A stretch of DNA of 64,000 bases, taken from an uncultured Mycobacteriaceae bacterium. GTDB lineage: Bacteria; Actinomycetota; Actinomycetes; Mycobacteriales; Mycobacteriaceae. The stretch is from NCBI GenBank assembly GCA_902826815.1, contig CADEGF010000004.1, positions 1-64,000 on the forward strand, given 5' to 3'. Numbering within the stretch: the first letter of the stretch is position 1; each line of letters begins with the position of its first letter. This document shows positions 1 through 64,000 of the stretch, piece by piece. Made by a program: the position numbers and the translations under genes. The notes under the pieces are model-generated. The model made no database searches and was not told the DNA's origin. It was given only the letters and a program-made list of their open reading frames with translations.

Positions 1-836
1 TGGCCGGACGGGTAGAAGGCAAGGTCGCGTTCATCACCGGCGCCGCGCGCGGGCAGGGCCGCAGTCATGCGGTGCGGCTGGCAGAAGAGGGCGCCGACAT
101 CATCGCGATCGACATCTGCCGAGGGTTCGACGACTCGACGGCCCCCGCGGCCACCCCGGAGGATCTCGCCGAGACCGCCGACATGGTGAAGAACCTCGGA
201 AGGCGAATCGTCACCGACGAGGTCGACGTACGCCATTTTGACGCGCTGGCGGCCGCCGTCGACAGCGGCGTCGAACAACTCGGCCGGCTGGACATCGTGG
301 TCGCCAACGCGGGCATCGGCACCACCGGGGTGAAACTGCACAAGATGCGCGAGGACATCTTCGACGAGACCATCGACGTCAACCTCGGTGGTGTGTGGAA
401 GACGGTGAAGGCCGCAGTGCCGCATCTGCAAGCGGGTGGCCGCGGCGGATCGATCGTCATCACCAGTTCGGTCGGAGGTACCAAGGCCTACCCGCAAGTC
501 GGCCACTACATCGCGGCCAAGCACGGGGTGGTCGGGTTGATGCGCACTTTCGCCGTGGAACTCGGCCACCAGTCGATCCGCGTGAACACCGTCCATCCGA
601 CCCACGTCTGCACGCCGCTGCTGATGAACGAGCCCACCTACCGGCTGTTCCGTCCCGATCTGGAGAACCCGGGACCCGACGACCTCGCACCCATCTGCCA
701 GTCCTTCCACTTCCTCCCGATCCCGTGGGTGGAACCGGTCGACATCAGCAACGCCGTGCTGTTCCTGGCGTCCGACGAAGCGCGCTACGTCACAGGTGTC
801 ACCCTGCCCGTGGACGCAGGCAGCCTCCTGAAGTAG
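1..836 (+). CDS. Mycofactocin-type short-chain dehydrogenase/reductase (5' end cut by one base)
   Basis: NAD(P)-dependent short-chain dehydrogenase of about 278 residues. The window opens with TG GCC GGA, so the start codon is cut by a single base and the protein is otherwise complete. A Rossmann glycine motif TGAARGQG lies near residues 12-19, NAG appears in the ANAGIG segment, and the catalytic YIAAK motif places Tyr170 and Lys174. The long insert after the second strand (ICRG...PEDLAET) is typical of the family whose NAD is bound tightly and recycled by the peptide redox cofactor mycofactocin; this subfamily call is family knowledge, not proven here. It ends 7 nt before a P450 gene, so the two are likely cotranscribed and may act on the same alcohol or sterol-like substrate. 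The substrate is unknown. Confidence 0.88.
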   Translation, partial: AGRVEGKVAFITGAARGQGRSHAVRLAEEGADIIAIDICRGFDDSTAPAATPEDLAETADMVKNLGRRIVTDEVDVRHFDALAAAVDSGVEQLGRLDIVVANAGIGTTGVKLHKMREDIFDETIDVNLGGVWKTVKAAVPHLQAGGRGGSIVITSSVGGTKAYPQVGHYIAAKHGVVGLMRTFAVELGHQSIRVNTVHPTHVCTPLLMNEPTYRLFRPDLENPGPDDLAPICQSFHFLPIPWVEPVDISNAVLFLASDEARYVTGVTLPVDAGSLLK

Positions 837-843
837 GGAAACC

Positions 844-2055
844 ATGACTACCTCTGAGGGCACCGTCGACTCCGCCGTTTACTACGACCCCTACGACCTC
901 GAGATCGCAGCCAATCCGTGGCCGACCTACGCGCGACTGCGCGAAGACGCGCCGATCTACTACAACGAGCGCTACCGGTTCTGGGCGATCTCGCGGCACA
1001 GCGACGTGGAGTCCGCCATCGCGGACTGGGAGACGTTCTCGAATTCGCGCAGCGACATCCTCGAGCTCGTCAATTCCGAGTTCGACATGCCCAAGGGCGT
1101 GATGATGTTCGAGGATCCGCCGGTGCACACCATGTTGCGTGGGTTGATGAGCCGTGTGTTCACCCCCCGTCGGATGGCGGAGATCGAGGATCAGATCCGG
1201 CAGTTCTGCGTCAATTGTCTTGACCCGCATATGGGTTCGGATGGTTTCGACATCGTTGCCGAGCTGGCGTCGATGATGCCGATGCGGGTGATCGGCATGT
1301 TGCTCGGCATTCCGGAGTCCGACCAGATCGCGGTGCGCGATGCCAACGATGCCAACCTGCGCACCAAACCCGGCGCCCCGATGAAGGTGGCCAAGGCCGA
1401 CAAGATCGCCGACGGTGCCATCTATGCCGACTACGTGGAGTGGCGTTCGCACAACCCGTCCGATGACCTGATGACCGTCCTGCTCAACATGGAGTTCACC
1501 GACTCCGACGGCGTGACCCGCAAGCTGCACCGCAAGGAGATCCTGCATTACGTCCAGGTGGTCGCGGGCGCGGGCAACGAAACCACAGGCAGGTTGATCG
1601 GCTGGCTGGCAAAGGTACTCGCGGAGCACCCGGATCAACGGCGCCAGATCCACCAGGATCGATCGCTTTTGACCCGCGCAGTCGACGAGACCCTGCGCTA
1701 CGAGCCGACCGGTCCGCACGTCGCCCGCTATACGCTGCGGGACTTCGAGATGTACGGCGCGACGGTGCCTGCGGGAAGCGCTGTGCTGCTGCTGTTCGGC
1801 GCGGCCAATCGCGACCCGCGGCGCTACACCGACCCCGATGACTTCAACATCCACCGCGACAACATCAGCCATCTGACCTTCGGCAAGGGGGTGCACTACT
1901 GCCTCGGCGCCAACCTCGCCCGGTTGGAGGGCCGGGTGGCACTCGACGAGTTGCTGAACCGGTGGCCCGAGTGGGGAATCGACTACGACACCGCGGTGCC
2001 GGCCCCGACGTCGACCGTTCGGGGATGGGAAAGGCTGCGTGTCGTGCTGCCGTGA
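844..2055 (+). CDS. Cytochrome P450
   Basis: Soluble bacterial cytochrome P450 of 403 residues, normal length for the class. The I-helix oxygen-activation motif AGAGNETT is near residues 241-248, the K-helix ExxR motif is Glu282-Arg285, and the heme-ligand loop FGKGVHYCLG puts the proximal cysteine at about residue 353. The acid before the I-helix threonine is Glu and is preceded by Asn. ATG at 844 follows the dehydrogenase stop after 7 nt with GGGAAACC upstream, which suggests a two-gene operon. P450 plus mycofactocin-type SDR is a recurring oxidative pair in mycobacteria: hydroxylation, then alcohol oxidation. I cannot assign a CYP family number or substrate from sequence alone. A ferredoxin is not encoded next to it. 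Confidence 0.93.
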   Translation: MTTSEGTVDSAVYYDPYDLEIAANPWPTYARLREDAPIYYNERYRFWAISRHSDVESAIADWETFSNSRSDILELVNSEFDMPKGVMMFEDPPVHTMLRGLMSRVFTPRRMAEIEDQIRQFCVNCLDPHMGSDGFDIVAELASMMPMRVIGMLLGIPESDQIAVRDANDANLRTKPGAPMKVAKADKIADGAIYADYVEWRSHNPSDDLMTVLLNMEFTDSDGVTRKLHRKEILHYVQVVAGAGNETTGRLIGWLAKVLAEHPDQRRQIHQDRSLLTRAVDETLRYEPTGPHVARYTLRDFEMYGATVPAGSAVLLLFGAANRDPRRYTDPDDFNIHRDNISHLTFGKGVHYCLGANLARLEGRVALDELLNRWPEWGIDYDTAVPAPTSTVRGWERLRVVLP

Positions 2056-2120
2056 CCGGCCGCCAAAGGTAGGGAAACACCCTATATCTGGGCAAATTCA
2101 GCCGCGATAGCGTCGGCTCC

Positions 2121-3209
2121 ATGAGGTCGACTCTCGCCGCGCTTGGCGTGATTGCTGCAACGTGTCTGGCGTGTGGGTCCCACACGGTGTCGAGCCAAGG
2201 GCCACCTGCGATCCCGCCCGGATCGCAGACCGGTGGTGCGAGCGCAGCCCCCGCGACGGGGGGCGTTGCGTCGGGATCCGACCAGCCATCCGATCAGCCA
2301 TGGACGGTGGACGTGTCGGGAGCCGCCAAGTCCGACCGCAGTGATGCGATTCTGCAGGCCCTCACCGACGCGGGCGGCTGGGGCAACGACAACGTCCTGC
2401 AGACCGATTTCTCGATCTCGATCTTCAACGCAGACAGCGGCACTCCGCGGATGGATGTGGTCGGTATCGAGGACTACTGCGGCGGCGGTCCGGACTGTGA
2501 CAGCGTTCCGGCGCAGATGCCGGTGCCGGCAGACGCCAATATCGAAGGCTCGCAGGACCTCTCCTGCGACATCTCAGGCAATACCGAGGGACAGGGCGAT
2601 TGCCACCTGCTTGTGGCGGATCGCGACGAGCAGAAGCTCTACGAGCTCTACCAGGCCAACAAGTCCGGTGACAGCATGACGACACAGGCGATGTTCATCT
2701 GGGATCTAAGCAAGGCGTATCCCGAGAATCTGCGTGGCGACCAGTGCACCAGTGCCGACGCCGCAGGATTCCCGATCGCCGCCATGACTCCAACCGCCGA
2801 CGAAGTAGCCTCCGGCGCAGTGAATCACGCGCTGCGCTTCATTCTCCCGAATGACCGGATGAAGGCCGATGTCTACGTGCATCCGGCGACGCATGCGGGC
2901 GGACCGGAGAGCTCGACGCCCGACGCGCCGCCATACGGCGTTCGGTTCCGGTTGAAGCCCGACTTCGACGAATCCGGCTACTCCGATTCCGAGAAGGTGA
3001 TCCTCAAGGCGCTGAAGACGCACGGCATGTTGCTGTCCGACGGTGGCGACATCGCGCTCACGTTCGCAGACGATCGCAACAACACGGCCAAGTGGGCGGA
3101 CCTGGGCATCGAGGCGCAGTCGTTCAACGACATCGGCGTCGACCAGTTCGAAGTCGTCGAGCTCGGCGACGAGATCCCGCTCACCTACGACTGCGTGCGT
3201 AACCCTTGA
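2121..3209 (+). CDS. Putative exported lipoprotein, function unknown
   Basis: Protein of 362 residues with a short hydrophobic N-terminus (STLAALGVIAATCLAC) ending in a lipobox-like cysteine at residue 18, followed by a Ser/Pro/Gly-rich linker and a globular acidic domain. This suggests an envelope lipoprotein, although the residues before the cysteine do not fit the lipobox consensus perfectly. The mature part has several cysteines (YCGGGPDC, LSCDISGNTEG, DQC, YDC) that could form disulfides outside the cell. ATG at 2121 follows a 65-nt gap after the P450 stop and may have its own promoter. I do not recognise a domain family. It ends only 8 nt before the convergent stop of the large regulator. 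Confidence 0.7.
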   Translation: MRSTLAALGVIAATCLACGSHTVSSQGPPAIPPGSQTGGASAAPATGGVASGSDQPSDQPWTVDVSGAAKSDRSDAILQALTDAGGWGNDNVLQTDFSISIFNADSGTPRMDVVGIEDYCGGGPDCDSVPAQMPVPADANIEGSQDLSCDISGNTEGQGDCHLLVADRDEQKLYELYQANKSGDSMTTQAMFIWDLSKAYPENLRGDQCTSADAAGFPIAAMTPTADEVASGAVNHALRFILPNDRMKADVYVHPATHAGGPESSTPDAPPYGVRFRLKPDFDESGYSDSEKVILKALKTHGMLLSDGGDIALTFADDRNNTAKWADLGIEAQSFNDIGVDQFEVVELGDEIPLTYDCVRNP

Positions 3210-3217
3210 CGACGGGC

Positions 3218-6010
3218 TCAGTGGCCGGGTTGGCCCATATGCCTTCCGAGTTCCGCACGTGAGTGGATGTCCAGCTTGCGGTAGATGCGGGCCAGGTTCG
3301 ACTCGACGGTCTTCGGGCTGATGAACAACGCGGCGGCAACGTCACGGTTGGTCATACCCGACGCCGCCAACTCGGCCACCCGCTGCTCCGATGGGCTGAG
3401 GCTGGACATCCTGCGGGTGCCGACGTCGGCGCGGGCGAGCTCGGCGCGGGCCCGGTCGGCCCACAACGGAGTGTTGAGATCCTCGAACGTTTCCAGCGCC
3501 TCACGCAGAGTCGTTGCGGCTTGGTCCTTTTGCCGCTGTCGACGCTGTAGCTGGCCGGCCAGCAGCTGGGTGCGGGCACGTTCGAACGGCATGGGCAGCC
3601 GATCATGTTCGGTGAGCGCCTGTACCACAACGCGGTTGGCGCCGTCGACATCCCCCCGTGCGGCGAGCAGCATCGCCCGGCAGCGCGCGCCGACGGCCTT
3701 CATCCACGGCCGGTCGAGCCGCTCGCCGTTCCGCTCGAGCAAGGCGATCATCGGTTCGGCCTCCGCCAGCCTGCCCAGGTGGATCAACGCCTCCGCGGCG
3801 TCGGGTACGTATGACGCATTGATGATCTCGGTCGAATCCGGAAACGCCTCAAGCATCGGCATCAGCGGCGCGGCGGTGGTCAACACGGCTTCGTAGTTGC
3901 CAAGCGAGAGCTCCAGGAAGCCGAGCGCCACCACCGGCCACTCGCCGAGCCTGCGTGATCCGCATCGTGCGCTGGCCGCAAGCGCCTCGGTCACAGCGTG
4001 ACGTACCGTGGGCTCGTCGCCTGCGTACGCGGCGACGGTGGCTCGCACTGTCAACGCGACCGACAGTGGCAGGTCGCCGTTGAGCTGGTGGGCCCGCTCG
4101 ACGTTGTCCTCGGCGATCAGGGTGGCGTCGGCCATCTCCCCGCGCCAGATGTCGATCAGCACCGAGTGGAAGTCGATGAATGAAAGTTCGCCTTCCTCAC
4201 CATGATCGATGCATCGGCGGCGAATCTCCCGCATCTCCTGATGCGCCAGGTCCAGCTCGCCGGTCCAGGCGAGCACCAGCGCACGTTGGACCCGCGGGCT
4301 GAACGCGGACGAGACATCGGCGTCGCGGTCCTCCAGCTCGGTCGCCCGTTGGAGACTGCGCGAGTCGAGGCCGTCGCCGCGCATGAAATGCAGTATCACC
4401 CGCATGCCGAGCGCCTGGCTGAGAGCGTGCGGATCGCCGAGCTCGGTGGCACTCGTGACAGCCTCTTCGATGTGCTGCACCGCAAGCTGCATGCGTCCCG
4501 CGTTGACCGATGCGAACGACAACGACACCAGGATCGCGACCCGCTGAGCGAGTTCGTCGGCGACATCGTCGAGAGCCTGTTCGAGTAGGTCCGCGGCTTC
4601 GTCGAAGCTGTCGTTCAGCGACGCGACGAGGGCAAGCAGGGTGTGCGCCTCGGCCCGCCTCGGTCCGGCCTCGAGACGCTCGATCGTGTCCTGCAGCAGT
4701 ACCCTGGCCCGCGCGGGCTCGCCCGCATCGAAATGATGTGCGGCCGAGAGGATTCGGCGCTCCGGAGTGCCGCCTCCGAGCCCGATGGCCAGGTCGAGCA
4801 GCTCGGCGGCGGCGGCAGGCGCACCGCGGCTGCGTGCCATATCGGCCGCCTCGTCGAGGGATGCCAGCGTGAGTTCGTCGCCATGGGTGGCCGCCATCGC
4901 GAGATGCCTGGCCTTCAGCTCGGGTTCGTCGACGATCTCGGCCAGCCTGCGATGCATCGACCGGCGACGGGCGGGCGTGGCGTCGGTGTAGAAGCCTCTG
5001 GCCAACAGGGGGTGTGCGAATCGCAGCCGGTGGCCGTCTATCCCGACGATGCCGTTGGCCTCGACGTCCTCGAGTTGCGCGACGACATCTTCTGCGTCGA
5101 TCTCGGTCGCCCTGGACACCAACTCGACGGTCGGCGTGGCGTGGCATGCCATCGCAAGCAGCACATCGCGCGCGGATTCGTCGAGGCTGCCGATTCGGGC
5201 CCTGACGAGTTCGGTGAGCGTCATCGGCAACGGCAGGTCGGTGCTTCTGACTTCTCCGTCCATCGCACGCGCCAGCTCCAGGGCATAGAACGGGTTTCCT
5301 CCCGAAACCTCTTGTATGCGAACGATTGCCGGTCGCGATAGCGAACGCCCGAGTCGTTGGGTGATGACGGCGTTGAGGCCGCCGAGGCTCAGCGGCCGGA
5401 TATGGAGGCGCTGGACACCGTCGGGCTGGGGTAGCTGCAGCCAGGAAGCCGCGCCGCCGCCGTCATCGGGATCGGGATCGGTCCGGACCGTGCCGAACAC
5501 CCCGACCGGCGCGGAGAGCCTGCGCACCGCGAACGCGATGACGTTTCGGCTCGACGGGTCGAGCCATTGCAGATCGTCTATCGCCACCAACACCGGCGTC
5601 TTCTCGGCAAGGAGTTCGACCACCGAAAGGAAGCCCGCGCCCACAGCGCGTTGGTCGGTGGTCAGGTCCTCTGACTCCGCCTGCAGCAGAACACGATCTA
5701 TCGCGAGCCGCTGCGGTCTCGGTAGGTCGGCGAGCACCGAGGAGCCGACGCCGGAAAGGATGTCGGCGAGTGAGGCATACGCCAGCACAGATTCTGCCTC
5801 AGCAGGCCTGGCGGACAGCACAAGGAAGCCACGCTCCTCGGCCGACTCCACTGCGGACAGGCACAGCGTCGTCTTGCCGATGCCGGGTTCTCCCTCGGCC
5901 ACCAAGCAGGCGGGTCCGGTAGCTGCGGCGCCGAGAAACGCCGCAACCGCTCGGCCCTCCTCGGGTCGACTCACGACGCGACTGGGCACGCGCTCAGTAT
6001 CGCAAGACAT
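3218..6010 (-). CDS. Large ATPase LuxR-family transcriptional regulator (LAL type)
   Basis: Regulator of 930 residues, the usual size for MalT-like LAL proteins. The N-terminal AAA/NACHT-like ATPase has a Walker A motif GEPGIGKT at residues 40-47 and a Walker B-like segment VLVAIDDLQWLD. A long helical TPR-like middle probably forms the ligand or partner sensor. The C-terminus is a GerE/LuxR helix-turn-helix beginning LSPSEQRVAELAASGMTNRDVA and ending in SPKTVESNLARIYRKL. Such proteins activate transcription after binding ATP and an inducer. The inducer and targets are unknown; no operator is evident around the gene. It is transcribed alone, convergent with the lipoprotein gene and divergent from the GtrA gene. 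Confidence 0.92.
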   Translation of the reverse strand: MSCDTERVPSRVVSRPEEGRAVAAFLGAAATGPACLVAEGEPGIGKTTLCLSAVESAEERGFLVLSARPAEAESVLAYASLADILSGVGSSVLADLPRPQRLAIDRVLLQAESEDLTTDQRAVGAGFLSVVELLAEKTPVLVAIDDLQWLDPSSRNVIAFAVRRLSAPVGVFGTVRTDPDPDDGGGAASWLQLPQPDGVQRLHIRPLSLGGLNAVITQRLGRSLSRPAIVRIQEVSGGNPFYALELARAMDGEVRSTDLPLPMTLTELVRARIGSLDESARDVLLAMACHATPTVELVSRATEIDAEDVVAQLEDVEANGIVGIDGHRLRFAHPLLARGFYTDATPARRRSMHRRLAEIVDEPELKARHLAMAATHGDELTLASLDEAADMARSRGAPAAAAELLDLAIGLGGGTPERRILSAAHHFDAGEPARARVLLQDTIERLEAGPRRAEAHTLLALVASLNDSFDEAADLLEQALDDVADELAQRVAILVSLSFASVNAGRMQLAVQHIEEAVTSATELGDPHALSQALGMRVILHFMRGDGLDSRSLQRATELEDRDADVSSAFSPRVQRALVLAWTGELDLAHQEMREIRRRCIDHGEEGELSFIDFHSVLIDIWRGEMADATLIAEDNVERAHQLNGDLPLSVALTVRATVAAYAGDEPTVRHAVTEALAASARCGSRRLGEWPVVALGFLELSLGNYEAVLTTAAPLMPMLEAFPDSTEIINASYVPDAAEALIHLGRLAEAEPMIALLERNGERLDRPWMKAVGARCRAMLLAARGDVDGANRVVVQALTEHDRLPMPFERARTQLLAGQLQRRQRQKDQAATTLREALETFEDLNTPLWADRARAELARADVGTRRMSSLSPSEQRVAELAASGMTNRDVAAALFISPKTVESNLARIYRKLDIHSRAELGRHMGQPGH

Positions 6011-6200
6011 TTTGCTGGACGCGGCTCAGATTGGCATATTGACGCCCCTATCCATTCAGCGAACGGGCGAGCAGCGTTGCCGAGCAACGATTTCGCATCC
6101 CGCCTGCCGCAGCGCAGCCTGGAGTTGGCCGGCTGCTCACGTACCGGATACCCGACCATGGCACCGTGGCCGCGTGCGGGTCGAACCGCTTCGGAGCCGA

Positions 6201-6647
6201 ATGGGCCTTGCCGAGCGCTTTCACCAGTTGTGCGTCGCGGTTGTGGCGCGTCTGCCGTTCGGACTCAAAGCAGTAGTGGCGCCAACTGTTCTCGGCTTCG
6301 CGTTGATCAACAGCTTCACGTTCGGCGTCGACCTGCTACTACTTTCGGGTCTTCATGCGGCGCTCGGGATTCCGATTCCTGCGGCGGTGACAGTGGCGTA
6401 TGCGTGCGCGTTCACGCTGAGCTACTACCTGAACCGCACGATGAACTTTCAGTCACACACGCCCGTCGGATCGCAGTTCGCGGTCTACGTCGTGGTGGTC
6501 GTGGTGAACTACCTGGCGTTCATCCTCGGGGTGTCCAGCGCGCTCACCGCGCTCGGGGTGGACTTCCGGCTTGCGCGAGTCTTGGCAGGTGGCTGTGAAG
6601 CGATCTACATGTACAGCGCCATGCGATGGATCGTCTTCCGCCGCTGA
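6201..6647 (+). CDS. GtrA family membrane protein
   Basis: Small integral membrane protein of 148 residues with four predicted hydrophobic segments and the GtrA-type signature of a central pair of helices joined by SYYLNRTMNF. GtrA proteins are proposed to flip or organise polyprenyl-linked sugars for cell-surface glycan decoration; that role is family knowledge. ATG at 6201 is chosen because a GGAG sits 5-8 nt upstream; an in-frame GTG at 6174 would add nine residues. The frame is open far upstream, over the opposite-strand regulator, but that part has no membrane-protein character. No glycosyltransferase is adjacent, so its partner is unclear. It converges with the drug-efflux transporter gene. 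Confidence 0.85.
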   Translation: MGLAERFHQLCVAVVARLPFGLKAVVAPTVLGFALINSFTFGVDLLLLSGLHAALGIPIPAAVTVAYACAFTLSYYLNRTMNFQSHTPVGSQFAVYVVVVVVNYLAFILGVSSALTALGVDFRLARVLAGGCEAIYMYSAMRWIVFRR

Positions 6648-6708
6648 CCCGACGCGCACAGCAAGCACACGGAGAACTCGCAGCATTCGGGTCGCCGCAG
6701 CCCGAGCA

Positions 6709-7938
6709 CTAGCTGTTCGGGAAGCGCGCGTACTTACCGCGCTGCAGCGCTACGGAGGCGAGGATGAGCGCGGCGAACGCGACGCCCACTCCGACGTACA
6801 GCCAGCCGAGAGGGGCCTGCGAGTTCTCGGGCAGGTAGGCCATCAACGCCATCGCTGCGCTGACGATGAGGTAGCAGCAGGTGTTGACCAGCCCGCCGAC
6901 CAGGCCGATGTTGCGGCTGAACACACCCATCGCCAGCCCCTTGCTCTGGGGATCGAGTACGCCGATACCCACCAATGCAAGCGCGGCCCCGATGGTGATG
7001 GCCCAGGCGTTGACACCGATGACATCGGCAGAGATCGCCATCGTCAGGGCGCCGACGAAGAAGACGCTCCATGCGCCGAGTGCGAGGCGATGGGCGGTGG
7101 TGCGTTGGGCCAGCCCACCGCAGGCCAACTCGCCGACCAGGTTCGCGACCCCGACCGCCAAGGCGACCAAACCGTATGTGGCGGGCGAGAATCCGAGCTT
7201 CACCTGATAGAGGAACGGGCCGACGACACCGAAGACCATCTGTGCGGCGCCGATCAGGCCGAACATCACCACATAGATCACGAAAAGGCGGTGCCGCAGC
7301 GCCGTTTTGAGCACCCGTGCCGCCGAGCGCAGGTCCACCGGTGAACGCAGGTCCTCCTCGAGTGTCTCGGGAAGTGCTCTCACCACTACGAGTGCAATGA
7401 CCGCGGACAGCCCGGCCAGCAGTGCGAACACCAGACGCCAGGTGCCGAACTCCACGACGAATCCGCCCAGCGCAGGGGCGAATACCGGCGCCGAACCCCA
7501 TGCCGCGCCGCACAGCCCGAGCACCGAAACCAGTTTGGCGCCGCGGAAGCAGTCCGCGGCGATGGCCGCCGCGAGTAGAAGGCAGGCACTGGCGCCGATG
7601 CCCTGGACGAAACGAAGCACCAGAAGCTGCGTCAGGTTCTGTGCGAGGGCGCAGCCGATGCTCGTCACCACAAGCAAGCTGAGGCCGCCCAGCAGTATCC
7701 GCTTGCGCCCCAGGGCATCTGATAACAGGCCGAGTGGAATAAACGCGATGCTCAGGCCAAGCATGTAGGCGGTGACGGTGTTCTGCACCAACGCATTCGA
7801 AGCCCCGAAGTCGACTGCCATCTGTGGCAGGGCGGGTGTGTATGCGTCGAGCGCGATCTGGCTCAACGGGATCACCAGGAGCAGCACCGCGATGATGCGA
7901 CTGGCGGCTCGGTTCTCGACGGGTGCTTCGGTGTACAT
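6709..7938 (-). CDS. Bcr/CflA-type multidrug efflux MFS transporter
   Basis: Major facilitator superfamily protein of 409 residues with twelve hydrophobic helices. The loop after helix 2 has GLLSDALGRKRIL, the MFS motif A, and the segment before it (DAYTPALPQMAVDFGAS) fits the Bcr/CflA drug:H+ antiporter group, as does the PALGGFVVEFGTWR segment. Expected role: proton-driven export of drugs or other small molecules across the cytoplasmic membrane. It is monocistronic as far as can be seen. About 100 nt of GC-rich sequence separates its start from the end of the thioesterase gene upstream on the same strand. No regulator gene is adjacent. The substrate is unknown. Confidence 0.88.
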   Translation of the reverse strand: MYTEAPVENRAASRIIAVLLLVIPLSQIALDAYTPALPQMAVDFGASNALVQNTVTAYMLGLSIAFIPLGLLSDALGRKRILLGGLSLLVVTSIGCALAQNLTQLLVLRFVQGIGASACLLLAAAIAADCFRGAKLVSVLGLCGAAWGSAPVFAPALGGFVVEFGTWRLVFALLAGLSAVIALVVVRALPETLEEDLRSPVDLRSAARVLKTALRHRLFVIYVVMFGLIGAAQMVFGVVGPFLYQVKLGFSPATYGLVALAVGVANLVGELACGGLAQRTTAHRLALGAWSVFFVGALTMAISADVIGVNAWAITIGAALALVGIGVLDPQSKGLAMGVFSRNIGLVGGLVNTCCYLIVSAAMALMAYLPENSQAPLGWLYVGVGVAFAALILASVALQRGKYARFPNS

Positions 7939-8039
7939 GCACCGAACTATTCCGCCGCGGAACGCGGAGGTCTGTCCGCCGACCGGCTGGTCGGGGGCGG
8001 AATCGGGGGTGGGCCGATCGGTGGACAGCCCGCTGCGGG

Positions 8040-8855
8040 CTATCCGGGGCTACGCGCCGGGAATGGGTCGTTGCCGAAGTCGATCTGGGCGGCAGGGTTG
8101 GCGACGGCGGTCACCAGCGCCGAGCCGAACGCGCCGATGCGGTCGAACATCGTGGCGGTGCCGACCGAGATGCCGTCGGATGCCCAGTGCGAGTCGGCCT
8201 GTACGCCCATCCATTCGTCGACAGGCAGTCGGGCAAGCGCGACGGTCAGATCCCCGTTGATGTAACCGACGCCTGCCGAACCGAGGTTCGTGACGAGACT
8301 GGTGCCCTCGGCGACCATCGCGCCGCGGACGAAGGGCGTGTTGTCGTATCCCTCGACCACGTCGATCATCCGGTTGATGAACCGCTTGCGGGCGGTGTGC
8401 TGATGCTCGGCGATGCCCTTCGTCCAGCCGACGCCGTCGCTGCCCATGTAGGACAGCCCGACCCCGCCGAGTTCGTCCGGCCAGGAGAACTCTCCTGTCG
8501 ACGCCCACTCCTCACCGCGCGGTGCCTCCGACCGGCGGTAGGCCACCATCGTGGCGCGCACCACCGTGACGCCGTCCTGCACGATCTCGCATTCCGAATT
8601 ACGAACCCGGCGACCGTCCCTGATCAGCGTGACTCGCGTGGTCGTCGGCACGCCGCGGGCGGCCTTGAACAGGTCGACGGTCAGCCGGGCAGGCATGAAA
8701 TCGGGCAGCCCGAACTTGACCTCGAGCGCGCGTGCGGCGAGCCCGACCATCGCGGGGCCGTTGAGGTGATCGGGACCCCAGTGGCTCTGCGCATACTTCG
8801 TCGGCAGGTAGCGGTCCTCGCCCGCCGGGGTGAAATGTGCAGGACGGCTGCTCAT
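8040..8855 (-). CDS. Acyl-CoA thioesterase-like (double hotdog) protein
   Basis: Protein of 271 residues resembling mycobacterial proteins with an N-terminal acyl-CoA thioesterase domain and a C-terminal TesB-like half. Visible features are GPDHLNGPAMVGLAARALE in the first half (hotdog helix) and VDEWMGVQADSHWASDGISVGTATMFD in the second half, typical of the TesB C-terminal domain. Likely activity is hydrolysis of an acyl-CoA; chain length cannot be told. It faces the TerC gene across a 69-nt gap to the predicted riboswitch, so the two promoters are divergent. A small GC hairpin (AGCCCG-CTG-CGGGCT, 8027-8041) overlaps its end; without a T-run it is not a convincing terminator. Confidence 0.75.
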   Translation of the reverse strand: MSSRPAHFTPAGEDRYLPTKYAQSHWGPDHLNGPAMVGLAARALEVKFGLPDFMPARLTVDLFKAARGVPTTTRVTLIRDGRRVRNSECEIVQDGVTVVRATMVAYRRSEAPRGEEWASTGEFSWPDELGGVGLSYMGSDGVGWTKGIAEHQHTARKRFINRMIDVVEGYDNTPFVRGAMVAEGTSLVTNLGSAGVGYINGDLTVALARLPVDEWMGVQADSHWASDGISVGTATMFDRIGAFGSALVTAVANPAAQIDFGNDPFPARSPG

Positions 8856-8924
8856 CGGGGCATCGTCGCACAGGCACCGAACCTTCCGAGTTGGGCATAT
8901 CCCACAGGCATCTGACAGACTGAA

Positions 8925-9023
8925 GCCGAGGGGAGTATTCCTTCGCCGCGGAGTTCGTCATCACGTCGACTGTCATCAGACGACCGGCCCGCGGGCCGAG
9001 CGGTCGGCGGAAGAGACCTCGGC
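8925..9023 (+). promoter_or_regulatory. Probable yybP-ykoY (manganese) riboswitch upstream of TerC
   Basis: The leader of the TerC gene carries the hallmarks of the yybP-ykoY aptamer. A perfect 7-bp P1 stem is formed by GCCGAGG (8925-8931) and CCTCGGC (9017-9023). The conserved loop GGGGAGTA follows on the 5' side and the partner element AGAGACC (9012-9018) precedes the closing strand. GTCATCACGTCGAC lies between them. In known members these two loops dock around Mn2+. The class is typically found ahead of manganese exporters including TerC/Alx-type proteins, which matches the gene here. The aptamer ends 26 nt before the ATG, so control of translation initiation through the GGAGG at 9037-9041 is plausible. 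Confidence 0.78.
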
Positions 9024-9049
9024 CGTTTTGGCGACCGGAGGCACCGTAG

Positions 9050-10045
9050 ATGCAAGTAACCCAACTCGAGTGGATCATCACCCTGGCGGTGACGATCGCT
9101 GTCCTGCTGTTCGACGTCGTGGTGATCGGCCGACGGCCGCATGAACCATCGAAGCGCGAACTGGTGACGGCGCTGACGGTCTACATCGGGCTCGCGATCG
9201 CCTTCGGCATCTGGGTGTACTTCTTCCACGGAAGCCAGTTCGGCGTCGAGTTCTTCGCAGGCTGGCTCACCGAGTACAGCCTGTCCGTGGACAACTTGTT
9301 CATCTTCCTGATCATCATGGCCAGCTTCAACGTGCCCAAGAAGTTTCAGCAGCAGGCGCTTCTGGTCGGCATCATCCTGGCGCTGATCTTCCGCGGCATC
9401 TTCATCGCGCTCGGCGCCGTCGCCATCAACGAGTTCTCCTGGGTGTTCTACATCTTCGGCGCGTTCCTGCTGTACACCGCCATCGGCCTGGTGCGCGACA
9501 CCGACCACGACGACGACGCGGACAACTTCGTTGTGCGGTTCGCGCGCACCCACTTCCAGCTGACCGATAAATGGGACGGCCTCAAGCTCTACATCAAGGA
9601 GAACGGCAAGCGCCTGATGACGCCGATGTTCCTCGTCATCGTCGCGCTCGGCACCACCGACCTCATCTTCGCGCTCGACTCGATCCCGGCGATTTACGGG
9701 CTGACCCAGGAGCCGTACCTGGTGTTCACCGCCAACGTGTTCGCGTTGATGGGTCTGCGGCAGCTCTACTTCCTGCTCGGCGATCTGCTGAAGCGACTGG
9801 TCTACCTGTCGCAGGGGCTCGCGTTCATCCTCTTCTTCATCGGCGTGAAGCTGATCCTGCACGCCCTGCACGAGAACGAGCTGCCGTTCATCAACGGCGG
9901 TGAGCACGTCGCGGTGCCGGAGATCCCCACGCTGGCGTCCCTCGGCGTCATCATCGTCACGCTGGTCATCACGACCGTCGCGAGCCTGTACAAGACCCGC
10001 GTCAAGGACAAGAAGGACGAGGCCGCGGAGGACGCCAAGCAGTGA
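9050..10045 (+). CDS. TerC family membrane protein (Alx-like, probable Mn2+ exporter)
   Basis: Integral membrane protein of 331 residues with about eight hydrophobic helices. It carries the TerC signatures SLSVDNLFIFLIIM and LIFALDSIPAIYG, whose membrane-embedded aspartates are thought to bind metal. Length and order fit the Alx/TerC group, for which manganese export is supported in other bacteria. ATG at 9050 is preceded by GGAGG with an 8-nt spacer. The predicted manganese riboswitch immediately upstream supports a metal-homeostasis role. The C-terminus is a short charged cytoplasmic tail (KTRVKDKKDEAAEDAKQ). Tellurium resistance is a historical family label and need not apply. Confidence 0.9.
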   Translation: MQVTQLEWIITLAVTIAVLLFDVVVIGRRPHEPSKRELVTALTVYIGLAIAFGIWVYFFHGSQFGVEFFAGWLTEYSLSVDNLFIFLIIMASFNVPKKFQQQALLVGIILALIFRGIFIALGAVAINEFSWVFYIFGAFLLYTAIGLVRDTDHDDDADNFVVRFARTHFQLTDKWDGLKLYIKENGKRLMTPMFLVIVALGTTDLIFALDSIPAIYGLTQEPYLVFTANVFALMGLRQLYFLLGDLLKRLVYLSQGLAFILFFIGVKLILHALHENELPFINGGEHVAVPEIPTLASLGVIIVTLVITTVASLYKTRVKDKKDEAAEDAKQ

Positions 10046-10100
10046 TGAGCGTGCAGGTGTGTGCTCGTGGGGCGCGCTCACCGCATACATGAAGTCACTT

Positions 10101-10126
10101 CATTAAGTCAGTCGATTGATTTAATG
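10101..10126. promoter_or_regulatory. AT-rich inverted repeat, candidate operator
   Basis: An AT-rich 26-nt inverted repeat (arms CATTAAGTCA and TGATTTAATG, 9 of 10 positions complementary, 6-nt centre GTCGAT) ends on the first base of the transporter start codon. A second small inverted repeat TGAAG-TCA-CTTCA lies just upstream at 10090-10102. Such AT-rich dyads are rare in this GC-rich window and suit a TetR or GntR operator. No regulator gene is adjacent, so the binding protein would be encoded elsewhere. Confidence 0.5.
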
Positions 10127-11436
10127 TGGGCGAGGTGAGCGGCGCTTCTCCCCTACGCCAGGTCATCAGCGGTGCGTCGATCGGCAATGCGGTCGAGTGG
10201 TACGACTTCGCGATTTACGGCTTCCTTGCCACGTTCATCGCCGCGAACTTCTTCCCTGCCGGGAACGACACAGCCGCGCTGCTGAGCACGTTCGCGATCT
10301 TCGCCGCGGCCTTCGTGATGCGCCCGCTCGGCGGGCTCGTATTCGGCCCGCTCGGCGACCGGATCGGCCGCCAGCGGGTGCTGGCGATCGTGATCCTGCT
10401 GATGTCAGGCTCGACGCTGGCCATGGGCCTGCTGCCGACATACGACGCAATCGGGGTCGCAGCGCCGTTGCTTCTGCTGTTTCTCCGTTGCCTTCAGGGC
10501 TTTTCGGCGGGCGGGGAGTACGGCGGCGGTGCCTGCTACCTCGCCGAGTTCGCGTCCGATGCGCGACGCGGTCTCACCGTCACCTTCATCGCGTGGTCCG
10601 GTGTGGTCGGGTTCCTGCTCGGGTCCGCGACGGTCACCCTGCTGCAGGCGCTGCTCGGCGATGCCGCGATGGATTCCTACGGCTGGCGCATCCCGTTCCT
10701 GATCGCCGGACCGCTAGGGCTGGTCGGCCTGTACATCCGGCTGCAGCTCACCGACACCCCGGCATTCGAGGCGCTGGCCGCGTCGGACGACGTCGCCACC
10801 TCACCGCTGCGAGAAGCCGTGCAGACAGCGTGGCGGCCGATCCTTGCGGTGATCGGAATCATGATCATGTTCAACGTCGGCTACTACGTCGTGTTCACCT
10901 ATCTGCCAACGTATTTCATCAAGACGTTGCAGTTTTCCAAGACCACCGCGTTCGCCTCGATCACGGTGGCGTGCATGGTCGCGATTGTGCTGATCCTTCC
11001 GCTTGCGGCGCTGTCGGACCGGATCGGGCGCAGACCACTGTTGATCGCGGGCACGGTGGGGTTCGCCGCGCTGGCTTACCCGCTGTTCCTACTGTTGAAC
11101 GCCGGCTCGGTGGCCGCCGCGATCGCCGCGCACGCACTGTTGGCGGCGATCGAATCGATCTACATCTCTGTCGCCGTCGCGGCCGGCGTCGAGCTTTTCG
11201 CGACCCGCGTGCGCTACAGCGGGTTCTCCGTCGGCTACAACCTGTGCGTAGCCGCATTCGGCGGCACCACCCCGTACATGGTCGCCTGGCTCACCGAGAG
11301 CACAGGGAACAACCTGGCTCCCGCCTTCTATGTCATTGTCGCGGCGGTGGTTTCGCTCGGCACCGTGCTGACACTGAAGGAGTCCGCATGGCGACCGCTG
11401 CCGGATACGGCACCGACTGAGGTCGCGGCACACTGA
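10126..11436 (+). CDS. MHS-family (ProP/ShiA-like) MFS transporter
   Basis: Transporter of 436 residues with twelve hydrophobic helices, of the metabolite:H+ symporter group. The diagnostic opening [18 protein letters not shown] is present, followed by motif A ([16 protein letters not shown]) and the [17 protein letters not shown] segment typical of shikimate, proline/betaine and citrate transporters. The substrate cannot be deduced. GTG at 10126 gives the longest form; GTG at 10135 (VSGASPLRQ) is an equally credible start and is closer to the family norm. The palindrome at the start suggests tight repression. The gene abuts the next one, whose frame reaches back to the TGA of this gene. Confidence 0.87.
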
Positions 11437-12116
11437 CACACGGAGAGTTCACGGCGTACGGCCCGTCACACTGGGCCGTCCTCGCGGTGTTCGTCATCGT
11501 CGCGGTGCTACTGGTTTGGATCGGGCGCAGGCAGACCGATGCACAGTCACGCAGGCTCGGCCGAATCCTCGGCGCGGTCACTGCGCTGATCTACGCGGGT
11601 GTCGTCATCTACTCGTTCATCCCGCCATCGAAGTGGTCACTGCCGCTGCAGTTGACCGACCTGGCGACCACCGCAGGGGCATACGCGCTGTGGTCGCAAC
11701 GACATTGGGCGATCGCGCTGACCTACTACTGGGGCCTGGTGCTGAGCGTTCAGGCGTTGATCTCACCTGTGCTTCGGGGACCGGACTTCCCCAACTACCA
11801 GTTCCTCGCATTCTGGGCGATCCACCTGCTCGTGGTCTGGGCCGCCATCTACCTCACCTGGGGTCGTGGCTTCCGGCCGACGTGGCGCGACTATCGTCTC
11901 ATCGTCTGCGTGACGGTGGTGTGGGCGATGATCACGTTGGCGTTCAACAGCATTGCCGGGACCAATTACGGGTTCCTGAACAGGAAGCCGGGTACCCCGT
12001 CGCTGCTCGATCTGTTCGGTCCGTGGCCGATCTATGTCGGCGTCGCGTCCGTGCTCATCGCGATCGTGTGGGCGCTGATGACGTGGCCGTGGGAACGGAT
12101 AGCATCGAGCCGATGA
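11433..12116 (+). CDS. TIGR02206-like integral membrane protein
   Basis: Membrane protein with about six hydrophobic helices, resembling the YwaF/TIGR02206 family of unknown function (features: YGPSHW near the N-terminus, [37 protein letters not shown]). The first ATG/GTG/TTG in frame is GTG 11487, which would remove the family-typical FTAYGPSHW segment. The frame is open back to a CTG at 11433 that overlaps the preceding TGA as CTGA, like the ATGA overlaps elsewhere here, with GGAGAG just inside the frame. I therefore suggest a CTG start (227 residues) or another non-standard start, with low certainty. The end overlaps the next start as ATGA (12113-12116), so the genes are likely coupled. 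Confidence 0.65.
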
Positions 12117-12772
12117 CCATCGCCCTCAGCTTCGCGGACACGACTGCGCTGTTGCATCTCGGCGACGACGAGAACCGCTTCTCACCGGAGTTTCTCGATG
12201 AGTTCGACGCGCAGCTCGACGACGCGATATCCCTTGGCGCGCACGGGCTGGTGACGGTGGCCACCGGGAAGTTCTACTCCAATGGCCTCGACCTGGACTG
12301 GCTGGCCGCCCACGGTGATCAGACCCAGTGGTACGTCGGGCGGGTACAGGCGCTGCTGGCGCGGATGCTGACGCTGCCGATGCCAACTGCCGCCGCCATC
12401 GGCGGCCACAGCTTCGGTGCGGCCGCAATGCTGGCGCTGGCGCACGACTTTCGAGTGATGCGAGCCGACCGGGGCTACTTCTGCTTCCCGGAGGTTGACA
12501 TCCGTATTCCGTTCACTCCTGGTATGGCGGCCCTGATCCAGGCCAAGCTCACACCACAGGCAGCGGTATCGGCGATGACCACCGGCAGGCGGTTCGGCGG
12601 GGCGGAGGCCGCCGCGATCGGCATCGTCGACGCCACCGCGAAAGAGGACGCCGTTATCGGAGCGGCCCTCAATATGCTTGCGCCGCTTGGCGCCAAGGAT
12701 CCCGGCACGATCGGCGCGATCAAGAACACGATGTTCGCGCCCGCGGTGGCCGCGCTGAAGGCGCTGCGTTAG
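12113..12772 (+). CDS. Enoyl-CoA hydratase/isomerase family protein (short)
   Basis: Crotonase-fold protein of 219 residues, somewhat shorter than the usual 250-260. The oxyanion-hole regions are recognisable: ATGKFYSNGLDLDWL for the first and AAIGGHSFGAAAMLALAHDFRVM for the second. Mid-protein residues PEVDIRIPFTPGM match the helix that normally supplies acid/base residues, so activity toward an acyl-CoA is likely but the exact reaction is unknown. ATG at 12113 overlaps the stop of the membrane protein (ATGA), indicating translational coupling. The stop overlaps the convergent fusA2 stop by 4 nt. Confidence 0.82.
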   Translation: MTIALSFADTTALLHLGDDENRFSPEFLDEFDAQLDDAISLGAHGLVTVATGKFYSNGLDLDWLAAHGDQTQWYVGRVQALLARMLTLPMPTAAAIGGHSFGAAAMLALAHDFRVMRADRGYFCFPEVDIRIPFTPGMAALIQAKLTPQAAVSAMTTGRRFGGAEAAAIGIVDATAKEDAVIGAALNMLAPLGAKDPGTIGAIKNTMFAPAVAALKALR

Positions 12773-14931
12773 CCGCCTTCTGACTTCACCTTCGCCGCCG
12801 CCGACTCCGGCATGGGTTCGTAGCGGATGTAGGTGCGGGTGAACGAGCCTGCGCCGTGCGACAGCGAGCGCAGGTCGATGGCATAGCGTGTCAACTCCAC
12901 CTGTGGCACTTCGGCTTTCACCGCGGTGCGGTCCTCGCCGACCTTGTCGGTGCCGAGCACGCGGGCGCGGCGGCTGGACAGGTCACCCATCACCGCGCCG
13001 ACCAGATCGTCTGGGATCACCACCGACACCTCGTCGACGGGCTCAAGCAGGTTCACGCGCGTGGCGCCCGCCGCCTCGCGCAGTGCCAGACCACCGGCCA
13101 TCTGGAACGCGTAGTCCGACGAGTCCACGCTGTGCGCCTTGCCGTCGAAGAGCGTCACGCGGATGTCGACCATCGGATAGCCGGGGCCGACTCCCTTCTC
13201 CATCTGCGCGCGGACACCCTTCTCGACACTCGGGATGAACTGCCGCGGCACCGAACCGCCGACCACCTTGTCGACGAACTCGAAGCCGGAACCCTCGGGC
13301 AGTGGCTCCACCTCGATATCGCATACCGCGAACTGGCCGTGGCCACCGGATTGTTTGACGTGTCTGCCGTGACCCTTCGCGGACCCGCCGAAGGTCTCCC
13401 GCAGCGGCACCCGCAGGTCGATCTTGTCGACGCTGACGCCGAACCGGTTGGCCAACCCGTCAAGCACGACACCTGAATGGGCCTCGCCCATGCACCACAA
13501 CACGATCTGATGGGTCTCGGGGTTCTGCTCGATCCGCAGGGTCGGATCCTCGGCCGCCAGCCGCTGCAGGCCGACCGACAGCTTGTCGTCGTCGGTCTTG
13601 GCGTGCGGCTGCACCGCGACCGGCAGCAGCGGCTCGGGCATCGTCCACGGTTTGAGCACCAGCGGATCACCCTTGTCGGACAACGTGTCTCCGGTCTCGG
13701 CGCACGACAACCTGCCGATCGCGCAGATGTCACCCGCCACCACCGTGCCCGCAGGCCGCTGCTGCTTGCCGAGCGGGAACGACAGGGTGCCGATCCGCTC
13801 GTCCTCGTCATGGTCCTCGTGGCCCGCGGAGGTGCTGTTGGTTGCAGCCGACCCGAAGAAAGACGAAAAATGGCCCGACACGTGGACTGTCGCGTCGGGC
13901 CTTATGGTGCCGGAGAAGACCCGGACCAGGCTGACCCTGCCGACGTACGGATCCGACGTCGTCTTGACCACCTCGGCCAGCAGCGGCCCCTTCGGATCAC
14001 AGCTGAGCTTGGCGCGGTCCTTGCCCTGCGGGGTGAACACATCGGGCAGCGGGTGCTCGAGCGGCGAAGGAAAGCCGCTGGTCGCGACCTCGAGCAGTTC
14101 CTGTGTTCCGACGCCGGTGCTGCTACAGACGGGAATCACGGGGAAGAAGGAGCCGCGGGCGACGGCCTTCTCCAGATCCTCGATAAGGACCTTCTCGTCG
14201 ATCTCTTCGCCGCCGAGGTAGCGCTCCATCAGGGTCTCGTCCTCGGACTCCTCGATGATGCCCTCGATCAGGGTGCCGCGTTGGTCAGTGAGCCGGTCGG
14301 TGTACGAGGAGTCAGGCTCCTTGGTGGAGCGCTTGCCGTCGGCGTACTCGTAGTGCGTCTGCGACAGAAGCCCGATAAGGCCGGTGCACGGTGTGTTGGC
14401 GGGCAGATAGAGCGGAAGCACCTTGTCGCCGAAGGTGGTCTGGGCGGCGAGCAGAGCGTTGTCGTAGTTCGCCCTTGTGTGGTCGAGCTTGGTGATCACC
14501 ACGGCACGCGGCATACCGACCTGTTGGCACTCCTGCCACAGCGATTTGGTGAGTTCGTCGACGCCCTCGTTGGCTGCGATCACGAACAGGGCACAGTCGG
14601 CTGCCCGCAGGCCCGCGCGCAGTTCGCCGACGAAGTCGGCGTATCCGGGCGTATCGATCAGGTTCACCTTGACGCCGTTGTGCGTCAGCGGAGCGAGCGC
14701 GAGCCCAACCGACCGCTGCTGGGAGATCTCGGCGTCCTCCGAGTCGCACACCGTCGTACCGTCCACCACGGATCCCGGGCGTGACAGCACACCGGTGGCG
14801 GTCAGCAGGGCTTCGATGAGGGTTGTCTTGCCGCCACCCGATGGGCCTATCAGCACCACGTTCCGGATGGCGGCCGGACTGTCCGCGGTCGGGGCTCCGG
14901 CGCCCGCAGAAGTGTTCGCCTTGTCTGCCAT
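12769..14931 (-). CDS. fusA2: Elongation factor G-like protein EF-G2
   Basis: Translational GTPase of 720 residues, the size and domain order of EF-G but more divergent, matching the mycobacterial second EF-G (Rv0120c type). G1 is GPSGGGKTTL near residues 29-38, G3 is DTPGYADF, and G4 is TKLDH in place of the usual NKxD. Domain IV/V-like segments (GGHGQFAVCDIEVEP, VVGGSVPRQFIPSVEKGV) are present. The role of this paralogue is not established; EF-G2 of M. smegmatis is reported to lack standard translocation activity (from memory). It is divergent from ldtA with a 182-nt shared region containing a GntR-like palindrome. The substitution in G4 deserves attention. Confidence 0.9.
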   Translation of the reverse strand: MADKANTSAGAGAPTADSPAAIRNVVLIGPSGGGKTTLIEALLTATGVLSRPGSVVDGTTVCDSEDAEISQQRSVGLALAPLTHNGVKVNLIDTPGYADFVGELRAGLRAADCALFVIAANEGVDELTKSLWQECQQVGMPRAVVITKLDHTRANYDNALLAAQTTFGDKVLPLYLPANTPCTGLIGLLSQTHYEYADGKRSTKEPDSSYTDRLTDQRGTLIEGIIEESEDETLMERYLGGEEIDEKVLIEDLEKAVARGSFFPVIPVCSSTGVGTQELLEVATSGFPSPLEHPLPDVFTPQGKDRAKLSCDPKGPLLAEVVKTTSDPYVGRVSLVRVFSGTIRPDATVHVSGHFSSFFGSAATNSTSAGHEDHDEDERIGTLSFPLGKQQRPAGTVVAGDICAIGRLSCAETGDTLSDKGDPLVLKPWTMPEPLLPVAVQPHAKTDDDKLSVGLQRLAAEDPTLRIEQNPETHQIVLWCMGEAHSGVVLDGLANRFGVSVDKIDLRVPLRETFGGSAKGHGRHVKQSGGHGQFAVCDIEVEPLPEGSGFEFVDKVVGGSVPRQFIPSVEKGVRAQMEKGVGPGYPMVDIRVTLFDGKAHSVDSSDYAFQMAGGLALREAAGATRVNLLEPVDEVSVVIPDDLVGAVMGDLSSRRARVLGTDKVGEDRTAVKAEVPQVELTRYAIDLRSLSHGAGSFTRTYIRYEPMPESAAAKVKSEGG

Positions 14932-14971
14932 GACGGTCCCTCCACCCCCCGGGTCGCTTCGTCGGGCCCGT

Positions 14972-14985
14972 GTGGTCTAAACCAC
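14972..14985. promoter_or_regulatory. Palindrome GTGGT-CTAA-ACCAC, candidate GntR-type operator
   Basis: GTGGTCTAAACCAC is a perfect 5-bp-arm palindrome (6 bp counting the outer T and A, 14971-14986) in the fusA2-ldtA divergent region. The same 9-mer GTGGTCTAA recurs at 15025-15033 without a clean partner. HutC-type GntR regulators bind sites around GGTCTAGACC, so this is a candidate operator for such a protein, encoded outside the window. It could control either gene. Confidence 0.4.
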
Positions 14986-15067
14986 AATTCCCCCATTCAC
15001 CACACAGTGCAAGACCCTTCCGACGTGGTCTAACGGCACGGCGGCGGCCTTCCACAGATTGGGTCAC

Positions 15068-15073
15068 TAGAAT
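15068..15073 (+). promoter_or_regulatory. Candidate -10 box (TAGAAT) of ldtA
   Basis: TAGAAT matches the mycobacterial TANNNT -10 consensus. It ends about 40 nt before the TTG start with RBS proposed for ldtA and overlaps the ATG at 15072, making that ATG an unlikely start. No clear -35 is visible at the right distance. Confidence 0.4.
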
Positions 15074-15113
15074 GGACTTTGCTGGTCGGGTCGTCGGTGA
15101 AGGGATAGAAGCG

Positions 15114-15869
15114 TTGCGAAGAGCTGTTCGATACCTACTCGTTGTGGTGAGCGCTGCGGCTGTCGCCATGGTGGGGTCGGCTCCCGCAGGCATGGCCGCG
15201 GTGCCGGGCCCGAAAAAAGACCTCACTGTCACCGCCATTTCGCCGTCCAGCGGTCAGGTGGTTGGCGTCGGAATGCCGGTCGAGGTGACCTTCGCTGAGC
15301 CGGTCACCAACCGTGCCCGCGCCGAGCAGTCCGTCGACATCACGTCGAGCAAGACGCCGACCGGGCAGTTCACCTGGCTCAGTAACCAGATCCTGCAGTG
15401 GACCCCCGACCAGTTCTGGCCTGCCCACTCCCCGATCTCGGTGACGGCAGGCGGCTTCTCCACGAGCTTCGAAACAGGCTCGGCCGTCGTAGGAGTCGCC
15501 GACATCGGCGACCACACCTTCACCGTCAGCATCGACGACCAGGTCGTCCGGCAGATGCCCGCATCGATGGGCAAGTCCAAGTTCCCGACGCCGACCGGGA
15601 AGTTCACCGCGCTGGAGAAGCAGAACCCGGTGATCATGGACTCCCGCACAATCGGCATCCCGCTGAGCGATCCGGAGGGCTACAAGCTCACCGTCTACGA
15701 CGCTGTCCGTGTCACCTGGGGCGGGGTCTATGTGCACGGCGCGCCGTGGTCGGTCGGATCCCAGGGCAACTCGAATGTCAGCCACGGCTGCATCAACCTG
15801 AGCGCCGACAACGCCGACTGGTACTACAACACGGTGCGGATCGGTGACCCGATCATCGTGCAGGCATAA
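15114..15869 (+). CDS. ldtA: L,D-transpeptidase LdtA (LdtMt1 type)
   Basis: Exported L,D-transpeptidase that makes 3->3 cross-links in peptidoglycan. A signal peptide or anchor (RYLLVVVSAAAVAMVGS) is followed by an immunoglobulin-like domain (TVTAISPSSGQVVGVGMPVEVTF spans it) and the YkuD catalytic domain with HGAPWS and the catalytic SHGCINLS motif. TTG at 15114 is preferred: it gives MRRAVRYLLVVV, a good GAAGGGA RBS lies 8 nt upstream, and the length of 251 residues equals that recalled for LdtMt1 (Rv0116c). An ATG at 15072 would add 14 residues but overlaps a likely -10 box. It is divergent from fusA2 and convergent with the XRE regulator gene 6 nt away. Confidence 0.9.
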   Translation: MRRAVRYLLVVVSAAAVAMVGSAPAGMAAVPGPKKDLTVTAISPSSGQVVGVGMPVEVTFAEPVTNRARAEQSVDITSSKTPTGQFTWLSNQILQWTPDQFWPAHSPISVTAGGFSTSFETGSAVVGVADIGDHTFTVSIDDQVVRQMPASMGKSKFPTPTGKFTALEKQNPVIMDSRTIGIPLSDPEGYKLTVYDAVRVTWGGVYVHGAPWSVGSQGNSNVSHGCINLSADNADWYYNTVRIGDPIIVQA

Positions 15870-15875
15870 CCGGCG

Positions 15876-16661
15876 CTAGAGCGAAAGTTCCTGCAGCCGT
15901 TGGCGAGTGGCGTCATCGGCCGGGAAGAACGACTCGACGGTCAGCTCGGACAGCGTCACGTCGTGTGGGCTGCCGAAGCTGGTGACGGTGGTGTGCAGGC
16001 GCAGGTCGCCTGCGGGGTGCACCAGTGCAAGCGTCAGCAACAATTCCGACGTTGTCTCCTCGTGTAGGTCGTCGAGCGTCTCGGCGACGCCGGGATAGGC
16101 GCGTATCTCGGCCAGCAGCTCCGCAAGCCGAGAGTCGGCGGTCAGCCGGGCCAGGCGCGTCAACCGGTGGCCGAGGTGGGCGGTGTATTCGGCCTTGTTC
16201 CTGATGCGCGTGATCAGCCCCCTCGGGTGCAGGCTGAGCCGGTAGGTGTTGATCGGCGGCGCCAGCAGATCCGCGTCGATGCCCTCGAGTAGCGGGCCGA
16301 CGGCGCGGTTGGTCATGACGACATCGCCCCACCGGTCGAGCAGCACCGCCGGGTACGGCTCGTGACCCGCCAGCAGCCGCTCGATCGCCTCGCGGGCCTG
16401 CGCGGTGTCCGCGCCTTCGAGATCGGATTCGGCGTATGTCGGTGCATACCCGGACACGAGCATCAGCGCATTGCGTTCGCGCAGAGGCACATCCAGCTGC
16501 TCAGCGAGGGCGAGCAACAGCCCGCGACTCGGACGCGAACGGCCGGTTTCGACAAAGCTCAGGTGGCGGGCGGAGATGCCGGTGTCCAGCGCGAGATCGA
16601 GTTGGCTGCGCCGCCGCCGCTGCCGCCACTGACGCAGCAGCGCCCCGCCGTTCTCCGTCAT
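15876..16661 (-). CDS. XRE-family regulator with MmyB-like ligand-binding domain
   Basis: Regulator of 261 residues. The N-terminal helix-turn-helix reads LDLALDTGISARHLSFVETGRSRPSR, and the rest (YPAVLLDRWGDVVMTNRAV, PPINTYRLSLHPRGL, TFGSPHD-like SFGSPHDVTLSELTVESFFP) matches the MmyB-like ligand-binding domain that binds fatty-acid-like ligands in a known structure. ATG at 16661 overlaps the thioesterase stop in a 4-nt TCAT arrangement, so the two are cotranscribed, thioesterase first. A lipid-responsive regulator coupled to an acyl thioesterase is a sensible pair. Targets are unknown. Confidence 0.87.
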   Translation of the reverse strand: MTENGGALLRQWRQRRRRSQLDLALDTGISARHLSFVETGRSRPSRGLLLALAEQLDVPLRERNALMLVSGYAPTYAESDLEGADTAQAREAIERLLAGHEPYPAVLLDRWGDVVMTNRAVGPLLEGIDADLLAPPINTYRLSLHPRGLITRIRNKAEYTAHLGHRLTRLARLTADSRLAELLAEIRAYPGVAETLDDLHEETTSELLLTLALVHPAGDLRLHTTVTSFGSPHDVTLSELTVESFFPADDATRQRLQELSL

Positions 16662-17065
16662 GACAGAACCTTCCGAAGCGTGTCGGGCACCGGCCGCTTC
16701 GTCCAGTCCTGCGTGGACACCACGACGTAGACGTTGCGGCCGCGCACGGCGAGGATCTCGTCGGAGCCGTCGCGCCGTCGCAGGACCGAGAAGCCGATGG
16801 TGAAGCTCGTGGTCCCGACGGCCTCGCAGACGACCGCGACCCGCACCACGTCGCGCCACCGCACCGGCGCTGCGTAGTCAATCTCGCTGTGCACCAACTG
16901 CATATCGAGACCGGCCGCCATCAGATCCGGGTAACTCGCGTCGAGGTGGTCGAAGAATCCGGTCAGCGCCTCGTCGAACCAGGTGAGGTAGTGGGCGTTG
17001 AACACGACGTTCTGCTGATCGACCTCGGCGAACCTGGGCACGATCGGCAGCGAGTACTCGGTCAC
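16658..17065 (-). CDS. Acyl-CoA thioesterase (4HBT hotdog)
   Basis: Single hotdog-fold thioesterase of 135 residues. The 4HBT signature is clear: PRFAEVDQQNVVFNAHYLTWFDEA, with Asp in the DQQNVVFN turn in the place of the catalytic acid, followed by VHSEIDYAAPVRWRDVVRV. GTG at 17065 (VTEYSLPIV) is chosen because the frame further upstream runs through the strong terminator hairpin at 17090-17115 and cannot belong to this transcript. It heads a two-gene operon with the MmyB-type regulator. Chain-length specificity is not readable. Confidence 0.85.
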   Translation of the reverse strand: MTEYSLPIVPRFAEVDQQNVVFNAHYLTWFDEALTGFFDHLDASYPDLMAAGLDMQLVHSEIDYAAPVRWRDVVRVAVVCEAVGTTSFTIGFSVLRRRDGSDEILAVRGRNVYVVVSTQDWTKRPVPDTLRKVLS

Positions 17066-17089
17066 GGCTACATGATCGCGCGCGTTGAA

Positions 17090-17115
17090 AAGGGGCACCC
17101 CGAAGGGTGCCCCTT
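17090..17115 (-). terminator. Intrinsic terminator of the small exported protein gene
   Basis: AAGGGGCACCC (17090-17100) and GGGTGCCCCTT (17105-17115) form a perfect 11-bp stem with a 4-nt CGAA loop. On the minus strand the stem is followed by a short T-run (TTTTCAACG), so it terminates transcription of the exported-protein gene that stops at 17133. It also separates that gene from the thioesterase/regulator operon. Confidence 0.85.
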
Positions 17116-17132
17116 GCAACGGTTGCGGGTGA

Positions 17133-17432
17133 CTACTTGACGTCGACGTACACCGTCTTGCTCGTCACGGTCGTGGCGAGGCTGTCACCCGGGTTCCCAG
17201 AGTCCGTCCGCGAAAAGGTTTGGCCGGGTCGTACGGAGACGACGGTCGCTTGTTCGAGCGGCGTTCCGCCGACACGGTTCACGATGACGTTGTAGCCATC
17301 GGCCTTGAGGTCGTTGATGGTCTGCTGCGCATTACCAGGGCCGGTCGGTGCGGCGAGGGCGGGCGCGGCCAGTCCCAGTGTCGCCGCGGTCAGTCCGCCC
17401 GCGACGATGGTGGCTAATCCGAACTTCTTCAT
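17133..17432 (-). CDS. Small exported mycobacterial protein
   Basis: Protein of 99 residues with a Sec signal peptide (MKKFGLATIVAGGLTAATLG) cleaved after ALA in APALAAPTGPG. The mature part of about 70 residues (TINDLKADGYNVIVNRVGG...VVSVRPGQ...VYVDVK) resembles a widespread family of small secreted mycobacterial proteins of unknown function. ATG at 17432 has an AGAAGG RBS about 7-10 nt upstream; an upstream in-frame extension is open but lacks signal-peptide character. A strong terminator follows. No cysteines are present. Confidence 0.85.
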   Translation of the reverse strand: MKKFGLATIVAGGLTAATLGLAAPALAAPTGPGNAQQTINDLKADGYNVIVNRVGGTPLEQATVVSVRPGQTFSRTDSGNPGDSLATTVTSKTVYVDVK

Positions 17433-17674
17433 CTTTGGTGCCTTCTCTTCTTCTGTTGTGTGCGGCTTGACCCCTGGACATCGCCGCGATTGGTGCCGGA
17501 CTACAAACAATTCGATCCGACTGATCGAATAAACCAACAGGTCAGCGCTTTAATTCCGATGGCAGAATTTGAACGACAGTTGGCAGGATCGAAGTGGTTC
17601 GCTAGTACCAAAAGCCAGGAGAAGAAGCTCCGACGTTGAGAAAGCTGTGAGCGAAAACACCAAATAGCAAAGAC
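17433..17674. other. Intergenic region, AT-richer than surroundings
   Basis: About 240 nt between two minus-strand genes. It is markedly A/T-richer than its neighbours (for example TTTAATTCC and AAAACACCAAATAGCAAAG) and presumably holds the promoter of the small exported protein gene. I see no convincing ORF, RNA or terminator in it. Confidence 0.4.
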
Positions 17675-19492
17675 TTATTCCCGACTGGGCTGCGCATCCT
17701 GTGCCGGTGGCTCGGAAGGTTCTGAGTTCGGCGGTTGCGAAGCCGGCGGCTCGGCCGATGGTGGTTCGGATGACGGTGGTTCAGATGACGGCGGGCTGCT
17801 GGGCGGGTCCGACGGTGGACTGCTCGGCGGTTCGGACGGCGGCGGTGGCGCCGACGTCGGCGGAGTGGTCGTCGGGGTCGAGGGCGGCGCGCTCGGCGGC
17901 GGCGGGTTATCCACAGGTGGGGGTGGGGCCGCAGGTGCCGGTGCCTGCATGACTACCGGCGGTGGCGTCGAAATCACGACGCGGGTTATCGGCGCGGGTG
18001 CGGCCTGGATGTAGGACGGCGCACCCTGGCCCTGTTCCGGGGTGACGGCGAGTTCGGATGGTGGGGCGGCAGCCGGAGCCGCGGGTGCGGGCTGGACAGT
18101 TGTGGTCGTCGTTGTGCCCGCCATCGCGGAGGCGTCGTTGCGGAGCGCCATCACTGCGCCGGTGCCGACGAGCACCATCGCGGCGAAGACCCCCGCGGTG
18201 ACGAGTATCGGGCGATACCACGGGTCGGTTTTCGGCCTGCGGGGGTCAGAACCCTCCTCCGGCACGAAATCCACCACGGGCCGAGCCGCGCTCAATCCGG
18301 CCGCCGTACCGGAACCAGCTACGAGCAAGGCGATTTCGGGGACATCGTCGACCTCGGACCATGCGATCGCCGGCATTTTCGTCGACTGCGCCGTCGACAG
18401 CAGAGTCGACTGCGCGACCGGCCGTGCGACCGCCGTCTGGCTGTCATCCTCTGGTCGTCGAACCGTCAGCAGCGCGGCGCCGGCGGCCGCGGTCAGTTCG
18501 GGCCGCGCAACGGTGATCACCGGTACCCGAAGCTGCGCGGAGAGTGCAGTGGTCACCGCGGGGATGTTGGCACCGCCGCCGATGGTGGCGACCGCCGCAA
18601 GGTCCGCGGGATGAATTCGGTTGCGGAACAGGTGTTCCCGCAATACCTCTAGGAAAGACGCCAAGGGGTCGTGGATCTCGTCGTCGAGCTCCGCACGGGT
18701 CAGCCGGACCTCGCCGCGGTGCCCAGGCACATCGGCGGGCAGGGATGTCACCGAACTGCGCGACAGACGCTCTTTCGCCTTGCGGCATTCGGCCCTGAGC
18801 CGATTCAGCGCACCGATCGCGGACGTCCCCGTGCCCTCCGCGGTACCGGCTGTGCGCAGATCGGAGATCACATGTGTGAGCAGAGCCCGGTCGATGAGTT
18901 CCCCCGAGAAGTCGGGGTGTCGCACCGACAAGCCGATGGGGCGGTAACCGTCGGCCGCGTCCGCCAGCGTGATGCTGGTGCCGGAGCCGCCGAAGTCGCA
19001 GAGGGCAACCACTCCGTGGGTGGGCAGTCCGGGCCCGGCATGCAATGAGGTGAGCGCCGCGGCCGCATCGGTGGTCAGCGTCAACCGTTCCGGGCGGGCC
19101 GACCATTCGGGCAGCGCGGACAGTTCACGGCGAAGGGCCGCAACGGCGGCGGGGCGCCAGTGCGCGGGATAGGTCACCCCTGGCGGTGTGACCCGTGCGC
19201 GACCGCCGGTCGCGCTGTCGGTCAGCGCGCGCAGCGCCCCGGCGATGAGCACCTCGCCGCGGTGAAAGGTGCCGTCGGTGGCCATGATGCCGACCGGGTC
19301 GGCGGCCCGGTCAACGAAGTCGGTGACGACGAGCCCGCGACCGTCGAGCCGGGGGTTCTCGGCGGGCACGCCGACCTCGGGCGGGCGGTGCGGGTACAGC
19401 GTGAGGACGGGCCGGCGCGTCACGGCCGCGAAACCCGGAATCACGGCGGCGAGGTTCGTCGCGCCGATCGAAAGCCCTACACCCTGTGTCAT
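17675..19492 (-). CDS. Hsp70-like ATPase-domain protein with membrane anchor and proline-rich tail
   Basis: Protein of 605 residues. The N-terminal 360 residues resemble an actin/Hsp70 ATPase core: phosphate-loop-like VGLSIGATNLAAV at the start, VALCDFGGSGTSITLAD for the second phosphate motif, and ATIGGGANIPAV for the adenosine motif. A transmembrane helix (LVTAGVFAAMVLVGTGAVMAL) follows near residue 430, and the last 150 residues are Pro/Ser/Thr-rich with repeated PPSSPPSDPPSS-like units, likely crossing the cell wall. The cytoplasmic ATPase plus extracytoplasmic tail suggests envelope sensing or assembly, but no substrate-binding Hsp70 domain is present, so it is not a classical chaperone. 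It is transcribed alone. Confidence 0.72.
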   Translation of the reverse strand: MTQGVGLSIGATNLAAVIPGFAAVTRRPVLTLYPHRPPEVGVPAENPRLDGRGLVVTDFVDRAADPVGIMATDGTFHRGEVLIAGALRALTDSATGGRARVTPPGVTYPAHWRPAAVAALRRELSALPEWSARPERLTLTTDAAAALTSLHAGPGLPTHGVVALCDFGGSGTSITLADAADGYRPIGLSVRHPDFSGELIDRALLTHVISDLRTAGTAEGTGTSAIGALNRLRAECRKAKERLSRSSVTSLPADVPGHRGEVRLTRAELDDEIHDPLASFLEVLREHLFRNRIHPADLAAVATIGGGANIPAVTTALSAQLRVPVITVARPELTAAAGAALLTVRRPEDDSQTAVARPVAQSTLLSTAQSTKMPAIAWSEVDDVPEIALLVAGSGTAAGLSAARPVVDFVPEEGSDPRRPKTDPWYRPILVTAGVFAAMVLVGTGAVMALRNDASAMAGTTTTTTVQPAPAAPAAAPPSELAVTPEQGQGAPSYIQAAPAPITRVVISTPPPVVMQAPAPAAPPPPVDNPPPPSAPPSTPTTTPPTSAPPPPSEPPSSPPSDPPSSPPSSEPPSSEPPSAEPPASQPPNSEPSEPPAQDAQPSRE

Positions 19493-19540
19493 GTCACGAC
19501 GTTTATCGCCGCGGCGGGCTCAGGTATTACCGCTGCGGGG

Positions 19541-19948
19541 TCAAGCCTGCCAGCCGGACCAGCGGGCGACGGTGACGGCGATGACGGGGCCGTCAAGGGC
19601 GATGCGCTGGTACTGGACGTACTTCCGGCGGAGCTCGAAGTAGCCGGTCGCCATTTCCTCACCGCTGTAATGGATTTCGGCGGTGCCGTCGGCGCGGACC
19701 CACCACAACTGCGACCAGTCGGCGTCGTAGTGGTCGACGAGCAGGCTGACTGTGGGGTTGACCTCGATGTTGACCATCCTGCGCAGCCGCTGACTGGACT
19801 TACGTTTTGCGTCGACCGCGGTGTAGATGACGTCGTTGCTGACCGCGAAGACAACCGGGACCAGGTGCGGGACGGCGTCGGCACCCGCCGTCGCCAGCTG
19901 CGCGACGGGCGACGAGGCGAACCTCTCTCTCGCGTCGAACTCCGACAT
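19541..19948 (-). CDS. PPOX-class F420-dependent oxidoreductase (Rv0121c type)
   Basis: Split beta-barrel protein of 135 residues with the PPOX/FDOR layout: [27 protein letters not shown], then [33 protein letters not shown], then [15 protein letters not shown]. The lysine/arginine-rich [12 protein letters not shown] is typical of F420-binding members. It resembles the TIGR03668/Rv0121c group, which in M. tuberculosis also lies beside fusA2. ATG at 19948 is preferred over an upstream start (MRRTAMSEF). It is divergent from the TetR gene with the palindrome at 20000-20016 between them, so it may be that regulator's target. The substrate is unknown. Confidence 0.85.
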
Positions 19949-19999
19949 GGCTGTCCTTCTCAAGTTGCGTTACCGCCGGATTAGTCAATAGTAAGGATG

Positions 20000-20016
20000 A
20001 TGAACGTGTCGTTCAT
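20000..20016. promoter_or_regulatory. Palindromic operator ATGAACG-TGT-CGTTCAT
   Basis: Perfect palindrome with 7-bp arms and a 3-nt centre, placed 20 nt before the tetR ATG and 52 nt before the divergent PPOX start. Position and symmetry fit autoregulation by the adjacent TetR protein. The half-site TGAAC recurs in the palindrome downstream of tetR, though with different spacing. Confidence 0.65.
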
Positions 20017-20036
20017 ATTCGAGGGGGAGCAGGCGA

Positions 20037-20648
20037 ATGACCGGTAGCCGGGTGGCCGACGGCCAGCCGCGCGCCAGGCCCGGCCGCCCGCGCAGCGAGG
20101 AGTCCCGCACCGCGGTGTTGCGCGCCACCTCGCAGCTGTTGCGCGAGGTCGGTCTGCGGGCCATGACCACCGAGGAGATAGCCAGTCGCAGCGGAGCGAG
20201 CAAGGCGACGATCTACAAGTGGTGGTCGAACAAGTATGCGGTGGCATTCGACGCGTTCCTGTCCGAGATGATGGCGGAGTCGCGGGACCCCGATACCGGC
20301 TCGGCTCGCGACGATCTGACCGTGGTCGTGCGCGGGCTTCTGCACTTCTACACCGGGCCGAGCGGCCGCGTCTTCGCGCAACTGGTCGGCGAGGCCCAGG
20401 CCGACCCGTTGATACAGCAGGAGCTCCGCGCGAACCTGGTCGATCCACGCCGCGAGTTGTTCGCGACGATCTGGGAGCGCGGTGTCGCCCGCGGCGAGTT
20501 GCGCGCCGACGCCGATCCAGATGCCGCGATCGACCTTCTTATCGGCCCGGCGCTGTACCGGCTGATGATGGGCCATGCACCGCTGACCGATGAGGCGGCA
20601 GACGCTTTGGTGGACGTCGCCATCCGTGGCCTCGCCCACAGTGACTGA
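20037..20648 (+). CDS. TetR-family transcriptional regulator
   Basis: Repressor of 203 residues with the TetR N-terminal HTH at about residues 20-65 (LLREVGLRAMTTEEIASRSGASKATIYKWW) and a TetR_C_11-like ligand domain of variable sequence (VVVRGLLHFYTGPSGRVFAQLVGEAQADP). ATG at 20037 has a strong purine-rich RBS (GAGGGGGAG) 8 nt away. A perfect palindrome precedes it and another lies just after it in the leader of the small exported protein gene, so it probably represses itself, the divergent PPOX gene and possibly the downstream gene. The ligand is unknown. Confidence 0.92.
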   Translation: MTGSRVADGQPRARPGRPRSEESRTAVLRATSQLLREVGLRAMTTEEIASRSGASKATIYKWWSNKYAVAFDAFLSEMMAESRDPDTGSARDDLTVVVRGLLHFYTGPSGRVFAQLVGEAQADPLIQQELRANLVDPRRELFATIWERGVARGELRADADPDAAIDLLIGPALYRLMMGHAPLTDEAADALVDVAIRGLAHSD

Positions 20649-20691
20649 CATCACCCCTGGTAGCGGGACTTTTTGCACCGTCTCGATGTTG

Positions 20692-20709
20692 AAACTGAAC
20701 GTTCAGTTT
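20692..20709. promoter_or_regulatory. Perfect 18-bp palindrome AAACTGAAC-GTTCAGTTT
   Basis: Fully symmetric 18-mer, 28 nt before the start of the small exported protein gene and 44 nt after the tetR stop. It contains the TGAACGTTCA core also built from the half-sites at 20000-20016. Its position suits repression of the exported protein gene. Confidence 0.62.
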
Positions 20710-20736
20710 GGAAATAGGCGATGACAGGGGTTCACG

Positions 20737-20979
20737 ATGAAACTGCTCAATATCTCGGCATTGGTCGCGGCGGGCGCCGCATCGGCGGCCATCGCGATCG
20801 CACCCGCGGCATCCGCCGCGCCGACCGGACAGACCTGCACCTACGTCGGGTCACAAACCACCCAGTGCCAGTCACCGGGCAACGTTCAGATCAACAGCGA
20901 CCACGAGGTCACCTACCCTAACCAGTTCCCGTTCTACGGCAACGTCCTGCTGTTCCATCACGGCGGACACCACCGGTAG
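20737..20979 (+). CDS. Small exported protein, 80 residues
   Basis: Protein of 80 residues with a clear signal peptide (MKLLNISALVAAGAASAAIA) and an ASA-AP cleavage site near residue 28. The mature peptide of about 52 residues has two cysteines (TCTYVGSQTTQC), likely a disulfide loop, and ends with a histidine-rich LLFHHGGHHR that could bind metal. Similar short secreted proteins with the CTYVGSQTTQCQSPGN pattern are common in mycobacteria and uncharacterised. ATG at 20737 is preceded by ACAGGGGTTCACG. A perfect palindrome lies in its promoter region. Confidence 0.85.
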   Translation: MKLLNISALVAAGAASAAIAIAPAASAAPTGQTCTYVGSQTTQCQSPGNVQINSDHEVTYPNQFPFYGNVLLFHHGGHHR

Positions 20980-20989
20980 ACGCCTGCGG

Positions 20990-21547
20990 TCAGTTCCTGG
21001 GTCCGCGTGGCTGGGGCGCAACGCTTATCGGCATTCTGGTCGCCGGCGTCCTGGTCACGCCGATCTCAGGCTTGTTCGTCGGCCTCGGCCGAACCGTCGG
21101 CCGAATCACCGCAGGCGCCTCGTTCAGGGTGGACGCCTCAGGCGGCGGAGGCGGTGGAGGAGGTGGCGGCGGTGCCGGCGGCGGCCTCTCGCTGGTCGCG
21201 GTGGCCAGAGGTGTGGTGACAGCCGTCGTGGTGTCCGCCGGGGAGGGCTCGGCACCGTCGGAAGGACTGCGAAAAACCAACAGCGACACCGAGATCACGA
21301 TCGCCGAGAGTGCGGCGGCGCTCGCGATCAGTAGTGTGCGCGACTGCGGCGACCCGTACCACGGCGCCGTTGAAACCGGCGTGAAGTCTTCGTCCCAGGT
21401 GTTCTTGTCGAATGCGTCGAACCTGTCGGGCTCCTGCGGCTGTTCTGGGGACAGCAGGTAATCGAGGTCGCTGTCCGACGCGTAGGCATTCCCCTCGTCG
21501 ACCTCCTCGCCGACGAAATCCCCCGAGGCCTCCTTCTCCGGCACCAT
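20990..21547 (-). CDS. Single-pass membrane protein with proline-rich extracytoplasmic region
   Basis: Protein of 185 residues: an acidic N-terminal part of about 65 residues (GEEVDEGNAYASDSDLDYLL), one transmembrane helix (LLIASAAALSAIVISVSLLVF), then a Pro/Thr-rich exported tail with a run of about 14 prolines and a basic C-terminus. The layout resembles the membrane part of the Hsp70-like protein at 17675-19492 but without the ATPase, and APWYGSPQSRTLL parallels its DPWYRPILV before the helix. Function unknown. Its stop converges with the small exported protein gene at a gap of 10 nt. Confidence 0.72.
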   Translation of the reverse strand: MVPEKEASGDFVGEEVDEGNAYASDSDLDYLLSPEQPQEPDRFDAFDKNTWDEDFTPVSTAPWYGSPQSRTLLIASAAALSAIVISVSLLVFRSPSDGAEPSPADTTTAVTTPLATATSERPPPAPPPPPPPPPPPEASTLNEAPAVIRPTVRPRPTNKPEIGVTRTPATRMPISVAPQPRGPRN

Positions 21548-21638
21548 CTGATGCTAGCGCCACTACCCGCAGGAACCGGCTGCCGACGATGCGCAGCCAC
21601 GATAGGGTCGGTCTGCCTGTCCATCGGAAGGATCACCG

Positions 21639-22775
21639 GTGAAGAAATCGCGTCTGTTCGGTATCGCTGCGCTCACCACCTCTGCCGTGCTCGTCGCGGG
21701 CATGGCGGCCTGTGCGCCTCCGGAGAAGAAGAGCGACGGTGAGCAGACGCAGTCGGGTGTGAACGCCGCGGAGGCAACCTCGGCCGAGGACTTCGGGGGT
21801 ATCGACGGACTGGTCGAGGCGGCCAAGAAAGAGGGCGAACTGAACGTCATCGCCCTTCCGCCGGACTGGGCCAACTACGGCGCGATCATCAAGGCGTTCT
21901 CCGACAAGTACGGAATCAAGGTGAACTCCGCGCAGCCGGATGCGGCAAGCCAGGACGAGATCAACGCCGCGAACCAGCAGAAGGGCAAGAGCACCGCACC
22001 CGACGTCTTCGACCTGGGACAGGCTGTCGCCCTTGCTAATACGTCGATGTTCGCACCGTACAAGGTCGCCAACTTCAACGACATTCCGGCGGCCTACACC
22101 GATCCCGACGGCAAGTGGGTCAATGACTACGGCGGTTACATGTCGATCGGCTTCGACTCCGCCAAGGTGCCGCCGGTCGCCGATGTCAACGACCTGCTCA
22201 AGGGTGAATACAACGGCAAGGTGGCGCTCAACGGCGACCCGACCCAGGCAGGTGCGGCATTCTCGGGCGTGCTGATGGTCGCGCTGTCGCAGGGCGGTTC
22301 GGCCGACGACATCGCGCCGGGCGTCGAGTTCTTCCGAAAGCTCAAGGAGGCGGGCAACTTCCTGCCTGTCGACCCGACGCCCGCGACCATCGAGTCCGGC
22401 CAGACGCCCGTCGTCATCGACTGGAACTATCTGAACGCAGCGAGAACGGCCAAGCTGCCCAGCTGGCAGGTGTTCGTGCCATCGAACGCCATCGTCGCCG
22501 GCTACTACTACCAGGCGATCAACAAGAACGCGCCACATCCGGCGGCGGCCCGGCTGTGGCAGGAGTTCCTCTACAGCGACGAGGGACAGAACCTCTACGC
22601 CGCCGGTGGGGTGCGGCCGGTGCGCGCCGACGGCATGATGCGCGCGGGCACGATCGACAAGGCCGTGATCGACCACATCCCCGTCATCGACGGGCCCGTT
22701 ACGGTGCCGACACCTGACCAGACCGAGACGGCCACCAAGTATCTGACCGACAACTGGGCGAAGGCCATCGGCTGA
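21639..22775 (+). CDS. ABC transporter substrate-binding lipoprotein
   Basis: Periplasmic-type binding protein of 378 residues, lipid-anchored: signal MKKSRLFGIAALTTSAVLVA with cysteine 25 in GMAAC. The mature protein has the class II SBP pattern of ferric/polyamine/phosphonate binders: GLVEAAKKEGELNVIALPP at the start, PDVFDLGQAVAL, IDWNYLNAARTA and LWQEFLYSDEGQNLY near the end. GTG at 21639 has GGAAGGA 6 nt upstream, and TAGGGT at 21603-21608 is a possible -10. It is the first gene of a complete four-gene importer operon. The ligand could be a polyamine, phosphonate, thiamine-like compound or iron; I cannot choose. Confidence 0.88.
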   Translation: MKKSRLFGIAALTTSAVLVAGMAACAPPEKKSDGEQTQSGVNAAEATSAEDFGGIDGLVEAAKKEGELNVIALPPDWANYGAIIKAFSDKYGIKVNSAQPDAASQDEINAANQQKGKSTAPDVFDLGQAVALANTSMFAPYKVANFNDIPAAYTDPDGKWVNDYGGYMSIGFDSAKVPPVADVNDLLKGEYNGKVALNGDPTQAGAAFSGVLMVALSQGGSADDIAPGVEFFRKLKEAGNFLPVDPTPATIESGQTPVVIDWNYLNAARTAKLPSWQVFVPSNAIVAGYYYQAINKNAPHPAAARLWQEFLYSDEGQNLYAAGGVRPVRADGMMRAGTIDKAVIDHIPVIDGPVTVPTPDQTETATKYLTDNWAKAIG

Positions 22776-22777
22776 GC

Positions 22778-23623
22778 ATGCCCAAGCGCATCCGGGAGGC
22801 ATTGCCGCTGCTGCCGTTCTTCGCGCTGGTCACGATCTTCCTGATCGTCCCGACCGTGACGGTGATCTTCAGTGCGTTCTTCGTCGACGGCGCCTTCTCA
22901 CTCGACCGGATAGCGGCGCTGTTCTCCGAGACCGCGCTTTCGGCCCTGTGGAAGAGCGTCCTGCTGTCCGCGTCCACGGCGATCATCGGCGCCGTGCTCG
23001 GCGCGGTGCTGGCCTGGTTGATCGTGAGCAGCCCGCCCACGTCGATCCTTCGAAGGGCCGTGATCTCGCTGTGCAGTGTGTTGGCCCAGTTCGGTGGCGT
23101 CGCACTGGCTTTCGCGTTCCTTGCCACCATCGGCCTCAACGGCGTGCTGACCGTCTGGGTTCAGCAGCACTTCGGCTGGAACCTCGCAGGTTCCGGCTGG
23201 CTGTACAGCCTGACGGGGCTGATCCTCGTCTACACCTACTTCCAGATCCCGCTGATGGTGATCGTGTTCATACCCGCGTTGGAGGGCCTACGCGAACAGT
23301 GGCGTGAAGCCGCAGTCAGCCTCGGCGCGTCGACGTTCCAGTACTGGCGTCAGGTCGCCGTTCCGTTGTTGACGCCCGCGTTCCTCGGTTCTGTTCTCCT
23401 GTTGTTCGCCAACGCTTTTGCCGCCTATGCCACGGCGGCGGCGCTGGTCAGCCAGGGCAGCCCGATCGTGCCACTGCTGATCCGGGCGGCGCTGACCAGT
23501 GAGGTGGTGCTCGGCCAGTCCGGGTTCGCGTATGCGCTGGCGCTGGAGATGATCGTCATCGTCGCCATCGTGATGGTCGCGTACAACCTCCTCGTCCGCC
23601 GCACCGCGAGGTGGCTGCAATGA
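22778..23623 (+). CDS. ABC transporter permease (first)
   Basis: Membrane permease of 281 residues with about six helices, PotB/CysU-like. The EAA loop reads EGLREQWREAAVSLGASTFQYWRQVAVPLL, the contact site for the ATPase. It starts 2 nt after the SBP stop and its TGA overlaps the start of the second permease as ATGA. It pairs with that permease to form the heteromeric channel of the importer. Confidence 0.92.
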   Translation: MPKRIREALPLLPFFALVTIFLIVPTVTVIFSAFFVDGAFSLDRIAALFSETALSALWKSVLLSASTAIIGAVLGAVLAWLIVSSPPTSILRRAVISLCSVLAQFGGVALAFAFLATIGLNGVLTVWVQQHFGWNLAGSGWLYSLTGLILVYTYFQIPLMVIVFIPALEGLREQWREAAVSLGASTFQYWRQVAVPLLTPAFLGSVLLLFANAFAAYATAAALVSQGSPIVPLLIRAALTSEVVLGQSGFAYALALEMIVIVAIVMVAYNLLVRRTARWLQ

Positions 23624-24459
23624 GAAATACCACGCTGGGCGGCAAGGCGTTTCGAGTCGCTCTCTTCGTCGCCTTCGGGCTGTTCTTCCTGTTCCCGCTC
23701 TACGCGATGGCCGACTTCTCCACCAGGAACCTGCTCGCGGGCGGCCGCACACTGCAGGCGTGGAAGAACCTGGTGGCCGATGAGGCGCTGTACCAGGCCA
23801 TCGTGATCTCGCTGCTGCTGGCCGTTTTCACGGTGGTGCTGATGCTCCTCATCCTGGTGCCGACGATGATCTGGGTCAGGCTGCGCGCACCGTGGGCGCG
23901 GGGCCTCGTCGAATTCCTCTGCCTGCTTCCGCTCACCATCCCCGCGCTGGTGATCGTCGTCGGCCTGCGCAACGTGTACCTGTGGGTGACGTACTTCCTG
24001 GGCGAGTCCGCGCTGACGCTGACCTTCGTCTACGTGGTGCTCGTGCTGCCGTTCGCCTACCGGGCGATCGATGCCGCGCTGTCGGCGATCGACCTGAAAA
24101 CCCTTTCAGAGGCTGCCCGTTCGCTCGGTGCGGGCTGGGGCAGGACGATCGGTCGAGTCGTGGTGCCCAACATCTGGTCGGGCATCCTGTCGGCCGCATT
24201 CATCTCTATCGCCGTCGTGCTGGGTGAGTACACGATCGCGTCGCTGTCCGGCTTCGAGACGCTGCAGGTGCAGATCGTGTTGATCGGCAAGAGCGACGGT
24301 CCGACCTCGGTCGCCGCATCGCTGGCCACCCTCGTCTTCGGCTTCGTGCTGCTGCTCATCCTCGCGCTGGTGACTCGCGGAAGGCGCCGCAGCACCGCAG
24401 GCGCGGATCCGGCCGTCGCCGCCCCAACCACTGCGAGCCAACCTGGAGTTCCGACATGA
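23620..24459 (+). CDS. ABC transporter permease (second)
   Basis: Membrane permease of 279 residues, PotC-like, with about six helices. The EAA loop is AIDLKTLSEAARSLGAGWGRTIGRVVVP. ATG at 23620 overlaps the previous stop (ATGA) and the gene's own stop overlaps the ATPase start in the same way, so the three are translationally coupled. An in-frame start slightly upstream (23611) is possible but would lie inside the previous gene. Confidence 0.92.
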   Translation: MRNTTLGGKAFRVALFVAFGLFFLFPLYAMADFSTRNLLAGGRTLQAWKNLVADEALYQAIVISLLLAVFTVVLMLLILVPTMIWVRLRAPWARGLVEFLCLLPLTIPALVIVVGLRNVYLWVTYFLGESALTLTFVYVVLVLPFAYRAIDAALSAIDLKTLSEAARSLGAGWGRTIGRVVVPNIWSGILSAAFISIAVVLGEYTIASLSGFETLQVQIVLIGKSDGPTSVAASLATLVFGFVLLLILALVTRGRRRSTAGADPAVAAPTTASQPGVPT

Positions 24460-25496
24460 CGAATGGCGTTTCCGTCGAGCTGACCGATTTGACCCGGGTC
24501 TACGGTTCGGTGAAGGCCCTCGACGGGCTGACGCTGCACATCGAGCCGGGTGAACTGGTTGCGCTGCTAGGTCCGTCCGGCTGCGGCAAGACGACAGCGC
24601 TGCGGATCCTCGCAGGCCTTGACGAGGCCACATCGGGCACTGTCTCGGTGGACGGCAAGGACCTCACGAGGGTCTCGGCGAACAAGCGCGATATGGGCAT
24701 GGTGTTCCAGGCCTACAGCTTGTTCCCACATCTGACCGTCGTCGACAATGTCGCGTTTGGGCTCAAGATGCGCGGAAAGGACAAGGGGCAGAGGACTTCC
24801 CGTGCAGATGAGATGCTCGAGCTGGTGGGTCTGACGGCCCACCGCAACAAGTATGCCAGCGAGTTGTCCGGCGGCCAGCAGCAGCGGGTTGCGCTTGCGC
24901 GGGCGCTGGCGATCCAGCCGCGCGTGCTGCTGCTCGACGAACCGTTGTCGGCGCTCGATGCCAAGGTGCGGGTGCAGCTGCGCGACGAGATCCGCCGGGT
25001 ACAGCTCGAGGTGGGTACGACGACGCTCTTCGTCACGCACGATCAGGAGGAGGCGCTGGCCGTCGCCGACCGGGTCGGTGTGATGAGTCAGGGCAAGCTC
25101 GAACAGCTGGCGGCGCCCGCCGAGCTCTACGCCAACCCGGCGACGCCGTTCGTCGCGGAATTCGTCGGCCTGAACAACAAGGTGCCCGCGGAGGTCTCCG
25201 ACGGGCACGCCAGACTGCTCGGCACCTCGGTACCCGCGCTGACCGGCTCGGTGGCCTCGGGTGCAGGTCTTGCGATGGTGCGGCCGGAGTCGGTGACGGT
25301 CGCGGCCGACCCGTCGGGCAGCGCGTCGGTCACGTCGGTGGCGTTCCTCGGGCCGATCTCACGGGTGCACCTGACACTGGCCGACGGAACGGCGGTGGGT
25401 GCGCAGATGGCCAGCTCGGCGGCGCGCGTCTTCGCACCAGGAGACCGGGTGACGGTCGGTGTCGAACCGACGGGTGTGCTGGTGGTTGCGAGCTAG
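24456..25496 (+). CDS. ABC transporter ATP-binding protein (PotA/CysA-like)
   Basis: ATPase of 346 residues. Walker A is GPSGCGKTT, the Q-loop is MVFQAYSLFPHL, the signature is LSGGQQQRVALARALA, Walker B is VLLLDEPLSALD and the switch histidine is in VTHDQEEAL. The C-terminal 100 residues form a TOBE-like regulatory domain (MVRPESVTV). Length and the C-terminal domain match importers for polyamines, sulfate, iron or phosphonates. It completes the operon, which is followed by a convergent gene only 7 nt away. Confidence 0.93.
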   Translation: MTNGVSVELTDLTRVYGSVKALDGLTLHIEPGELVALLGPSGCGKTTALRILAGLDEATSGTVSVDGKDLTRVSANKRDMGMVFQAYSLFPHLTVVDNVAFGLKMRGKDKGQRTSRADEMLELVGLTAHRNKYASELSGGQQQRVALARALAIQPRVLLLDEPLSALDAKVRVQLRDEIRRVQLEVGTTTLFVTHDQEEALAVADRVGVMSQGKLEQLAAPAELYANPATPFVAEFVGLNNKVPAEVSDGHARLLGTSVPALTGSVASGAGLAMVRPESVTVAADPSGSASVTSVAFLGPISRVHLTLADGTAVGAQMASSAARVFAPGDRVTVGVEPTGVLVVAS

Positions 25497-25503
25497 CTTT
25501 CGC

Positions 25504-26073
25504 TCACACCGCCTTGATCGGCTCGATCCCGAGGTCCGAGTAGGTGACGAGGGCGACGAATGGCACGTTGCGTTCGGCGAAGAGCTTGGCGGCGACGTCG
25601 CCGCGGTCGACCATCGGGATCACGCCGGTGACGACGACGCCGAGCGGAGCGATCCGGTCGAGTGCCAGCGCGGTCGAGCCGCCGGTGCTGATCACGTCGT
25701 CGACCAGCAGCACGCGGGTGCCCTTCTGAAGCCGGGTGCCCTCGACCCACTGTTCGCGGCCGCGTTGCTTCTGCTCCTTGCGGACCGAGAACCAGGCCTT
25801 GCCGGTGACAAGCGCGACACCGTGCGACAGCGGATCGGCACCCATCGTCAGCCCGCCGACCGCGTCGAATTCGATGCCGTTGTTCGCGGCGAGCTCGGCG
25901 ACCGCGCGGCTGACGATCGCCAGCCGCTCGCCGTTGTCGACGGCGTACTTGCCGTCGATGTAGTCGTGGCTGAGCTGGCCGCTCGCCAGCTTGAACGGCT
26001 CATCCCGCCGTTCGTGGCCGCGGGTGCGGATCAGATCGAAAGCGGCTTGCCAGAGCTCGGAGCGGTCGGTCAC
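25504..26073 (-). CDS. Orotate phosphoribosyltransferase-like protein
   Basis: Type I phosphoribosyltransferase of 189 residues. The PRPP-binding loop VLLVDDVISTGGST is canonical, and GGLTMGADPLSHGVA plus VRKEQKQRGREQWVEG match the flexible catalytic loop of orotate phosphoribosyltransferases. It differs from the mycobacterial PyrE I recall (Rv0382c), so it may be a paralogue using orotate or another base. ATG at 26073 overlaps the HugZ-like gene stop as ATGA, so the two are cotranscribed. Confidence 0.8.
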   Translation of the reverse strand: MTDRSELWQAAFDLIRTRGHERRDEPFKLASGQLSHDYIDGKYAVDNGERLAIVSRAVAELAANNGIEFDAVGGLTMGADPLSHGVALVTGKAWFSVRKEQKQRGREQWVEGTRLQKGTRVLLVDDVISTGGSTALALDRIAPLGVVVTGVIPMVDRGDVAAKLFAERNVPFVALVTYSDLGIEPIKAV

Positions 26074-26873
26074 GCGCCGATCCTAGCGCGCCGGGCCAAT
26101 TCGACTGTGGCCGAGCGTAAATCGTCGTACGAATCGATCGCCGCCGCGTACCCGACCCTTGTGTAGGCGATCCCGCGCGGCGTGCTGACCTTCAAGTCGA
26201 GGCCGTAACGGTCAGCACCTGTGCACGTCGCAGCCGACGCATCGGGAAAGCCGCCGAGGGCCTTGGCCATCGCGCACAGCGACTCACCGTGGTAGGCGTT
26301 GAGATGGACGATCGCGCCAGCCGCATGCGGAACCACCGGATCGGGTTGCGCGTCGACGTACGCCTCGCCGGTCGCCGAGTCCATTCGGCCGTAGCCGCCG
26401 ACCCAGCGCACCCGCTGCACGCGCAGCACCCACAGCGCGAAGTCGGTGTAGTCGATGTAGTACTTCGCGGCGGGGACCGCCGCCATGTGCGCGTCACGGG
26501 CAGCGGCGAGCTCGTCGCCCGAGGGATGCTCGACGACGCCTGCCAGCGTCACACGACCGCTCGCCAGCGGATCGGCTTCCGTCGCGGGCGCCACGATCGC
26601 GATGCTTGCGCGCTGATCCCCTGCGAGATTGCGGCCGTGCTCGGCCATGTTCGACACACACAGCACCGGTGCTCCGTCGAGCAGTCCGTAGGTGACGAAC
26701 GAGGCCCACGGATCGCCGGTCGCAGTGAGCGTCGCCAACGTCCCGGTGTTGACCGACGCCGCGATCGTGCGCGCCTCCTCGGCGGCCGACGGGCGTACGG
26801 CGTTGGCGACTTCGGTCAACGGGGGTGCGACGGACGGGGTATCGCCCGGGTCGCCATGGTCGCGGGATGCCAC
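26070..26873 (-). CDS. HugZ-like split-barrel protein with DUF2470 domain
   Basis: Protein of 267 residues. The N-terminal half is a PNPOx-like split barrel (NTGTLATLTATGDPWASFVTYGLLDGAPVLCVSNMAEHGRNL) and the C-terminal half a DUF2470 domain (HLNAYHGESLCAMAKALGG...VSTPRGIAYTRVGY). This layout is shared with HugZ-family heme-degrading or heme-binding proteins; heme oxygenase activity here is an inference. It lies upstream of the phosphoribosyltransferase gene with a 4-nt overlap. No iron-uptake gene adjoins except possibly the ABC importer, which is on the other strand. Confidence 0.75.
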   Translation of the reverse strand: MASRDHGDPGDTPSVAPPLTEVANAVRPSAAEEARTIAASVNTGTLATLTATGDPWASFVTYGLLDGAPVLCVSNMAEHGRNLAGDQRASIAIVAPATEADPLASGRVTLAGVVEHPSGDELAAARDAHMAAVPAAKYYIDYTDFALWVLRVQRVRWVGGYGRMDSATGEAYVDAQPDPVVPHAAGAIVHLNAYHGESLCAMAKALGGFPDASAATCTGADRYGLDLKVSTPRGIAYTRVGYAAAIDSYDDLRSATVELARRARIGA

Positions 26874-27023
26874 GTCGGCACCATACTTCAGCGCGCTGGA
26901 TGCGGTTTGTCAGCAGATTGCCAGCAAGCAAGGATTCCACCGAGCGATGGCGCGAAGTGTGCGAGAATCCCCTCACCACAAACGCCTAGTCAGCAACCTT
27001 TTTGCCGGGAAATGAGGAGTTCT

Positions 27024-28253
27024 ATGGCGGTGTCGGCGCTGCGCGTTGCGGCGTGTGCCGGCGTGCTCGTGGGTGGCCTCATGCTTGGTTGCAGCGGCAC
27101 CGGGCTTGCCTCCGCCGACCCATCAGACATGGGACAAGGTTCCCATGACAGGGAATCTAGCAAAGGCGTAGAAAGCGAGCGCCCGAGCTTGAGCCGGCTG
27201 ATTCACCGAATTCTCAGCGAACACCGCAAGCTGACTCGCAACGAGCCGCGAAGGGCCCCACGGGCGAAGATCGGCTCCGATCCGGACAGCGGCTTCGTAG
27301 CCAGCGAATCGAATGTGACGACGTTCGCCGAATCCCCCGACGAGTCTGACGAGCCCGACGGGGCCGCACCGGAGTTGGTTCCCGATAACGTGCGCGGTGC
27401 CGAACCTGCCTCGGACCACGCCGGAACCGCGCCTGCGCCGCAAGCGGCCGCCAGCGGAAGCGACCACATCGACAACATCGGCAACACGGACAACACCGTC
27501 GGCAACACGGACAACACCGTCGACAACACCGTCGACACCACGGCACCCAAACCGGAGAAGAAGGCGAGCGGCCCGGTCGTCTACCCGTTCCCGTACTACT
27601 GGCTGGACTTCGGTGGCGTCGGCGGTGACTGGTGGAACGCGAACCGGATCTTCTCGCGGTTAGGGAAAGCCATCAGCCCGGACAGCGCGCCGATGCGCAC
27701 ACCCGAACCCGAACCCGTGCCCGCGCCTGCGCCCGCGTTCCGCGGCCCTGCCCCCGAAGCTCCTGCGCCAGAGCCGGAGCCGGTGCTCGATGCCTCCGGC
27801 GGGATCGTGGCCGGTGGCGGCAGCGACTATCGGGCCACCGGCTTCGGCGGCGCCCCGGTGCTTTCGGCGCCCGTCGTTGCGATCCCGGTACCGCCGCCCG
27901 CCGCGGCGCGCTTTCCGGCGTTTCCCGCCGTCGCCGCACCTGCAACCGGCGTCGGGTCGGCCGCCGGCCGAGGCGGGGGCGCGGAGCCCGCAGTGACCGC
28001 CGATGCGGTCCGGCGGGTCGGCAGCGCGGAGCAGGCGCCAACAAGCGCGGCCACTTCGGTGACGGGGCAGATGCCGCGCCGCGGATACACCGACTACCTG
28101 CGCAGCCCCGGCCTCCCACAGCTCGCAGGCGCCGCGCTACCCGGGGTCGCGGGCATCCTGCTGATGACCCTCGGTGGAGGTGTCATCGGATATCGGCAGG
28201 CTGAAGCGGGCCGGATGATCCGGTCCAGCGGCGCGGCCCGTTATCTGCCGTAG
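27024..28253 (+). CDS. Exported proline/alanine-rich mycobacterial protein
   Basis: Protein of 409 residues with a signal peptide (SALRVAACAGVLVGGLMLGC) and likely cleavage at ASA-DP near residue 33. Cysteine 23 sits in LMLGC, not a clean lipobox. A low-complexity stretch repeats NTDNTV/VDNTV, then a short conserved core VVYPFPYYWLDFGGVGGDWW, then Pro/Glu repeats (PEPEPVPAPAPAF), and near the C-terminus a hydrophobic helix (AALPGVAGILLMTLGGGVIGY) that may anchor it. Similar cores occur in mycobacterial cell-envelope proteins of unknown role. ATG 27024 has AGGAG 4 nt upstream; ATG 27012 would add four residues. Confidence 0.75.
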   Translation: MAVSALRVAACAGVLVGGLMLGCSGTGLASADPSDMGQGSHDRESSKGVESERPSLSRLIHRILSEHRKLTRNEPRRAPRAKIGSDPDSGFVASESNVTTFAESPDESDEPDGAAPELVPDNVRGAEPASDHAGTAPAPQAAASGSDHIDNIGNTDNTVGNTDNTVDNTVDTTAPKPEKKASGPVVYPFPYYWLDFGGVGGDWWNANRIFSRLGKAISPDSAPMRTPEPEPVPAPAPAFRGPAPEAPAPEPEPVLDASGGIVAGGGSDYRATGFGGAPVLSAPVVAIPVPPPAAARFPAFPAVAAPATGVGSAAGRGGGAEPAVTADAVRRVGSAEQAPTSAATSVTGQMPRRGYTDYLRSPGLPQLAGAALPGVAGILLMTLGGGVIGYRQAEAGRMIRSSGAARYLP

Positions 28254-28265
28254 TTTTCGACAGCG

Positions 28266-28724
28266 TCAGCCGCCGAGCGCGGCGATCAGGTCCTTGATCC
28301 TCGACGCCTCGTCCTCGAGCACCGGCTCCTCGCCCTCGACGGCTTCGATGAGGTCCTTACGCAGCCCGACACCGTTGGCGGCTTCCTTGCTGGACAGCTT
28401 CGCCCGGCCGCGCGCGATGTAGAGGCGCTGACCCAAGGTGGCGCCGGGGCCGTTGGCCGCGGTGGCCATCAGATCGTCGTAGCGGCTGCGCACACCGCTG
28501 AGCGCGACGATGACCGACGGGGTCACCCGGCTGCGGCTCGCGGCGTCGGCGAGCGAGTCCTGAAGCTTGCGAAGACCGGAGAGGATCACGCCCGCACGAT
28601 CCGGGAACTCGGGATCGCTCGGATCGGGAAGGGTGTCGATCGCCGCGGCGTACATATGCATGGCCGCATCGGACAAACCAACGATTACTGGAGCTTCGCC
28701 ATCATTCGGCTCTGACACGGCCAC
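28266..28724 (-). CDS. Conserved hypothetical protein with C-terminal HTH-like segment
   Basis: Protein of about 152 residues. The first 95 residues are helical (VIVGLSDAAMHMYAAAIDTLPDPSDP...AGVILSGLRKLQDSLADAA), and the last 60 (LGQRLYIARGRAKLSSKEAANGVGLRKDLIEAVEGEE) resemble an XRE-type helix-turn-helix. GTG at 28724 or 28718 is the likely start; a TTG start further upstream would add 21 residues with atypical composition. It is divergent from the maltokinase gene. The DNA-binding role is inference only. Confidence 0.65.
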   Translation of the reverse strand: MAVSEPNDGEAPVIVGLSDAAMHMYAAAIDTLPDPSDPEFPDRAGVILSGLRKLQDSLADAASRSRVTPSVIVALSGVRSRYDDLMATAANGPGATLGQRLYIARGRAKLSSKEAANGVGLRKDLIEAVEGEEPVLEDEASRIKDLIAALGG

Positions 28725-28942
28725 TCGATTCGTCGAAGAATTAATGGAGACCAGTGCCACCCGGCAATGGGAACAATGGTCGCGCAAACGTTATCCCGGT
28801 TCGTCGACGGTTTCAACCGTTCCTTTACACCACCGGACGCAACTCTTTGCTCAATGACGCTGCGACACGCGCAGCGATTCAAACTCCTCGCGGGTGGGTA
28901 GTTTTGAAGTTCGATGGATGCCCCGACGAATGCGCGAACACC

Positions 28943-30244
28943 ATGAACCTGCCGTTCGACGAGTGGATCGTCCGGCAGCGCTGGTATGCCGGCCGCAACC
29001 GCGAGCTGTCGTCGGCGGAGCCGGCCGTCGTCGTCTCGCTGCGGAAGGACCTCGACCTCGTGCTGCTCGAGGTCTGCTACGCCGAGGGGCCGTCTGAGCG
29101 GTACCAGGTGCTCGTGCGGTGGGATTCGGGAGCGGTCGAGTACCCCGACATCGCGACCATCTGTGTTGACGACGACCGCACCGCCTACGATGCGCTCCAC
29201 AATCCAGCGGACGCGAAATACGTTCTGTCGCTGTTTGATTCGTCGGCTGCGATCGCCGACGTGCGTTTTACGAAGGAACCGGGGGCCGAGCTGCCGTTGG
29301 ACGGCGCGCCTCGGGTGTCGGGCGCCGAGCAGAGCAACACCAGCGTCATCTTCGAGAATCGGGCCGTCTTCAAGATCTTCCGTCGCATCACGGCTGGCAT
29401 TAATCCGGACATCGAGCTGAACAGGGTGCTGGCGCGGGCAGCCAACCCGCACGTGGCGCGACTGCTGGCGTCCTACGAGACGAGGCTCGGCGGCGAGCCG
29501 TACGCGCTCGGCATGGTCACCGAGTTCGCGACCGACTCGGCAGAGGGCTGGGATATGGCCACGGCCAACACCCGCGCCCTGTTCGCCGACGAGGCGCGTG
29601 GCGACTTCGCAGTCGAGTCCTACCGGCTCGGTGAGGCCGTCGCCTCCGTGCACGCCACGTTGGCGGCCGAACTCGGGACGTCGACGACCCTGTTCCCGAT
29701 CGATGCGGTGCTGGACCGGCTGGCGGCAGCGGCCGCGTCGGTTCCGGACCTGGGCGAGTACGTGCCGTTGATCGAGGAGCGCTACCGCAAGCTGACCGAG
29801 CAGACAATCACGATCCAGCGCGTGCACGGCGACCTCCACCTCGGGCAGGTGCTGCGCACGCCGGAGCGTTGGCTGCTGATCGACTTCGAGGGCGAGCCGG
29901 GTCAACCGCTCGACGAGCGCATGCGACCGGACTCGATCGCACGGGATGTCGCGGGCGTACTGCGCTCGTTCGAGTACGCCGCCTACCAACGGCTGATGGA
30001 ACTTTCCTCCGACGACGGTCGCGTCGGGCAGCTAGCGGCGCGGGCACGGGAATGGGTGAGCCGCAACAGCACCGCGTTCTGCGAGGGTTACGCGGCTCAG
30101 TCGGGCGCCGACCCGCGAGACAACGGTGCGCTGCTGGCGGCCTACGAACTCGACAAGGCGGTGTACGAAGCCGCGTACGAGGCGCGGTTTCGCCCGACCT
30201 GGCTGCCGATCCCGCTGCGATCCATCGCGCGCATCCTGAGCTGA
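28943..30244 (+). CDS. mak: Maltokinase (maltose-1-phosphate forming)
   Basis: Kinase of 433 residues that phosphorylates maltose to maltose 1-phosphate for GlgE, in the trehalose-to-alpha-glucan route. The N-terminal cap begins [21 protein letters not shown], close to the recalled Rv0127. The catalytic lobe has [15 protein letters not shown] with the catalytic aspartate and [15 protein letters not shown] with the metal-binding aspartate, and the C-terminus reads [11 protein letters not shown]...[14 protein letters not shown] at 28943 is chosen by comparison with homologues; a TTG at 28904 is possible. In M. tuberculosis mak follows treS directly; no treS gene is present beside it here, although a debranching enzyme lies 3 kb downstream. 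Confidence 0.92.
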
Positions 30245-30313
30245 TTTGTTGACGAGCACGTAAAAATTTGCCAATCGGCTCCGCGGCGGCAGCGTTCTGA
30301 GGATCATCCGATC

Positions 30314-31678
30314 ATGACTGACGTCGACTTTTGCGTGGTCGGGGCCGGATTCGCCGGCCTGACAGCGGCGTTGCGGCTGGCGCAGGCCGGGCATTCGGTT
30401 GCGCTGCTGGAGGCCCGTGACCGGGTGGGCGGCCGGACGTTCACCGAGTTGCGGGACGACGGGACGTGGATCGACCGCGGCGGGGCGTGGGTCGGGCCGG
30501 GGCAGGACCGCATCTATGCGTTGATGGACGAGTTCGGCGTGCCGGCCTACAAGCAGTACGCGAGCGGCGACGCGATCATGGTGATCGACGGCAAGCAGTC
30601 CCGCTACAAGGGCGCCGTGCCAAGGTCGATCAATCCGTTCGCCACCGTCAACCTCGGCACCGCGATACTCGAACTGACCAAGATGTGCAAGACGATTCCG
30701 CTGGACGCGCCGTGGGAGGCGAAGAAGGCGGACAAGTGGGACAGCATCACGGTCGCGCAGTGGCTCGACCACCACGTGCGCTCGCTGGCGGCCCGCGACC
30801 TGCTCGAGACGGCGATCGGCGGCACGTACACCAGCGACACCTCGGAGATCTCGCTGCTGTTCGCACTGCACCAGATGGCGTCGGGCGGCGGACCGCAATT
30901 CGTGTTCGACATCGAGGGCGGTGCACAGGATTCGCGGATCGTGGGCGGGATGGGCGCGGTCTACGGTCCGATGGCCGCAGAGATCGGCGAATCGCTGTTC
31001 ACGTCTCAACCGGTCCGGCGGATGGAGCAGGACGACGACGGGGTGACGATCAGGTCCGACGGTATGACGGTGCGGGCACGACGCGCGATCGTCACGGTGC
31101 CGATCGCAATCGCGAGCCAAATCGACTATGAGCCATTACTTCCCGTCGACAGATTCTTTCTCCACCAGCGCATGCCGAGCGGAGCCATCTACAAGATCAA
31201 CATTGTCTACGACGAACCGTTCTGGCGGGCCGACGGGCTGTCCGGACAGTCGGCGGCACCGGGTACGCCCGCGCCGGTGACGATCGACTCCTGCACCGAC
31301 ACCGGCAGTCCCGGCGTGCTGTGCGTGATCATCGAGGGCCCGCCTGCGCGGCAGATGACCACGATGGCTGAAGACGAGCGCCGTGGCCTGATCCTCAGCG
31401 AGCTGGCGGGCCGCTTTGGCGCCAAGGCGCGCTCGCCGATCGATTTCATCGAGCAGAACTGGACGATCGAACGGTATTCGGGCGGCGGCATGATCAGCCA
31501 CGCACCGCCAGGAGTGCTGACCGAGTTCGGGCCTGCGCTGCGCGAGCCGTGCGGTCGAATCCACTGGGCGGGCACCGAGAGCTCGGCCGTCATGTGCGGC
31601 TGGGTGGACGGAGCCGTGCGCTCAGGAGAACGCGCGGCGGCCGAGGCCATGGCCGATGAGCGGCTCGCGGTCGCGTGA
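30314..31678 (+). CDS. Flavin monoamine oxidase family protein
   Basis: FAD-dependent amine oxidase of 454 residues. The dinucleotide-binding motif VVGAGFAGLTAALRLAQAGH is at residues 8-27, followed by the GG motif DRVGGRTFTEL, and the C-terminal FAD contact IHWAGTESSAVMCGWVDGAVRSGERAA is typical of MAO/AofH proteins. It should oxidise a primary or secondary amine to an aldehyde or imine with hydrogen peroxide formation. In the C-terminal motif the residue before the GWVDGA turn is MC rather than the W or Y common in homologues, so substrate choice may differ. The gene stands alone, 69 nt after mak. Confidence 0.9.
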   Translation: MTDVDFCVVGAGFAGLTAALRLAQAGHSVALLEARDRVGGRTFTELRDDGTWIDRGGAWVGPGQDRIYALMDEFGVPAYKQYASGDAIMVIDGKQSRYKGAVPRSINPFATVNLGTAILELTKMCKTIPLDAPWEAKKADKWDSITVAQWLDHHVRSLAARDLLETAIGGTYTSDTSEISLLFALHQMASGGGPQFVFDIEGGAQDSRIVGGMGAVYGPMAAEIGESLFTSQPVRRMEQDDDGVTIRSDGMTVRARRAIVTVPIAIASQIDYEPLLPVDRFFLHQRMPSGAIYKINIVYDEPFWRADGLSGQSAAPGTPAPVTIDSCTDTGSPGVLCVIIEGPPARQMTTMAEDERRGLILSELAGRFGAKARSPIDFIEQNWTIERYSGGGMISHAPPGVLTEFGPALREPCGRIHWAGTESSAVMCGWVDGAVRSGERAAAEAMADERLAVA

Positions 31679-31705
31679 CATTAAGGTCGGCCTGACGCCG
31701 TCCGG

Positions 31706-32263
31706 CTAAGGCCGCAGCATGAAGTCCAGGAAGCGCTCCTGCATCACGACGGGGGCATCGCCGGGTCCGGACCCGTGCAGCACACCCATGCCCGCCCCGA
31801 AGAAGACCGTCGACCGGACGCCCGCATCCGCGGGTTCGAAGCCTGCGTCGGTGAAGGCCTGGAAAACCGCCCTCAGCACCCGACCGTCGCTCTTGCGCAC
31901 GTTCTCGGCGACGGCGGCGTCGGTCAGCGCCCACACCCGCATGGCCCGCTCGAGCGCCCACTGCTCTGGCCGCACCACGGCGTTCATCATGTATCTGAGC
32001 TTGTCCCGCGGCTCGAGGTCGGGCGAGTTCTCGAAACGCTGGCGATCCTGGTCCTGCAGGCTGCCCCATGCCTCGATCACAGCGGTGCGGTACGTCTTCA
32101 GATCGGCGAAGTGCCAGTAGAAGCTGCCCTTGGTGACGCCGAGGTGCTCGCAGATCCGGTCGAGGCGCAGCGCGTTCGGTCCGCCTTCGGCGAGGATGGC
32201 GAATCCGGCCTGGATCCAGTCATCGGCGGAAAGCCGACGTCCAGGGTCACGCGGCGGGCTCAT
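31706..32263 (-). CDS. TetR-family transcriptional regulator
   Basis: Repressor of 185 residues with an N-terminal HTH (AILAEGGPNALRLDRICEHLGVTKGSFYWHF). The WIQAGFAILAEGG start and SFYWHFADLK are typical of the family. ATG at 32263 (MSPPRDPG) is preferred; ATG 32275 would add four residues. It converges with the amine oxidase gene at a gap of 27 nt and could control it. The nearest palindrome is about 200 nt upstream (32463-32480), rather far for autoregulation. Confidence 0.88.
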   Translation of the reverse strand: MSPPRDPGRRLSADDWIQAGFAILAEGGPNALRLDRICEHLGVTKGSFYWHFADLKTYRTAVIEAWGSLQDQDRQRFENSPDLEPRDKLRYMMNAVVRPEQWALERAMRVWALTDAAVAENVRKSDGRVLRAVFQAFTDAGFEPADAGVRSTVFFGAGMGVLHGSGPGDAPVVMQERFLDFMLRP

Positions 32264-32728
32264 GGACCGCAGCATACGGCTACCAGCAACGTGACAGGTC
32301 AGAACGTTAGCGGCGGTAATCAGTTCCGCCAGAAGGGTGCCGTTGCAACCGTGGCCGCCGGTAGTCACCGCCGCTCTTCGGCTTCTACTTCCAGCCCGCC
32401 CGGCCGGCGGCACCCCTCGGTGCCGATTACGCGACCACGGCTGCTTCAGCTGCTAAACCGTACCATACTGCCTGGTATGGGGAACGATTTCGGCTGAGTT
32501 GCCACTGTGCGATGGCTGTCGATCAGCTGCGAGCGAACTATTCACCTGCGGCGTCCGGCCGGCACTTCCGACCTGGTCCCGGGACGGGTCGTTTCGGCAA
32601 TCCGATCGCGTTGTCATTCGGCGAAGTCGGCATCGCCAGCAACCTTCACGACGGGAAGCCGGGCGCCGACGTGGTCGGCAAACCGGCGTGCCCGCTTCAT
32701 GACGGCCGAGGTAGGGCACGATGGGGCG
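32264..32728. other. 465-nt intergenic region
   Basis: Between the minus-strand TetR gene and the plus-strand acidic protein gene. It contains one good inverted repeat (32463-32480). An open plus-strand frame from 32507 runs into the acidic protein but its first 74 codons look non-coding (Arg/Ser/Ala-rich). I see no other ORF, RNA or terminator. Confidence 0.5.
32463..32480. promoter_or_regulatory. Inverted repeat CCATAC-N6-GTATGG
   Basis: CCATAC and GTATGG form 6-bp arms around TGCCTG. The dyad lies in the intergenic region between the TetR gene and the acidic protein gene and has TetR-operator dimensions. There is no independent evidence for the bound protein. Confidence 0.35.
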
Positions 32729-33055
32729 ATGTCCGACGAATTTCCTCTGACGCCCGAAGAGGCACTCGACTCCGACGAGGTGCGCAACGACGACGGAGAC
32801 GAGACCGTCGACCCGCCGGAGAAGTGGATCGACGCCCAGGATGACGAGACGCTCGACGAGCGCCTCTCCGAGGAAGAACCGGACGTCAGCCCCGACGGTA
32901 TCGACCCGCGCGACGCCGATGACAGGCAGCGGGAGACGGTGTCGATGTCCGACGATCAAATCGACCGACTGGATCCGCAGCAGCACGGCCGCGAGCGCGG
33001 TCAGATCGACGGGACACCTGAGGACGGCGACTCGTTCTACGACGTCGTGGAGTAG
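32729..33055 (+). CDS. Highly acidic small protein (DUF5709-like)
   Basis: Protein of 108 residues, about one third Asp/Glu, with no hydrophobic segment (opening MSDEFPLTPEEALDSDEV, then ETLDERLSEEEPDVSPDG). The ETLDERLxEEEPD pattern resembles actinobacterial DUF5709 proteins, which are uncharacterised. ATG at 32729 follows GGGGCG; the open frame upstream looks non-coding. It ends 5 nt before the convergent stop of the debranching enzyme gene. Probably intrinsically disordered. Confidence 0.75.
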   Translation: MSDEFPLTPEEALDSDEVRNDDGDETVDPPEKWIDAQDDETLDERLSEEEPDVSPDGIDPRDADDRQRETVSMSDDQIDRLDPQQHGRERGQIDGTPEDGDSFYDVVE

Positions 33056-33059
33056 CCAA

Positions 33060-35258
<2,199 letters not shown>

Positions 35259-35359
35259 GTGGAACCCTTCTGGGCTTGGCTGAACCGAACAAGGCGACGA
35301 TACGGTGCACCCGGGTGTTGAAGCATGCGGGCAGGACGTTCGCGCAGGAGGTATATCCG

Positions 35360-36175
35360 GTGGTTGACCCCGTTGAACTGCCCGTTTACCGGACATTGCA
35401 AACAGCGGTCGCGGGTGGTGTGGCAACCATCACGCTGAATCGGCCGCGGCAGCGCAACGCGGTCGGCGACGGAATGCGTTCCGAACTCGCCGACGCGTAT
35501 CGCTGGTGCGACGGGGCGGACGCGGTCCGTGCGGTGGTGCTGACGGGTGCGCCGCCCGCCTTTTGCGCAGGTGCCGACCTGGCAGCCGGCGAGCGCACCT
35601 TCGCCGAACCGGGCCCGTCGTTCTCCGCCGCCGGTATCGACGTTCCGGCGTGGGCGGTGAGCAAGCCGGTGATCGCCGCGGTCAACGGGCACGCGATCGG
35701 GCTGGGCCTGACGCTGGCACTGCAGTGCGATATCCGGATCTTCGCGGTCGATGCGCAGTACGGCGTCGTGCAGGTGCGGCGAGGCATGGTGGGGGACGCG
35801 TATTCGCACTGGGCGCTGCCCCGATTGGTCGGCATGTCGAACGCCGCCGAGATTCTGTTGGGCGGTGCCACCTTCGATGGCAGGCGGGCCGTCGCGCTCG
35901 GGTTGGGCAGCCGGGCTCTCGACAAAGACGATGTATTGCCTGCCGCTCTCGAGCTTGCGCACGATATCGCCGTGAACACCGCTCCCGCGTCGGTGGCGGC
36001 CAGCAAGCGGCTGCTGTGGGATTCGTTCGACCTCGACCGTGCCGCCGTCGGCGCCCGCGAGACGGAGATCCACCTGGCGCTGATGGCGCACGACGACGCC
36101 AAGGAAGGCGTGCGGGCGTTCACGGAGCGACGGACACCGAACTGGACGGGAAGACCCGTCGACCCGTCGGCGTAG
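35360..36175 (+). CDS. Enoyl-CoA hydratase/isomerase family protein
   Basis: Crotonase of 271 residues. The first oxyanion loop is APPAFCAGADLAAGE, the second VNGHAIGLGLTLALQCDIRIFA. The residues following (VQVRRGMVGDAYSHWALPRLVG) lack the Glu found at the usual position of the second catalytic glutamate of enoyl-CoA hydratase 1, so an isomerase-like or other acyl-CoA reaction is possible. GTG at 35360 has a textbook AGGAGGT 7 nt upstream, which decides the start against a longer upstream frame. It is divergent from glgX across 101 nt. Confidence 0.87.
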   Translation: MVDPVELPVYRTLQTAVAGGVATITLNRPRQRNAVGDGMRSELADAYRWCDGADAVRAVVLTGAPPAFCAGADLAAGERTFAEPGPSFSAAGIDVPAWAVSKPVIAAVNGHAIGLGLTLALQCDIRIFAVDAQYGVVQVRRGMVGDAYSHWALPRLVGMSNAAEILLGGATFDGRRAVALGLGSRALDKDDVLPAALELAHDIAVNTAPASVAASKRLLWDSFDLDRAAVGARETEIHLALMAHDDAKEGVRAFTERRTPNWTGRPVDPSA

Positions 36176-36186
36176 GCTGTCGCGTG

Positions 36187-36410
36187 CAGCTGGTCTGCCT
36201 GCGCCGCACGTCGGCGCAAGCATCGAGCCGAGCACGCTGTCGACAGGTGTGAGGTGAGAGGGAACCCGGTGAGAATCCGGGACTGTCCCGCAGCGGTATG
36301 CAGGAACGACCGCCGTCAACGGCACTGGACGCGAGCCTTCGCGACCGGGAAGCGACGGCCATTAGAGGCACGACATGTGCGCGCCTGCGAGTCCGAAGAC
36401 CTGCCAGCTG
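36187..36410 (+). promoter_or_regulatory. Cobalamin (B12) riboswitch upstream of metE
   Basis: Classic adenosyl/methylcobalamin riboswitch in the metE leader. The core GAGAGGGAACCCGGTGAGAA and the GGGACTGTCCCGCAGCGGT stretch lie in 36254-36297, GACCGGGAAGCGACGGCC follows near 36341, and the B12 box GCGAGTCCGAAGACCTGCC is at 36387-36405. A perfect 7-bp P1 closes it: CAGCTGG (36187-36193) with CCAGCTG (36404-36410). Binding of B12 represses the downstream B12-independent methionine synthase. The 155 nt between the aptamer and the ATG hold the expression platform; I did not resolve an alternative hairpin there. Confidence 0.95.
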
Positions 36411-36565
36411 TACCGGGTGCGCCGCGCCCGGTGGTGCATCGCCTCGTGGAATGGGCGGCTGACCGAAGCGGGCCCGCATGTCCCGCGATCGGTTTGACGT
36501 CTGGCGGCGCTTGTATATTCGCCGTTCAACGGCGGTGGCCATCCCATCGTTATGAAGGACGCCGC

Positions 36566-38836
36566 ATGACCGCAACACCAACACCGTTCACCGCAACGAT
36601 TCTCGGCTCGCCGCGCATCGGTCCCAACCGCGAACTCAAGCGCGCCGTCGAGAAGTACTGGGCGCAGAGCATCGACCGGGCCGAACTGGACGCCGTCGCG
36701 GCGGAGCTGCGCCGTGACACCTGGCAGTCGCTGGTGGCCGCGGGCCTTGATTCCGTGCCGGTGAACACGTTCTCCTACTACGACCAGGTGCTCGATACCG
36801 CCGTGATGGTCGGAGCACTTCCGCACCGCGTATCGGGTATCGGCGACGACCTCGACCGTTATTTTGCGGCGGCTCGCGGCAACGAACAGATCGCACCGTT
36901 GGAGATGACGAAGTGGTTCGACACCAACTACCACTACATCGTGCCGGAGATCGGACCGGACACCCGCTTCTCACTTGATCCGGCCAAGGTGCTCGGCGAG
37001 GTGGAAGAGGCTCGGGCACTGGGGATTCCGGCACGCCCGGTGATCGTCGGCCCGATCACGTTCCTCGCTCTGTCGAAGGCTGTCGACGGCGCGGGCGCAC
37101 CGATCGACCGGCTTGCCGACCTGGTTCTGATTTACGGGGAGCTGCTGCAACGTCTCGCCGACCACGGCGTTGAGTGGGTCCAGATCGACGAACCCGTGCT
37201 GGTGACAGACATTCTCGACAACGCAGCAGAATCGGCCACCACGACCTACGAGCTGCTCGGACGGCTGGCCAAAAGGCCGGCCATCTTCGTCGCCACCTAC
37301 TTCGGTTCACTCGACGCGGCACTGCCCGCGTTGGCAAGTACTCCGGTCGAGGCGATCGGCGTCGACCTGGTCGCAGGCGCTGTCTCGGCGGTCGCGGCCG
37401 TACCCGAACTCGGCGACAAGTTGGTCGTGGCGGGAATCGTCGACGGCCGCAACATCTGGCGCACAGACCTCGAGTCCGCCCTCGGCGCGCTGGCGACTCT
37501 CCTCGGTTCGGCGAACGGGGTGGCGGTGTCCACCTCGTGTTCGACCTTGCATGTGCCCTACACCCTGGACGCCGAGGCCGACATCGACGCCGCGTTGCGG
37601 AGTTGGCTGGCATTCGGCTTCGAGAAGGTCACCGAGGTGGTCACGCTCGCGCGTGGGCTGAAAGGCGGACATGAGGCGATCGCGGTGGAGGTATCCGCGT
37701 CCAACGCGGCCATCGCGTCACGAAGGGCCGACCCGCGGCTGAACAACGGACCCGTCCGGTCCCGCATCTCCGCTCTCGTGGCGTCCGGCGCCAAGCGGGG
37801 TCCCGCCGGTGCGCGGCGCGACGCCCAGCGCGACCGGCTGCACCTGCCCGAGCTGCCGACGACCACCATCGGCTCCTATCCGCAGACATCGGCCATTCGG
37901 GTAGCCAGGGCAGAGCGCAGGACCGGCAAGATCGACGCTGCCGAATACGAGCGCCGGATGAAGGCCGAGATCGCCGACGTCATCAAGCTGCAGACGGAGC
38001 TCGGCATCGACGTGTTGGTGCACGGCGAGCCTGAGCGCAACGACATGGTGCAGTACTTCGCCGAACAGCTCGACGGCTTCTTCGCGACCCAGAACGCGTG
38101 GGTGCAGTCCTACGGCAGTAGGTGCGTGCGCCCGCCGATTCTCTACGGGGACGTGGCTCGGCCGACGCCGATGACGGTCGAATGGATCACCTATGCGCAG
38201 TCGCTGACGGACAAGCCGGTCAAGGGCATGCTGACCGGTCCGGTGACGATCCTGGCGTGGTCGTTCGTCCGCGACGATCAACCGCTTGCCGAGACCGCCG
38301 CCCAGGTGGCCCTGGCGATCCGGGATGAGACGGTGGACCTGCAGGCGGCGGGAATCGCGATCATCCAGGTCGACGAGCCCGCCCTGCGTGAGCTGCTACC
38401 GCTGCGTTCGAAAGACAAGGACGCCTACCTGCAGTGGGCCGTCGACGCGTTCCGCCTCGCCACCTCGGGAGTCGCGGACTCGACACAGATCCACACCCAT
38501 CTCTGCTATTCGGAGTTCGGTGAGGTGATCGGCGCCATCGCGGATCTCGACGCCGACGTCACGTCGATCGAAGCGGCCCGTTCGCATATGGAGGTGCTCG
38601 ACGATCTCAACGCCGTCGGATTCGGCAACAGCGTCGGCCCGGGTGTTTACGACATCCACTCGCCGCGTGTGCCGAGTTCAGAGGAGATGGCCGAATCGCT
38701 GCGCGCCGCGCTCCGCGCCGTGCCAGGAGAGCGGCTGTGGGTCAACCCCGACTGTGGCCTGAAGACGCGCAACCCCGACGAGGTGAGCGCGTCGCTGCGG
38801 AACATGGTCGCGGCCGCGCACGCGGTGCGCGGCTAG
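36566..38836 (+). CDS. metE: Cobalamin-independent methionine synthase MetE
   Basis: 5-methyltetrahydropteroyltriglutamate-homocysteine methyltransferase of 756 residues, the usual MetE length. The N-terminal half begins [24 protein letters not shown]; the catalytic C-terminal half has [25 protein letters not shown], the zinc ligands His and Cys in [10 protein letters not shown], and the last zinc cysteine in [13 protein letters not shown] at 36566 has GAAGGA 6 nt upstream. The riboswitch shuts it off when B12 allows the MetH enzyme to act. Its stop overlaps the convergent pncA stop by 4 nt. Confidence 0.96.
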
Positions 38837-39384
38837 GCCACCGCAACCCCGGCGGCACGCATCTCAGCGACCGCCCTGGTGCTGGTCTCCTGCGCAACGC
38901 CGGCGGTCAGATCCAAGAGGACCCGGGTGGTGAAGCCGGCGGCGGTCGCATCGGTCGCGGTCGCCAGCACGCAGTAGTCGGTGGCGATTCCGACGATGTC
39001 GACTTCGTCGACGTCGCGTTGGCGCAGCCAGTCGCCCAGCGATGTGCCTGCTTCGTCGGTCCCCTCGAAGCCGCTGTAGGCCGCCTCGAACCGGCCCTTC
39101 GTGAAGACGGTCTCGACCTTCGAGTGGTCGAACTCAGGGTGGAAGTCGGCCCCGTGCGTTCCCACGACGCAATGCTGTGGCCACGACGCCGCGAAATCCG
39201 GGTCGTCGGAGAAGTGGTCGCCCGGATCGATGTGGAAGTCCTTCGTGGCGACGATGTGGTCGTAGCCGTGTGGCGTGGCAAGGAATTCGGTTATTGCGTG
39301 GGCGACCGACTGGCCACCGACCACTTCGAGGGAGCCGCCTTCGCAGAAGTCGTTCTGCACGTCGACGATCAGGAGCGCGCGCAT
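38833..39384 (-). CDS. pncA: Nicotinamidase/pyrazinamidase PncA
   Basis: Amidase of 183 residues converting nicotinamide to nicotinate, and pyrazinamide to pyrazinoic acid. All catalytic and metal residues known from M. tuberculosis PncA align in number: Asp8, Lys96 and Cys138 of the triad, and Asp49, His51, His57 and His71 of the iron site ([11 protein letters not shown] and WPQHC segments). ATG at 39384 ([12 protein letters not shown]) matches the family start; a GTG three codons upstream is possible. Its stop overlaps metE by 4 nt; no operon partner is evident. Confidence 0.95.
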
Positions 39385-39394
39385 GCGCACCACC

Positions 39395-40090
39395 TTACGA
39401 TGCGGTCTTGGCCGATTGCTCGGTCTCGCCCACCCGTGAGTGTGCCGTCAGCAGCAGGTGATCGAAGGTGGCCCGTGGTGGAAGCACGTCTTCGTAGATC
39501 AGCCGGCCGAAGTCGGACAGCACCTGGTCGGCGAGTACGCGCAGTTTGACGTTGGTCTCCTGGGATCGCCACTTGAGCAATTCGAACGCCGAGTCCTCGC
39601 TGATCCGGTAGATCAGCATCAGCATGCCCTTGGCCTGCTCGATGGCCGCACGGTTCTCCGCGATCTCGGCGACGGCCGCGCTGAGCAACTCCTCGCGCGA
39701 ACGGTCGGTGTCGGTCACGTCGACGTAGAAGCCGTGCGTGCCGACCACATCGCCGCCGTCGTCATAGAGCTGGTCGCCGATCACAATCACGTCGTGCACC
39801 ACCTCCTGGGTGTCGATGATGCGGTGGCGGGTGCTGAATGTTCGGTGTGTGCGCCGGATCTCGTCGAGTGTGGCGGCCAGCTCGACGTAGTCGTCGGGAT
39901 GTTTGTGGGACAGCACGAGCGCAGTCGTGGGCACGATAGAGCCCGGCTGGTAGCCATGCAGCCGATGGACTTGGTCCGACCACTCCCACCGTTCATCGGC
40001 GAAATGGAAGCGGAACCACCCGACTCGTTGCGGCGAACCCCCGGCGAGGGCTTGATCTATGGTGTCTGACCCATCGCTGCCCGGCACCAC
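39395..40090 (-). CDS. PAS-ANTAR domain protein (RNA-binding antiterminator type)
   Basis: Protein of 231 residues. A PAS domain (GWFRFHFADERWEWSDQVHRLHGYQPG, residues about 20-130) is followed by an ANTAR domain at residues 140-200 (AAIEQAKGMLMLIYRISEDSAFELLKWRSQ). ANTAR domains bind two-hairpin RNA elements to prevent termination, so this is likely a signal-dependent antiterminator; the signal and RNA targets are unknown. The start codon (GTG) is not certain. It lies upstream of pncA on the same strand with a 10-nt gap, which allows readthrough into pncA. Confidence 0.9.
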   Translation of the reverse strand: MVPGSDGSDTIDQALAGGSPQRVGWFRFHFADERWEWSDQVHRLHGYQPGSIVPTTALVLSHKHPDDYVELAATLDEIRRTHRTFSTRHRIIDTQEVVHDVIVIGDQLYDDGGDVVGTHGFYVDVTDTDRSREELLSAAVAEIAENRAAIEQAKGMLMLIYRISEDSAFELLKWRSQETNVKLRVLADQVLSDFGRLIYEDVLPPRATFDHLLLTAHSRVGETEQSAKTAS

Positions 40091-40139
40091 GACAATGTAG
40101 ATGACGGTGCGAGAAGTTATGGGGCGATTAAGAGTTTCG

Positions 40140-41471
40140 TCATCCCCCGAAAAGAAGGTAGAGCCCGGTGAAGGTATAGCCGACCATCACCAGCATCATT
40201 GCCAGCTGACCCGTCAGCTGATAGCCGGTCGGCAGCAGGCGCAGCGCGCGGTCGTGCGCGGAGACGACTCCTGCGACATGTCCGCCAACGACACAACACA
40301 CCTTGATGGTGGCCAGCACCGAAGGATGAAGGGAGAGGACGTAATTCACCTCGGCGTCGCCAAGGCCGAGCATGTTCCAGCCGTGTCCCAGCGGGTCTGC
40401 GAGGTCGATGACGGCCTGCTGTCCCCGTTCGATGAGGTAAGACAGGTAGTGAGCGAACATGTACCCGAGCACAATCGGGATCAGCGAGTGCGCCATCAGT
40501 CCCGGTAGCAGCGCACGGGTACGGGCGTCGACGCCGCCGGTCGCGCGGGCAGCGAACCAGAACGTGACGCCGACGACGGCGATGAAGACCATCAGCCCCG
40601 TCGTACGCAACAGCGTTGCTGTTGCGGCGGAATCGGTTTGCCGGTCGACGAAGTTGCGCCATAGCGGCATGGCCGAGAAACTGTCGAACGCGGTGGAGCC
40701 CAACAGCACGGCGAGCACCGTCACGGTGCCAGGGCGGATCGGCAATGTCGGCAAGTGGTTGAACGGGTTGCCGATTTCGATGCGACCGGTCCGCGGGTCA
40801 CGGCGCAGCGGCGAGAAGCGCGATGCGACGACGCTGTACACCTCGAACGGGTCCGCGCGGCCGAACCACTTGTCGCCGCACCCGATCGCGCCCGTCAACG
40901 TGATCACCAGGTACGCCAGCAGCCAGAGCCTGATCGCGCTCAGCGAGCCGGGGTCAGGGCTCGCGAGTTCCAGCCAGACGAACGCGAACAAGCCGAACAC
41001 CGCGGGCCAGTAACCCAGTCGCCGTGGATAGCCGCCGCCCGCCGGTAGCCGAACGAGTCGAAGCAGTCGATACAGCGCGCGTGGCGGCGAGATCGCCCGC
41101 CAGACGGGCCCGAACGCCAACGACGCCGCCACCAGGCCCACCCACATCAACACGTAGAACACGCCCGGCACGGGGTTGCCGTCGGGGTGGGCGAAGAACG
41201 CGGCCATCGCCACCCATGCGGCGAACAGCAGGCCGGCCGCCGCGAGCGCCCACCGGATGGCGGGCGCGTCGACGAACGTCGTCACCCATTGCGGCAGCGC
41301 GCGCCCCGGCTTGTCCGGGTCGAACCGCGGCTGCCGCCACGCGAGCGCCACGATGGCGAACGTGAACGTGAGCGCCCACGCCGCGCCGATCAGCGCGTAC
41401 GTGTACGGGATAGGCAGATCGGAGGACCCGCCGAGGCCGTGCGCCAGCACCACGACGGGTTCGTCTGTCAC
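40140..41471 (-). CDS. Polytopic membrane protein of the fenitrothion-hydrolase-like family
   Basis: Integral membrane protein of 443 residues with about eleven hydrophobic helices. Conserved-looking polar residues sit in loops and helices: AHGLGGSSDLPIP at the N-terminus, IGCGDKWFGRADPFEVYS, and YMFAHYLSYLIERGQQ with HxxxxL. Actinobacterial relatives are annotated as fenitrothion hydrolase, a name taken from one organophosphate-degrading enzyme; the natural function is unknown. It is the last gene of a four-gene operon; its start overlaps the lipoprotein stop as ATGA (41468-41471). The invariant HGxGGxxDLPIP opening and the histidines suggest a metal or redox site. Confidence 0.75.
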   Translation of the reverse strand: MTDEPVVVLAHGLGGSSDLPIPYTYALIGAAWALTFTFAIVALAWRQPRFDPDKPGRALPQWVTTFVDAPAIRWALAAAGLLFAAWVAMAAFFAHPDGNPVPGVFYVLMWVGLVAASLAFGPVWRAISPPRALYRLLRLVRLPAGGGYPRRLGYWPAVFGLFAFVWLELASPDPGSLSAIRLWLLAYLVITLTGAIGCGDKWFGRADPFEVYSVVASRFSPLRRDPRTGRIEIGNPFNHLPTLPIRPGTVTVLAVLLGSTAFDSFSAMPLWRNFVDRQTDSAATATLLRTTGLMVFIAVVGVTFWFAARATGGVDARTRALLPGLMAHSLIPIVLGYMFAHYLSYLIERGQQAVIDLADPLGHGWNMLGLGDAEVNYVLSLHPSVLATIKVCCVVGGHVAGVVSAHDRALRLLPTGYQLTGQLAMMLVMVGYTFTGLYLLFGG

Positions 41472-41917
41472 GGTTGTACTTGCACCGTTGCGATCGTCTT
41501 ACCCAGCTGATGCAGCTCGATGTCCACGTTGCCTGGCACGCCGACCGTGAACTGGAACTGCTGCGCAGGCTTCGCCTCGATCTTGAACGTGTGCTCGGGG
41601 TTGGAGTGCACGTGCAACTCGTCGGCGGCGTCGCTGTTCACCGTCACGACGATCGGTTGGTTCACCCTCGCCTCGAGCTGCTGGTTGGTCGGCGTCACCT
41701 CGCCGCCCTTGACCTGAACGTCGATCTGCAGACGCTCCGGCGGCGCCTGCTCGTTTTGCATGTCCGACGGGTTGACAGTCGTCGCCGACGGCGTGGTCGA
41801 CGAGCTCTGCGCGCTCTCGGTGTCGCCACCGCCACCACCGCCACCACAGCCGGCCAGCAGCACGGCGCCCGCGGCGAGCAATACGAGGAGTCGTTTATCG
41901 CGATGAGTTGAAGTCAC
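41468..41917 (-). CDS. Lipoprotein with cupredoxin-like domain
   Basis: Lipoprotein of 149 residues. The signal peptide LLVLLAAGAVLLAGC has a canonical lipobox (LAGC) with cysteine 24, followed by a Gly/Ser/Thr linker. The domain of about 95 residues (LQIDVQVKGGEVTPTNQQLEARVNQPIVVTVNSD, then ELHVHSNPEHTFKIEA) has the cupredoxin-like fold pattern; the HVHSNPEH cluster could bind copper, though no typical Cys-His-Met type 1 site is visible. GTG at 41917 overlaps the stop of the small membrane ORF (GTGA), and its stop overlaps the next start. Envelope location facing outward is expected. Confidence 0.8.
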   Translation of the reverse strand: MTSTHRDKRLLVLLAAGAVLLAGCGGGGGGGDTESAQSSSTTPSATTVNPSDMQNEQAPPERLQIDVQVKGGEVTPTNQQLEARVNQPIVVTVNSDAADELHVHSNPEHTFKIEAKPAQQFQFTVGVPGNVDIELHQLGKTIATVQVQP

Positions 41918-42072
41918 GGTGTTTCATCTTTGTCGGTCGAACCTGGCTCTTCACTGTGAGACCCGTCTCTGTTCCGCCGATCCCTCATCGCGATGAAGAC
42001 GATGACCCCGGCCACGATGAAGGCGGGCACGAACGCCGGGATCGCGAGCAGCAGCGAATGGTCGGCCAGAAT
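41914..42072 (-). CDS. Small single-helix membrane protein, start codon unresolved
   Basis: A short reading frame between two operon genes encodes a hydrophobic helix (SLLLAIPAFVPAFIVAGVIV) followed by a basic then acidic tail (FIAMRDRRNRDGSHSEEPG) ending DKDETP. The frame is open upstream but contains no ATG, GTG or TTG between the upstream gene's stop (42114) and the helix; the first standard codon, GTG 42030, falls inside the helix. The start given (ATT at 42072) is a guess. Its TGA overlaps the lipoprotein GTG, as expected for a real operon gene. The helix-plus-charged-tail layout supports a real small protein. Confidence 0.5.
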   Translation of the reverse strand: MLADHSLLLAIPAFVPAFIVAGVIVFIAMRDRRNRDGSHSEEPGSTDKDETP

Positions 42073-42113
42073 CGAGATGTCCGTGATGGTCGGTGAGGCC
42101 GTCCGTCCTTCTT

Positions 42114-43949
42114 CTATGCCTGCGCCGATGGCTGCAACTCCGTCTTCGTGTCGGTCGGCTGGCTCCTGTTGATGCGGCCCGCACCCCAGGTGAGCCCGGC
42201 GATCATGAGCAGCGTGCAGACCAGCACCACCAGGCAGCCGATGGTCCACAGCGACATCGGGGTGTCGGGGTTTCGCTCGCGCTGCAGGATGGTGATCTCG
42301 GATACGAACGGCCGGGTCATCGACGCCTGTGCGGGCACCTCGGGTGCGCCGATACCGGGGTCGGCGGCCAGGAAGATCGGCACCGCGGTCAGGATCCGCC
42401 CGTCGTGCAATCGAAGCAGCGTCTTCCACGATCCCCACACCGGCATCGGTTGGGTCGAGCGGTAATGGCCGGGCCCGACCTGCTCAAGGTGGTCGACGAA
42501 GATGCCGCGGTCGTTGGCCAGCCCGCCCTGCCAGCCGAGCACGGACACCCAGTTGGGGTCCTCACTGATCAGGTCTGGCGGGCTGATCCGCACGTCCGCG
42601 GTGACCATGCGCTTATCCGGCGTGCCGGCCTCGGTCAGCGTGATCGCGGCGGTGGCGTTCGCAGGAACTTCGTAGCGCAAGCCGTTCGCGGTCGCACCGC
42701 CGATGGCGACGACGGTGAGCGCGACTAGGCCGATGCCGACGGCGCGGGTCGGCAGCCGTTGGCCGGTCAGGACCATGCCGAGCATGGCGCCGCACGCGCC
42801 GGTGAGGACGGTGACCGGCACGGCCATCATCAGCGCCTCCGACCAGATGCTCGCAGGCCACGGGTAGTGGTAGACGGCATCGATCCAGAACGACTCGAGC
42901 CACAGCCCGACGGTGCTGACCAGGAGGCCACTGACGAGACCGAAGACGATCGGGCGCTTGAACACCGGGGTCAGCGCGAGCAGTTCGATCACGACGGCCG
43001 CACCGAGGTACAGCGCGAACCAGTTGATGGGCGCACCGAGTATCGGGCCGACGATCAGCGCGACGAGACCGCGCAGCGCGATCGCGAACAGCGCGGCCAG
43101 TACCGCGGCGAAGCGGCCGAGCATGATGCGGGCGGCAACGAGACCAAAGGCGCCTGCCGACGCGATCAGCATCGGCTCGAACACCTGGCGGAACTGGGGC
43201 ACGCCGAAGTCGAACTCGATCTGGAACACCGAAAGGCCGATGATGATGCCGCCGAAGCCGAGATATTTGACGCCCTTGAGGAAGATGCCGTCGCGGGGCT
43301 TGTCGTCGCCCATCGCCCGGTCGCCCTCGTATTCGAGGAGCAGCGCAGAGATCGTCGCGAACCCGGCACCGCCGATCATCATCAGGTGCGTGGGTCCCCA
43401 CAGCGTGACGTCCTGGCCGAAGATGCGGTGCCAGACGTCGTCGAGCGGGAAGCCGGTCAGTGCGTAGAGACCGCAACCGGCCATCAGGAAACCGCTGACG
43501 GGTGCGTACCAGTTCTCGGTGATCCGAACCGCGAACGGGCCGGGCTTCTCGTACGGCAGGATGATCGCCGCGCAGCCGGCGACGAAGAGCAGGAACAAGC
43601 CGACGAGGATGAAGTAGTGCGCCGGGTTGGCCAGCGGCCCTGGGTCGCGGCCCTTACCGATGTGCAGGCTGACGTCCCAGATGAAGCCGAAAAGCGCGCA
43701 GATGAGGGTCGCGATGAACAGCGCGAGTGGCACTGCGACCCACGGCGGCCGCTTGAATTTGCGACCTGAGTACTCCGCAACGTCGTTGACCCAGGTGATC
43801 TTGCGTGCCCGGTGCAGGTAGCCCAGCCAGCACAGCGCGACGCCGATGACCACGGCGACCACCGTCATGCCGATTACCTGGCCGATCGCAGCGCCGCCGC
43901 CTTCACTGCCCGCGGCGGCAAGGATGGAAATCTCCGTCGAACCCGTCAT
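42114..43949 (-). CDS. Large polytopic membrane protein with extracytoplasmic C-terminal domain
   Basis: Membrane protein of 611 residues with about twelve helices in its first 430 residues, including WGPTHLMMIGGAGFATISALLLEYEGDRAMGDD. A soluble part near residues 445-575 (TLTEAGTPDKRMVTADVRISPPDL...VGPGHYRSTQPMPVWGSW) resembles FixH/YtkA-type beta-sandwich domains, and a final helix precedes a short tail. ATG at 43949 (MTGSTEISIL) is preferred. It is the first gene of the operon with the small membrane protein, cupredoxin-like lipoprotein and fenitrothion-hydrolase-like protein. A TTAC...GTAA dyad lies 34 nt upstream. I cannot assign an activity; a copper- or redox-linked membrane complex is the best guess. 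Confidence 0.78.
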   Translation of the reverse strand: MTGSTEISILAAAGSEGGGAAIGQVIGMTVVAVVIGVALCWLGYLHRARKITWVNDVAEYSGRKFKRPPWVAVPLALFIATLICALFGFIWDVSLHIGKGRDPGPLANPAHYFILVGLFLLFVAGCAAIILPYEKPGPFAVRITENWYAPVSGFLMAGCGLYALTGFPLDDVWHRIFGQDVTLWGPTHLMMIGGAGFATISALLLEYEGDRAMGDDKPRDGIFLKGVKYLGFGGIIIGLSVFQIEFDFGVPQFRQVFEPMLIASAGAFGLVAARIMLGRFAAVLAALFAIALRGLVALIVGPILGAPINWFALYLGAAVVIELLALTPVFKRPIVFGLVSGLLVSTVGLWLESFWIDAVYHYPWPASIWSEALMMAVPVTVLTGACGAMLGMVLTGQRLPTRAVGIGLVALTVVAIGGATANGLRYEVPANATAAITLTEAGTPDKRMVTADVRISPPDLISEDPNWVSVLGWQGGLANDRGIFVDHLEQVGPGHYRSTQPMPVWGSWKTLLRLHDGRILTAVPIFLAADPGIGAPEVPAQASMTRPFVSEITILQRERNPDTPMSLWTIGCLVVLVCTLLMIAGLTWGAGRINRSQPTDTKTELQPSAQA

Positions 43950-43982
43950 CTTCCCCACCCTGTTGAGCTACGGAGAAACTTC

Positions 43983-43996
43983 TTACCGGTCAGTAA
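43983..43996. promoter_or_regulatory. Imperfect palindrome TTACCGGTCAGTAA
   Basis: TTAC and GTAA arms around CGGTCA, 10 of 14 positions symmetric, 34 nt upstream of the first gene of the membrane operon. The form TTAC-N6-GTAA is common for TetR operators. No adjacent regulator gene exists. Confidence 0.4.
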
Positions 43997-44053
43997 TGTT
44001 GCCAGATCTGGGCTATCCGAAACCAGGGGTACCGGGAACTTCGGGGCCCGGCG

Positions 44054-45436
44054 CTACCTCTTGGGCGGCTTGAGCACCTTCATCGCCATCTGCATCACCG
44101 ATTCGGGGATGTTGTCCTTGGCGCCGAGGGCGGCATTGGCCACCTGGGTGCGGATCGGTGTGCCGCGACCGAACATCCGGTTGAGCGGTCCGCCCGACGG
44201 TTCCAGGTCGACGTGCAACGGCGGCTTGCCGTCGGCGGCGCCGAGTGCGTTGGCGATCACCACCCGCTGGATCTCGCTGGTGCCCTCGAAGATGGTGTAC
44301 AGCTTCGCGTCGCGGTACCACTTCTCCACCGGATGGTCCTTGATGTAGCCCCAGCCGCCCAACGTCTGGATCGCACGTTCGGTGGTCCTCACCGCGACCT
44401 CGCTCGCGGCAAGCTTCGACATCGACCCTTCGCCGCGCTCCATCGGTATCCCGCTTGCGGCCATCCACGACGCCCGCCAGGTCAACAGCCGCGCCGCGTC
44501 GATCCCGGTGGCCAGATCCGCGAGCGGGAAGGAGACGCCCTGGTTGTCGATGATGGGGGCCCCGAAGGCCTCGCGGCGGTTGGCGTACTCGGTCGCGTAT
44601 TCCATTGCGGCCCTGGCGATGCCGAGCGCCTGCGCGGCCACCATGGGGCGGGTCTGCTCGAAGGTGCCCAGGGTCGCCGAGCCGGAATGCCTGCCGCCCT
44701 CGACGGCTTCTCGCGCACGGGCCAGCTTGTGCTCGAGCTTCTCCTGCCCGCCGAGCAGGTTGGCGCCGGGCACCCGGACCGCGTTGAACTTGAGCTCGGC
44801 GGTGTGCGATGCGCGGCAGCCGAGCTTGTCCAGCTTGCGCACCATCTCGAGGCCGGGGGTGCCGCCGGGCACGATGAACATGGCCTGCCCGCGGTGGCCG
44901 AGCGTCTCGTCGACGACGGCGTTGACCACGTGCACGTTGGCGATGCCGCCGTTGCCGATCCACATCTTGTGGCCGTCGATGATCCAGTCGTCTCCGTCAC
45001 GCTTGGCACGGGTACGCAGATTGCGGACGTCGCTGCCGCCTTCCGGCTCGGAGATCGGCAGCGCGGCGAGCTTCAGATCACCTGGGGAGCCGAAGCACTC
45101 GGGCGCCCACTCCAGCATCTGTTCGGGCGATGCCGCCTGGCCGATCGCCGAGAGCGCGAGCGCGGGCATCACGATGGCCAGCCCGATGCCCGCACAACCC
45201 CAGAACAACTCCTCCATGAACATCGGCAGCGACAACCCGCTGGGGTCACCGATCAGGTCGCGGTAGAGGAGTGGACTGTAGAAGCCACGTTCGGCGGCTT
45301 CCTCGAGCACCGGCCACGGAAACTCCTGGCGGGCGTCGTAGTCGGCGGCGACCGGGCGGATCACGGATTCGGAGAACTCGTGGGCGCGGCGGGCCAGATC
45401 GTGCTGCGCGCCGGTCGGCGTCAGGTCGAAGCTCAT
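44054..45436 (-). CDS. Acyl-CoA dehydrogenase
   Basis: FAD-dependent acyl-CoA dehydrogenase of 460 residues, somewhat longer than the standard 380-400. Visible are ALPISEPEGGSDVRNLRTRA (FAD/substrate site), GWGYIKDHPVEKWYRDAKLYTIFEGTSEIQRVVIANAL (C-terminal signature) and the FEGTSE motif, the usual region of the catalytic base in many family members. ATG at 45436 (MSFDLTPTG) fits the family start; the frame extends further upstream over the divergent gene but without similarity. It is divergent from the acyl-CoA ligase gene; the two could serve one fatty-acid or sterol side-chain route. Substrate unknown. Confidence 0.92.
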   Translation of the reverse strand: MSFDLTPTGAQHDLARRAHEFSESVIRPVAADYDARQEFPWPVLEEAAERGFYSPLLYRDLIGDPSGLSLPMFMEELFWGCAGIGLAIVMPALALSAIGQAASPEQMLEWAPECFGSPGDLKLAALPISEPEGGSDVRNLRTRAKRDGDDWIIDGHKMWIGNGGIANVHVVNAVVDETLGHRGQAMFIVPGGTPGLEMVRKLDKLGCRASHTAELKFNAVRVPGANLLGGQEKLEHKLARAREAVEGGRHSGSATLGTFEQTRPMVAAQALGIARAAMEYATEYANRREAFGAPIIDNQGVSFPLADLATGIDAARLLTWRASWMAASGIPMERGEGSMSKLAASEVAVRTTERAIQTLGGWGYIKDHPVEKWYRDAKLYTIFEGTSEIQRVVIANALGAADGKPPLHVDLEPSGGPLNRMFGRGTPIRTQVANAALGAKDNIPESVMQMAMKVLKPPKR

Positions 45437-45546
45437 AAGTGCACCGTCACCAGGAACGACATTTTCCCACCCGTCTTCTCCGTCCGATTTACGGTGTCGG
45501 AGTACCCCACGACGGCGAAAAATCCACGGAGGGAGAGCCCGTTCCG

Positions 45547-47151
45547 ATGTTGTCCTACGACGCCGGAGCCACCAGCCCGCCGTTGCTCGACGAGACGATC
45601 GGCGACAACGTCGCCCGAACGGCTGCCGCGTTCGGCGACCGGGAGGCCCTCGTCGAATGCGCGACCGGACGTCGCTGGACGTATCGCGAGTTCCACGACG
45701 CGACCCGCCGGATCGCGTCCGCACTGATCGCACGGGGCACCAAGCCGGGCGACCGCATCGGGATCTGGTCCCCGAACAGCGCGGAGTGGACGATGATCCA
45801 GTACGCCACCGCGCAGGTGGGCGCGATCCTGGTCAACATCAACCCGGCCTACCGGACCGACGAGCTCGAGTACGCGCTGAACAAGGCGTCGATATGCACC
45901 GTGTTCGCCGCGCCGGAGTTCAAGAGCTCCGACTACGTGTCGATGCTCGAAAACGTTCGTGGTCGGTGCCCGGCGCTGGGCGACGCCATCATCATCGGCT
46001 GGGAGCCGTGGCAGGAGATCGCCGACGCCGAGGTCGATGCGGACGCGCTCGCACGGGTGCAGTCGGGGCTGACGCCAAGCGACCCGATCAACATCCAGTA
46101 CACGTCGGGGACGACGGGATTTCCCAAGGGCGCCACGCTGACTCACGCGAACATCCTCAACAACGGCTACCTCGTCGGTGAGCTGCTCGAGTACACCGAG
46201 AACGACAGGGTCTGCATCCCGGTGCCCTTTTACCACTGCTTCGGCATGGTTATGGGAAATCTGGCCAGTACCACGCACGGCTCAGCGATGGTCATCCCCG
46301 CGCCCGGTTTCGATCCCGAGGCGAGCCTGAAAGCCGTTGTGGCGGAAGGCTGTACATCGCTGTACGGGGTCCCGACGATGTTCATCGCCGAGCTGGGGCT
46401 GCCGAACTTCGACAGCTTCGACCTGCACACGTTGCGGACGGGGATCATGGCCGGATCGACGTGCCCGGAGCAGGTGATGCGCAACGTGATCGAGCGGATG
46501 CACATGAGCGGCGTTGCGATTTGTTACGGGATGACCGAAACGTCGCCGGTGTCGACGCAGACGCTGCCGACCGACAGCCTGACCCGGCGGGTCGCGACGG
46601 TGGGCAGGGTCGGACCGCATCTGGAGGTACAGGTCGTCGACGACAACGGCGCGCAAGTCGAACGCGGGACGCCGGGCGAACTGTGCACCCGTGGGTACAG
46701 CGTGATGCGCGGCTATTGGGGCGACGAGGAGAAGACCACCGAGGCGATCGATGCCGACGGCTGGATGCATACCGGCGACATCGGCGTGATGGACGACGAC
46801 GGCTACCTCGCCATCACGGGCCGAATCAAGGACATGGTGATCCGCGGCGGCGAGAACATCTATCCCCGCGAGATCGAGGAGTTCCTCTACAACCATCCCG
46901 ACATCGTCGACGCCCAGGTGGTCGGGGTAGCCGACGAGAAGTACGGCGAAGAATTGATGGTCTGGTTGCGGATCGCCGACGGCGCAGAAGCGCCGACGCC
47001 GGAGAGCCTGCGGGAGTTCTGTGCGGGCCGGATCGCGCACAACAAGATTCCGCGGTATGTACAGGTGATCGACGACTACCCGATGACGGTGACCGGAAAA
47101 GTCAGAAAAGTGGAACTGCGCGAGCGCGGTGAGGCGCTGCTCGGGAACTAA
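45547..47151 (+). CDS. Fatty-acid/aryl CoA ligase (FadD-type)
   Basis: AMP-forming acyl-CoA synthetase of 534 residues. The P-loop is YTSGTTGFPKGATLTH, the adenine-binding region is ICYGMTETSPVS, the hinge is GRIKDMVIRGGENIYPREIEE and the C-terminal catalytic lysine lies in MTVTGKVRKVEL. ATG at 45547 is chosen, with GGAGGGAG about 12 nt upstream. It activates a carboxylic acid as acyl-AMP then acyl-CoA. The chain type cannot be decided. Divergent from the acyl-CoA dehydrogenase (110-nt gap); its stop overlaps the molbindin stop by 4 nt. Confidence 0.93.
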   Translation: MLSYDAGATSPPLLDETIGDNVARTAAAFGDREALVECATGRRWTYREFHDATRRIASALIARGTKPGDRIGIWSPNSAEWTMIQYATAQVGAILVNINPAYRTDELEYALNKASICTVFAAPEFKSSDYVSMLENVRGRCPALGDAIIIGWEPWQEIADAEVDADALARVQSGLTPSDPINIQYTSGTTGFPKGATLTHANILNNGYLVGELLEYTENDRVCIPVPFYHCFGMVMGNLASTTHGSAMVIPAPGFDPEASLKAVVAEGCTSLYGVPTMFIAELGLPNFDSFDLHTLRTGIMAGSTCPEQVMRNVIERMHMSGVAICYGMTETSPVSTQTLPTDSLTRRVATVGRVGPHLEVQVVDDNGAQVERGTPGELCTRGYSVMRGYWGDEEKTTEAIDADGWMHTGDIGVMDDDGYLAITGRIKDMVIRGGENIYPREIEEFLYNHPDIVDAQVVGVADEKYGEELMVWLRIADGAEAPTPESLREFCAGRIAHNKIPRYVQVIDDYPMTVTGKVRKVELRERGEALLGN

Positions 47152-47360
47152 TCGACGCCGATCATCACTTCGGTGGATTTGACCAGCACCGTCGCCGGCT
47201 TACCCGTCTCGAGGCCCAGCTCTTCGACCGCGTCCTTGGTGATCGACGCCGTGACGATCTGGTCACCGCCGTCGAGGCGCACCTTGACCGTCGCCATCAC
47301 CGCACCGACGTTGACCTCGGTGATGGTTCCGCTCAGCTGATTTCGAGTGGATAGCCGCAT
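47148..47360 (-). CDS. Molbindin-like TOBE domain protein
   Basis: Protein of 70 residues consisting of a single Mop/TOBE domain (STRNQLSGTITEVNVGAVMATVKVRL...VTASITKDAVEELGLETGKPATVLVKSTEV). Such molbindins bind molybdate or tungstate as oligomers and act in storage or sensing. The S-R-N-Q-L-x-G-x-I and K-S-T-x-V motifs are diagnostic. ATG at 47360 is the only good start. It faces the C39-like gene divergently with a gap of 18 nt. No molybdate transporter adjoins. Confidence 0.9.
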   Translation of the reverse strand: MRLSTRNQLSGTITEVNVGAVMATVKVRLDGGDQIVTASITKDAVEELGLETGKPATVLVKSTEVMIGVD

Positions 47361-47378
47361 ACCGCACCTTAACCTGGA

Positions 47379-47930
47379 ATGACCATGAGGCTCGAAGGTC
47401 TGCGACTTCGCCAGCGCGACTCCACGGCATGCGGTCCGAGTGTCGCGGTGGTGGCGGGCGCGCTGCTGGATCCGGACTACCGGACGACGCTGACGGATTC
47501 CCCGCGGCGCTGGTTCGACGACGAGCAGCTGCGGATCCACACCGAGGTGAACCGCGTCTGGCCCCGCATGCTCGGCACCACCCCGATGGGAATCGCCCGA
47601 GCCCTCACCACCCGCACCGAGGTGCGCGGCGTGCAATACCGGTGGCGGTTGTTCCGCGGCCGGCGCGACCGGCTGGCCGACGTTCAGTACTTCGTGAAGG
47701 AGGGCTGGCCCGTCGCAATGCTTGTCGGCCGGTTCATCCCGAGGCACTGGGTGTTGATCGTCGGCGTCAACGGAGAGACGTTGCGGTGTTATGAGCCGTC
47801 GTCGGGCGACGTGCGGCCGGCGAACGTGAACGCATTGAGGCATTCACGGCTGACGGGGCTGGGCTATCGGCGGCCGTTCGCGTTCGTGCTGCCCTCGTCG
47901 AAGGCGGCGACGCGCTCGGCGACCACCTGA
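47379..47930 (+). CDS. Cysteine-peptidase-like (C39-like) protein
   Basis: Protein of 183 residues with a papain-like arrangement: Cys18 in DSTACGPS, a histidine in IPRHWVLIVG near residue 128, and an acidic/Asn position in CYEPSSGD. The spacing and order Cys-His-Asp/Asn match C39-like domains, but the protein has no signal peptide or transporter partner, so the activity may be intracellular or lost. ATG 47379 or ATG 47385 starts it. The 3' end overlaps the convergent paiB-like gene by 67 nt, an unusually long overlap that should be checked. Confidence 0.65.
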   Translation: MTMRLEGLRLRQRDSTACGPSVAVVAGALLDPDYRTTLTDSPRRWFDDEQLRIHTEVNRVWPRMLGTTPMGIARALTTRTEVRGVQYRWRLFRGRRDRLADVQYFVKEGWPVAMLVGRFIPRHWVLIVGVNGETLRCYEPSSGDVRPANVNALRHSRLTGLGYRRPFAFVLPSSKAATRSATT

Positions 47931-48514
47931 TCGCGAGCGTCGGCGGAGGCCCGCAGCCCGGCGATCACACCGGCCCGGTTCCGGTCGGGTTGGTTCTGCG
48001 ACATCTTCGCCTTGCCCTCGACCTTGGCGATGACGATCTCGATGCCGACGATGCCGCGCAGCTGTGACTGCGTGAACTCAGCGGGCGCGTCGGTCACCTG
48101 CCAAGGTTGGGGCCGGTCGGCCTCGTGCCGGTTCGTCAGTTTGGTGACCAGGTCGAGCAACCAGTCCGGGTCGTCGTGGATGACGAGCTGGCCGTAGACG
48201 TTGAGGATCTCGTAGTTCCAGGTGGGCACGACCTTGCCGGTCTCCGTCTTCGTCTCGTAGAAGCCCGGCGAGATGTAGGTGTGCGGGCCCGCGAAGATCG
48301 CGACGGACTCGGCGCCGTCGGCATGCCAATGCGGGTTGGCCCTCGAGACGTGCCCGATGAGCGAGTGCGCGGCCTTGTCGTACATCAGCGGAAGCGGCGT
48401 CACCAGCAGGCCGGCCGAATCGTGGCTGACCAATTGCGCGAACTCCGCCGACGCGAGCGCCGCAGCGGTCTGCTCGTCGGTGAGGGCGAACTTGCGAGGT
48501 ATGTACATCCCCAT
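47864..48514 (-). CDS. PaiB-family FMN-binding negative transcriptional regulator
   Basis: Protein of 216 residues of the PaiB family. The N-terminus MYIPRKFALTDEQTAAALA, LVTPLPLMYD, IGHVSRANPHWHADGAESVAIFAGPHTYISPGFYE and VPTWNYEILNVYGQLVI are family signatures of an FMN-binding split barrel. Members repress sporulation or protease genes in Bacillus, but the role in mycobacteria is unclear. ATG 48514 or ATG 48508 starts it. Its promoter overlaps the SOS-like box at 48529-48544, so LexA could affect both directions. Confidence 0.88.
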   Translation of the reverse strand: MGMYIPRKFALTDEQTAAALASAEFAQLVSHDSAGLLVTPLPLMYDKAAHSLIGHVSRANPHWHADGAESVAIFAGPHTYISPGFYETKTETGKVVPTWNYEILNVYGQLVIHDDPDWLLDLVTKLTNRHEADRPQPWQVTDAPAEFTQSQLRGIVGIEIVIAKVEGKAKMSQNQPDRNRAGVIAGLRASADARDQVVAERVAAFDEGSTNANGRR

Positions 48515-48528
48515 TCAGCGTAGCGCGT

Positions 48529-48544
48529 TCGAACGTATGATCGA
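48529..48544. promoter_or_regulatory. Near-consensus LexA/SOS box overlapping a -10
   Basis: TCGAAC-GTAT-GATCGA differs from the mycobacterial LexA box TCGAAC-N4-GTTCGA at one of twelve positions. It contains TATGAT (48536-48541), a near-perfect -10, and abuts the ATG codons at 48545/48548, so the downstream gene looks leaderless and LexA-repressed. Confidence 0.68.
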
Positions 48545-48547
48545 ATG

Positions 48548-48862
48548 ATGGGCGACCTCCAGTCCATCGGCTACAACGGCCAACCCGTGCAACAAGCCTT
48601 CCGGCCCGTCGAGCCGCCGATGGCTGTCATCGTCGACCTCGCCGCCCTGTTTCCGCGCGAGCCACACAGCCGCGGCGGATACAACCCGGCCGGACTACAG
48701 ATGCATTCGGTCGTCGAGGGCCGGCTGACCTGCTGGGCCATCTGCGAGCAGGGCCACTGGTGGGGCCTCGTCACCTATCCCATCGTCTACGGCCCGAAGC
48801 GAAGATCGGTGACGCACTGGATTCCGGCGTGGATGTTGAAGCCCAAGCCGGATCGCGGATGA
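48548..48862 (+). CDS. Small hypothetical protein with SOS-like promoter
   Basis: Protein of 104 residues with no recognised domain. It is rich in aromatic residues (CWAICEQGHWWGLVTYPIVYG, then VTHWIPAWML) and has a basic C-terminus. ATG 48548 or 48545 starts it immediately after a LexA-like box, implying a leaderless mRNA induced by DNA damage. It converges with the 13E12-type fragment (10-nt gap), whose own promoter has a perfect LexA box. Function unknown; the aromatic WW/W-rich stretch could be a small-ligand or nucleic-acid surface. Confidence 0.72.
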   Translation: MGDLQSIGYNGQPVQQAFRPVEPPMAVIVDLAALFPREPHSRGGYNPAGLQMHSVVEGRLTCWAICEQGHWWGLVTYPIVYGPKRRSVTHWIPAWMLKPKPDRG

Positions 48863-48872
48863 CGAACATGCG

Positions 48873-49193
48873 TCAGGCCGACGGCCGATCGACGTCGCGC
48901 GAGTAGAGGGCTGCGGCGACGCGACGCTCCGCTTCGATCGGCGAGATCCGCAGCCGTCGCGACAAGACCTCGGGCCACGATGCGCCGCCGAACTGTGGCG
49001 GCGGAGCTTGCGTGATCAGCCGGCCGAGCAGTCGACGGTCGAATGCCACCAGTTCCTTGCCCAGCTCGTCGACCTGCTGGAGCAGTGATATCCGCTCGGA
49101 CCAGGTCAGCGTGTGCAGCGGCGCGGCGAGCAGCTTGTTCTGTCCCGTCTTGATCGCATTGAGAGCGGTACTGATTTCGTCTTTAGAACTCAT
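48873..49193 (-). CDS. Short 13E12-family (DUF222) protein, probably truncated
   Basis: Protein of 106 residues resembling the N-terminal DUF222 part of the 13E12 HNH endonuclease family: TLTWSERISLLQQVDELGKELVAFDRRLLGRL, then FGGASWPEVLSRRLRISPIEAERRV. Full-length family members are 400-500 residues and carry a C-terminal HNH domain, missing here. ATG at 49193 lies 3 nt after a perfect LexA box, and some 13E12 genes in M. tuberculosis are SOS-induced (from memory). It may be a decayed remnant or a functional short form; the intact promoter argues for expression. Confidence 0.72.
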   Translation of the reverse strand: MSSKDEISTALNAIKTGQNKLLAAPLHTLTWSERISLLQQVDELGKELVAFDRRLLGRLITQAPPPQFGGASWPEVLSRRLRISPIEAERRVAAALYSRDVDRPSA

Positions 49194-49196
49194 GCC

Positions 49197-49212
49197 TCGA
49201 ACACTAGTTCGA
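49197..49212. promoter_or_regulatory. Perfect mycobacterial LexA/SOS box
   Basis: TCGAAC-ACTA-GTTCGA matches the mycobacterial LexA consensus at all twelve positions and is extended by GCC/GGC on both sides, giving 9-bp arms. It sits 3 nt upstream of the 13E12-type start on the minus strand. TAGTGT inside it is a possible -10. Confidence 0.9.
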
Positions 49213-49224
49213 GGCACCGACAAG

Positions 49225-49665
49225 TCAGGGAACCCCGATCCGCCAGATCTGTTCAGTGTTGCCCGCGGGCCGGGTCACCACGGTGAAGTCGCCGTGGACA
49301 GTGGCTTCAAGAAAGCGACCGGTGCTCACCTGCTCGATCGTGGCGAAGCCGCCGCCGAAATCCTCGATGAGCCAGCGCTGGGTGCCGTTGCCTTGTCGCG
49401 ACCGCGTCACCACCCGGAAGTCCAGTTCTGTGACCTCGTGGGCATCCAGGAAGCGGCCACTGCTGACCTGCTGAATCGTGCTAACACCGCCGCCGAGGTC
49501 CGTCACTCTCCAATGTTGGGTGGCGTCGAAACTCTGGAACTCGCGGGTGATGACCCGGAAGTCCTTCTCGCGCATCTCGTGTGCGTCGAGGAAGCGCAAG
49601 CCGCCGCCCTGCAACCGGATGATCCTGGTGTCGGCCTGCGTGCCCGCCGGTGTCGTGATGGACAT
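49225..49665 (-). CDS. Beta-trefoil-like triple-repeat protein (copy A)
   Basis: Protein of 146 residues made of three similar units of about 43 residues, each with RFLDAHE or RFLEAT followed by DFRVVTR: LRFLDAHEMREKDFRVITR, GRFLDAHEVTELDFRVVTR, GRFLEATVHGDFTVVTR. The intervening QHWRV, QRWLI and QIWRI segments give a QxW-like pattern, as in ricin-type beta-trefoils that bind sugars or proteins. No signal peptide is seen, so it may be cytoplasmic or exported by another route. ATG at 49665 is chosen. A close paralogue lies at 50863-51333 in opposite orientation, flanking a membrane protein gene. Confidence 0.75.
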   Translation of the reverse strand: MSITTPAGTQADTRIIRLQGGGLRFLDAHEMREKDFRVITREFQSFDATQHWRVTDLGGGVSTIQQVSSGRFLDAHEVTELDFRVVTRSRQGNGTQRWLIEDFGGGFATIEQVSTGRFLEATVHGDFTVVTRPAGNTEQIWRIGVP

Positions 49666-49867
49666 ATCGCTCACGCTAGGAACGCGTCGGCGCGATGCCA
49701 CGAGTGGCGCACTACCTGTCCTTTCGTCCGCGGTACTTACCCGCGGGATAGGAAACTCTTGCCCGCCGACCGCAGGAATCTGGCTTTCCGGCGATTACGC
49801 AGGAACGGCCTGATCACGACCATGAATGTCGTCCCTCAGGAAAACCGAAACGACGTAGGAACCCCTA

Positions 49868-50824
49868 ATGCTTGCCACAGATCAGACAGTGCGGATGCTC
49901 ACCGTCGCCGGCGTCAACGCCGAGACGGTGCGGGTGCGCCCTGCGGACCTGCCATCGAAGCCAGCCCGGTCGGTGAAGCCTGTCACCCCATTGCCGCCCG
50001 TCATCAGCGGCATGGATGCAAAGACAGTGCGGCATCGCATTGTCGACGTGGCGGTCAAGCCGCTGCCGAGCGTGATCGCCGACCGTATCCCCCGCACGGT
50101 TTCGGACAGGCCGAGCAACTGGCTCGCCGCGCGCGTGGTGTTGGTCCTGATGCTGGCGTCGATGCCAATTCTCGGCATCTCGGTCGACGTGTTCGGGCTG
50201 GTGCCACAGAGCACGACGTCAATCGTGGTCATCGCGCTGTGCGCGGTTCTCGGGGCGATCATCACGTTCGCGCCGCACCGCATCGACATGATCGTCGGCC
50301 GCGGCCTGATCGCCGGAATGGTGGCCTGCATCGTCTACGACGGAGCCCGGCTGTTCGCCGTGCACGCGCTCGGGCTGATGGGTGACTTCATCCCCGTGAT
50401 GGGGTCGTGGGTCACCGGCGAGCCCGACACCGCAGGCAGCGCTGCGGTCGGCTACATCTGGCGCTACATCGGCGATGGCGGCGGACTCGGAGTCGCCTTC
50501 TTCGTCGTCGCCTTCGCGCTTGGCATCGATCGGTGGTCGAGCACCCGCGCGGTGCTGGCCGCTGTCGTCTTCGCTGTCTTCCCGACATGGACCGGGCTGA
50601 TCGCGACGGTCGCGTTGGCACCGCACGGTCAGGAGATGATGTTCCCGCTCAACGTGGCGACCATCTCGATCACCTTGGTCGGGCACTTGATATTCGGAAT
50701 CGTTCTCGGGCTTGCCTTCCTGAAGGCCCCGCGCGGAGGAGCCCACCCCGAATGGCCGTGGACTCCGCTCCTGGAATCGACGTGGATCAAGCGCATCCAC
50801 GGCAAGAGCTCGCAACGTCCCTAA
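49868..50824 (+). CDS. Polytopic membrane protein of unknown function
   Basis: Protein of 318 residues. The first 85 residues are soluble and basic (LPSKPARSVKPVTPLPPV and VAVKPLPSVIADRIPRTV suggest a tandem motif), followed by about six hydrophobic helices (VVLVLMLASMPILGISVDVFG, STTSIVVIALCAVLGAIITF, GLIAGMVACIVYDGARLF, GGLGVAFFVVAFALGI, LLAFP-like regions). I do not recognise the family. The long cytoplasmic head ahead of a bundle of helices suggests a docking or regulatory surface. It starts 203 nt after beta-trefoil copy A on the other strand, is followed 38 nt later by copy B, and is probably cotranscribed with copy B. Confidence 0.7.
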   Translation: MLATDQTVRMLTVAGVNAETVRVRPADLPSKPARSVKPVTPLPPVISGMDAKTVRHRIVDVAVKPLPSVIADRIPRTVSDRPSNWLAARVVLVLMLASMPILGISVDVFGLVPQSTTSIVVIALCAVLGAIITFAPHRIDMIVGRGLIAGMVACIVYDGARLFAVHALGLMGDFIPVMGSWVTGEPDTAGSAAVGYIWRYIGDGGGLGVAFFVVAFALGIDRWSSTRAVLAAVVFAVFPTWTGLIATVALAPHGQEMMFPLNVATISITLVGHLIFGIVLGLAFLKAPRGGAHPEWPWTPLLESTWIKRIHGKSSQRP

Positions 50825-50862
50825 CGTCGCGAATCCAAATATCCACACCCGAAAGGAAAATC

Positions 50863-51333
50863 ATGTCCACCAAGATCACGCGCACCAAAAAGCCCACCAA
50901 AAAGCCCGTCGATGTGGCGGAGTTCGCCCCGAGCCGGATCGTCCGGCTGCAAGGCGGAGGCCTTCGCTTCCTCGACGCCCACGAGATCCCGCAGAAGGAC
51001 TTCCAGGTCGTCACCCGCCCGTTCCAGGGCTTCGACACCACCCAGCACTGGCGGATCACCGACTGGGGCAACGGGAGCACCATCCAGCAGGTCAGCAGTG
51101 GCCGATTTCTCGACGCACACGAGATCGCCGAGCTGAATTTCCGCGTCGTCACCCGCCCTCAGCAGGACAACGACACCCAGTTGTGGCGCATCCAGGAGTT
51201 CGGCGGCGGATTCGTCACCATCCAGCAGGTGAGCAGTGGCCGGTTCCTCGAGGCCACGCTGACCGGTGACTTCGACGTCGTCACCCGTCCGCAAGGCAGC
51301 GATCAGCAGACCTGGCGACTCGGCGACGCATAA
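50863..51333 (+). CDS. Beta-trefoil-like triple-repeat protein (copy B)
   Basis: Paralogue of copy A, 156 residues, with the same three units (LRFLDAHEIPQKDFQVVTR, GRFLDAHEIAELNFRVVTR, GRFLEATLTGDFDVVTR) and QHWRI, QLWRI, QTWRL. By eye about 70% identical to copy A outside the N-terminus, which here is basic (STKITRTKKPTKKP). ATG at 50863 has an AAAGGAAAATC RBS. It probably forms a transcript with the membrane protein gene. The basic N-terminus could bind nucleic acid, lipid head groups or the acidic side of another protein. Confidence 0.76.
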   Translation: MSTKITRTKKPTKKPVDVAEFAPSRIVRLQGGGLRFLDAHEIPQKDFQVVTRPFQGFDTTQHWRITDWGNGSTIQQVSSGRFLDAHEIAELNFRVVTRPQQDNDTQLWRIQEFGGGFVTIQQVSSGRFLEATLTGDFDVVTRPQGSDQQTWRLGDA

Positions 51334-51402
51334 GACATGGACACTGCGTTCGTTACCACGGGCCTCCGATCTGGGTCAGAATTGCCACAGATAGGAGGTC
51401 CC

Positions 51403-52020
51403 GTGTCGTCCCACCTGGAAGTCTCGAAGCCGTCGGGACGCGAACTGGTCGCGCTGACCGGTCAGCGGGTGACCGTGGGCAAGGCCTCGACCAACGACGT
51501 GCCGCTTGGCCACGACCCCACCGTGTCCCGCTTGCACGCCATTCTGGAAAACCACGGCTCCGCTTGGTCGATTCGTGATGTGGGAAGCCGCAACGGTACG
51601 TTTATCAACGGCGAGAAGATCGATGCCGAGCGTGTCCTTCGTTCTGGCGACGAGTTGCGACTGGGCAAGTGCCGGTTGGTTTTTCAGCAAACGAGGCACG
51701 CGGGCGACCCCGTTGACGAGGCGACCATCGTCCCCGACGCCAGCCAGGTCCCACCGCGGCTGACGAGGCGCGAGGTCGACGTGCTCATGGTGCTGTGCCG
51801 GCCCCTGGTGTCCGAAGACCCGTTTCCCGAGCCGGTCTCGGTCCGGCAGATGGCTGGCGAACTCTTCGTCACCGAGGCCGCCGTCAAACAGCATCTTCAG
51901 AACCTGTACGACAAATTCTCGATCCCGACCGAGGGCGATCGCCGGGTGCGGCTGGCCAACGAGGCGCTCCGGCGCGGAGCCGTCACGATCGCGCAGCTTC
52001 GTGACGGCGGGTCTAAGTGA
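51403..52020 (+). CDS. FHA-domain protein with C-terminal LuxR-like HTH
   Basis: Protein of 205 residues. An FHA domain at about residues 15-85 has TVGKASTNDVPL, VSRLHAI and SRNGTFING, the phosphothreonine-binding loops; the usual GR is GK. The C-terminal 90 residues resemble a GerE-like winged helix (LTRREVDVLMVLC...MAGELFVTEAAVKQHLQNLYDKFSI). This suggests a regulator that binds a phosphorylated partner or itself is controlled by phosphorylation. GTG at 51403 has AGGAGGT 3 nt upstream, a short spacing. It converges with the kinase gene with an 8-nt overlap of stops, making that kinase the natural candidate partner. Confidence 0.83.
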   Translation: MSSHLEVSKPSGRELVALTGQRVTVGKASTNDVPLGHDPTVSRLHAILENHGSAWSIRDVGSRNGTFINGEKIDAERVLRSGDELRLGKCRLVFQQTRHAGDPVDEATIVPDASQVPPRLTRREVDVLMVLCRPLVSEDPFPEPVSVRQMAGELFVTEAAVKQHLQNLYDKFSIPTEGDRRVRLANEALRRGAVTIAQLRDGGSK

Positions 52021-55003
52021 AGTCGAGCGCCTCGACCGTGTCGACGGGACCCTCGTGTGACGGTCGGTCGGCGCCCCCGATGCAGTAGATCGTCGAGCCG
52101 ACGGCAGCGACCGCCTGGCCGTGAACCGGGGTGTTGATCGGCGCCAGCGTGCTCCACTTCTTGTTGGTGGTGTCGTACATCTCGACCGTCGCGAGTACGC
52201 GCGTCGGCTCCTCGCCGCCGACGACGACGATGCGGCCGTCCATCATCGCCGCGCCGTAACTCCCGCGCGGCGTCGGCATCTCTGGCAAGTCGTCCCACGT
52301 TCCTGACGCCGGATTGAACCGCTGCAGGGCAGGCGAATTCTCGTCGGCGGACAAGTTCCGGCCACCGACCGCATACACGTAGACGCCGTCTGACACCGCG
52401 GCCAAATGCTCACGTGGAGTGGGCATATCGGCGGCCTGAGTCCAGGACTCCCCGTCGAACACCTCCGTGGGCTTGACGAGTTGCTTGTCGTTCTGGCCGC
52501 CGACGACGACGAGTTTGTCGCCGACGACCGCGGCCGCGGCAGCGGCGCGCGCATATTTGAGTGCAGGAAGCTCTTCCCACTTGCCGTTGCGGAACGCGAA
52601 CACCTTGTTCGACGCTTCGGCAAGCGTGTCGGTGGCACCACCGATCACCACCACCTCACCGTGGTAGGCGGCCGCGGTCGCGTGATTCAGCGGAATCGGC
52701 AGCGGCGGATGAGATTGCCACTCCCCGGTCTGGGGGTCGTAGCTCTCGAATGTGTCGAGCGTCTCCGCGTGACCCAGCATGCCGCCCGCGATCCAGATCT
52801 TTCCGTCCAGGACGGTCGAGGCCATCATCAACCGCGCGGTCGGCGCATTCGGCAGGTTCCGCCATTCGGACGCGGGCTGTGGTTTGCGCGGCGCCAGCTT
52901 CAGCGATTCGGCCGACGGCGTGATCTCTGCGTCGCCGACGCCGCTCGCCCCGCCGATCGCGTAGATGGTTTTCCCGACGCCGGCCACCGCCATGCCATGG
53001 CGCGCAGATCCCAAGTCCGGCAATCCATTCCACGATTGCGCGGCGAGGTCGAAGGCGACCACGCTGTTGAGGACCTCGCCCTGCGACACGCCGCCAACCA
53101 CCACCAGCCGACCATCTGCGTTCGCCACACCGAAGTCGCTCCGTCGCCCGGGAAGTTCGGGAAGGCTCGTCCAGGTATCCGCAGCAGGGTCGTACGACTC
53201 GACCGTCGCGAGGTCGGAGGTGCCGTTGGTTCCACCGAGCGCGTACACCAGCTTGCCGTCCGACGCCGCGCCGAGCATCTGTCGCGGAGTGGGAAGGGGC
53301 GCACCGGGTTTCCATGAGCTGCCGTCGAAAATCTCGGTGGAGTTCAGCAGGTCGCCCGCAGCGTTGACGCCGCCGGTGACGATGATGCGATCGCCGACCA
53401 CGGCGGCCGCCGCTGCCGCCCTTGGTTCGAGCAGAGGCGGCAGCTCAACCCATCGACTGTTGACGACCCGCCACACCTTGTCCGTCGCAACCTTCGCGTT
53501 GGCGCCCTCGGTGCGCCAGCCGCCGAGCACCACAGGGGTGTCCTGCCACGTCACCGCCATCGCGTGTTGCACAGGAACGGGGAGGTTCTCGCCGCTCTTC
53601 CAGCTGTCGATCGCCGGGTCGTAACCCTCGTGCTGCCCGCTGACCTGGTTATCCGCCCCCATGCCGCCGAAAACCCAGATGGTGCCGTCGGCCTGGGTGG
53701 CCGCCACCGCATCGCGCGCGACGCGCGCATCGGCGATCGGCTCCCATTCGGGCGGCGGTTCGGCGGTCGGCTGGCTCGGTGCGGCCTCGCCGCCGCGGTT
53801 GTCGCGCGACATCACGATGAACACGCCGGTGATCACCAACAGCAGTGCCGCGGCCGCGGCCGCGGAGGCGATCAGGATCTTCTTGCGGTTCTTCTTCTCT
53901 TCGGGTTTGACGGTGGTCGTCCTCGGATCGCCCACAGGTGCCCCCACCGGCCACTTGAGGCTCGATTGGCTGATCGACGCGGTGTGGGCGAACATGTTCG
54001 GCTCAGCTGCGGGCAAGCCTCCGGTCGGCGCTGCGACGGAAACAGACTCGGCTTCGATCGCGGCGGTATGGCCACTGGGTCCCGACGGTGGAACCGGTGG
54101 AACCGCGTGCGGGCCCCCCGTCGGCTCCGGATGGCTGCCTGTTTCGCTGAGCGCCATCTGATCTGGTGTCAGGCCGTTGTGCCGCTGCGCCAGTTGCAGT
54201 TCACGCCCGAACTCCGCTGCCGAGGGTTGACGATCGCCCGGCTCACGCGACAGCGCCTTCTCGACCGCGGCGCACACATCGGCGGGGATTCCCTGCGGGC
54301 GTAGGTCGGGTACGGGCGTCGAGGTGATCCGCATGTAGTGCGCGATGAGGTCCTCGTCGGCCTTGCGCTCGTGCGGCGGCCCTCCGGCGATGAGCGCGTA
54401 AACCGTTGCGCCGAGCGAATATACGTCAGCGGCGGCCGTCGGTGAATTTCCGGCGAGTACCTCGGGTGCGGTGTAGGAGAGCGTTCCCGTGAAGAAGCCG
54501 GTCTCGGTCTTGTAACCGCCGGTGATGCGTGCGGTGCCGAAATCGCTGAGCTGCGGTTCGCCGTAATCGTTGACGAGCACATTCGCGGGCTTGATGTCGC
54601 GGTGCAGCGTGCCGGTCCGGTGCGCGGTCTCCAGCGCTCCACACAGTTTGACCCCGATACGCAACGCGTCGGGCCACGAGACCCGGCCTTCGTGTCGGAC
54701 CCGGTCGGCAAGGGATCCCATTGTGCTCAGCGGCATCACGATGAACGGCCTGCCACTTTCGGTCACCCCGACCTGAAGGATGTTCGCGATGTTCGGGTGG
54801 CCGGAAAGCGCCCCCATTGCGTAGCCCTCACGCAGAAAGCGCTCGCGGTCGTCGTCATCGAGGTCGGAGCCGAGCACCTTGATCGCGACGCGTCGCCCGA
54901 GTGACGGCTGAAAGCAGCGGAACACCACACCGCCACCGCCCCTGCCGACCTCGACGGCCTCGGTGAACCCGGCGGCGGCCAACTCCGCCACGATGGCGCT
55001 CAT
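52013..55003 (-). CDS. Serine/threonine protein kinase with transmembrane helix and extracytoplasmic Kelch repeats
   Basis: Membrane kinase of 996 residues. The catalytic domain (residues about 15-270) has the glycine loop EVGRGGGGVVF, the ATP lysine in AIKVL, HRDIKPANVLVND and DFGTA. A Pro/Ser-rich linker leads to a basic stretch EEKKNRKK and one transmembrane helix (ILIASAAAAAALLLVITGVF) near residue 400. The outer 570 residues contain about ten Kelch-type units, each with a GG pair and a W about six residues before LP or AP, likely one or two beta-propellers as an envelope sensor. ATG at 55003 is chosen. The FHA-HTH gene at its 3' end is the likely phosphorylation target; no PASTA domain is present. 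Confidence 0.9.
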   Translation of the reverse strand: MSAIVAELAAAGFTEAVEVGRGGGGVVFRCFQPSLGRRVAIKVLGSDLDDDDRERFLREGYAMGALSGHPNIANILQVGVTESGRPFIVMPLSTMGSLADRVRHEGRVSWPDALRIGVKLCGALETAHRTGTLHRDIKPANVLVNDYGEPQLSDFGTARITGGYKTETGFFTGTLSYTAPEVLAGNSPTAAADVYSLGATVYALIAGGPPHERKADEDLIAHYMRITSTPVPDLRPQGIPADVCAAVEKALSREPGDRQPSAAEFGRELQLAQRHNGLTPDQMALSETGSHPEPTGGPHAVPPVPPSGPSGHTAAIEAESVSVAAPTGGLPAAEPNMFAHTASISQSSLKWPVGAPVGDPRTTTVKPEEKKNRKKILIASAAAAAALLLVITGVFIVMSRDNRGGEAAPSQPTAEPPPEWEPIADARVARDAVAATQADGTIWVFGGMGADNQVSGQHEGYDPAIDSWKSGENLPVPVQHAMAVTWQDTPVVLGGWRTEGANAKVATDKVWRVVNSRWVELPPLLEPRAAAAAAVVGDRIIVTGGVNAAGDLLNSTEIFDGSSWKPGAPLPTPRQMLGAASDGKLVYALGGTNGTSDLATVESYDPAADTWTSLPELPGRRSDFGVANADGRLVVVGGVSQGEVLNSVVAFDLAAQSWNGLPDLGSARHGMAVAGVGKTIYAIGGASGVGDAEITPSAESLKLAPRKPQPASEWRNLPNAPTARLMMASTVLDGKIWIAGGMLGHAETLDTFESYDPQTGEWQSHPPLPIPLNHATAAAYHGEVVVIGGATDTLAEASNKVFAFRNGKWEELPALKYARAAAAAAVVGDKLVVVGGQNDKQLVKPTEVFDGESWTQAADMPTPREHLAAVSDGVYVYAVGGRNLSADENSPALQRFNPASGTWDDLPEMPTPRGSYGAAMMDGRIVVVGGEEPTRVLATVEMYDTTNKKWSTLAPINTPVHGQAVAAVGSTIYCIGGADRPSHEGPVDTVEALDFT

Positions 55004-55093
55004 GGGTGTAAAGGTACCGAGCAAAGACAGCAGAGAACGAGGTATTCGCACTATGCCCGACTACGCCGCGCAGCCGGTCGCTAGGCTGGTTGG

Positions 55094-55549
55094 GTGGCCA
55101 GAAAATATGCCACCGCAGATGCCGTCGGCCTGTCCGAACTGCTCGAGTTCGTCCGCCCGCGACATCGCATGGTGCTAACCACCTTTCGTTCTGACGGCTC
55201 GCTGCAGACCTCGCCGGTTTCGGGTGGCGTCGACGGCGACGGCCGCATCGTCATCGCCAGCTATCCGCAGCGCGCGAAATCGGCCAACATCCGGCGCAGA
55301 CCGACGGCGAGCGTGACGGTGCTGTCCGACGAATTCAACGGCCCCTACGTACAGGTCGACGGCGACGCCGAGGTGATCGAGCTACCGGCCGCCGTCGAGC
55401 CGCTCGTCGACTACTTCCGGGCGATATCGGGTGAGCATCCCGACTGGGACGAGTACCACCAGGCCATGGTCGATCAGGGCAAGTGCCTGATCCGGGTCAC
55501 CCCGCGACGGTGGGGACCGGTCGCCACGGGCGGCTTCCCGCCGCCCTAG
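55094..55549 (+). CDS. PPOX-class F420-dependent enzyme
   Basis: Split-barrel protein of 151 residues: LEFVRPRHRMVLTTFRSDGSLQTSPVSGGVDGDGRIVIASY at the N-terminus, then AKSANIRRRPTASVTVLSDEFNGPYVQVDGDAEVIELP. The overall pattern is that of FDOR-type F420-binding enzymes. GTG at 55094 starts the protein (MARKYATADAV). It is divergent from the kinase gene (90-nt gap) and independent of the next operon, which has its own promoter. Substrate unknown. Confidence 0.82.
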   Translation: MARKYATADAVGLSELLEFVRPRHRMVLTTFRSDGSLQTSPVSGGVDGDGRIVIASYPQRAKSANIRRRPTASVTVLSDEFNGPYVQVDGDAEVIELPAAVEPLVDYFRAISGEHPDWDEYHQAMVDQGKCLIRVTPRRWGPVATGGFPPP

Positions 55550-55608
55550 GCCATCAGGCTGGACGCGACGGGTAGCAGTGACTGTGGTAGTCAGACAGGG
55601 TGGCCGCG

Positions 55609-55637
55609 TTGCATCGGATAGCCGGTCAAACTATAGT
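55609..55637 (+). promoter_or_regulatory. Strong promoter of the glycosyltransferase operon
   Basis: -35 TTGCAT (55609-55614) and -10 TATAGT (55632-55637) are separated by exactly 17 nt, a near-ideal sigma-A-type promoter. The operator palindrome begins at the next base. The same geometry recurs upstream of the TetR gene at 59447-59490. Confidence 0.78.
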
Positions 55638-55653
55638 CTGGACAAGTGTCCAG
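55638..55653. promoter_or_regulatory. TetR-type operator CTGGACA-AG-TGTCCAG
   Basis: Palindrome with perfect 7-bp arms around AG. It starts directly after the -10 and covers the expected transcription start. The core GGACA-NN-TGTCC is the same as in the palindrome of the TetR gene at 59484. Confidence 0.75.
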
Positions 55654-55727
55654 TGGCCTGTCGTCGAACTCCGACCGCAGGTCGTGAGGGTTAAGCGGGC
55701 TCCCCGCAGGTCCGGAGTGAACTGAGT

Positions 55728-56963
55728 ATGCGCGTTGCCTTGCTGTCTTACCGGAGCAAGACGCACTGCGGTGGACAAGGCGTCTATGTCCGCCATCTGA
55801 GCCGTGGTCTCGTCGAGTTGGGCCACGACGTAGAGGTGTTCTCCGGCCAGCCGTATCCGGAGGGGCTGGACCCGCGGGTACGCCTGACGAAGGTGCCCAG
55901 CCTCGATCTCTACCGTGAACCCGACCCGTTCCGCGTTCCGTGGCCAAATGAGATCAAGACCCGGATCGACCTGCTCGAGCTGTTGACGACGTGGACGGCC
56001 GGCTTCCCGGAGCCACGTACCTTCAGCCTGCGGGCCGCGCGGGTGCTGGCCGAGCGACTGGCCGACTTCGACGTCGTACATGACAACCAGTGCCTCGGTA
56101 GCGGCCTGCTGAAGATCGCCGACCTCGGCATGCCCGTGGTGGCGACGGTGCACCATCCGATCACCCGCGACCGCGTCCTCGACGTCGCCGCGGCGCGATG
56201 GTGGCGCAAGCCCCTGGTCCGCCGCTGGTACGGCTTCGCCGAGATGCAGAAGGACGTCGCGCGCCGGATCCCAGAACTGCTGACCGTGTCGTCGACCTCG
56301 GCCGCCGACATCGCCGAGGACTTCGCGGTGTCATCCGACCAGTTGCACGTCGTACCGCTCGGCGTGGACACCGGGCTGTTCAAGCCCGCCGAGAAGCGGG
56401 TACGCAACCGCGTCATCGCGATCGCGAGCGCCGACGTTCCGCTCAAGGGTGTCAGCCATCTGCTGCACGCGATCGCCCGGCTGCGGGTGGAGCGCGACCT
56501 CGAACTGCAGCTGGTAGCCAAGCTGGAGCCGAACGGCCCCACCGAGAAGCTGATCGCCGAGCTGGGCATCTCCGATATCGTGCACAGCTCCAGCGGGGTG
56601 TCGGACTCCGAACTCGCCGAGCTGCTCGCTTCCGCCGAAGTCGCCTGTATCCCATCCCTTTATGAAGGCTTTTCTCTGCCTGCCGTCGAAGCCATGGCGA
56701 GCGGGACGCCGATCGTCGCGAGTAGGGCGGGGGCGCTGCCCGAGGTGGTCGGATCAGACGGCGAGTGCGCACGGCTGGTCACGCCAGCCGACGTCGACGA
56801 GCTGACGAAGGTGCTCGGCGAATTGCTCGACTCGCCACTGGAACTGCGGCGGCTCGGCGCGAACGGCAGGCAGCGCGCACTCGACGTGTTCAGCTGGGAA
56901 TCCGTTGCCGCACAGACGGTCGCGGTGTACGAGACAGCCCGCGCGAGGGTCGGCCGATGCTGA
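55728..56963 (+). CDS. GT4-family glycosyltransferase
   Basis: Glycosyltransferase of 411 residues with a GT-B fold. The N-terminal domain starts MRVALLSYRSKTHCGGQGVYVRHLSR with the glycine-rich acceptor loop; the C-terminal nucleotide-sugar site is IPSLYEGFSLPAVEAMASGTPIV, with the EX7E motif (E in YEGFSLPAVE). Retaining transfer from an activated sugar is expected. ATG at 55728 has GGAG 10 nt upstream. It is the first gene of an operon with a methyltransferase and an alpha/alpha-barrel protein, pointing to synthesis of a methylated glycan or glycolipid. Acceptor and sugar are unknown. Confidence 0.92.
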   Translation: MRVALLSYRSKTHCGGQGVYVRHLSRGLVELGHDVEVFSGQPYPEGLDPRVRLTKVPSLDLYREPDPFRVPWPNEIKTRIDLLELLTTWTAGFPEPRTFSLRAARVLAERLADFDVVHDNQCLGSGLLKIADLGMPVVATVHHPITRDRVLDVAAARWWRKPLVRRWYGFAEMQKDVARRIPELLTVSSTSAADIAEDFAVSSDQLHVVPLGVDTGLFKPAEKRVRNRVIAIASADVPLKGVSHLLHAIARLRVERDLELQLVAKLEPNGPTEKLIAELGISDIVHSSSGVSDSELAELLASAEVACIPSLYEGFSLPAVEAMASGTPIVASRAGALPEVVGSDGECARLVTPADVDELTKVLGELLDSPLELRRLGANGRQRALDVFSWESVAAQTVAVYETARARVGRC

Positions 56964-57688
56964 CCGTCGACTACGACCGGCTCGGAGTCGGTGCAGGCAC
57001 GAAGGTGATCGACGTCGGCTGTGGCGCGGGCAGGCATTCGTTCGAGGCGTTCCGCCGAGGCGCGGACGTCGTCGCATTCGACCAGAACGCGTCCGACCTG
57101 AACGACGTCGACGAGATCCTGCAGGCGATGAAGGACCAGGGTGAGGTGCCTGCGTCGGCGACGGCGGAGGCGGTCAAGGGCGATGCGCTCGACCTGCCTT
57201 ATGGTGACGGCACTTTCGACTGCGTCATCGCCTCCGAGATCCTCGAGCACGTTCCAGAGGACGACCGGGCGATCTCCGAACTGGTTCGCGTGCTCAAGCC
57301 AGGCGGAACGCTCGCCATCACGGTGCCCAGGTGGTTGCCGGAACGAATCTGCTGGGTGCTGTCCGACTCCTACCACGCCAACGAGGGCGGCCACATCAGG
57401 ATCTACCGCGCCGACGAACTGCGCGACAAGGTGGCCGCGCACGGCCTTGCGCTGACCCATACTCATCACGCGCATGCGCTGCACTCGCCGTACTGGTGGC
57501 TGAAATGTGCTGTCGGAACCGAGAAATCGGATAATCCTGCGGTCGTGGGCTATCACAAGCTTTTGGTGTGGGACATGGTCAGCCAGCCTTGGCTGACGCG
57601 GACGGCCGAGTCGCTGCTCAACCCGTTGATCGGCAAGAGCGTGGCGCTGTACTTCCGCAAGCCGGAGGTGTCGGTTGCTTCGGACTAA
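56957..57688 (+). CDS. Class I SAM-dependent methyltransferase
   Basis: Methyltransferase of 243 residues. Motif I is VIDVGCGAGRHS, motif II region FDCVIASEILEHV, and LKPGGTLAITVPRWLPE follows. The methyl acceptor is probably a sugar hydroxyl or a lipid given the neighbours. ATG at 56957 overlaps the end of the glycosyltransferase gene by 7 nt, and the 3' end overlaps the next gene by 14 nt, indicating tight coupling. A cluster of histidines (THTHHAHALHSPYWW) is notable. Confidence 0.9.
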   Translation: MLTVDYDRLGVGAGTKVIDVGCGAGRHSFEAFRRGADVVAFDQNASDLNDVDEILQAMKDQGEVPASATAEAVKGDALDLPYGDGTFDCVIASEILEHVPEDDRAISELVRVLKPGGTLAITVPRWLPERICWVLSDSYHANEGGHIRIYRADELRDKVAAHGLALTHTHHAHALHSPYWWLKCAVGTEKSDNPAVVGYHKLLVWDMVSQPWLTRTAESLLNPLIGKSVALYFRKPEVSVASD

Positions 57689-58754
57689 CAGGTCAGACGT
57701 TCCGTCGGTTTCGGGCATCCTGACGCCTGCGCAGTGCAGGCAGACGGCGCAGTCGATCGCCGACACCCAGGAGTCCTCCGGTGCCATCCCGTGGTCTGAC
57801 GGCGGGCACACCGACCCGTGGGACCACGTCGAGAACGCGATGGCGCTGACGGCCGCCGGTCTGCTGGAACCCGCACGCGCAGCGTTCGATTGGTGCACGA
57901 ACAATCAGCGGGCCGACGGCTCATGGCCGATCCAGCTGCGCAACGGCGTCATCGAAGACGTCAACAGCGACAGCAATTTCTGCGCCTACATCGCTACCGG
58001 AGTCTGGCACCACGTGCTGAGCACCAACGACCGCCGGTTCGCCGAGGACATGTGGCCGGTGGTCAGCAAAGCCGTCGAATTCGTGATCGACATGCAGCGG
58101 CCGAGCGGCGAAATCGTCTGGGCCCGTAGCGACTCCGGACTCGAGCCGGATGCGCTGCTGACCGGATGTGCGAGCATCTACCACAGCCTGCGGTGCGCGC
58201 TGGCGCTGGCGGACTACTTCGACGACCCGCAGCCCGAATGGGAGGTCGCCGTTGGCCAGCTCGGCCACGCGATCGCTCACCACCCCGACCTGTTCGTCTG
58301 CAAGGACCGGTGGTCGATGGAGTGGTACTACCCGGTGCTCGGCGGTGCGCTACGCGGCGCGGCGGCCCACTCCCGCATCGACGAGCGGTGGAACGACTTC
58401 GTCGTACCTGGCCTCGGGATCCGGTGTGTGGATGACCGGCCGTGGGTGACCGGCGCCGAAACATGTGAACTGGTATTGGCTTTGGACGCGATCGGCCAAT
58501 CGGCGCGCGCCCGCGAACAGTTCGCCTCCATGCACCACCTTCGCGAGGAGGACGGCTCGTACTGGACCGGGCTGGTTTTCGCCGACGGCAAGCGCTGGCC
58601 CGAGGAGCGGACCACCTGGACGGGCGGCGCGATGATCCTCGCCGCCGATGCGCTGTCGCGCACCACCGCCGCCAACGGCATCTTCCGCGGCGTCGACCTG
58701 CCGCGCGGCCTGGAAGGCGAGTTCGACTGCGAGTGCGCGACCAGCAGAGGCTGA
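57675..58754 (+). CDS. Alpha/alpha-barrel protein (prenyltransferase/glycoside-hydrolase-like)
   Basis: Protein of 359 residues with repeated helical units and motifs such as IPWSDGGHTDPWDHVENAMALTAAGL, WPIQLRNGVIEDVNSDSNFCAYIATGVWHH and GSYWTGLVFADGKRWPEERTTWTGGAMI, an (alpha/alpha)6-toroid pattern shared by terpenoid cyclases/prenyltransferases and several glycan-processing enzymes. Databases tend to call such mycobacterial proteins prenyltransferase; given the glycosyltransferase and methyltransferase partners, a glycan-acting role is equally likely. TTG at 57675 is the start that overlaps the upstream gene; later starts are possible. It ends 4 nt before a convergent gene. Confidence 0.75.
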   Translation: MLRTNRSDVPSVSGILTPAQCRQTAQSIADTQESSGAIPWSDGGHTDPWDHVENAMALTAAGLLEPARAAFDWCTNNQRADGSWPIQLRNGVIEDVNSDSNFCAYIATGVWHHVLSTNDRRFAEDMWPVVSKAVEFVIDMQRPSGEIVWARSDSGLEPDALLTGCASIYHSLRCALALADYFDDPQPEWEVAVGQLGHAIAHHPDLFVCKDRWSMEWYYPVLGGALRGAAAHSRIDERWNDFVVPGLGIRCVDDRPWVTGAETCELVLALDAIGQSARAREQFASMHHLREEDGSYWTGLVFADGKRWPEERTTWTGGAMILAADALSRTTAANGIFRGVDLPRGLEGEFDCECATSRG

Positions 58755-58758
58755 GTCC

Positions 58759-60029
<1,271 letters not shown>

Positions 60030-60053
<24 letters not shown>

Positions 60054-60662
60054 CAACAGGCCGAGTATCGCGGTCGACGCCGTCACCGCAGTCTCCGTGA
60101 TTCCGCGCACGTCCTGCCCGTCCTCCACGTAAAGCGCTGTCAGTTCCCGTAATCCGCCGACGATGATCAACGCCAACGGCGGCGTGACGGGCGGAATGTT
60201 CGCGCGCCGGAAGCCGGGGCTATCGCTCAGATCCACCAGCATGTCAGTGAAGGCGTTCATCGCCATCCGGTGCAGTGGTTGCGCCACCGCTCCGAGCGCT
60301 GGGGCTTCACGTATCCAGGTCAGTGTGATCGCGGGTCGCGCTGCGATGTGGTCGACGTACGCGTCGACGGCCTGCCGGATCTGCTGCTGCCAATCGGCGT
60401 CCGGGTCGACCGAGCTCCGAATGTGCTTGATCATCGCCTCGTTGTTCGACCGCAGCAGTTCGATGAAGCAGTCCTCCTTGCTGGAGAACTCGCCGTAGAA
60501 CGTGCGCTTGGAGGTGCGGGCGTGCCGGACGATGTCGGCGACGGTGGTGTCGCGGTAGCCGCGCTCAGTGATCGATGCGTCCATCCCGTCGAGCAACCGA
60601 CGCCGAAACGGGCTGACCTCGTCGCCTGTGGCGACGGGTTGCCGGTTGTCGGTGACGGTCAC
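60030..60662 (-). CDS. TetR-family regulator (Rv0135c-like)
   Basis: Repressor of 210 residues with HTH at about residues 25-65 (GYRDTTVADIVRHARTSKRTFYGEFSSKED) and a TetR ligand domain (MLVDLSDSPGF...LALIIVGGLRELTALYVEDG). It is divergent from cyp138, the arrangement recalled for Rv0135c/cyp138 in M. tuberculosis. The two tandem dyads in the shared promoter (60706-60755) are its likely operators. It should control cyp138 and itself; the ligand may be a lipophilic compound or the P450 substrate. Confidence 0.9.
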
Positions 60663-60705
60663 GCCTTCGATCCTCCCGAAGTTGATGACAAAAGCTTGTC
60701 ACAAC

Positions 60706-60725
60706 ACGGTACCGCAGAGTACCGT
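60706..60725. promoter_or_regulatory. Inverted repeat ACGGTAC-N6-GTACCGT (site 1 of 2)
   Basis: Perfect 7-bp arms around CGCAGA, in the divergent TetR-cyp138 promoter region. Together with site 2 it forms a tandem pair with centres 32 bp apart, three helical turns, as for cooperative binding on one DNA face. Confidence 0.7.
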
Positions 60726-60739
60726 TTGGAGAAATGCGC

Positions 60740-60755
60740 GGTACGAAGCAGTACC
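60740..60755. promoter_or_regulatory. Inverted repeat GGTAC-N6-GTACC (site 2 of 2)
   Basis: 5-bp arms around GAAGCA with the same GGTAC...GTACC core and spacer length as site 1, 32 bp downstream by centres. It lies 36 nt before the cyp138 GTG. Confidence 0.65.
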
Positions 60756-60790
60756 ACAAGATTTTGGGCAGTGATTGGAGTGATTGCGGC

Positions 60791-62131
60791 GTGACTGACA
60801 CAGCCACCGTCAACTCGGAGGCCTCCTCGACACCACACCATGGAAAGCGGCCGACGGCACTGCCGTTCCCGAAGATCGCGCAAGGCATCGCGTTCGGCGC
60901 GTTCCGCAGGCCGTTCATCCGGCAGGCACGAAAGCGCTTCGGTCAGGTGTTCGCCATCAATGTGCCGTTCTTCGGCCGAACCGTCTTCGTCGCCGACCCG
61001 GCACTTGTCCGGTCGGTGTTCACCGCGAGCACCGACGACCTGATCAACGTGCAACCGAACCTGAGCAGGATCTTCGGTCCCGGTTCGGTTTTCGCGCTCA
61101 ACCGGACCGAGCACCGCAACCGCCGCAAGCTGCTGGCGCCGCCGTTCCACGGCCAGAGCATCAAGAACTACGAGAAAGTCATCGAGGAAGAGACGCTGCG
61201 CGAGAGTGCGAGTTGGCCGCAGGGCGTGGAGTTCGAGACTCTCGAGCCGATGAACAGGATCACGTTGAACGTGATTCTGCGGACGGTCTTCGGGGCCGAC
61301 GGCGGCGAACTCGACTATCTGCGCGAGATCATCCCGCCGTGGGTCAAGCTTGGTTCGCGGATGGCGGCGCTGCCCGCACCCCCGTTCCGCACCGGCCGCC
61401 GCAGCCCGTGGGGCAGGCTGGCGGAGTTCCGGCGGAACTTCGACCGGGTCGTCTTCACGCTGATCGACAAGGCCGAGGCCGATCCGAATCTCGATGAGCG
61501 GAGCGACATTCTGGCGCTATTGCTGCGCAGCCGCTACGAGGACGGCACCACGATGTCGCGACAAGATGTGTCCGACGAACTGCTGACGCTGCTCGGCGCC
61601 GGACATGAGACCACCGCGTCCGCGCTTGGCTGGGCGTTCGAGAGACTGCGTCGTCATCCCGACATCCTGGCCAAGCTGGTTGCGGAGGTCGACGACGACG
61701 GCGACGACTTCCGGCAGGCGTTCATCCTCGAACTGCAGAGGTCCCGAACGGTCATCGACTTCGCGGGCCGCAACGTCGCCGCATCGCACTTCGAGCTCGG
61801 GGAGTGGCATGTCGAGCACGGCTCCAACATCCTGGTGAGCATCGCCGACCTGCACGATAACGCCGACATCTTCCCCAACCCGGAACGCTTCGACCCGTAC
61901 CGGTTCGTCGACAGCAAGCCGCCGACCTTCGCGTGGCTGCCGTTCGGTGGTGGCACCCGACGCTGCATCGGCGCAGCATTTGCCAACACCGAGATGCACG
62001 TCGTGCTTCGAACGGCGTTGCAGCACTTCGAGATCGAGACCGACGACAAGCCCGACGAGAAGGTGCACCACAGGGGTGTCGCCTACACACCCAAGGACGG
62101 CGGCCGCGTGGTTCTGCACCGCCGCAAGTAG
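60791..62131 (+). CDS. cyp138: Cytochrome P450 CYP138-like
   Basis: Cytochrome P450 of 446 residues. The I-helix motif is LGAGHETTASALGW, and the heme loop is FGGGTRRCIGAAFANTEMHVVL with the proximal cysteine. The K-helix position normally reading ExxR reads ELQRSR (E..R retained). The region in front of it (EDDGDDFRQAFILE) seems short. Identity as CYP138 rests on size, on class and on the TetR/P450/msrA order recalled from M. tuberculosis (Rv0135c-Rv0137c). GTG at 60791 gives a protein close to the remembered 441 residues. No electron-transfer gene is adjacent; substrate unknown. Confidence 0.85.
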   Translation: MTDTATVNSEASSTPHHGKRPTALPFPKIAQGIAFGAFRRPFIRQARKRFGQVFAINVPFFGRTVFVADPALVRSVFTASTDDLINVQPNLSRIFGPGSVFALNRTEHRNRRKLLAPPFHGQSIKNYEKVIEEETLRESASWPQGVEFETLEPMNRITLNVILRTVFGADGGELDYLREIIPPWVKLGSRMAALPAPPFRTGRRSPWGRLAEFRRNFDRVVFTLIDKAEADPNLDERSDILALLLRSRYEDGTTMSRQDVSDELLTLLGAGHETTASALGWAFERLRRHPDILAKLVAEVDDDGDDFRQAFILELQRSRTVIDFAGRNVAASHFELGEWHVEHGSNILVSIADLHDNADIFPNPERFDPYRFVDSKPPTFAWLPFGGGTRRCIGAAFANTEMHVVLRTALQHFEIETDDKPDEKVHHRGVAYTPKDGGRVVLHRRK

Positions 62132-62141
62132 TGTCAGCGAG

Positions 62142-62591
62142 GTGAGCAACCTCGTCGACATGATGAACGGCGCGATGGAGTCCACCATCCCGCCCGTGCA
62201 CAAGATGGGCGTGCGGGTGGTCGAGGCAGGCCGCGGCCACGCCGTCGCCTCCGTGCCGGCCGACGGCAACGGTAACCATTTCGGGGTGATCTACGCGGGC
62301 GTGCAGTTCACCGTCGCCGAAATGCTCGGCGGCGTCATCGCACTCGCCACGTTCGATGCCGCTAAGTACTACCCGTTGGTGAAGAACGTCGACATCAAGT
62401 TCACCGGGATGGCGCGCACCGACCTACGCGCGGAGACCAGCCTCGACGAGGACGAGATCGCGCGTATCGAGGCCGAGGCCGCCGAAAAGGGAAAGGCCGA
62501 CTTCACCCTCGACGCGGTGGTCAAAGATGAAGCCGGCCAAACCGTCTCAGTTACGCACGGGCTCTATCAGCTCCGTGCCCACGGACGCTAG
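62142..62591 (+). CDS. Hotdog-fold protein (DUF4442-like)
   Basis: Protein of 149 residues similar to YiiD C-terminal/DUF4442 hotdog domains: [64 protein letters not shown]. Probably binds or hydrolyses an acyl-CoA. GTG at 62142 follows the cyp138 stop by 10 nt, so it is likely cotranscribed with the P450 and under the same TetR control. It ends with a 4-nt overlap of the convergent msrA stop. Confidence 0.8.
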
Positions 62592-63118
62592 ACTCCCCGA
62601 CTGACGTGTGGGCCCACCGCCCGCTTCGGAAGCTTCCAGTCCGGCCGCGGGAAGTGGCAGGTGTAGCCCCACGGCAGACGCTCCAGATAGTCCTGGTGCT
62701 CGGGTTCGGCCTCCCAGAAGTCGCTCGCGGGAACGACTTCGGTGACGACCTTGCCCGGCCACAACCCCGACGCCTCGACGTCGGCGATCGTGTCGAGCGC
62801 GACGCTCTTCTGCTCGTCGTCGGTGTAGAAGATCGCCGACCGGTAGCTGGTGCCGACGTCGTTGCCCTGCCGGTTCTTGGTCGTTGGATCGTGGATCTGG
62901 AAGAAGAACTCGAGCAGCGCGCGGTAATCGGTCTGCGCGGGGTCGTAGGTGATCTCGATCGCCTCGGCGTGCCCGGGATGGTTACGGTATGTGGCGTTCG
63001 CGTTCTCGCCACCCGTGTAGCCGACCCGGGTCGAGACGACGCCGGGCTGCTTACGGATCAGGTCCTGCATACCCCAGAAGCAGCCGCCTGCAAGGATCGC
63101 CTTCTTGTTCTCGCTCAT
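62588..63118 (-). CDS. msrA: Peptide methionine (S)-S-oxide reductase MsrA
   Basis: MsrA of 176 residues. The catalytic motif AGGCFWG places the active cysteine at residue 13, followed by [31 protein letters not shown] and the [11 protein letters not shown] region. It reduces S-methionine sulfoxide in proteins. ATG at 63118 overlaps the stop of msrB by 4 nt, so msrB-msrA form an operon. A second cysteine occurs in [10 protein letters not shown] and may be the resolving residue. In M. tuberculosis msrA also follows cyp138 on the opposite strand. Confidence 0.95.
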
Positions 63119-63576
63119 GCCTGTGCCTCCTGATTCGAAAAGAGCTGCCGGTACTGGCCGTATCCCTCTGCCTCGAGATCATCAAGGTGAATGAACTTCA
63201 ACGCGGCGGAGTTGATGCAGTACCGCAGCCCGCCGTCGGCCTTCGGGCCGTCGGTGAAGACGTGCCCGAGGTGGCTGTCGCCGTGCGTCGAGCGCACCTC
63301 TGTGCGCATCATCAGATGCGAGAAGTCGCGCTTCTCGACCACATTCTCGCTGTCGATCGGCCTGGTGAAGCTGGGCCAGCCGCTGCCGCTCTCGAATTTG
63401 TCGGTCGACGCGAACAGCGGTTCGCCGGACACGACGTCGACGTAGATGCCTGGCTCGTGGTTGTCCCAGTACTCGCCGGTGAACGGCCGCTCGGTGCCGC
63501 TGCGCTGGGTGACGTGATACTGCTCCGGTGACAGGGCACCGACCGCTTCGGGATTCTTGTGATAGTTGCTTTTCAT
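63115..63576 (-). CDS. msrB: Peptide methionine (R)-S-oxide reductase MsrB
   Basis: MsrB of 153 residues. It has [47 protein letters not shown] and the catalytic [10 protein letters not shown]. It lacks the two CxxC zinc motifs present in many MsrBs and contains only the one cysteine, so recycling must depend on thioredoxin or mycothiol acting directly. It forms an operon with msrA and is first in it. The promoter region of 62 nt is shared with the next exported-protein gene. Confidence 0.94.
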
Positions 63577-63638
63577 GGCGTTCCTATAACGGTATACGGC
63601 GGGCGATTAATCCAGGTCAGCCGCGTTACTGTGGAAAC

Positions 63639-64000
63639 ATGCGAACAGCGGCGACAGCAGCTTCGGTTGGCCTGATCCTGGCGGCGATCAACGGTCCCGT
63701 TGCGTGGGCGGAGCCGTTCGCGCCGCCCGAGGTGCCGCCGGGCGGCGTCGTCTTCACCGACAACCCGGCGATCGTCGACCCGCACCCGATCCGCGTCGAG
63801 TCATGGAGTCGCGTGCCCGACGCCAATGCGGTCGCGGTGAACTTCACGACGGGCACCGACACCTGCTACGGCGTGCACGCCACCGTCGAAGAAACCCCCG
63901 ATACCGTCACCGTCGACCTGCAGGGTGGGACCAAGACCTCGGCCGTGAACCAGGCCTGCATCATGATCGCGCTCTTCGGCACGCTGGACGTGCCGTTGCA
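63639..64000 (+). CDS. Exported hypothetical protein (3' end beyond the window)
   Basis: Open frame of 120 codons running off the end of the window. It has a signal peptide (RTAATAASVGLILAAINGPV) and likely cleavage at AWA-EP near residue 25. The mature part has DTCYGVHATVEETPDTV and a second cysteine in NQACIM, a possible disulfide. ATG at 63639 has GTGGAAAC upstream. It resembles small secreted mycobacterial proteins of unknown function. Confidence 0.72.
   Translation, partial: MRTAATAASVGLILAAINGPVAWAEPFAPPEVPPGGVVFTDNPAIVDPHPIRVESWSRVPDANAVAVNFTTGTDTCYGVHATVEETPDTVTVDLQGGTKTSAVNQACIMIALFGTLDVPL

Follow-up and report, generated by a model that had tools for sequence, protein, structure and literature searches.

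An uncharacterized small protein family of Actinobacteria preceded by a conserved LexA-type box

What is the role of two small convergent genes, each with its own SOS box at its start, in the genome of an uncultured Mycobacteriaceae bacterium, and do they belong together? We examined this question in a window of 64,000 nucleotides, the whole stretch of DNA analyzed here, in which the two genes, P0001 and P0002, are arranged as listed in Table 1. The original prediction had described two boxes, the starts beside them, a TATGAT element and 10 nt between the stops, and re-reading the sequence bore out these claims at all coordinates. The ATG of P0001 (48548) lies 3 nt after its box; likewise, the minus-strand ATG of P0002 (49193) lies 3 nt from its own, and the gene runs to a stop codon whose last base is 48873. 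P0001 could also start at the in-frame ATG at 48545, although relatives favor 48548. The DUF222-type gene in the window is the short one, with no full-length DUF222 gene present.

Table 1. Coordinates of the features of the P0001-P0002 locus in the window.
Feature	Coordinates	Strand	Remark
Predicted LexA (SOS) operator of P0001, TCGAACGTATGATCGA	48529-48544	+	1 mismatch to TCGAACN4GTTCGA
-10 element TATGAT, within P0001 operator	48536-48541	+	6 nt before start codon; putative leaderless promoter
P0001, 104 aa, uncharacterized	48548-48862	+	Member of an actinobacterial family of LexA-boxed small proteins
Gap separating the convergent stop codons, 10 nt	48863-48872		Coordinates
P0002, 106 aa, stand-alone N-terminal DUF222 (13E12) protein	48873-49193	-	Assigned by profile comparison
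Predicted LexA operator of P0002, perfect, TCGAACACTAGTTCGA	49197-49212		Pattern match
-10 element TAGTGT, within P0002 operator	49201-49206	-	7 nt before ATG 49193; putative leaderless promoter

The surroundings of the pair hold several further genes. An FMN_bind_2 (PaiB-like) gene (47864-48514) is divergent from P0001 and starts 14 nt from the P0001 box, which might also touch its promoter; it occupies the same place in some relatives only. The ORF at 47379-47930 resembles, by eye, a C39/papain-type peptidase. Because a homologue of this ORF lies upstream of P0001 in 28 of 125 loci, ending at most 400 nt from it, the FMN_bind_2 gene may be an insertion here. Two similar lectin-like (ricin-repeat-looking) ORFs, at 49225-49701 and approximately 50863-51333, flank a possible membrane protein gene.

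Boxes of this type are more frequent than expected, both in the window (12 sites with up to 2 mismatches vs. 4.17 expected, a number reached in 0 of 100 shuffles) and in the whole genome, where 11 perfect sites were found vs. 0 for the reversed pattern. The same genome encodes LexA (C36, 269.7 bits), and upstream of this host lexA gene sits TCGAACACATGTTTGA, the 16-mer of the M. tuberculosis lexA box given in Table 1 of PMC8607333. Sites with at most one mismatch are common, with 66 in the genome vs. 21 for the reversed-pattern control. A lone one-mismatch box is thus weak evidence, and the case for P0001 therefore rests on the placement of its box and its conservation in relatives. The abundance of such sites also speaks for a different reading, in which the conserved motif is not a LexA operator: it would mark either a strong leaderless promoter or the target of a different regulator that binds palindromes, its GATCGA half reflecting the TATGAT element.

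Within the genus, P0001 matches were found in 218 of 297 genomes (own genome counted), and no match in the remaining 79. Promoters were read in 109 of the 217 other matching genomes, taken from the top of a similarity-ranked list with six skipped, a sample that favors closer orthologues. The original prediction had proposed a search for homologues of the 104-residue protein and for a LexA box preceding them; a box with at most 2 mismatches preceded the gene in all 109 promoters (one mismatch in 105, two in 4). The distance from box to start was exactly 3 nt in 103 loci, 4 nt in 4, and 20 and 0 nt once each, and two box sequences, TCGAACGTATGATCGA (81 loci) and TCGAACATATGATCGA (24), covered 105 of the 109. 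Similarly, 44 named loci from Mycobacterium, Mycolicibacterium or Mycobacteriaceae records, whose genomes overlap partly with the 109, yielded 38 boxes with one mismatch and 5 with two; the single locus without a box (L077) has no start codon at the usual place. When 110 loci, including the window, were aligned on the box, 15 of the 16 box columns carried 1.8-2.0 bits and the remaining one 1.17, whereas the base directly before the box carried 1.08 bits and the 39 columns 2-40 nt upstream at most 0.4. As judged from this alignment, the box is conserved and the upstream flanks of P0001 are not. The gene is under purifying selection, with dN of 0.044-0.28 vs. dS of 0.5-1.2 in six comparisons with the window.

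Two irregular copies were seen along the way. In one orthologue (L119), the box lies 20 nt from the start and a second copy of TATGATCGA occupies the usual place, which looks like a partial operator duplication. The genome of the window also contains a second, disrupted P0001-like copy (L002, G000:C53, 820-1031; E 6.8e-6), split over two frames, one with a stop; its best upstream site has 5 mismatches to the LexA box.

A leaderless mycobacterial promoter needs a -10 element at a short, defined spacing from the start codon, such as that observed here. Of 110 same-genus P0001 loci, 109 have the pattern TANNNT at 6-7 nt upstream of the start codon, a count that is not independent of the box; so do 30 of 30 boxed partners, compared with 206 of 9825 ATG/GTG triplets in the same DNA (2.1%). 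No -35 element is conserved in the box-anchored alignment of 110 loci. Since the -10 spacing fits a leaderless promoter, bound LexA should block RNA polymerase directly. The P0001 promoter thus looks leaderless and covered by its operator, and the earlier proposal of leaderless genes with the box over the promoter finds support in the sequences of the genus. Outside the genus the -10 element is less uniform: where the start follows the box, 29 of 37 loci have it, and so do 7 of 24 loci of a mixed class, which is labeled by a start codon inside the box and also holds loci starting after it. The mismatch in the genus boxes is nearly always the same, GATCGA for GTTCGA, and falls within the -10 element, as a promoter motif or the site of another regulator would have it. 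The same fixed mismatch could arise in a LexA operator if A is preferred at that position of the -10 element.

More distant relatives discriminate between these readings. A search of the GTDB family with profile A1, built from 33 sequences, detected members of the P0001 family in 63 of 251 genomes, spanning 13 of 31 genera. Of the 55 matches listed for genera other than that of the window, 54 were read; together with three plasmid loci they make 57 divergent loci, several from one genome. In each, the best site was sought over a range from 200 nt before the aligned part to 60 nt into it. The number of mismatches was 0 in 11 loci, 1 in 40, 2 in 1, 3 in 1, 4 in 3 and 5 in 1. Hence, 51 of the 57 loci have a box with at most one mismatch, vs. 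0.0066 expected per search from the same DNA elsewhere, and 52 have one within 2 mismatches. The box is missing in five loci, of which one (L203) is a fragment, one (L228) retains a ATGTTCGA half, one (L232) begins with MFE, and two (L229, L230) show nothing. Homologues boxed at no more than one mismatch occur in all 12 of the other genera, and relatives in these genera, on plasmids and in prophages keep the box at approximately 30% protein identity. Outside the genus, the distance between box and start, as read, is 20-100 nt in some loci.

One branch has its start codon within the box, so that the N-terminal residues, MFE or MFD, are encoded by the box itself. A homologue from this branch matches 118 plasmid records, mainly from Rhodococcus, Prescottella, Gordonia and Mycolicibacterium, and 9 M. 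abscessus prophage records. Of 10 mobile loci that were read (from 3 prophages and 7 plasmids), a box with at most one mismatch is present in 7 and one with two mismatches in 2; the box-less locus overlaps the preceding gene. P0001 itself as a query returned no phage match, and 46 pattern matches obtained when viral contigs were searched with A1 included no relative.

When the class was searched with the wider profile A4, 26 of 394 genomes gave a match; 23 belong to the same GTDB family, one to another family of the order and two to other orders of the class. Six of 8 further loci found with A4 have a one-mismatch box, and the two without are both extra copies in one genome. A remote branch, reached through two distant genomes, occurs in 29 of the 394 genomes and 15 genera, and shares approximately 50 C-terminal residues with the P0001 family (49 columns, with a profile comparison score of 96.4%, or 61.5% with the narrower A1). 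Thirty of its loci were fetched and 29 re-found; of these 29, 13 carry a perfect box, 12 a one-mismatch box (background 0.005) and four none. The proteins of this branch (L283-L312) are small and boxed, and many start with MAGGM and have an RHCWV motif; a TrkA_N gene lies upstream in 4 of 20 of these loci, all in one genus (g72).

Overall, the boxes are strongly conserved in same-genus, divergent and remote loci, a point on which the original prediction had been open to refutation. The perfect boxes outside the genus have the spacers TAAT, TAGT, TAGA, ACAT, AGGT and CGTG, and the palindrome arms persist while the spacers change in other genera and plasmids. A plasmid copy from M. alvei carries a different mismatch, TCGCACTAATGTTCGA. 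Because both spacers and mismatches differ between genera, the box is better explained as a LexA site than as a frozen promoter. The perfect boxes of the remote branch and the fit of the boxes to the published LexA consensus (PMC4181829) point in the same direction, and we consider a promoter motif or the site of another regulator very improbable. Judged from sequence, LexA control of P0001 is very likely.

We then asked what P0002 is and whether it forms a unit with P0001. The original prediction had named it a short 13E12/DUF222 protein. Its score against Pfam PF02720 (DUF222), 17.1 bits, is below the gathering cut-off of 24.4, whereas its profile aligns with the N-terminus of full-length DUF222 proteins over 95 columns (hhalign 98.85%, E 4.2e-17), so the name stands on the profile match and not on the Pfam score. 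In addition, 13 of the 20 members of its alignment match DUF222 at E 0.01 or better (best 1.7e-7), and helix-turn-helix models are matched by some relatives as well. Little of P0002 follows the 95 aligned residues, and it has no C-terminal HNH part. Its AlphaFold2 model is all-helical (mean pLDDT 89.9), and Foldseek found no PDB match below E 0.001. As far as profiles can tell, P0002 is the stand-alone N-terminal part of a 13E12/DUF222 protein. We argue that this short gene is not a dead stub, since it is constrained: dN/dS is about 0.07-0.36 in six pairs, with dN 0.115 vs. dS 0.863 for a close relative. In the same genome, DUF222 matches number 13, with one gene accounting for two, and a box with no more than one mismatch is found close to the start of five of these DUF222 genes.

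The pairing itself could be taken to mean that P0001 and its 13E12/DUF222 partner form a single damage-induced module, such as a nuclease together with an inhibitor or immunity protein. A boxed convergent DUF222-type ORF follows P0001 within 1.2 kb in 30 of 111 loci, including the window; two further loci have the box only and 79 neither, three of the 111 having offered less sequence to read. The convergent two-gene cassette of the original prediction is hence present in the window, but the conserved unit is P0001 with its box: 81 loci have no boxed partner ORF within this distance, adjacency is not constant, and the boxed DUF222-type partner is, by this count, clade-specific. When the range was extended to 2.5 kb, a boxed minus-strand ORF was found in 25 of the 44 named loci, at least one of which (L076) is not DUF222-like. 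In six named loci (L039, L048, L049, L053, L064 and L075), a distance of 1.36-1.54 kb separates the P0001 stop from the short boxed gene, and a longer DUF222 gene lies between, in the same direction as the short one; it is a long open frame in four loci, and in L039 and L064 it was recognized from tblastn pieces. Such a longer DUF222 protein was detected in the partner place by tblastn at 14 locus ids on 10 distinct contigs, 10 ids having it as a long open frame, which also favors a module. So does the start of contig 22 of the same genome (L003, G000:C22, 1-141), where a C-terminal end (PERYLIPDE...) that by eye resembles the longer DUF222 proteins faces, in convergent order, a 17-residue remnant of the 3' end of P0001 (E 0.024), much as the two genes are arranged in relatives.

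The nuclease part of such a module is itself uncertain. An HNH-like motif was seen by eye in the longer DUF222 proteins, but Pfam HNH matched one of the five scanned, at E 0.024 and below the cut-off, and we therefore do not call them nucleases. Moreover, the P0001 and P0002 profiles fail to match each other, and neighbors vary across the wider P0001 family. A joint module is thus an unlikely account of the pair, and two separately promoted genes remain our preferred reading.

What P0001 does is suggested mainly by its composition and its predicted fold. No match was found in Pfam, NCBIfam, PHROG or PADLOC; Pfam searches with 16 A4 members gave single-member matches only (best E 0.037), and a sequence search of the PDB with A1 gave none. 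A PDB chain matched by A4 at E 0.84 was discarded. The protein is basic, with a pI above 8 in 109 of a set of 110 orthologues (median 9.44). Nine positions are invariant among 16 diverse members, including W63, W71, W91, P93 and G69, which make up an aromatic and glycine core; no charged residue is invariant, D30 being nearly so. From this pattern, P0001 looks like a binding protein and not an enzyme. Its AlphaFold2 model is beta-rich (strands 18-30, 55-65, 71-81, 84-93 and 97-99; mean pLDDT 77.4). The Foldseek comparison with the PDB was headed by a Tudor domain at E 1.0, followed by SH3 and chromo-barrel chains at 2.4 or worse, none of them significant, and the list also holds ribosomal and unrelated folds; no match in the PDB or among viral models fell below E 0.001. 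The model suggests that the fold may be an SH3-like beta barrel, and our best guess at the activity is that of a basic SH3-like binding protein; that it binds nucleic acid or a repair or replication protein has about one chance in three of being correct.

Gene neighborhoods bear on another possible role, that of an SOS-induced accessory of translesion synthesis, similar to the small proteins encoded beside error-prone polymerases. On plasmid pSVJI1 of S. venezuelae, the LexA-controlled hypothetical gene pvnz_37140 indeed shares an operon with an error-prone polymerase (PMC9380542). We followed this idea through the neighbors of the P0001 family and found it unsupported: no polymerase is named among the annotated neighbors in 10 phage and plasmid regions, which are ordinary, varied genes, many of them "hypothetical", and none was found among 20 neighbor ORFs of the remote branch that were scanned. 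An accessory of this kind is quite unlikely. Clustering of shared neighbors produced two huge chained clusters. Because no neighbor recurs widely in these 10 regions and 20 ORFs, P0001 seems to be a stand-alone gene.

We therefore favor, with a probability of roughly 0.7, an explanation in which the window carries two separately promoted, LexA-repressed SOS genes, with P0001 as a binding-type effector. In an undamaged cell, LexA sitting on an operator that overlaps the core promoter, with the -10 element inside or touching the box and the start codon within the box or 3 nt after it, would block transcription. Upon damage, RecA-driven cleavage of LexA would free the promoter, and a leaderless mRNA would be made and translated, as the conserved sequence leads us to expect. 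P0001, the conserved core, may then bind nucleic acid or a replication or repair protein during the SOS response, and its gene, found on chromosomes, plasmids and prophages, would work on its own. In some relatives, a P0002-type gene precedes a full-length DUF222 gene in the same direction, pointing at P0001.

P0001 thus appears to be a well-supported, uncharacterized SOS gene, and its family is probably a component of the bacterial DNA damage response that has been overlooked. Its promoter, in which the operator and the -10 element coincide with the 5' end of an mRNA that is probably leaderless, would be a simple natural design for tight repression. Given that P0001 also occurs on plasmids and in M. 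abscessus prophages, mobile elements may be using it to exploit or adjust the SOS response. More tentatively, and with somewhat less than an even chance of being right, P0001 may represent an actinobacterial superfamily of dedicated SOS effectors, encoded by single, leaderless, LexA-controlled genes in chromosomal, plasmid and prophage DNA, that bind DNA or a replication or repair protein and modulate the damage response of the host.

LexA-regulated small genes are a known kind; P0001 is one without a Pfam or NCBIfam family. SulA, YneA, DivS and ChiZ are short proteins under LexA control. SosA, likened here by description only, is likewise a short LexA-controlled protein. The beta-rich model of P0001 is unlike the membrane peptides among the small SOS effectors, again compared by description. 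PHROG contains one entry without a function, phrog_37248, that is matched by 7 of the 16 members of the wider P0001 alignment (best E 2.3e-9), although not by P0001 itself. The open PMC literature yielded no description that could be linked to P0001, although an induction in M. smegmatis may already be known under an MSMEG locus tag. For P0002, the closest comparison is with the 13E12 genes of M. tuberculosis, whose LexA control is already published, the LexA-regulated ones including Rv0515, Rv1702c, Rv3074 and Rv3776 (PMC5005354). The Rv3074 box as printed holds ATGTTCGA, which we read as the same layout of a box over the start (PMC8607333, Table 1), and a C-terminal HNH part is named for 13E12 genes (PMC4181829). 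Like these genes, P0002 has an SOS box at its start and aligns over 95 N-terminal DUF222 columns; unlike the full-length 13E12 proteins, it comprises 106 aa without the rest of DUF222 and scores below the Pfam cut-off.
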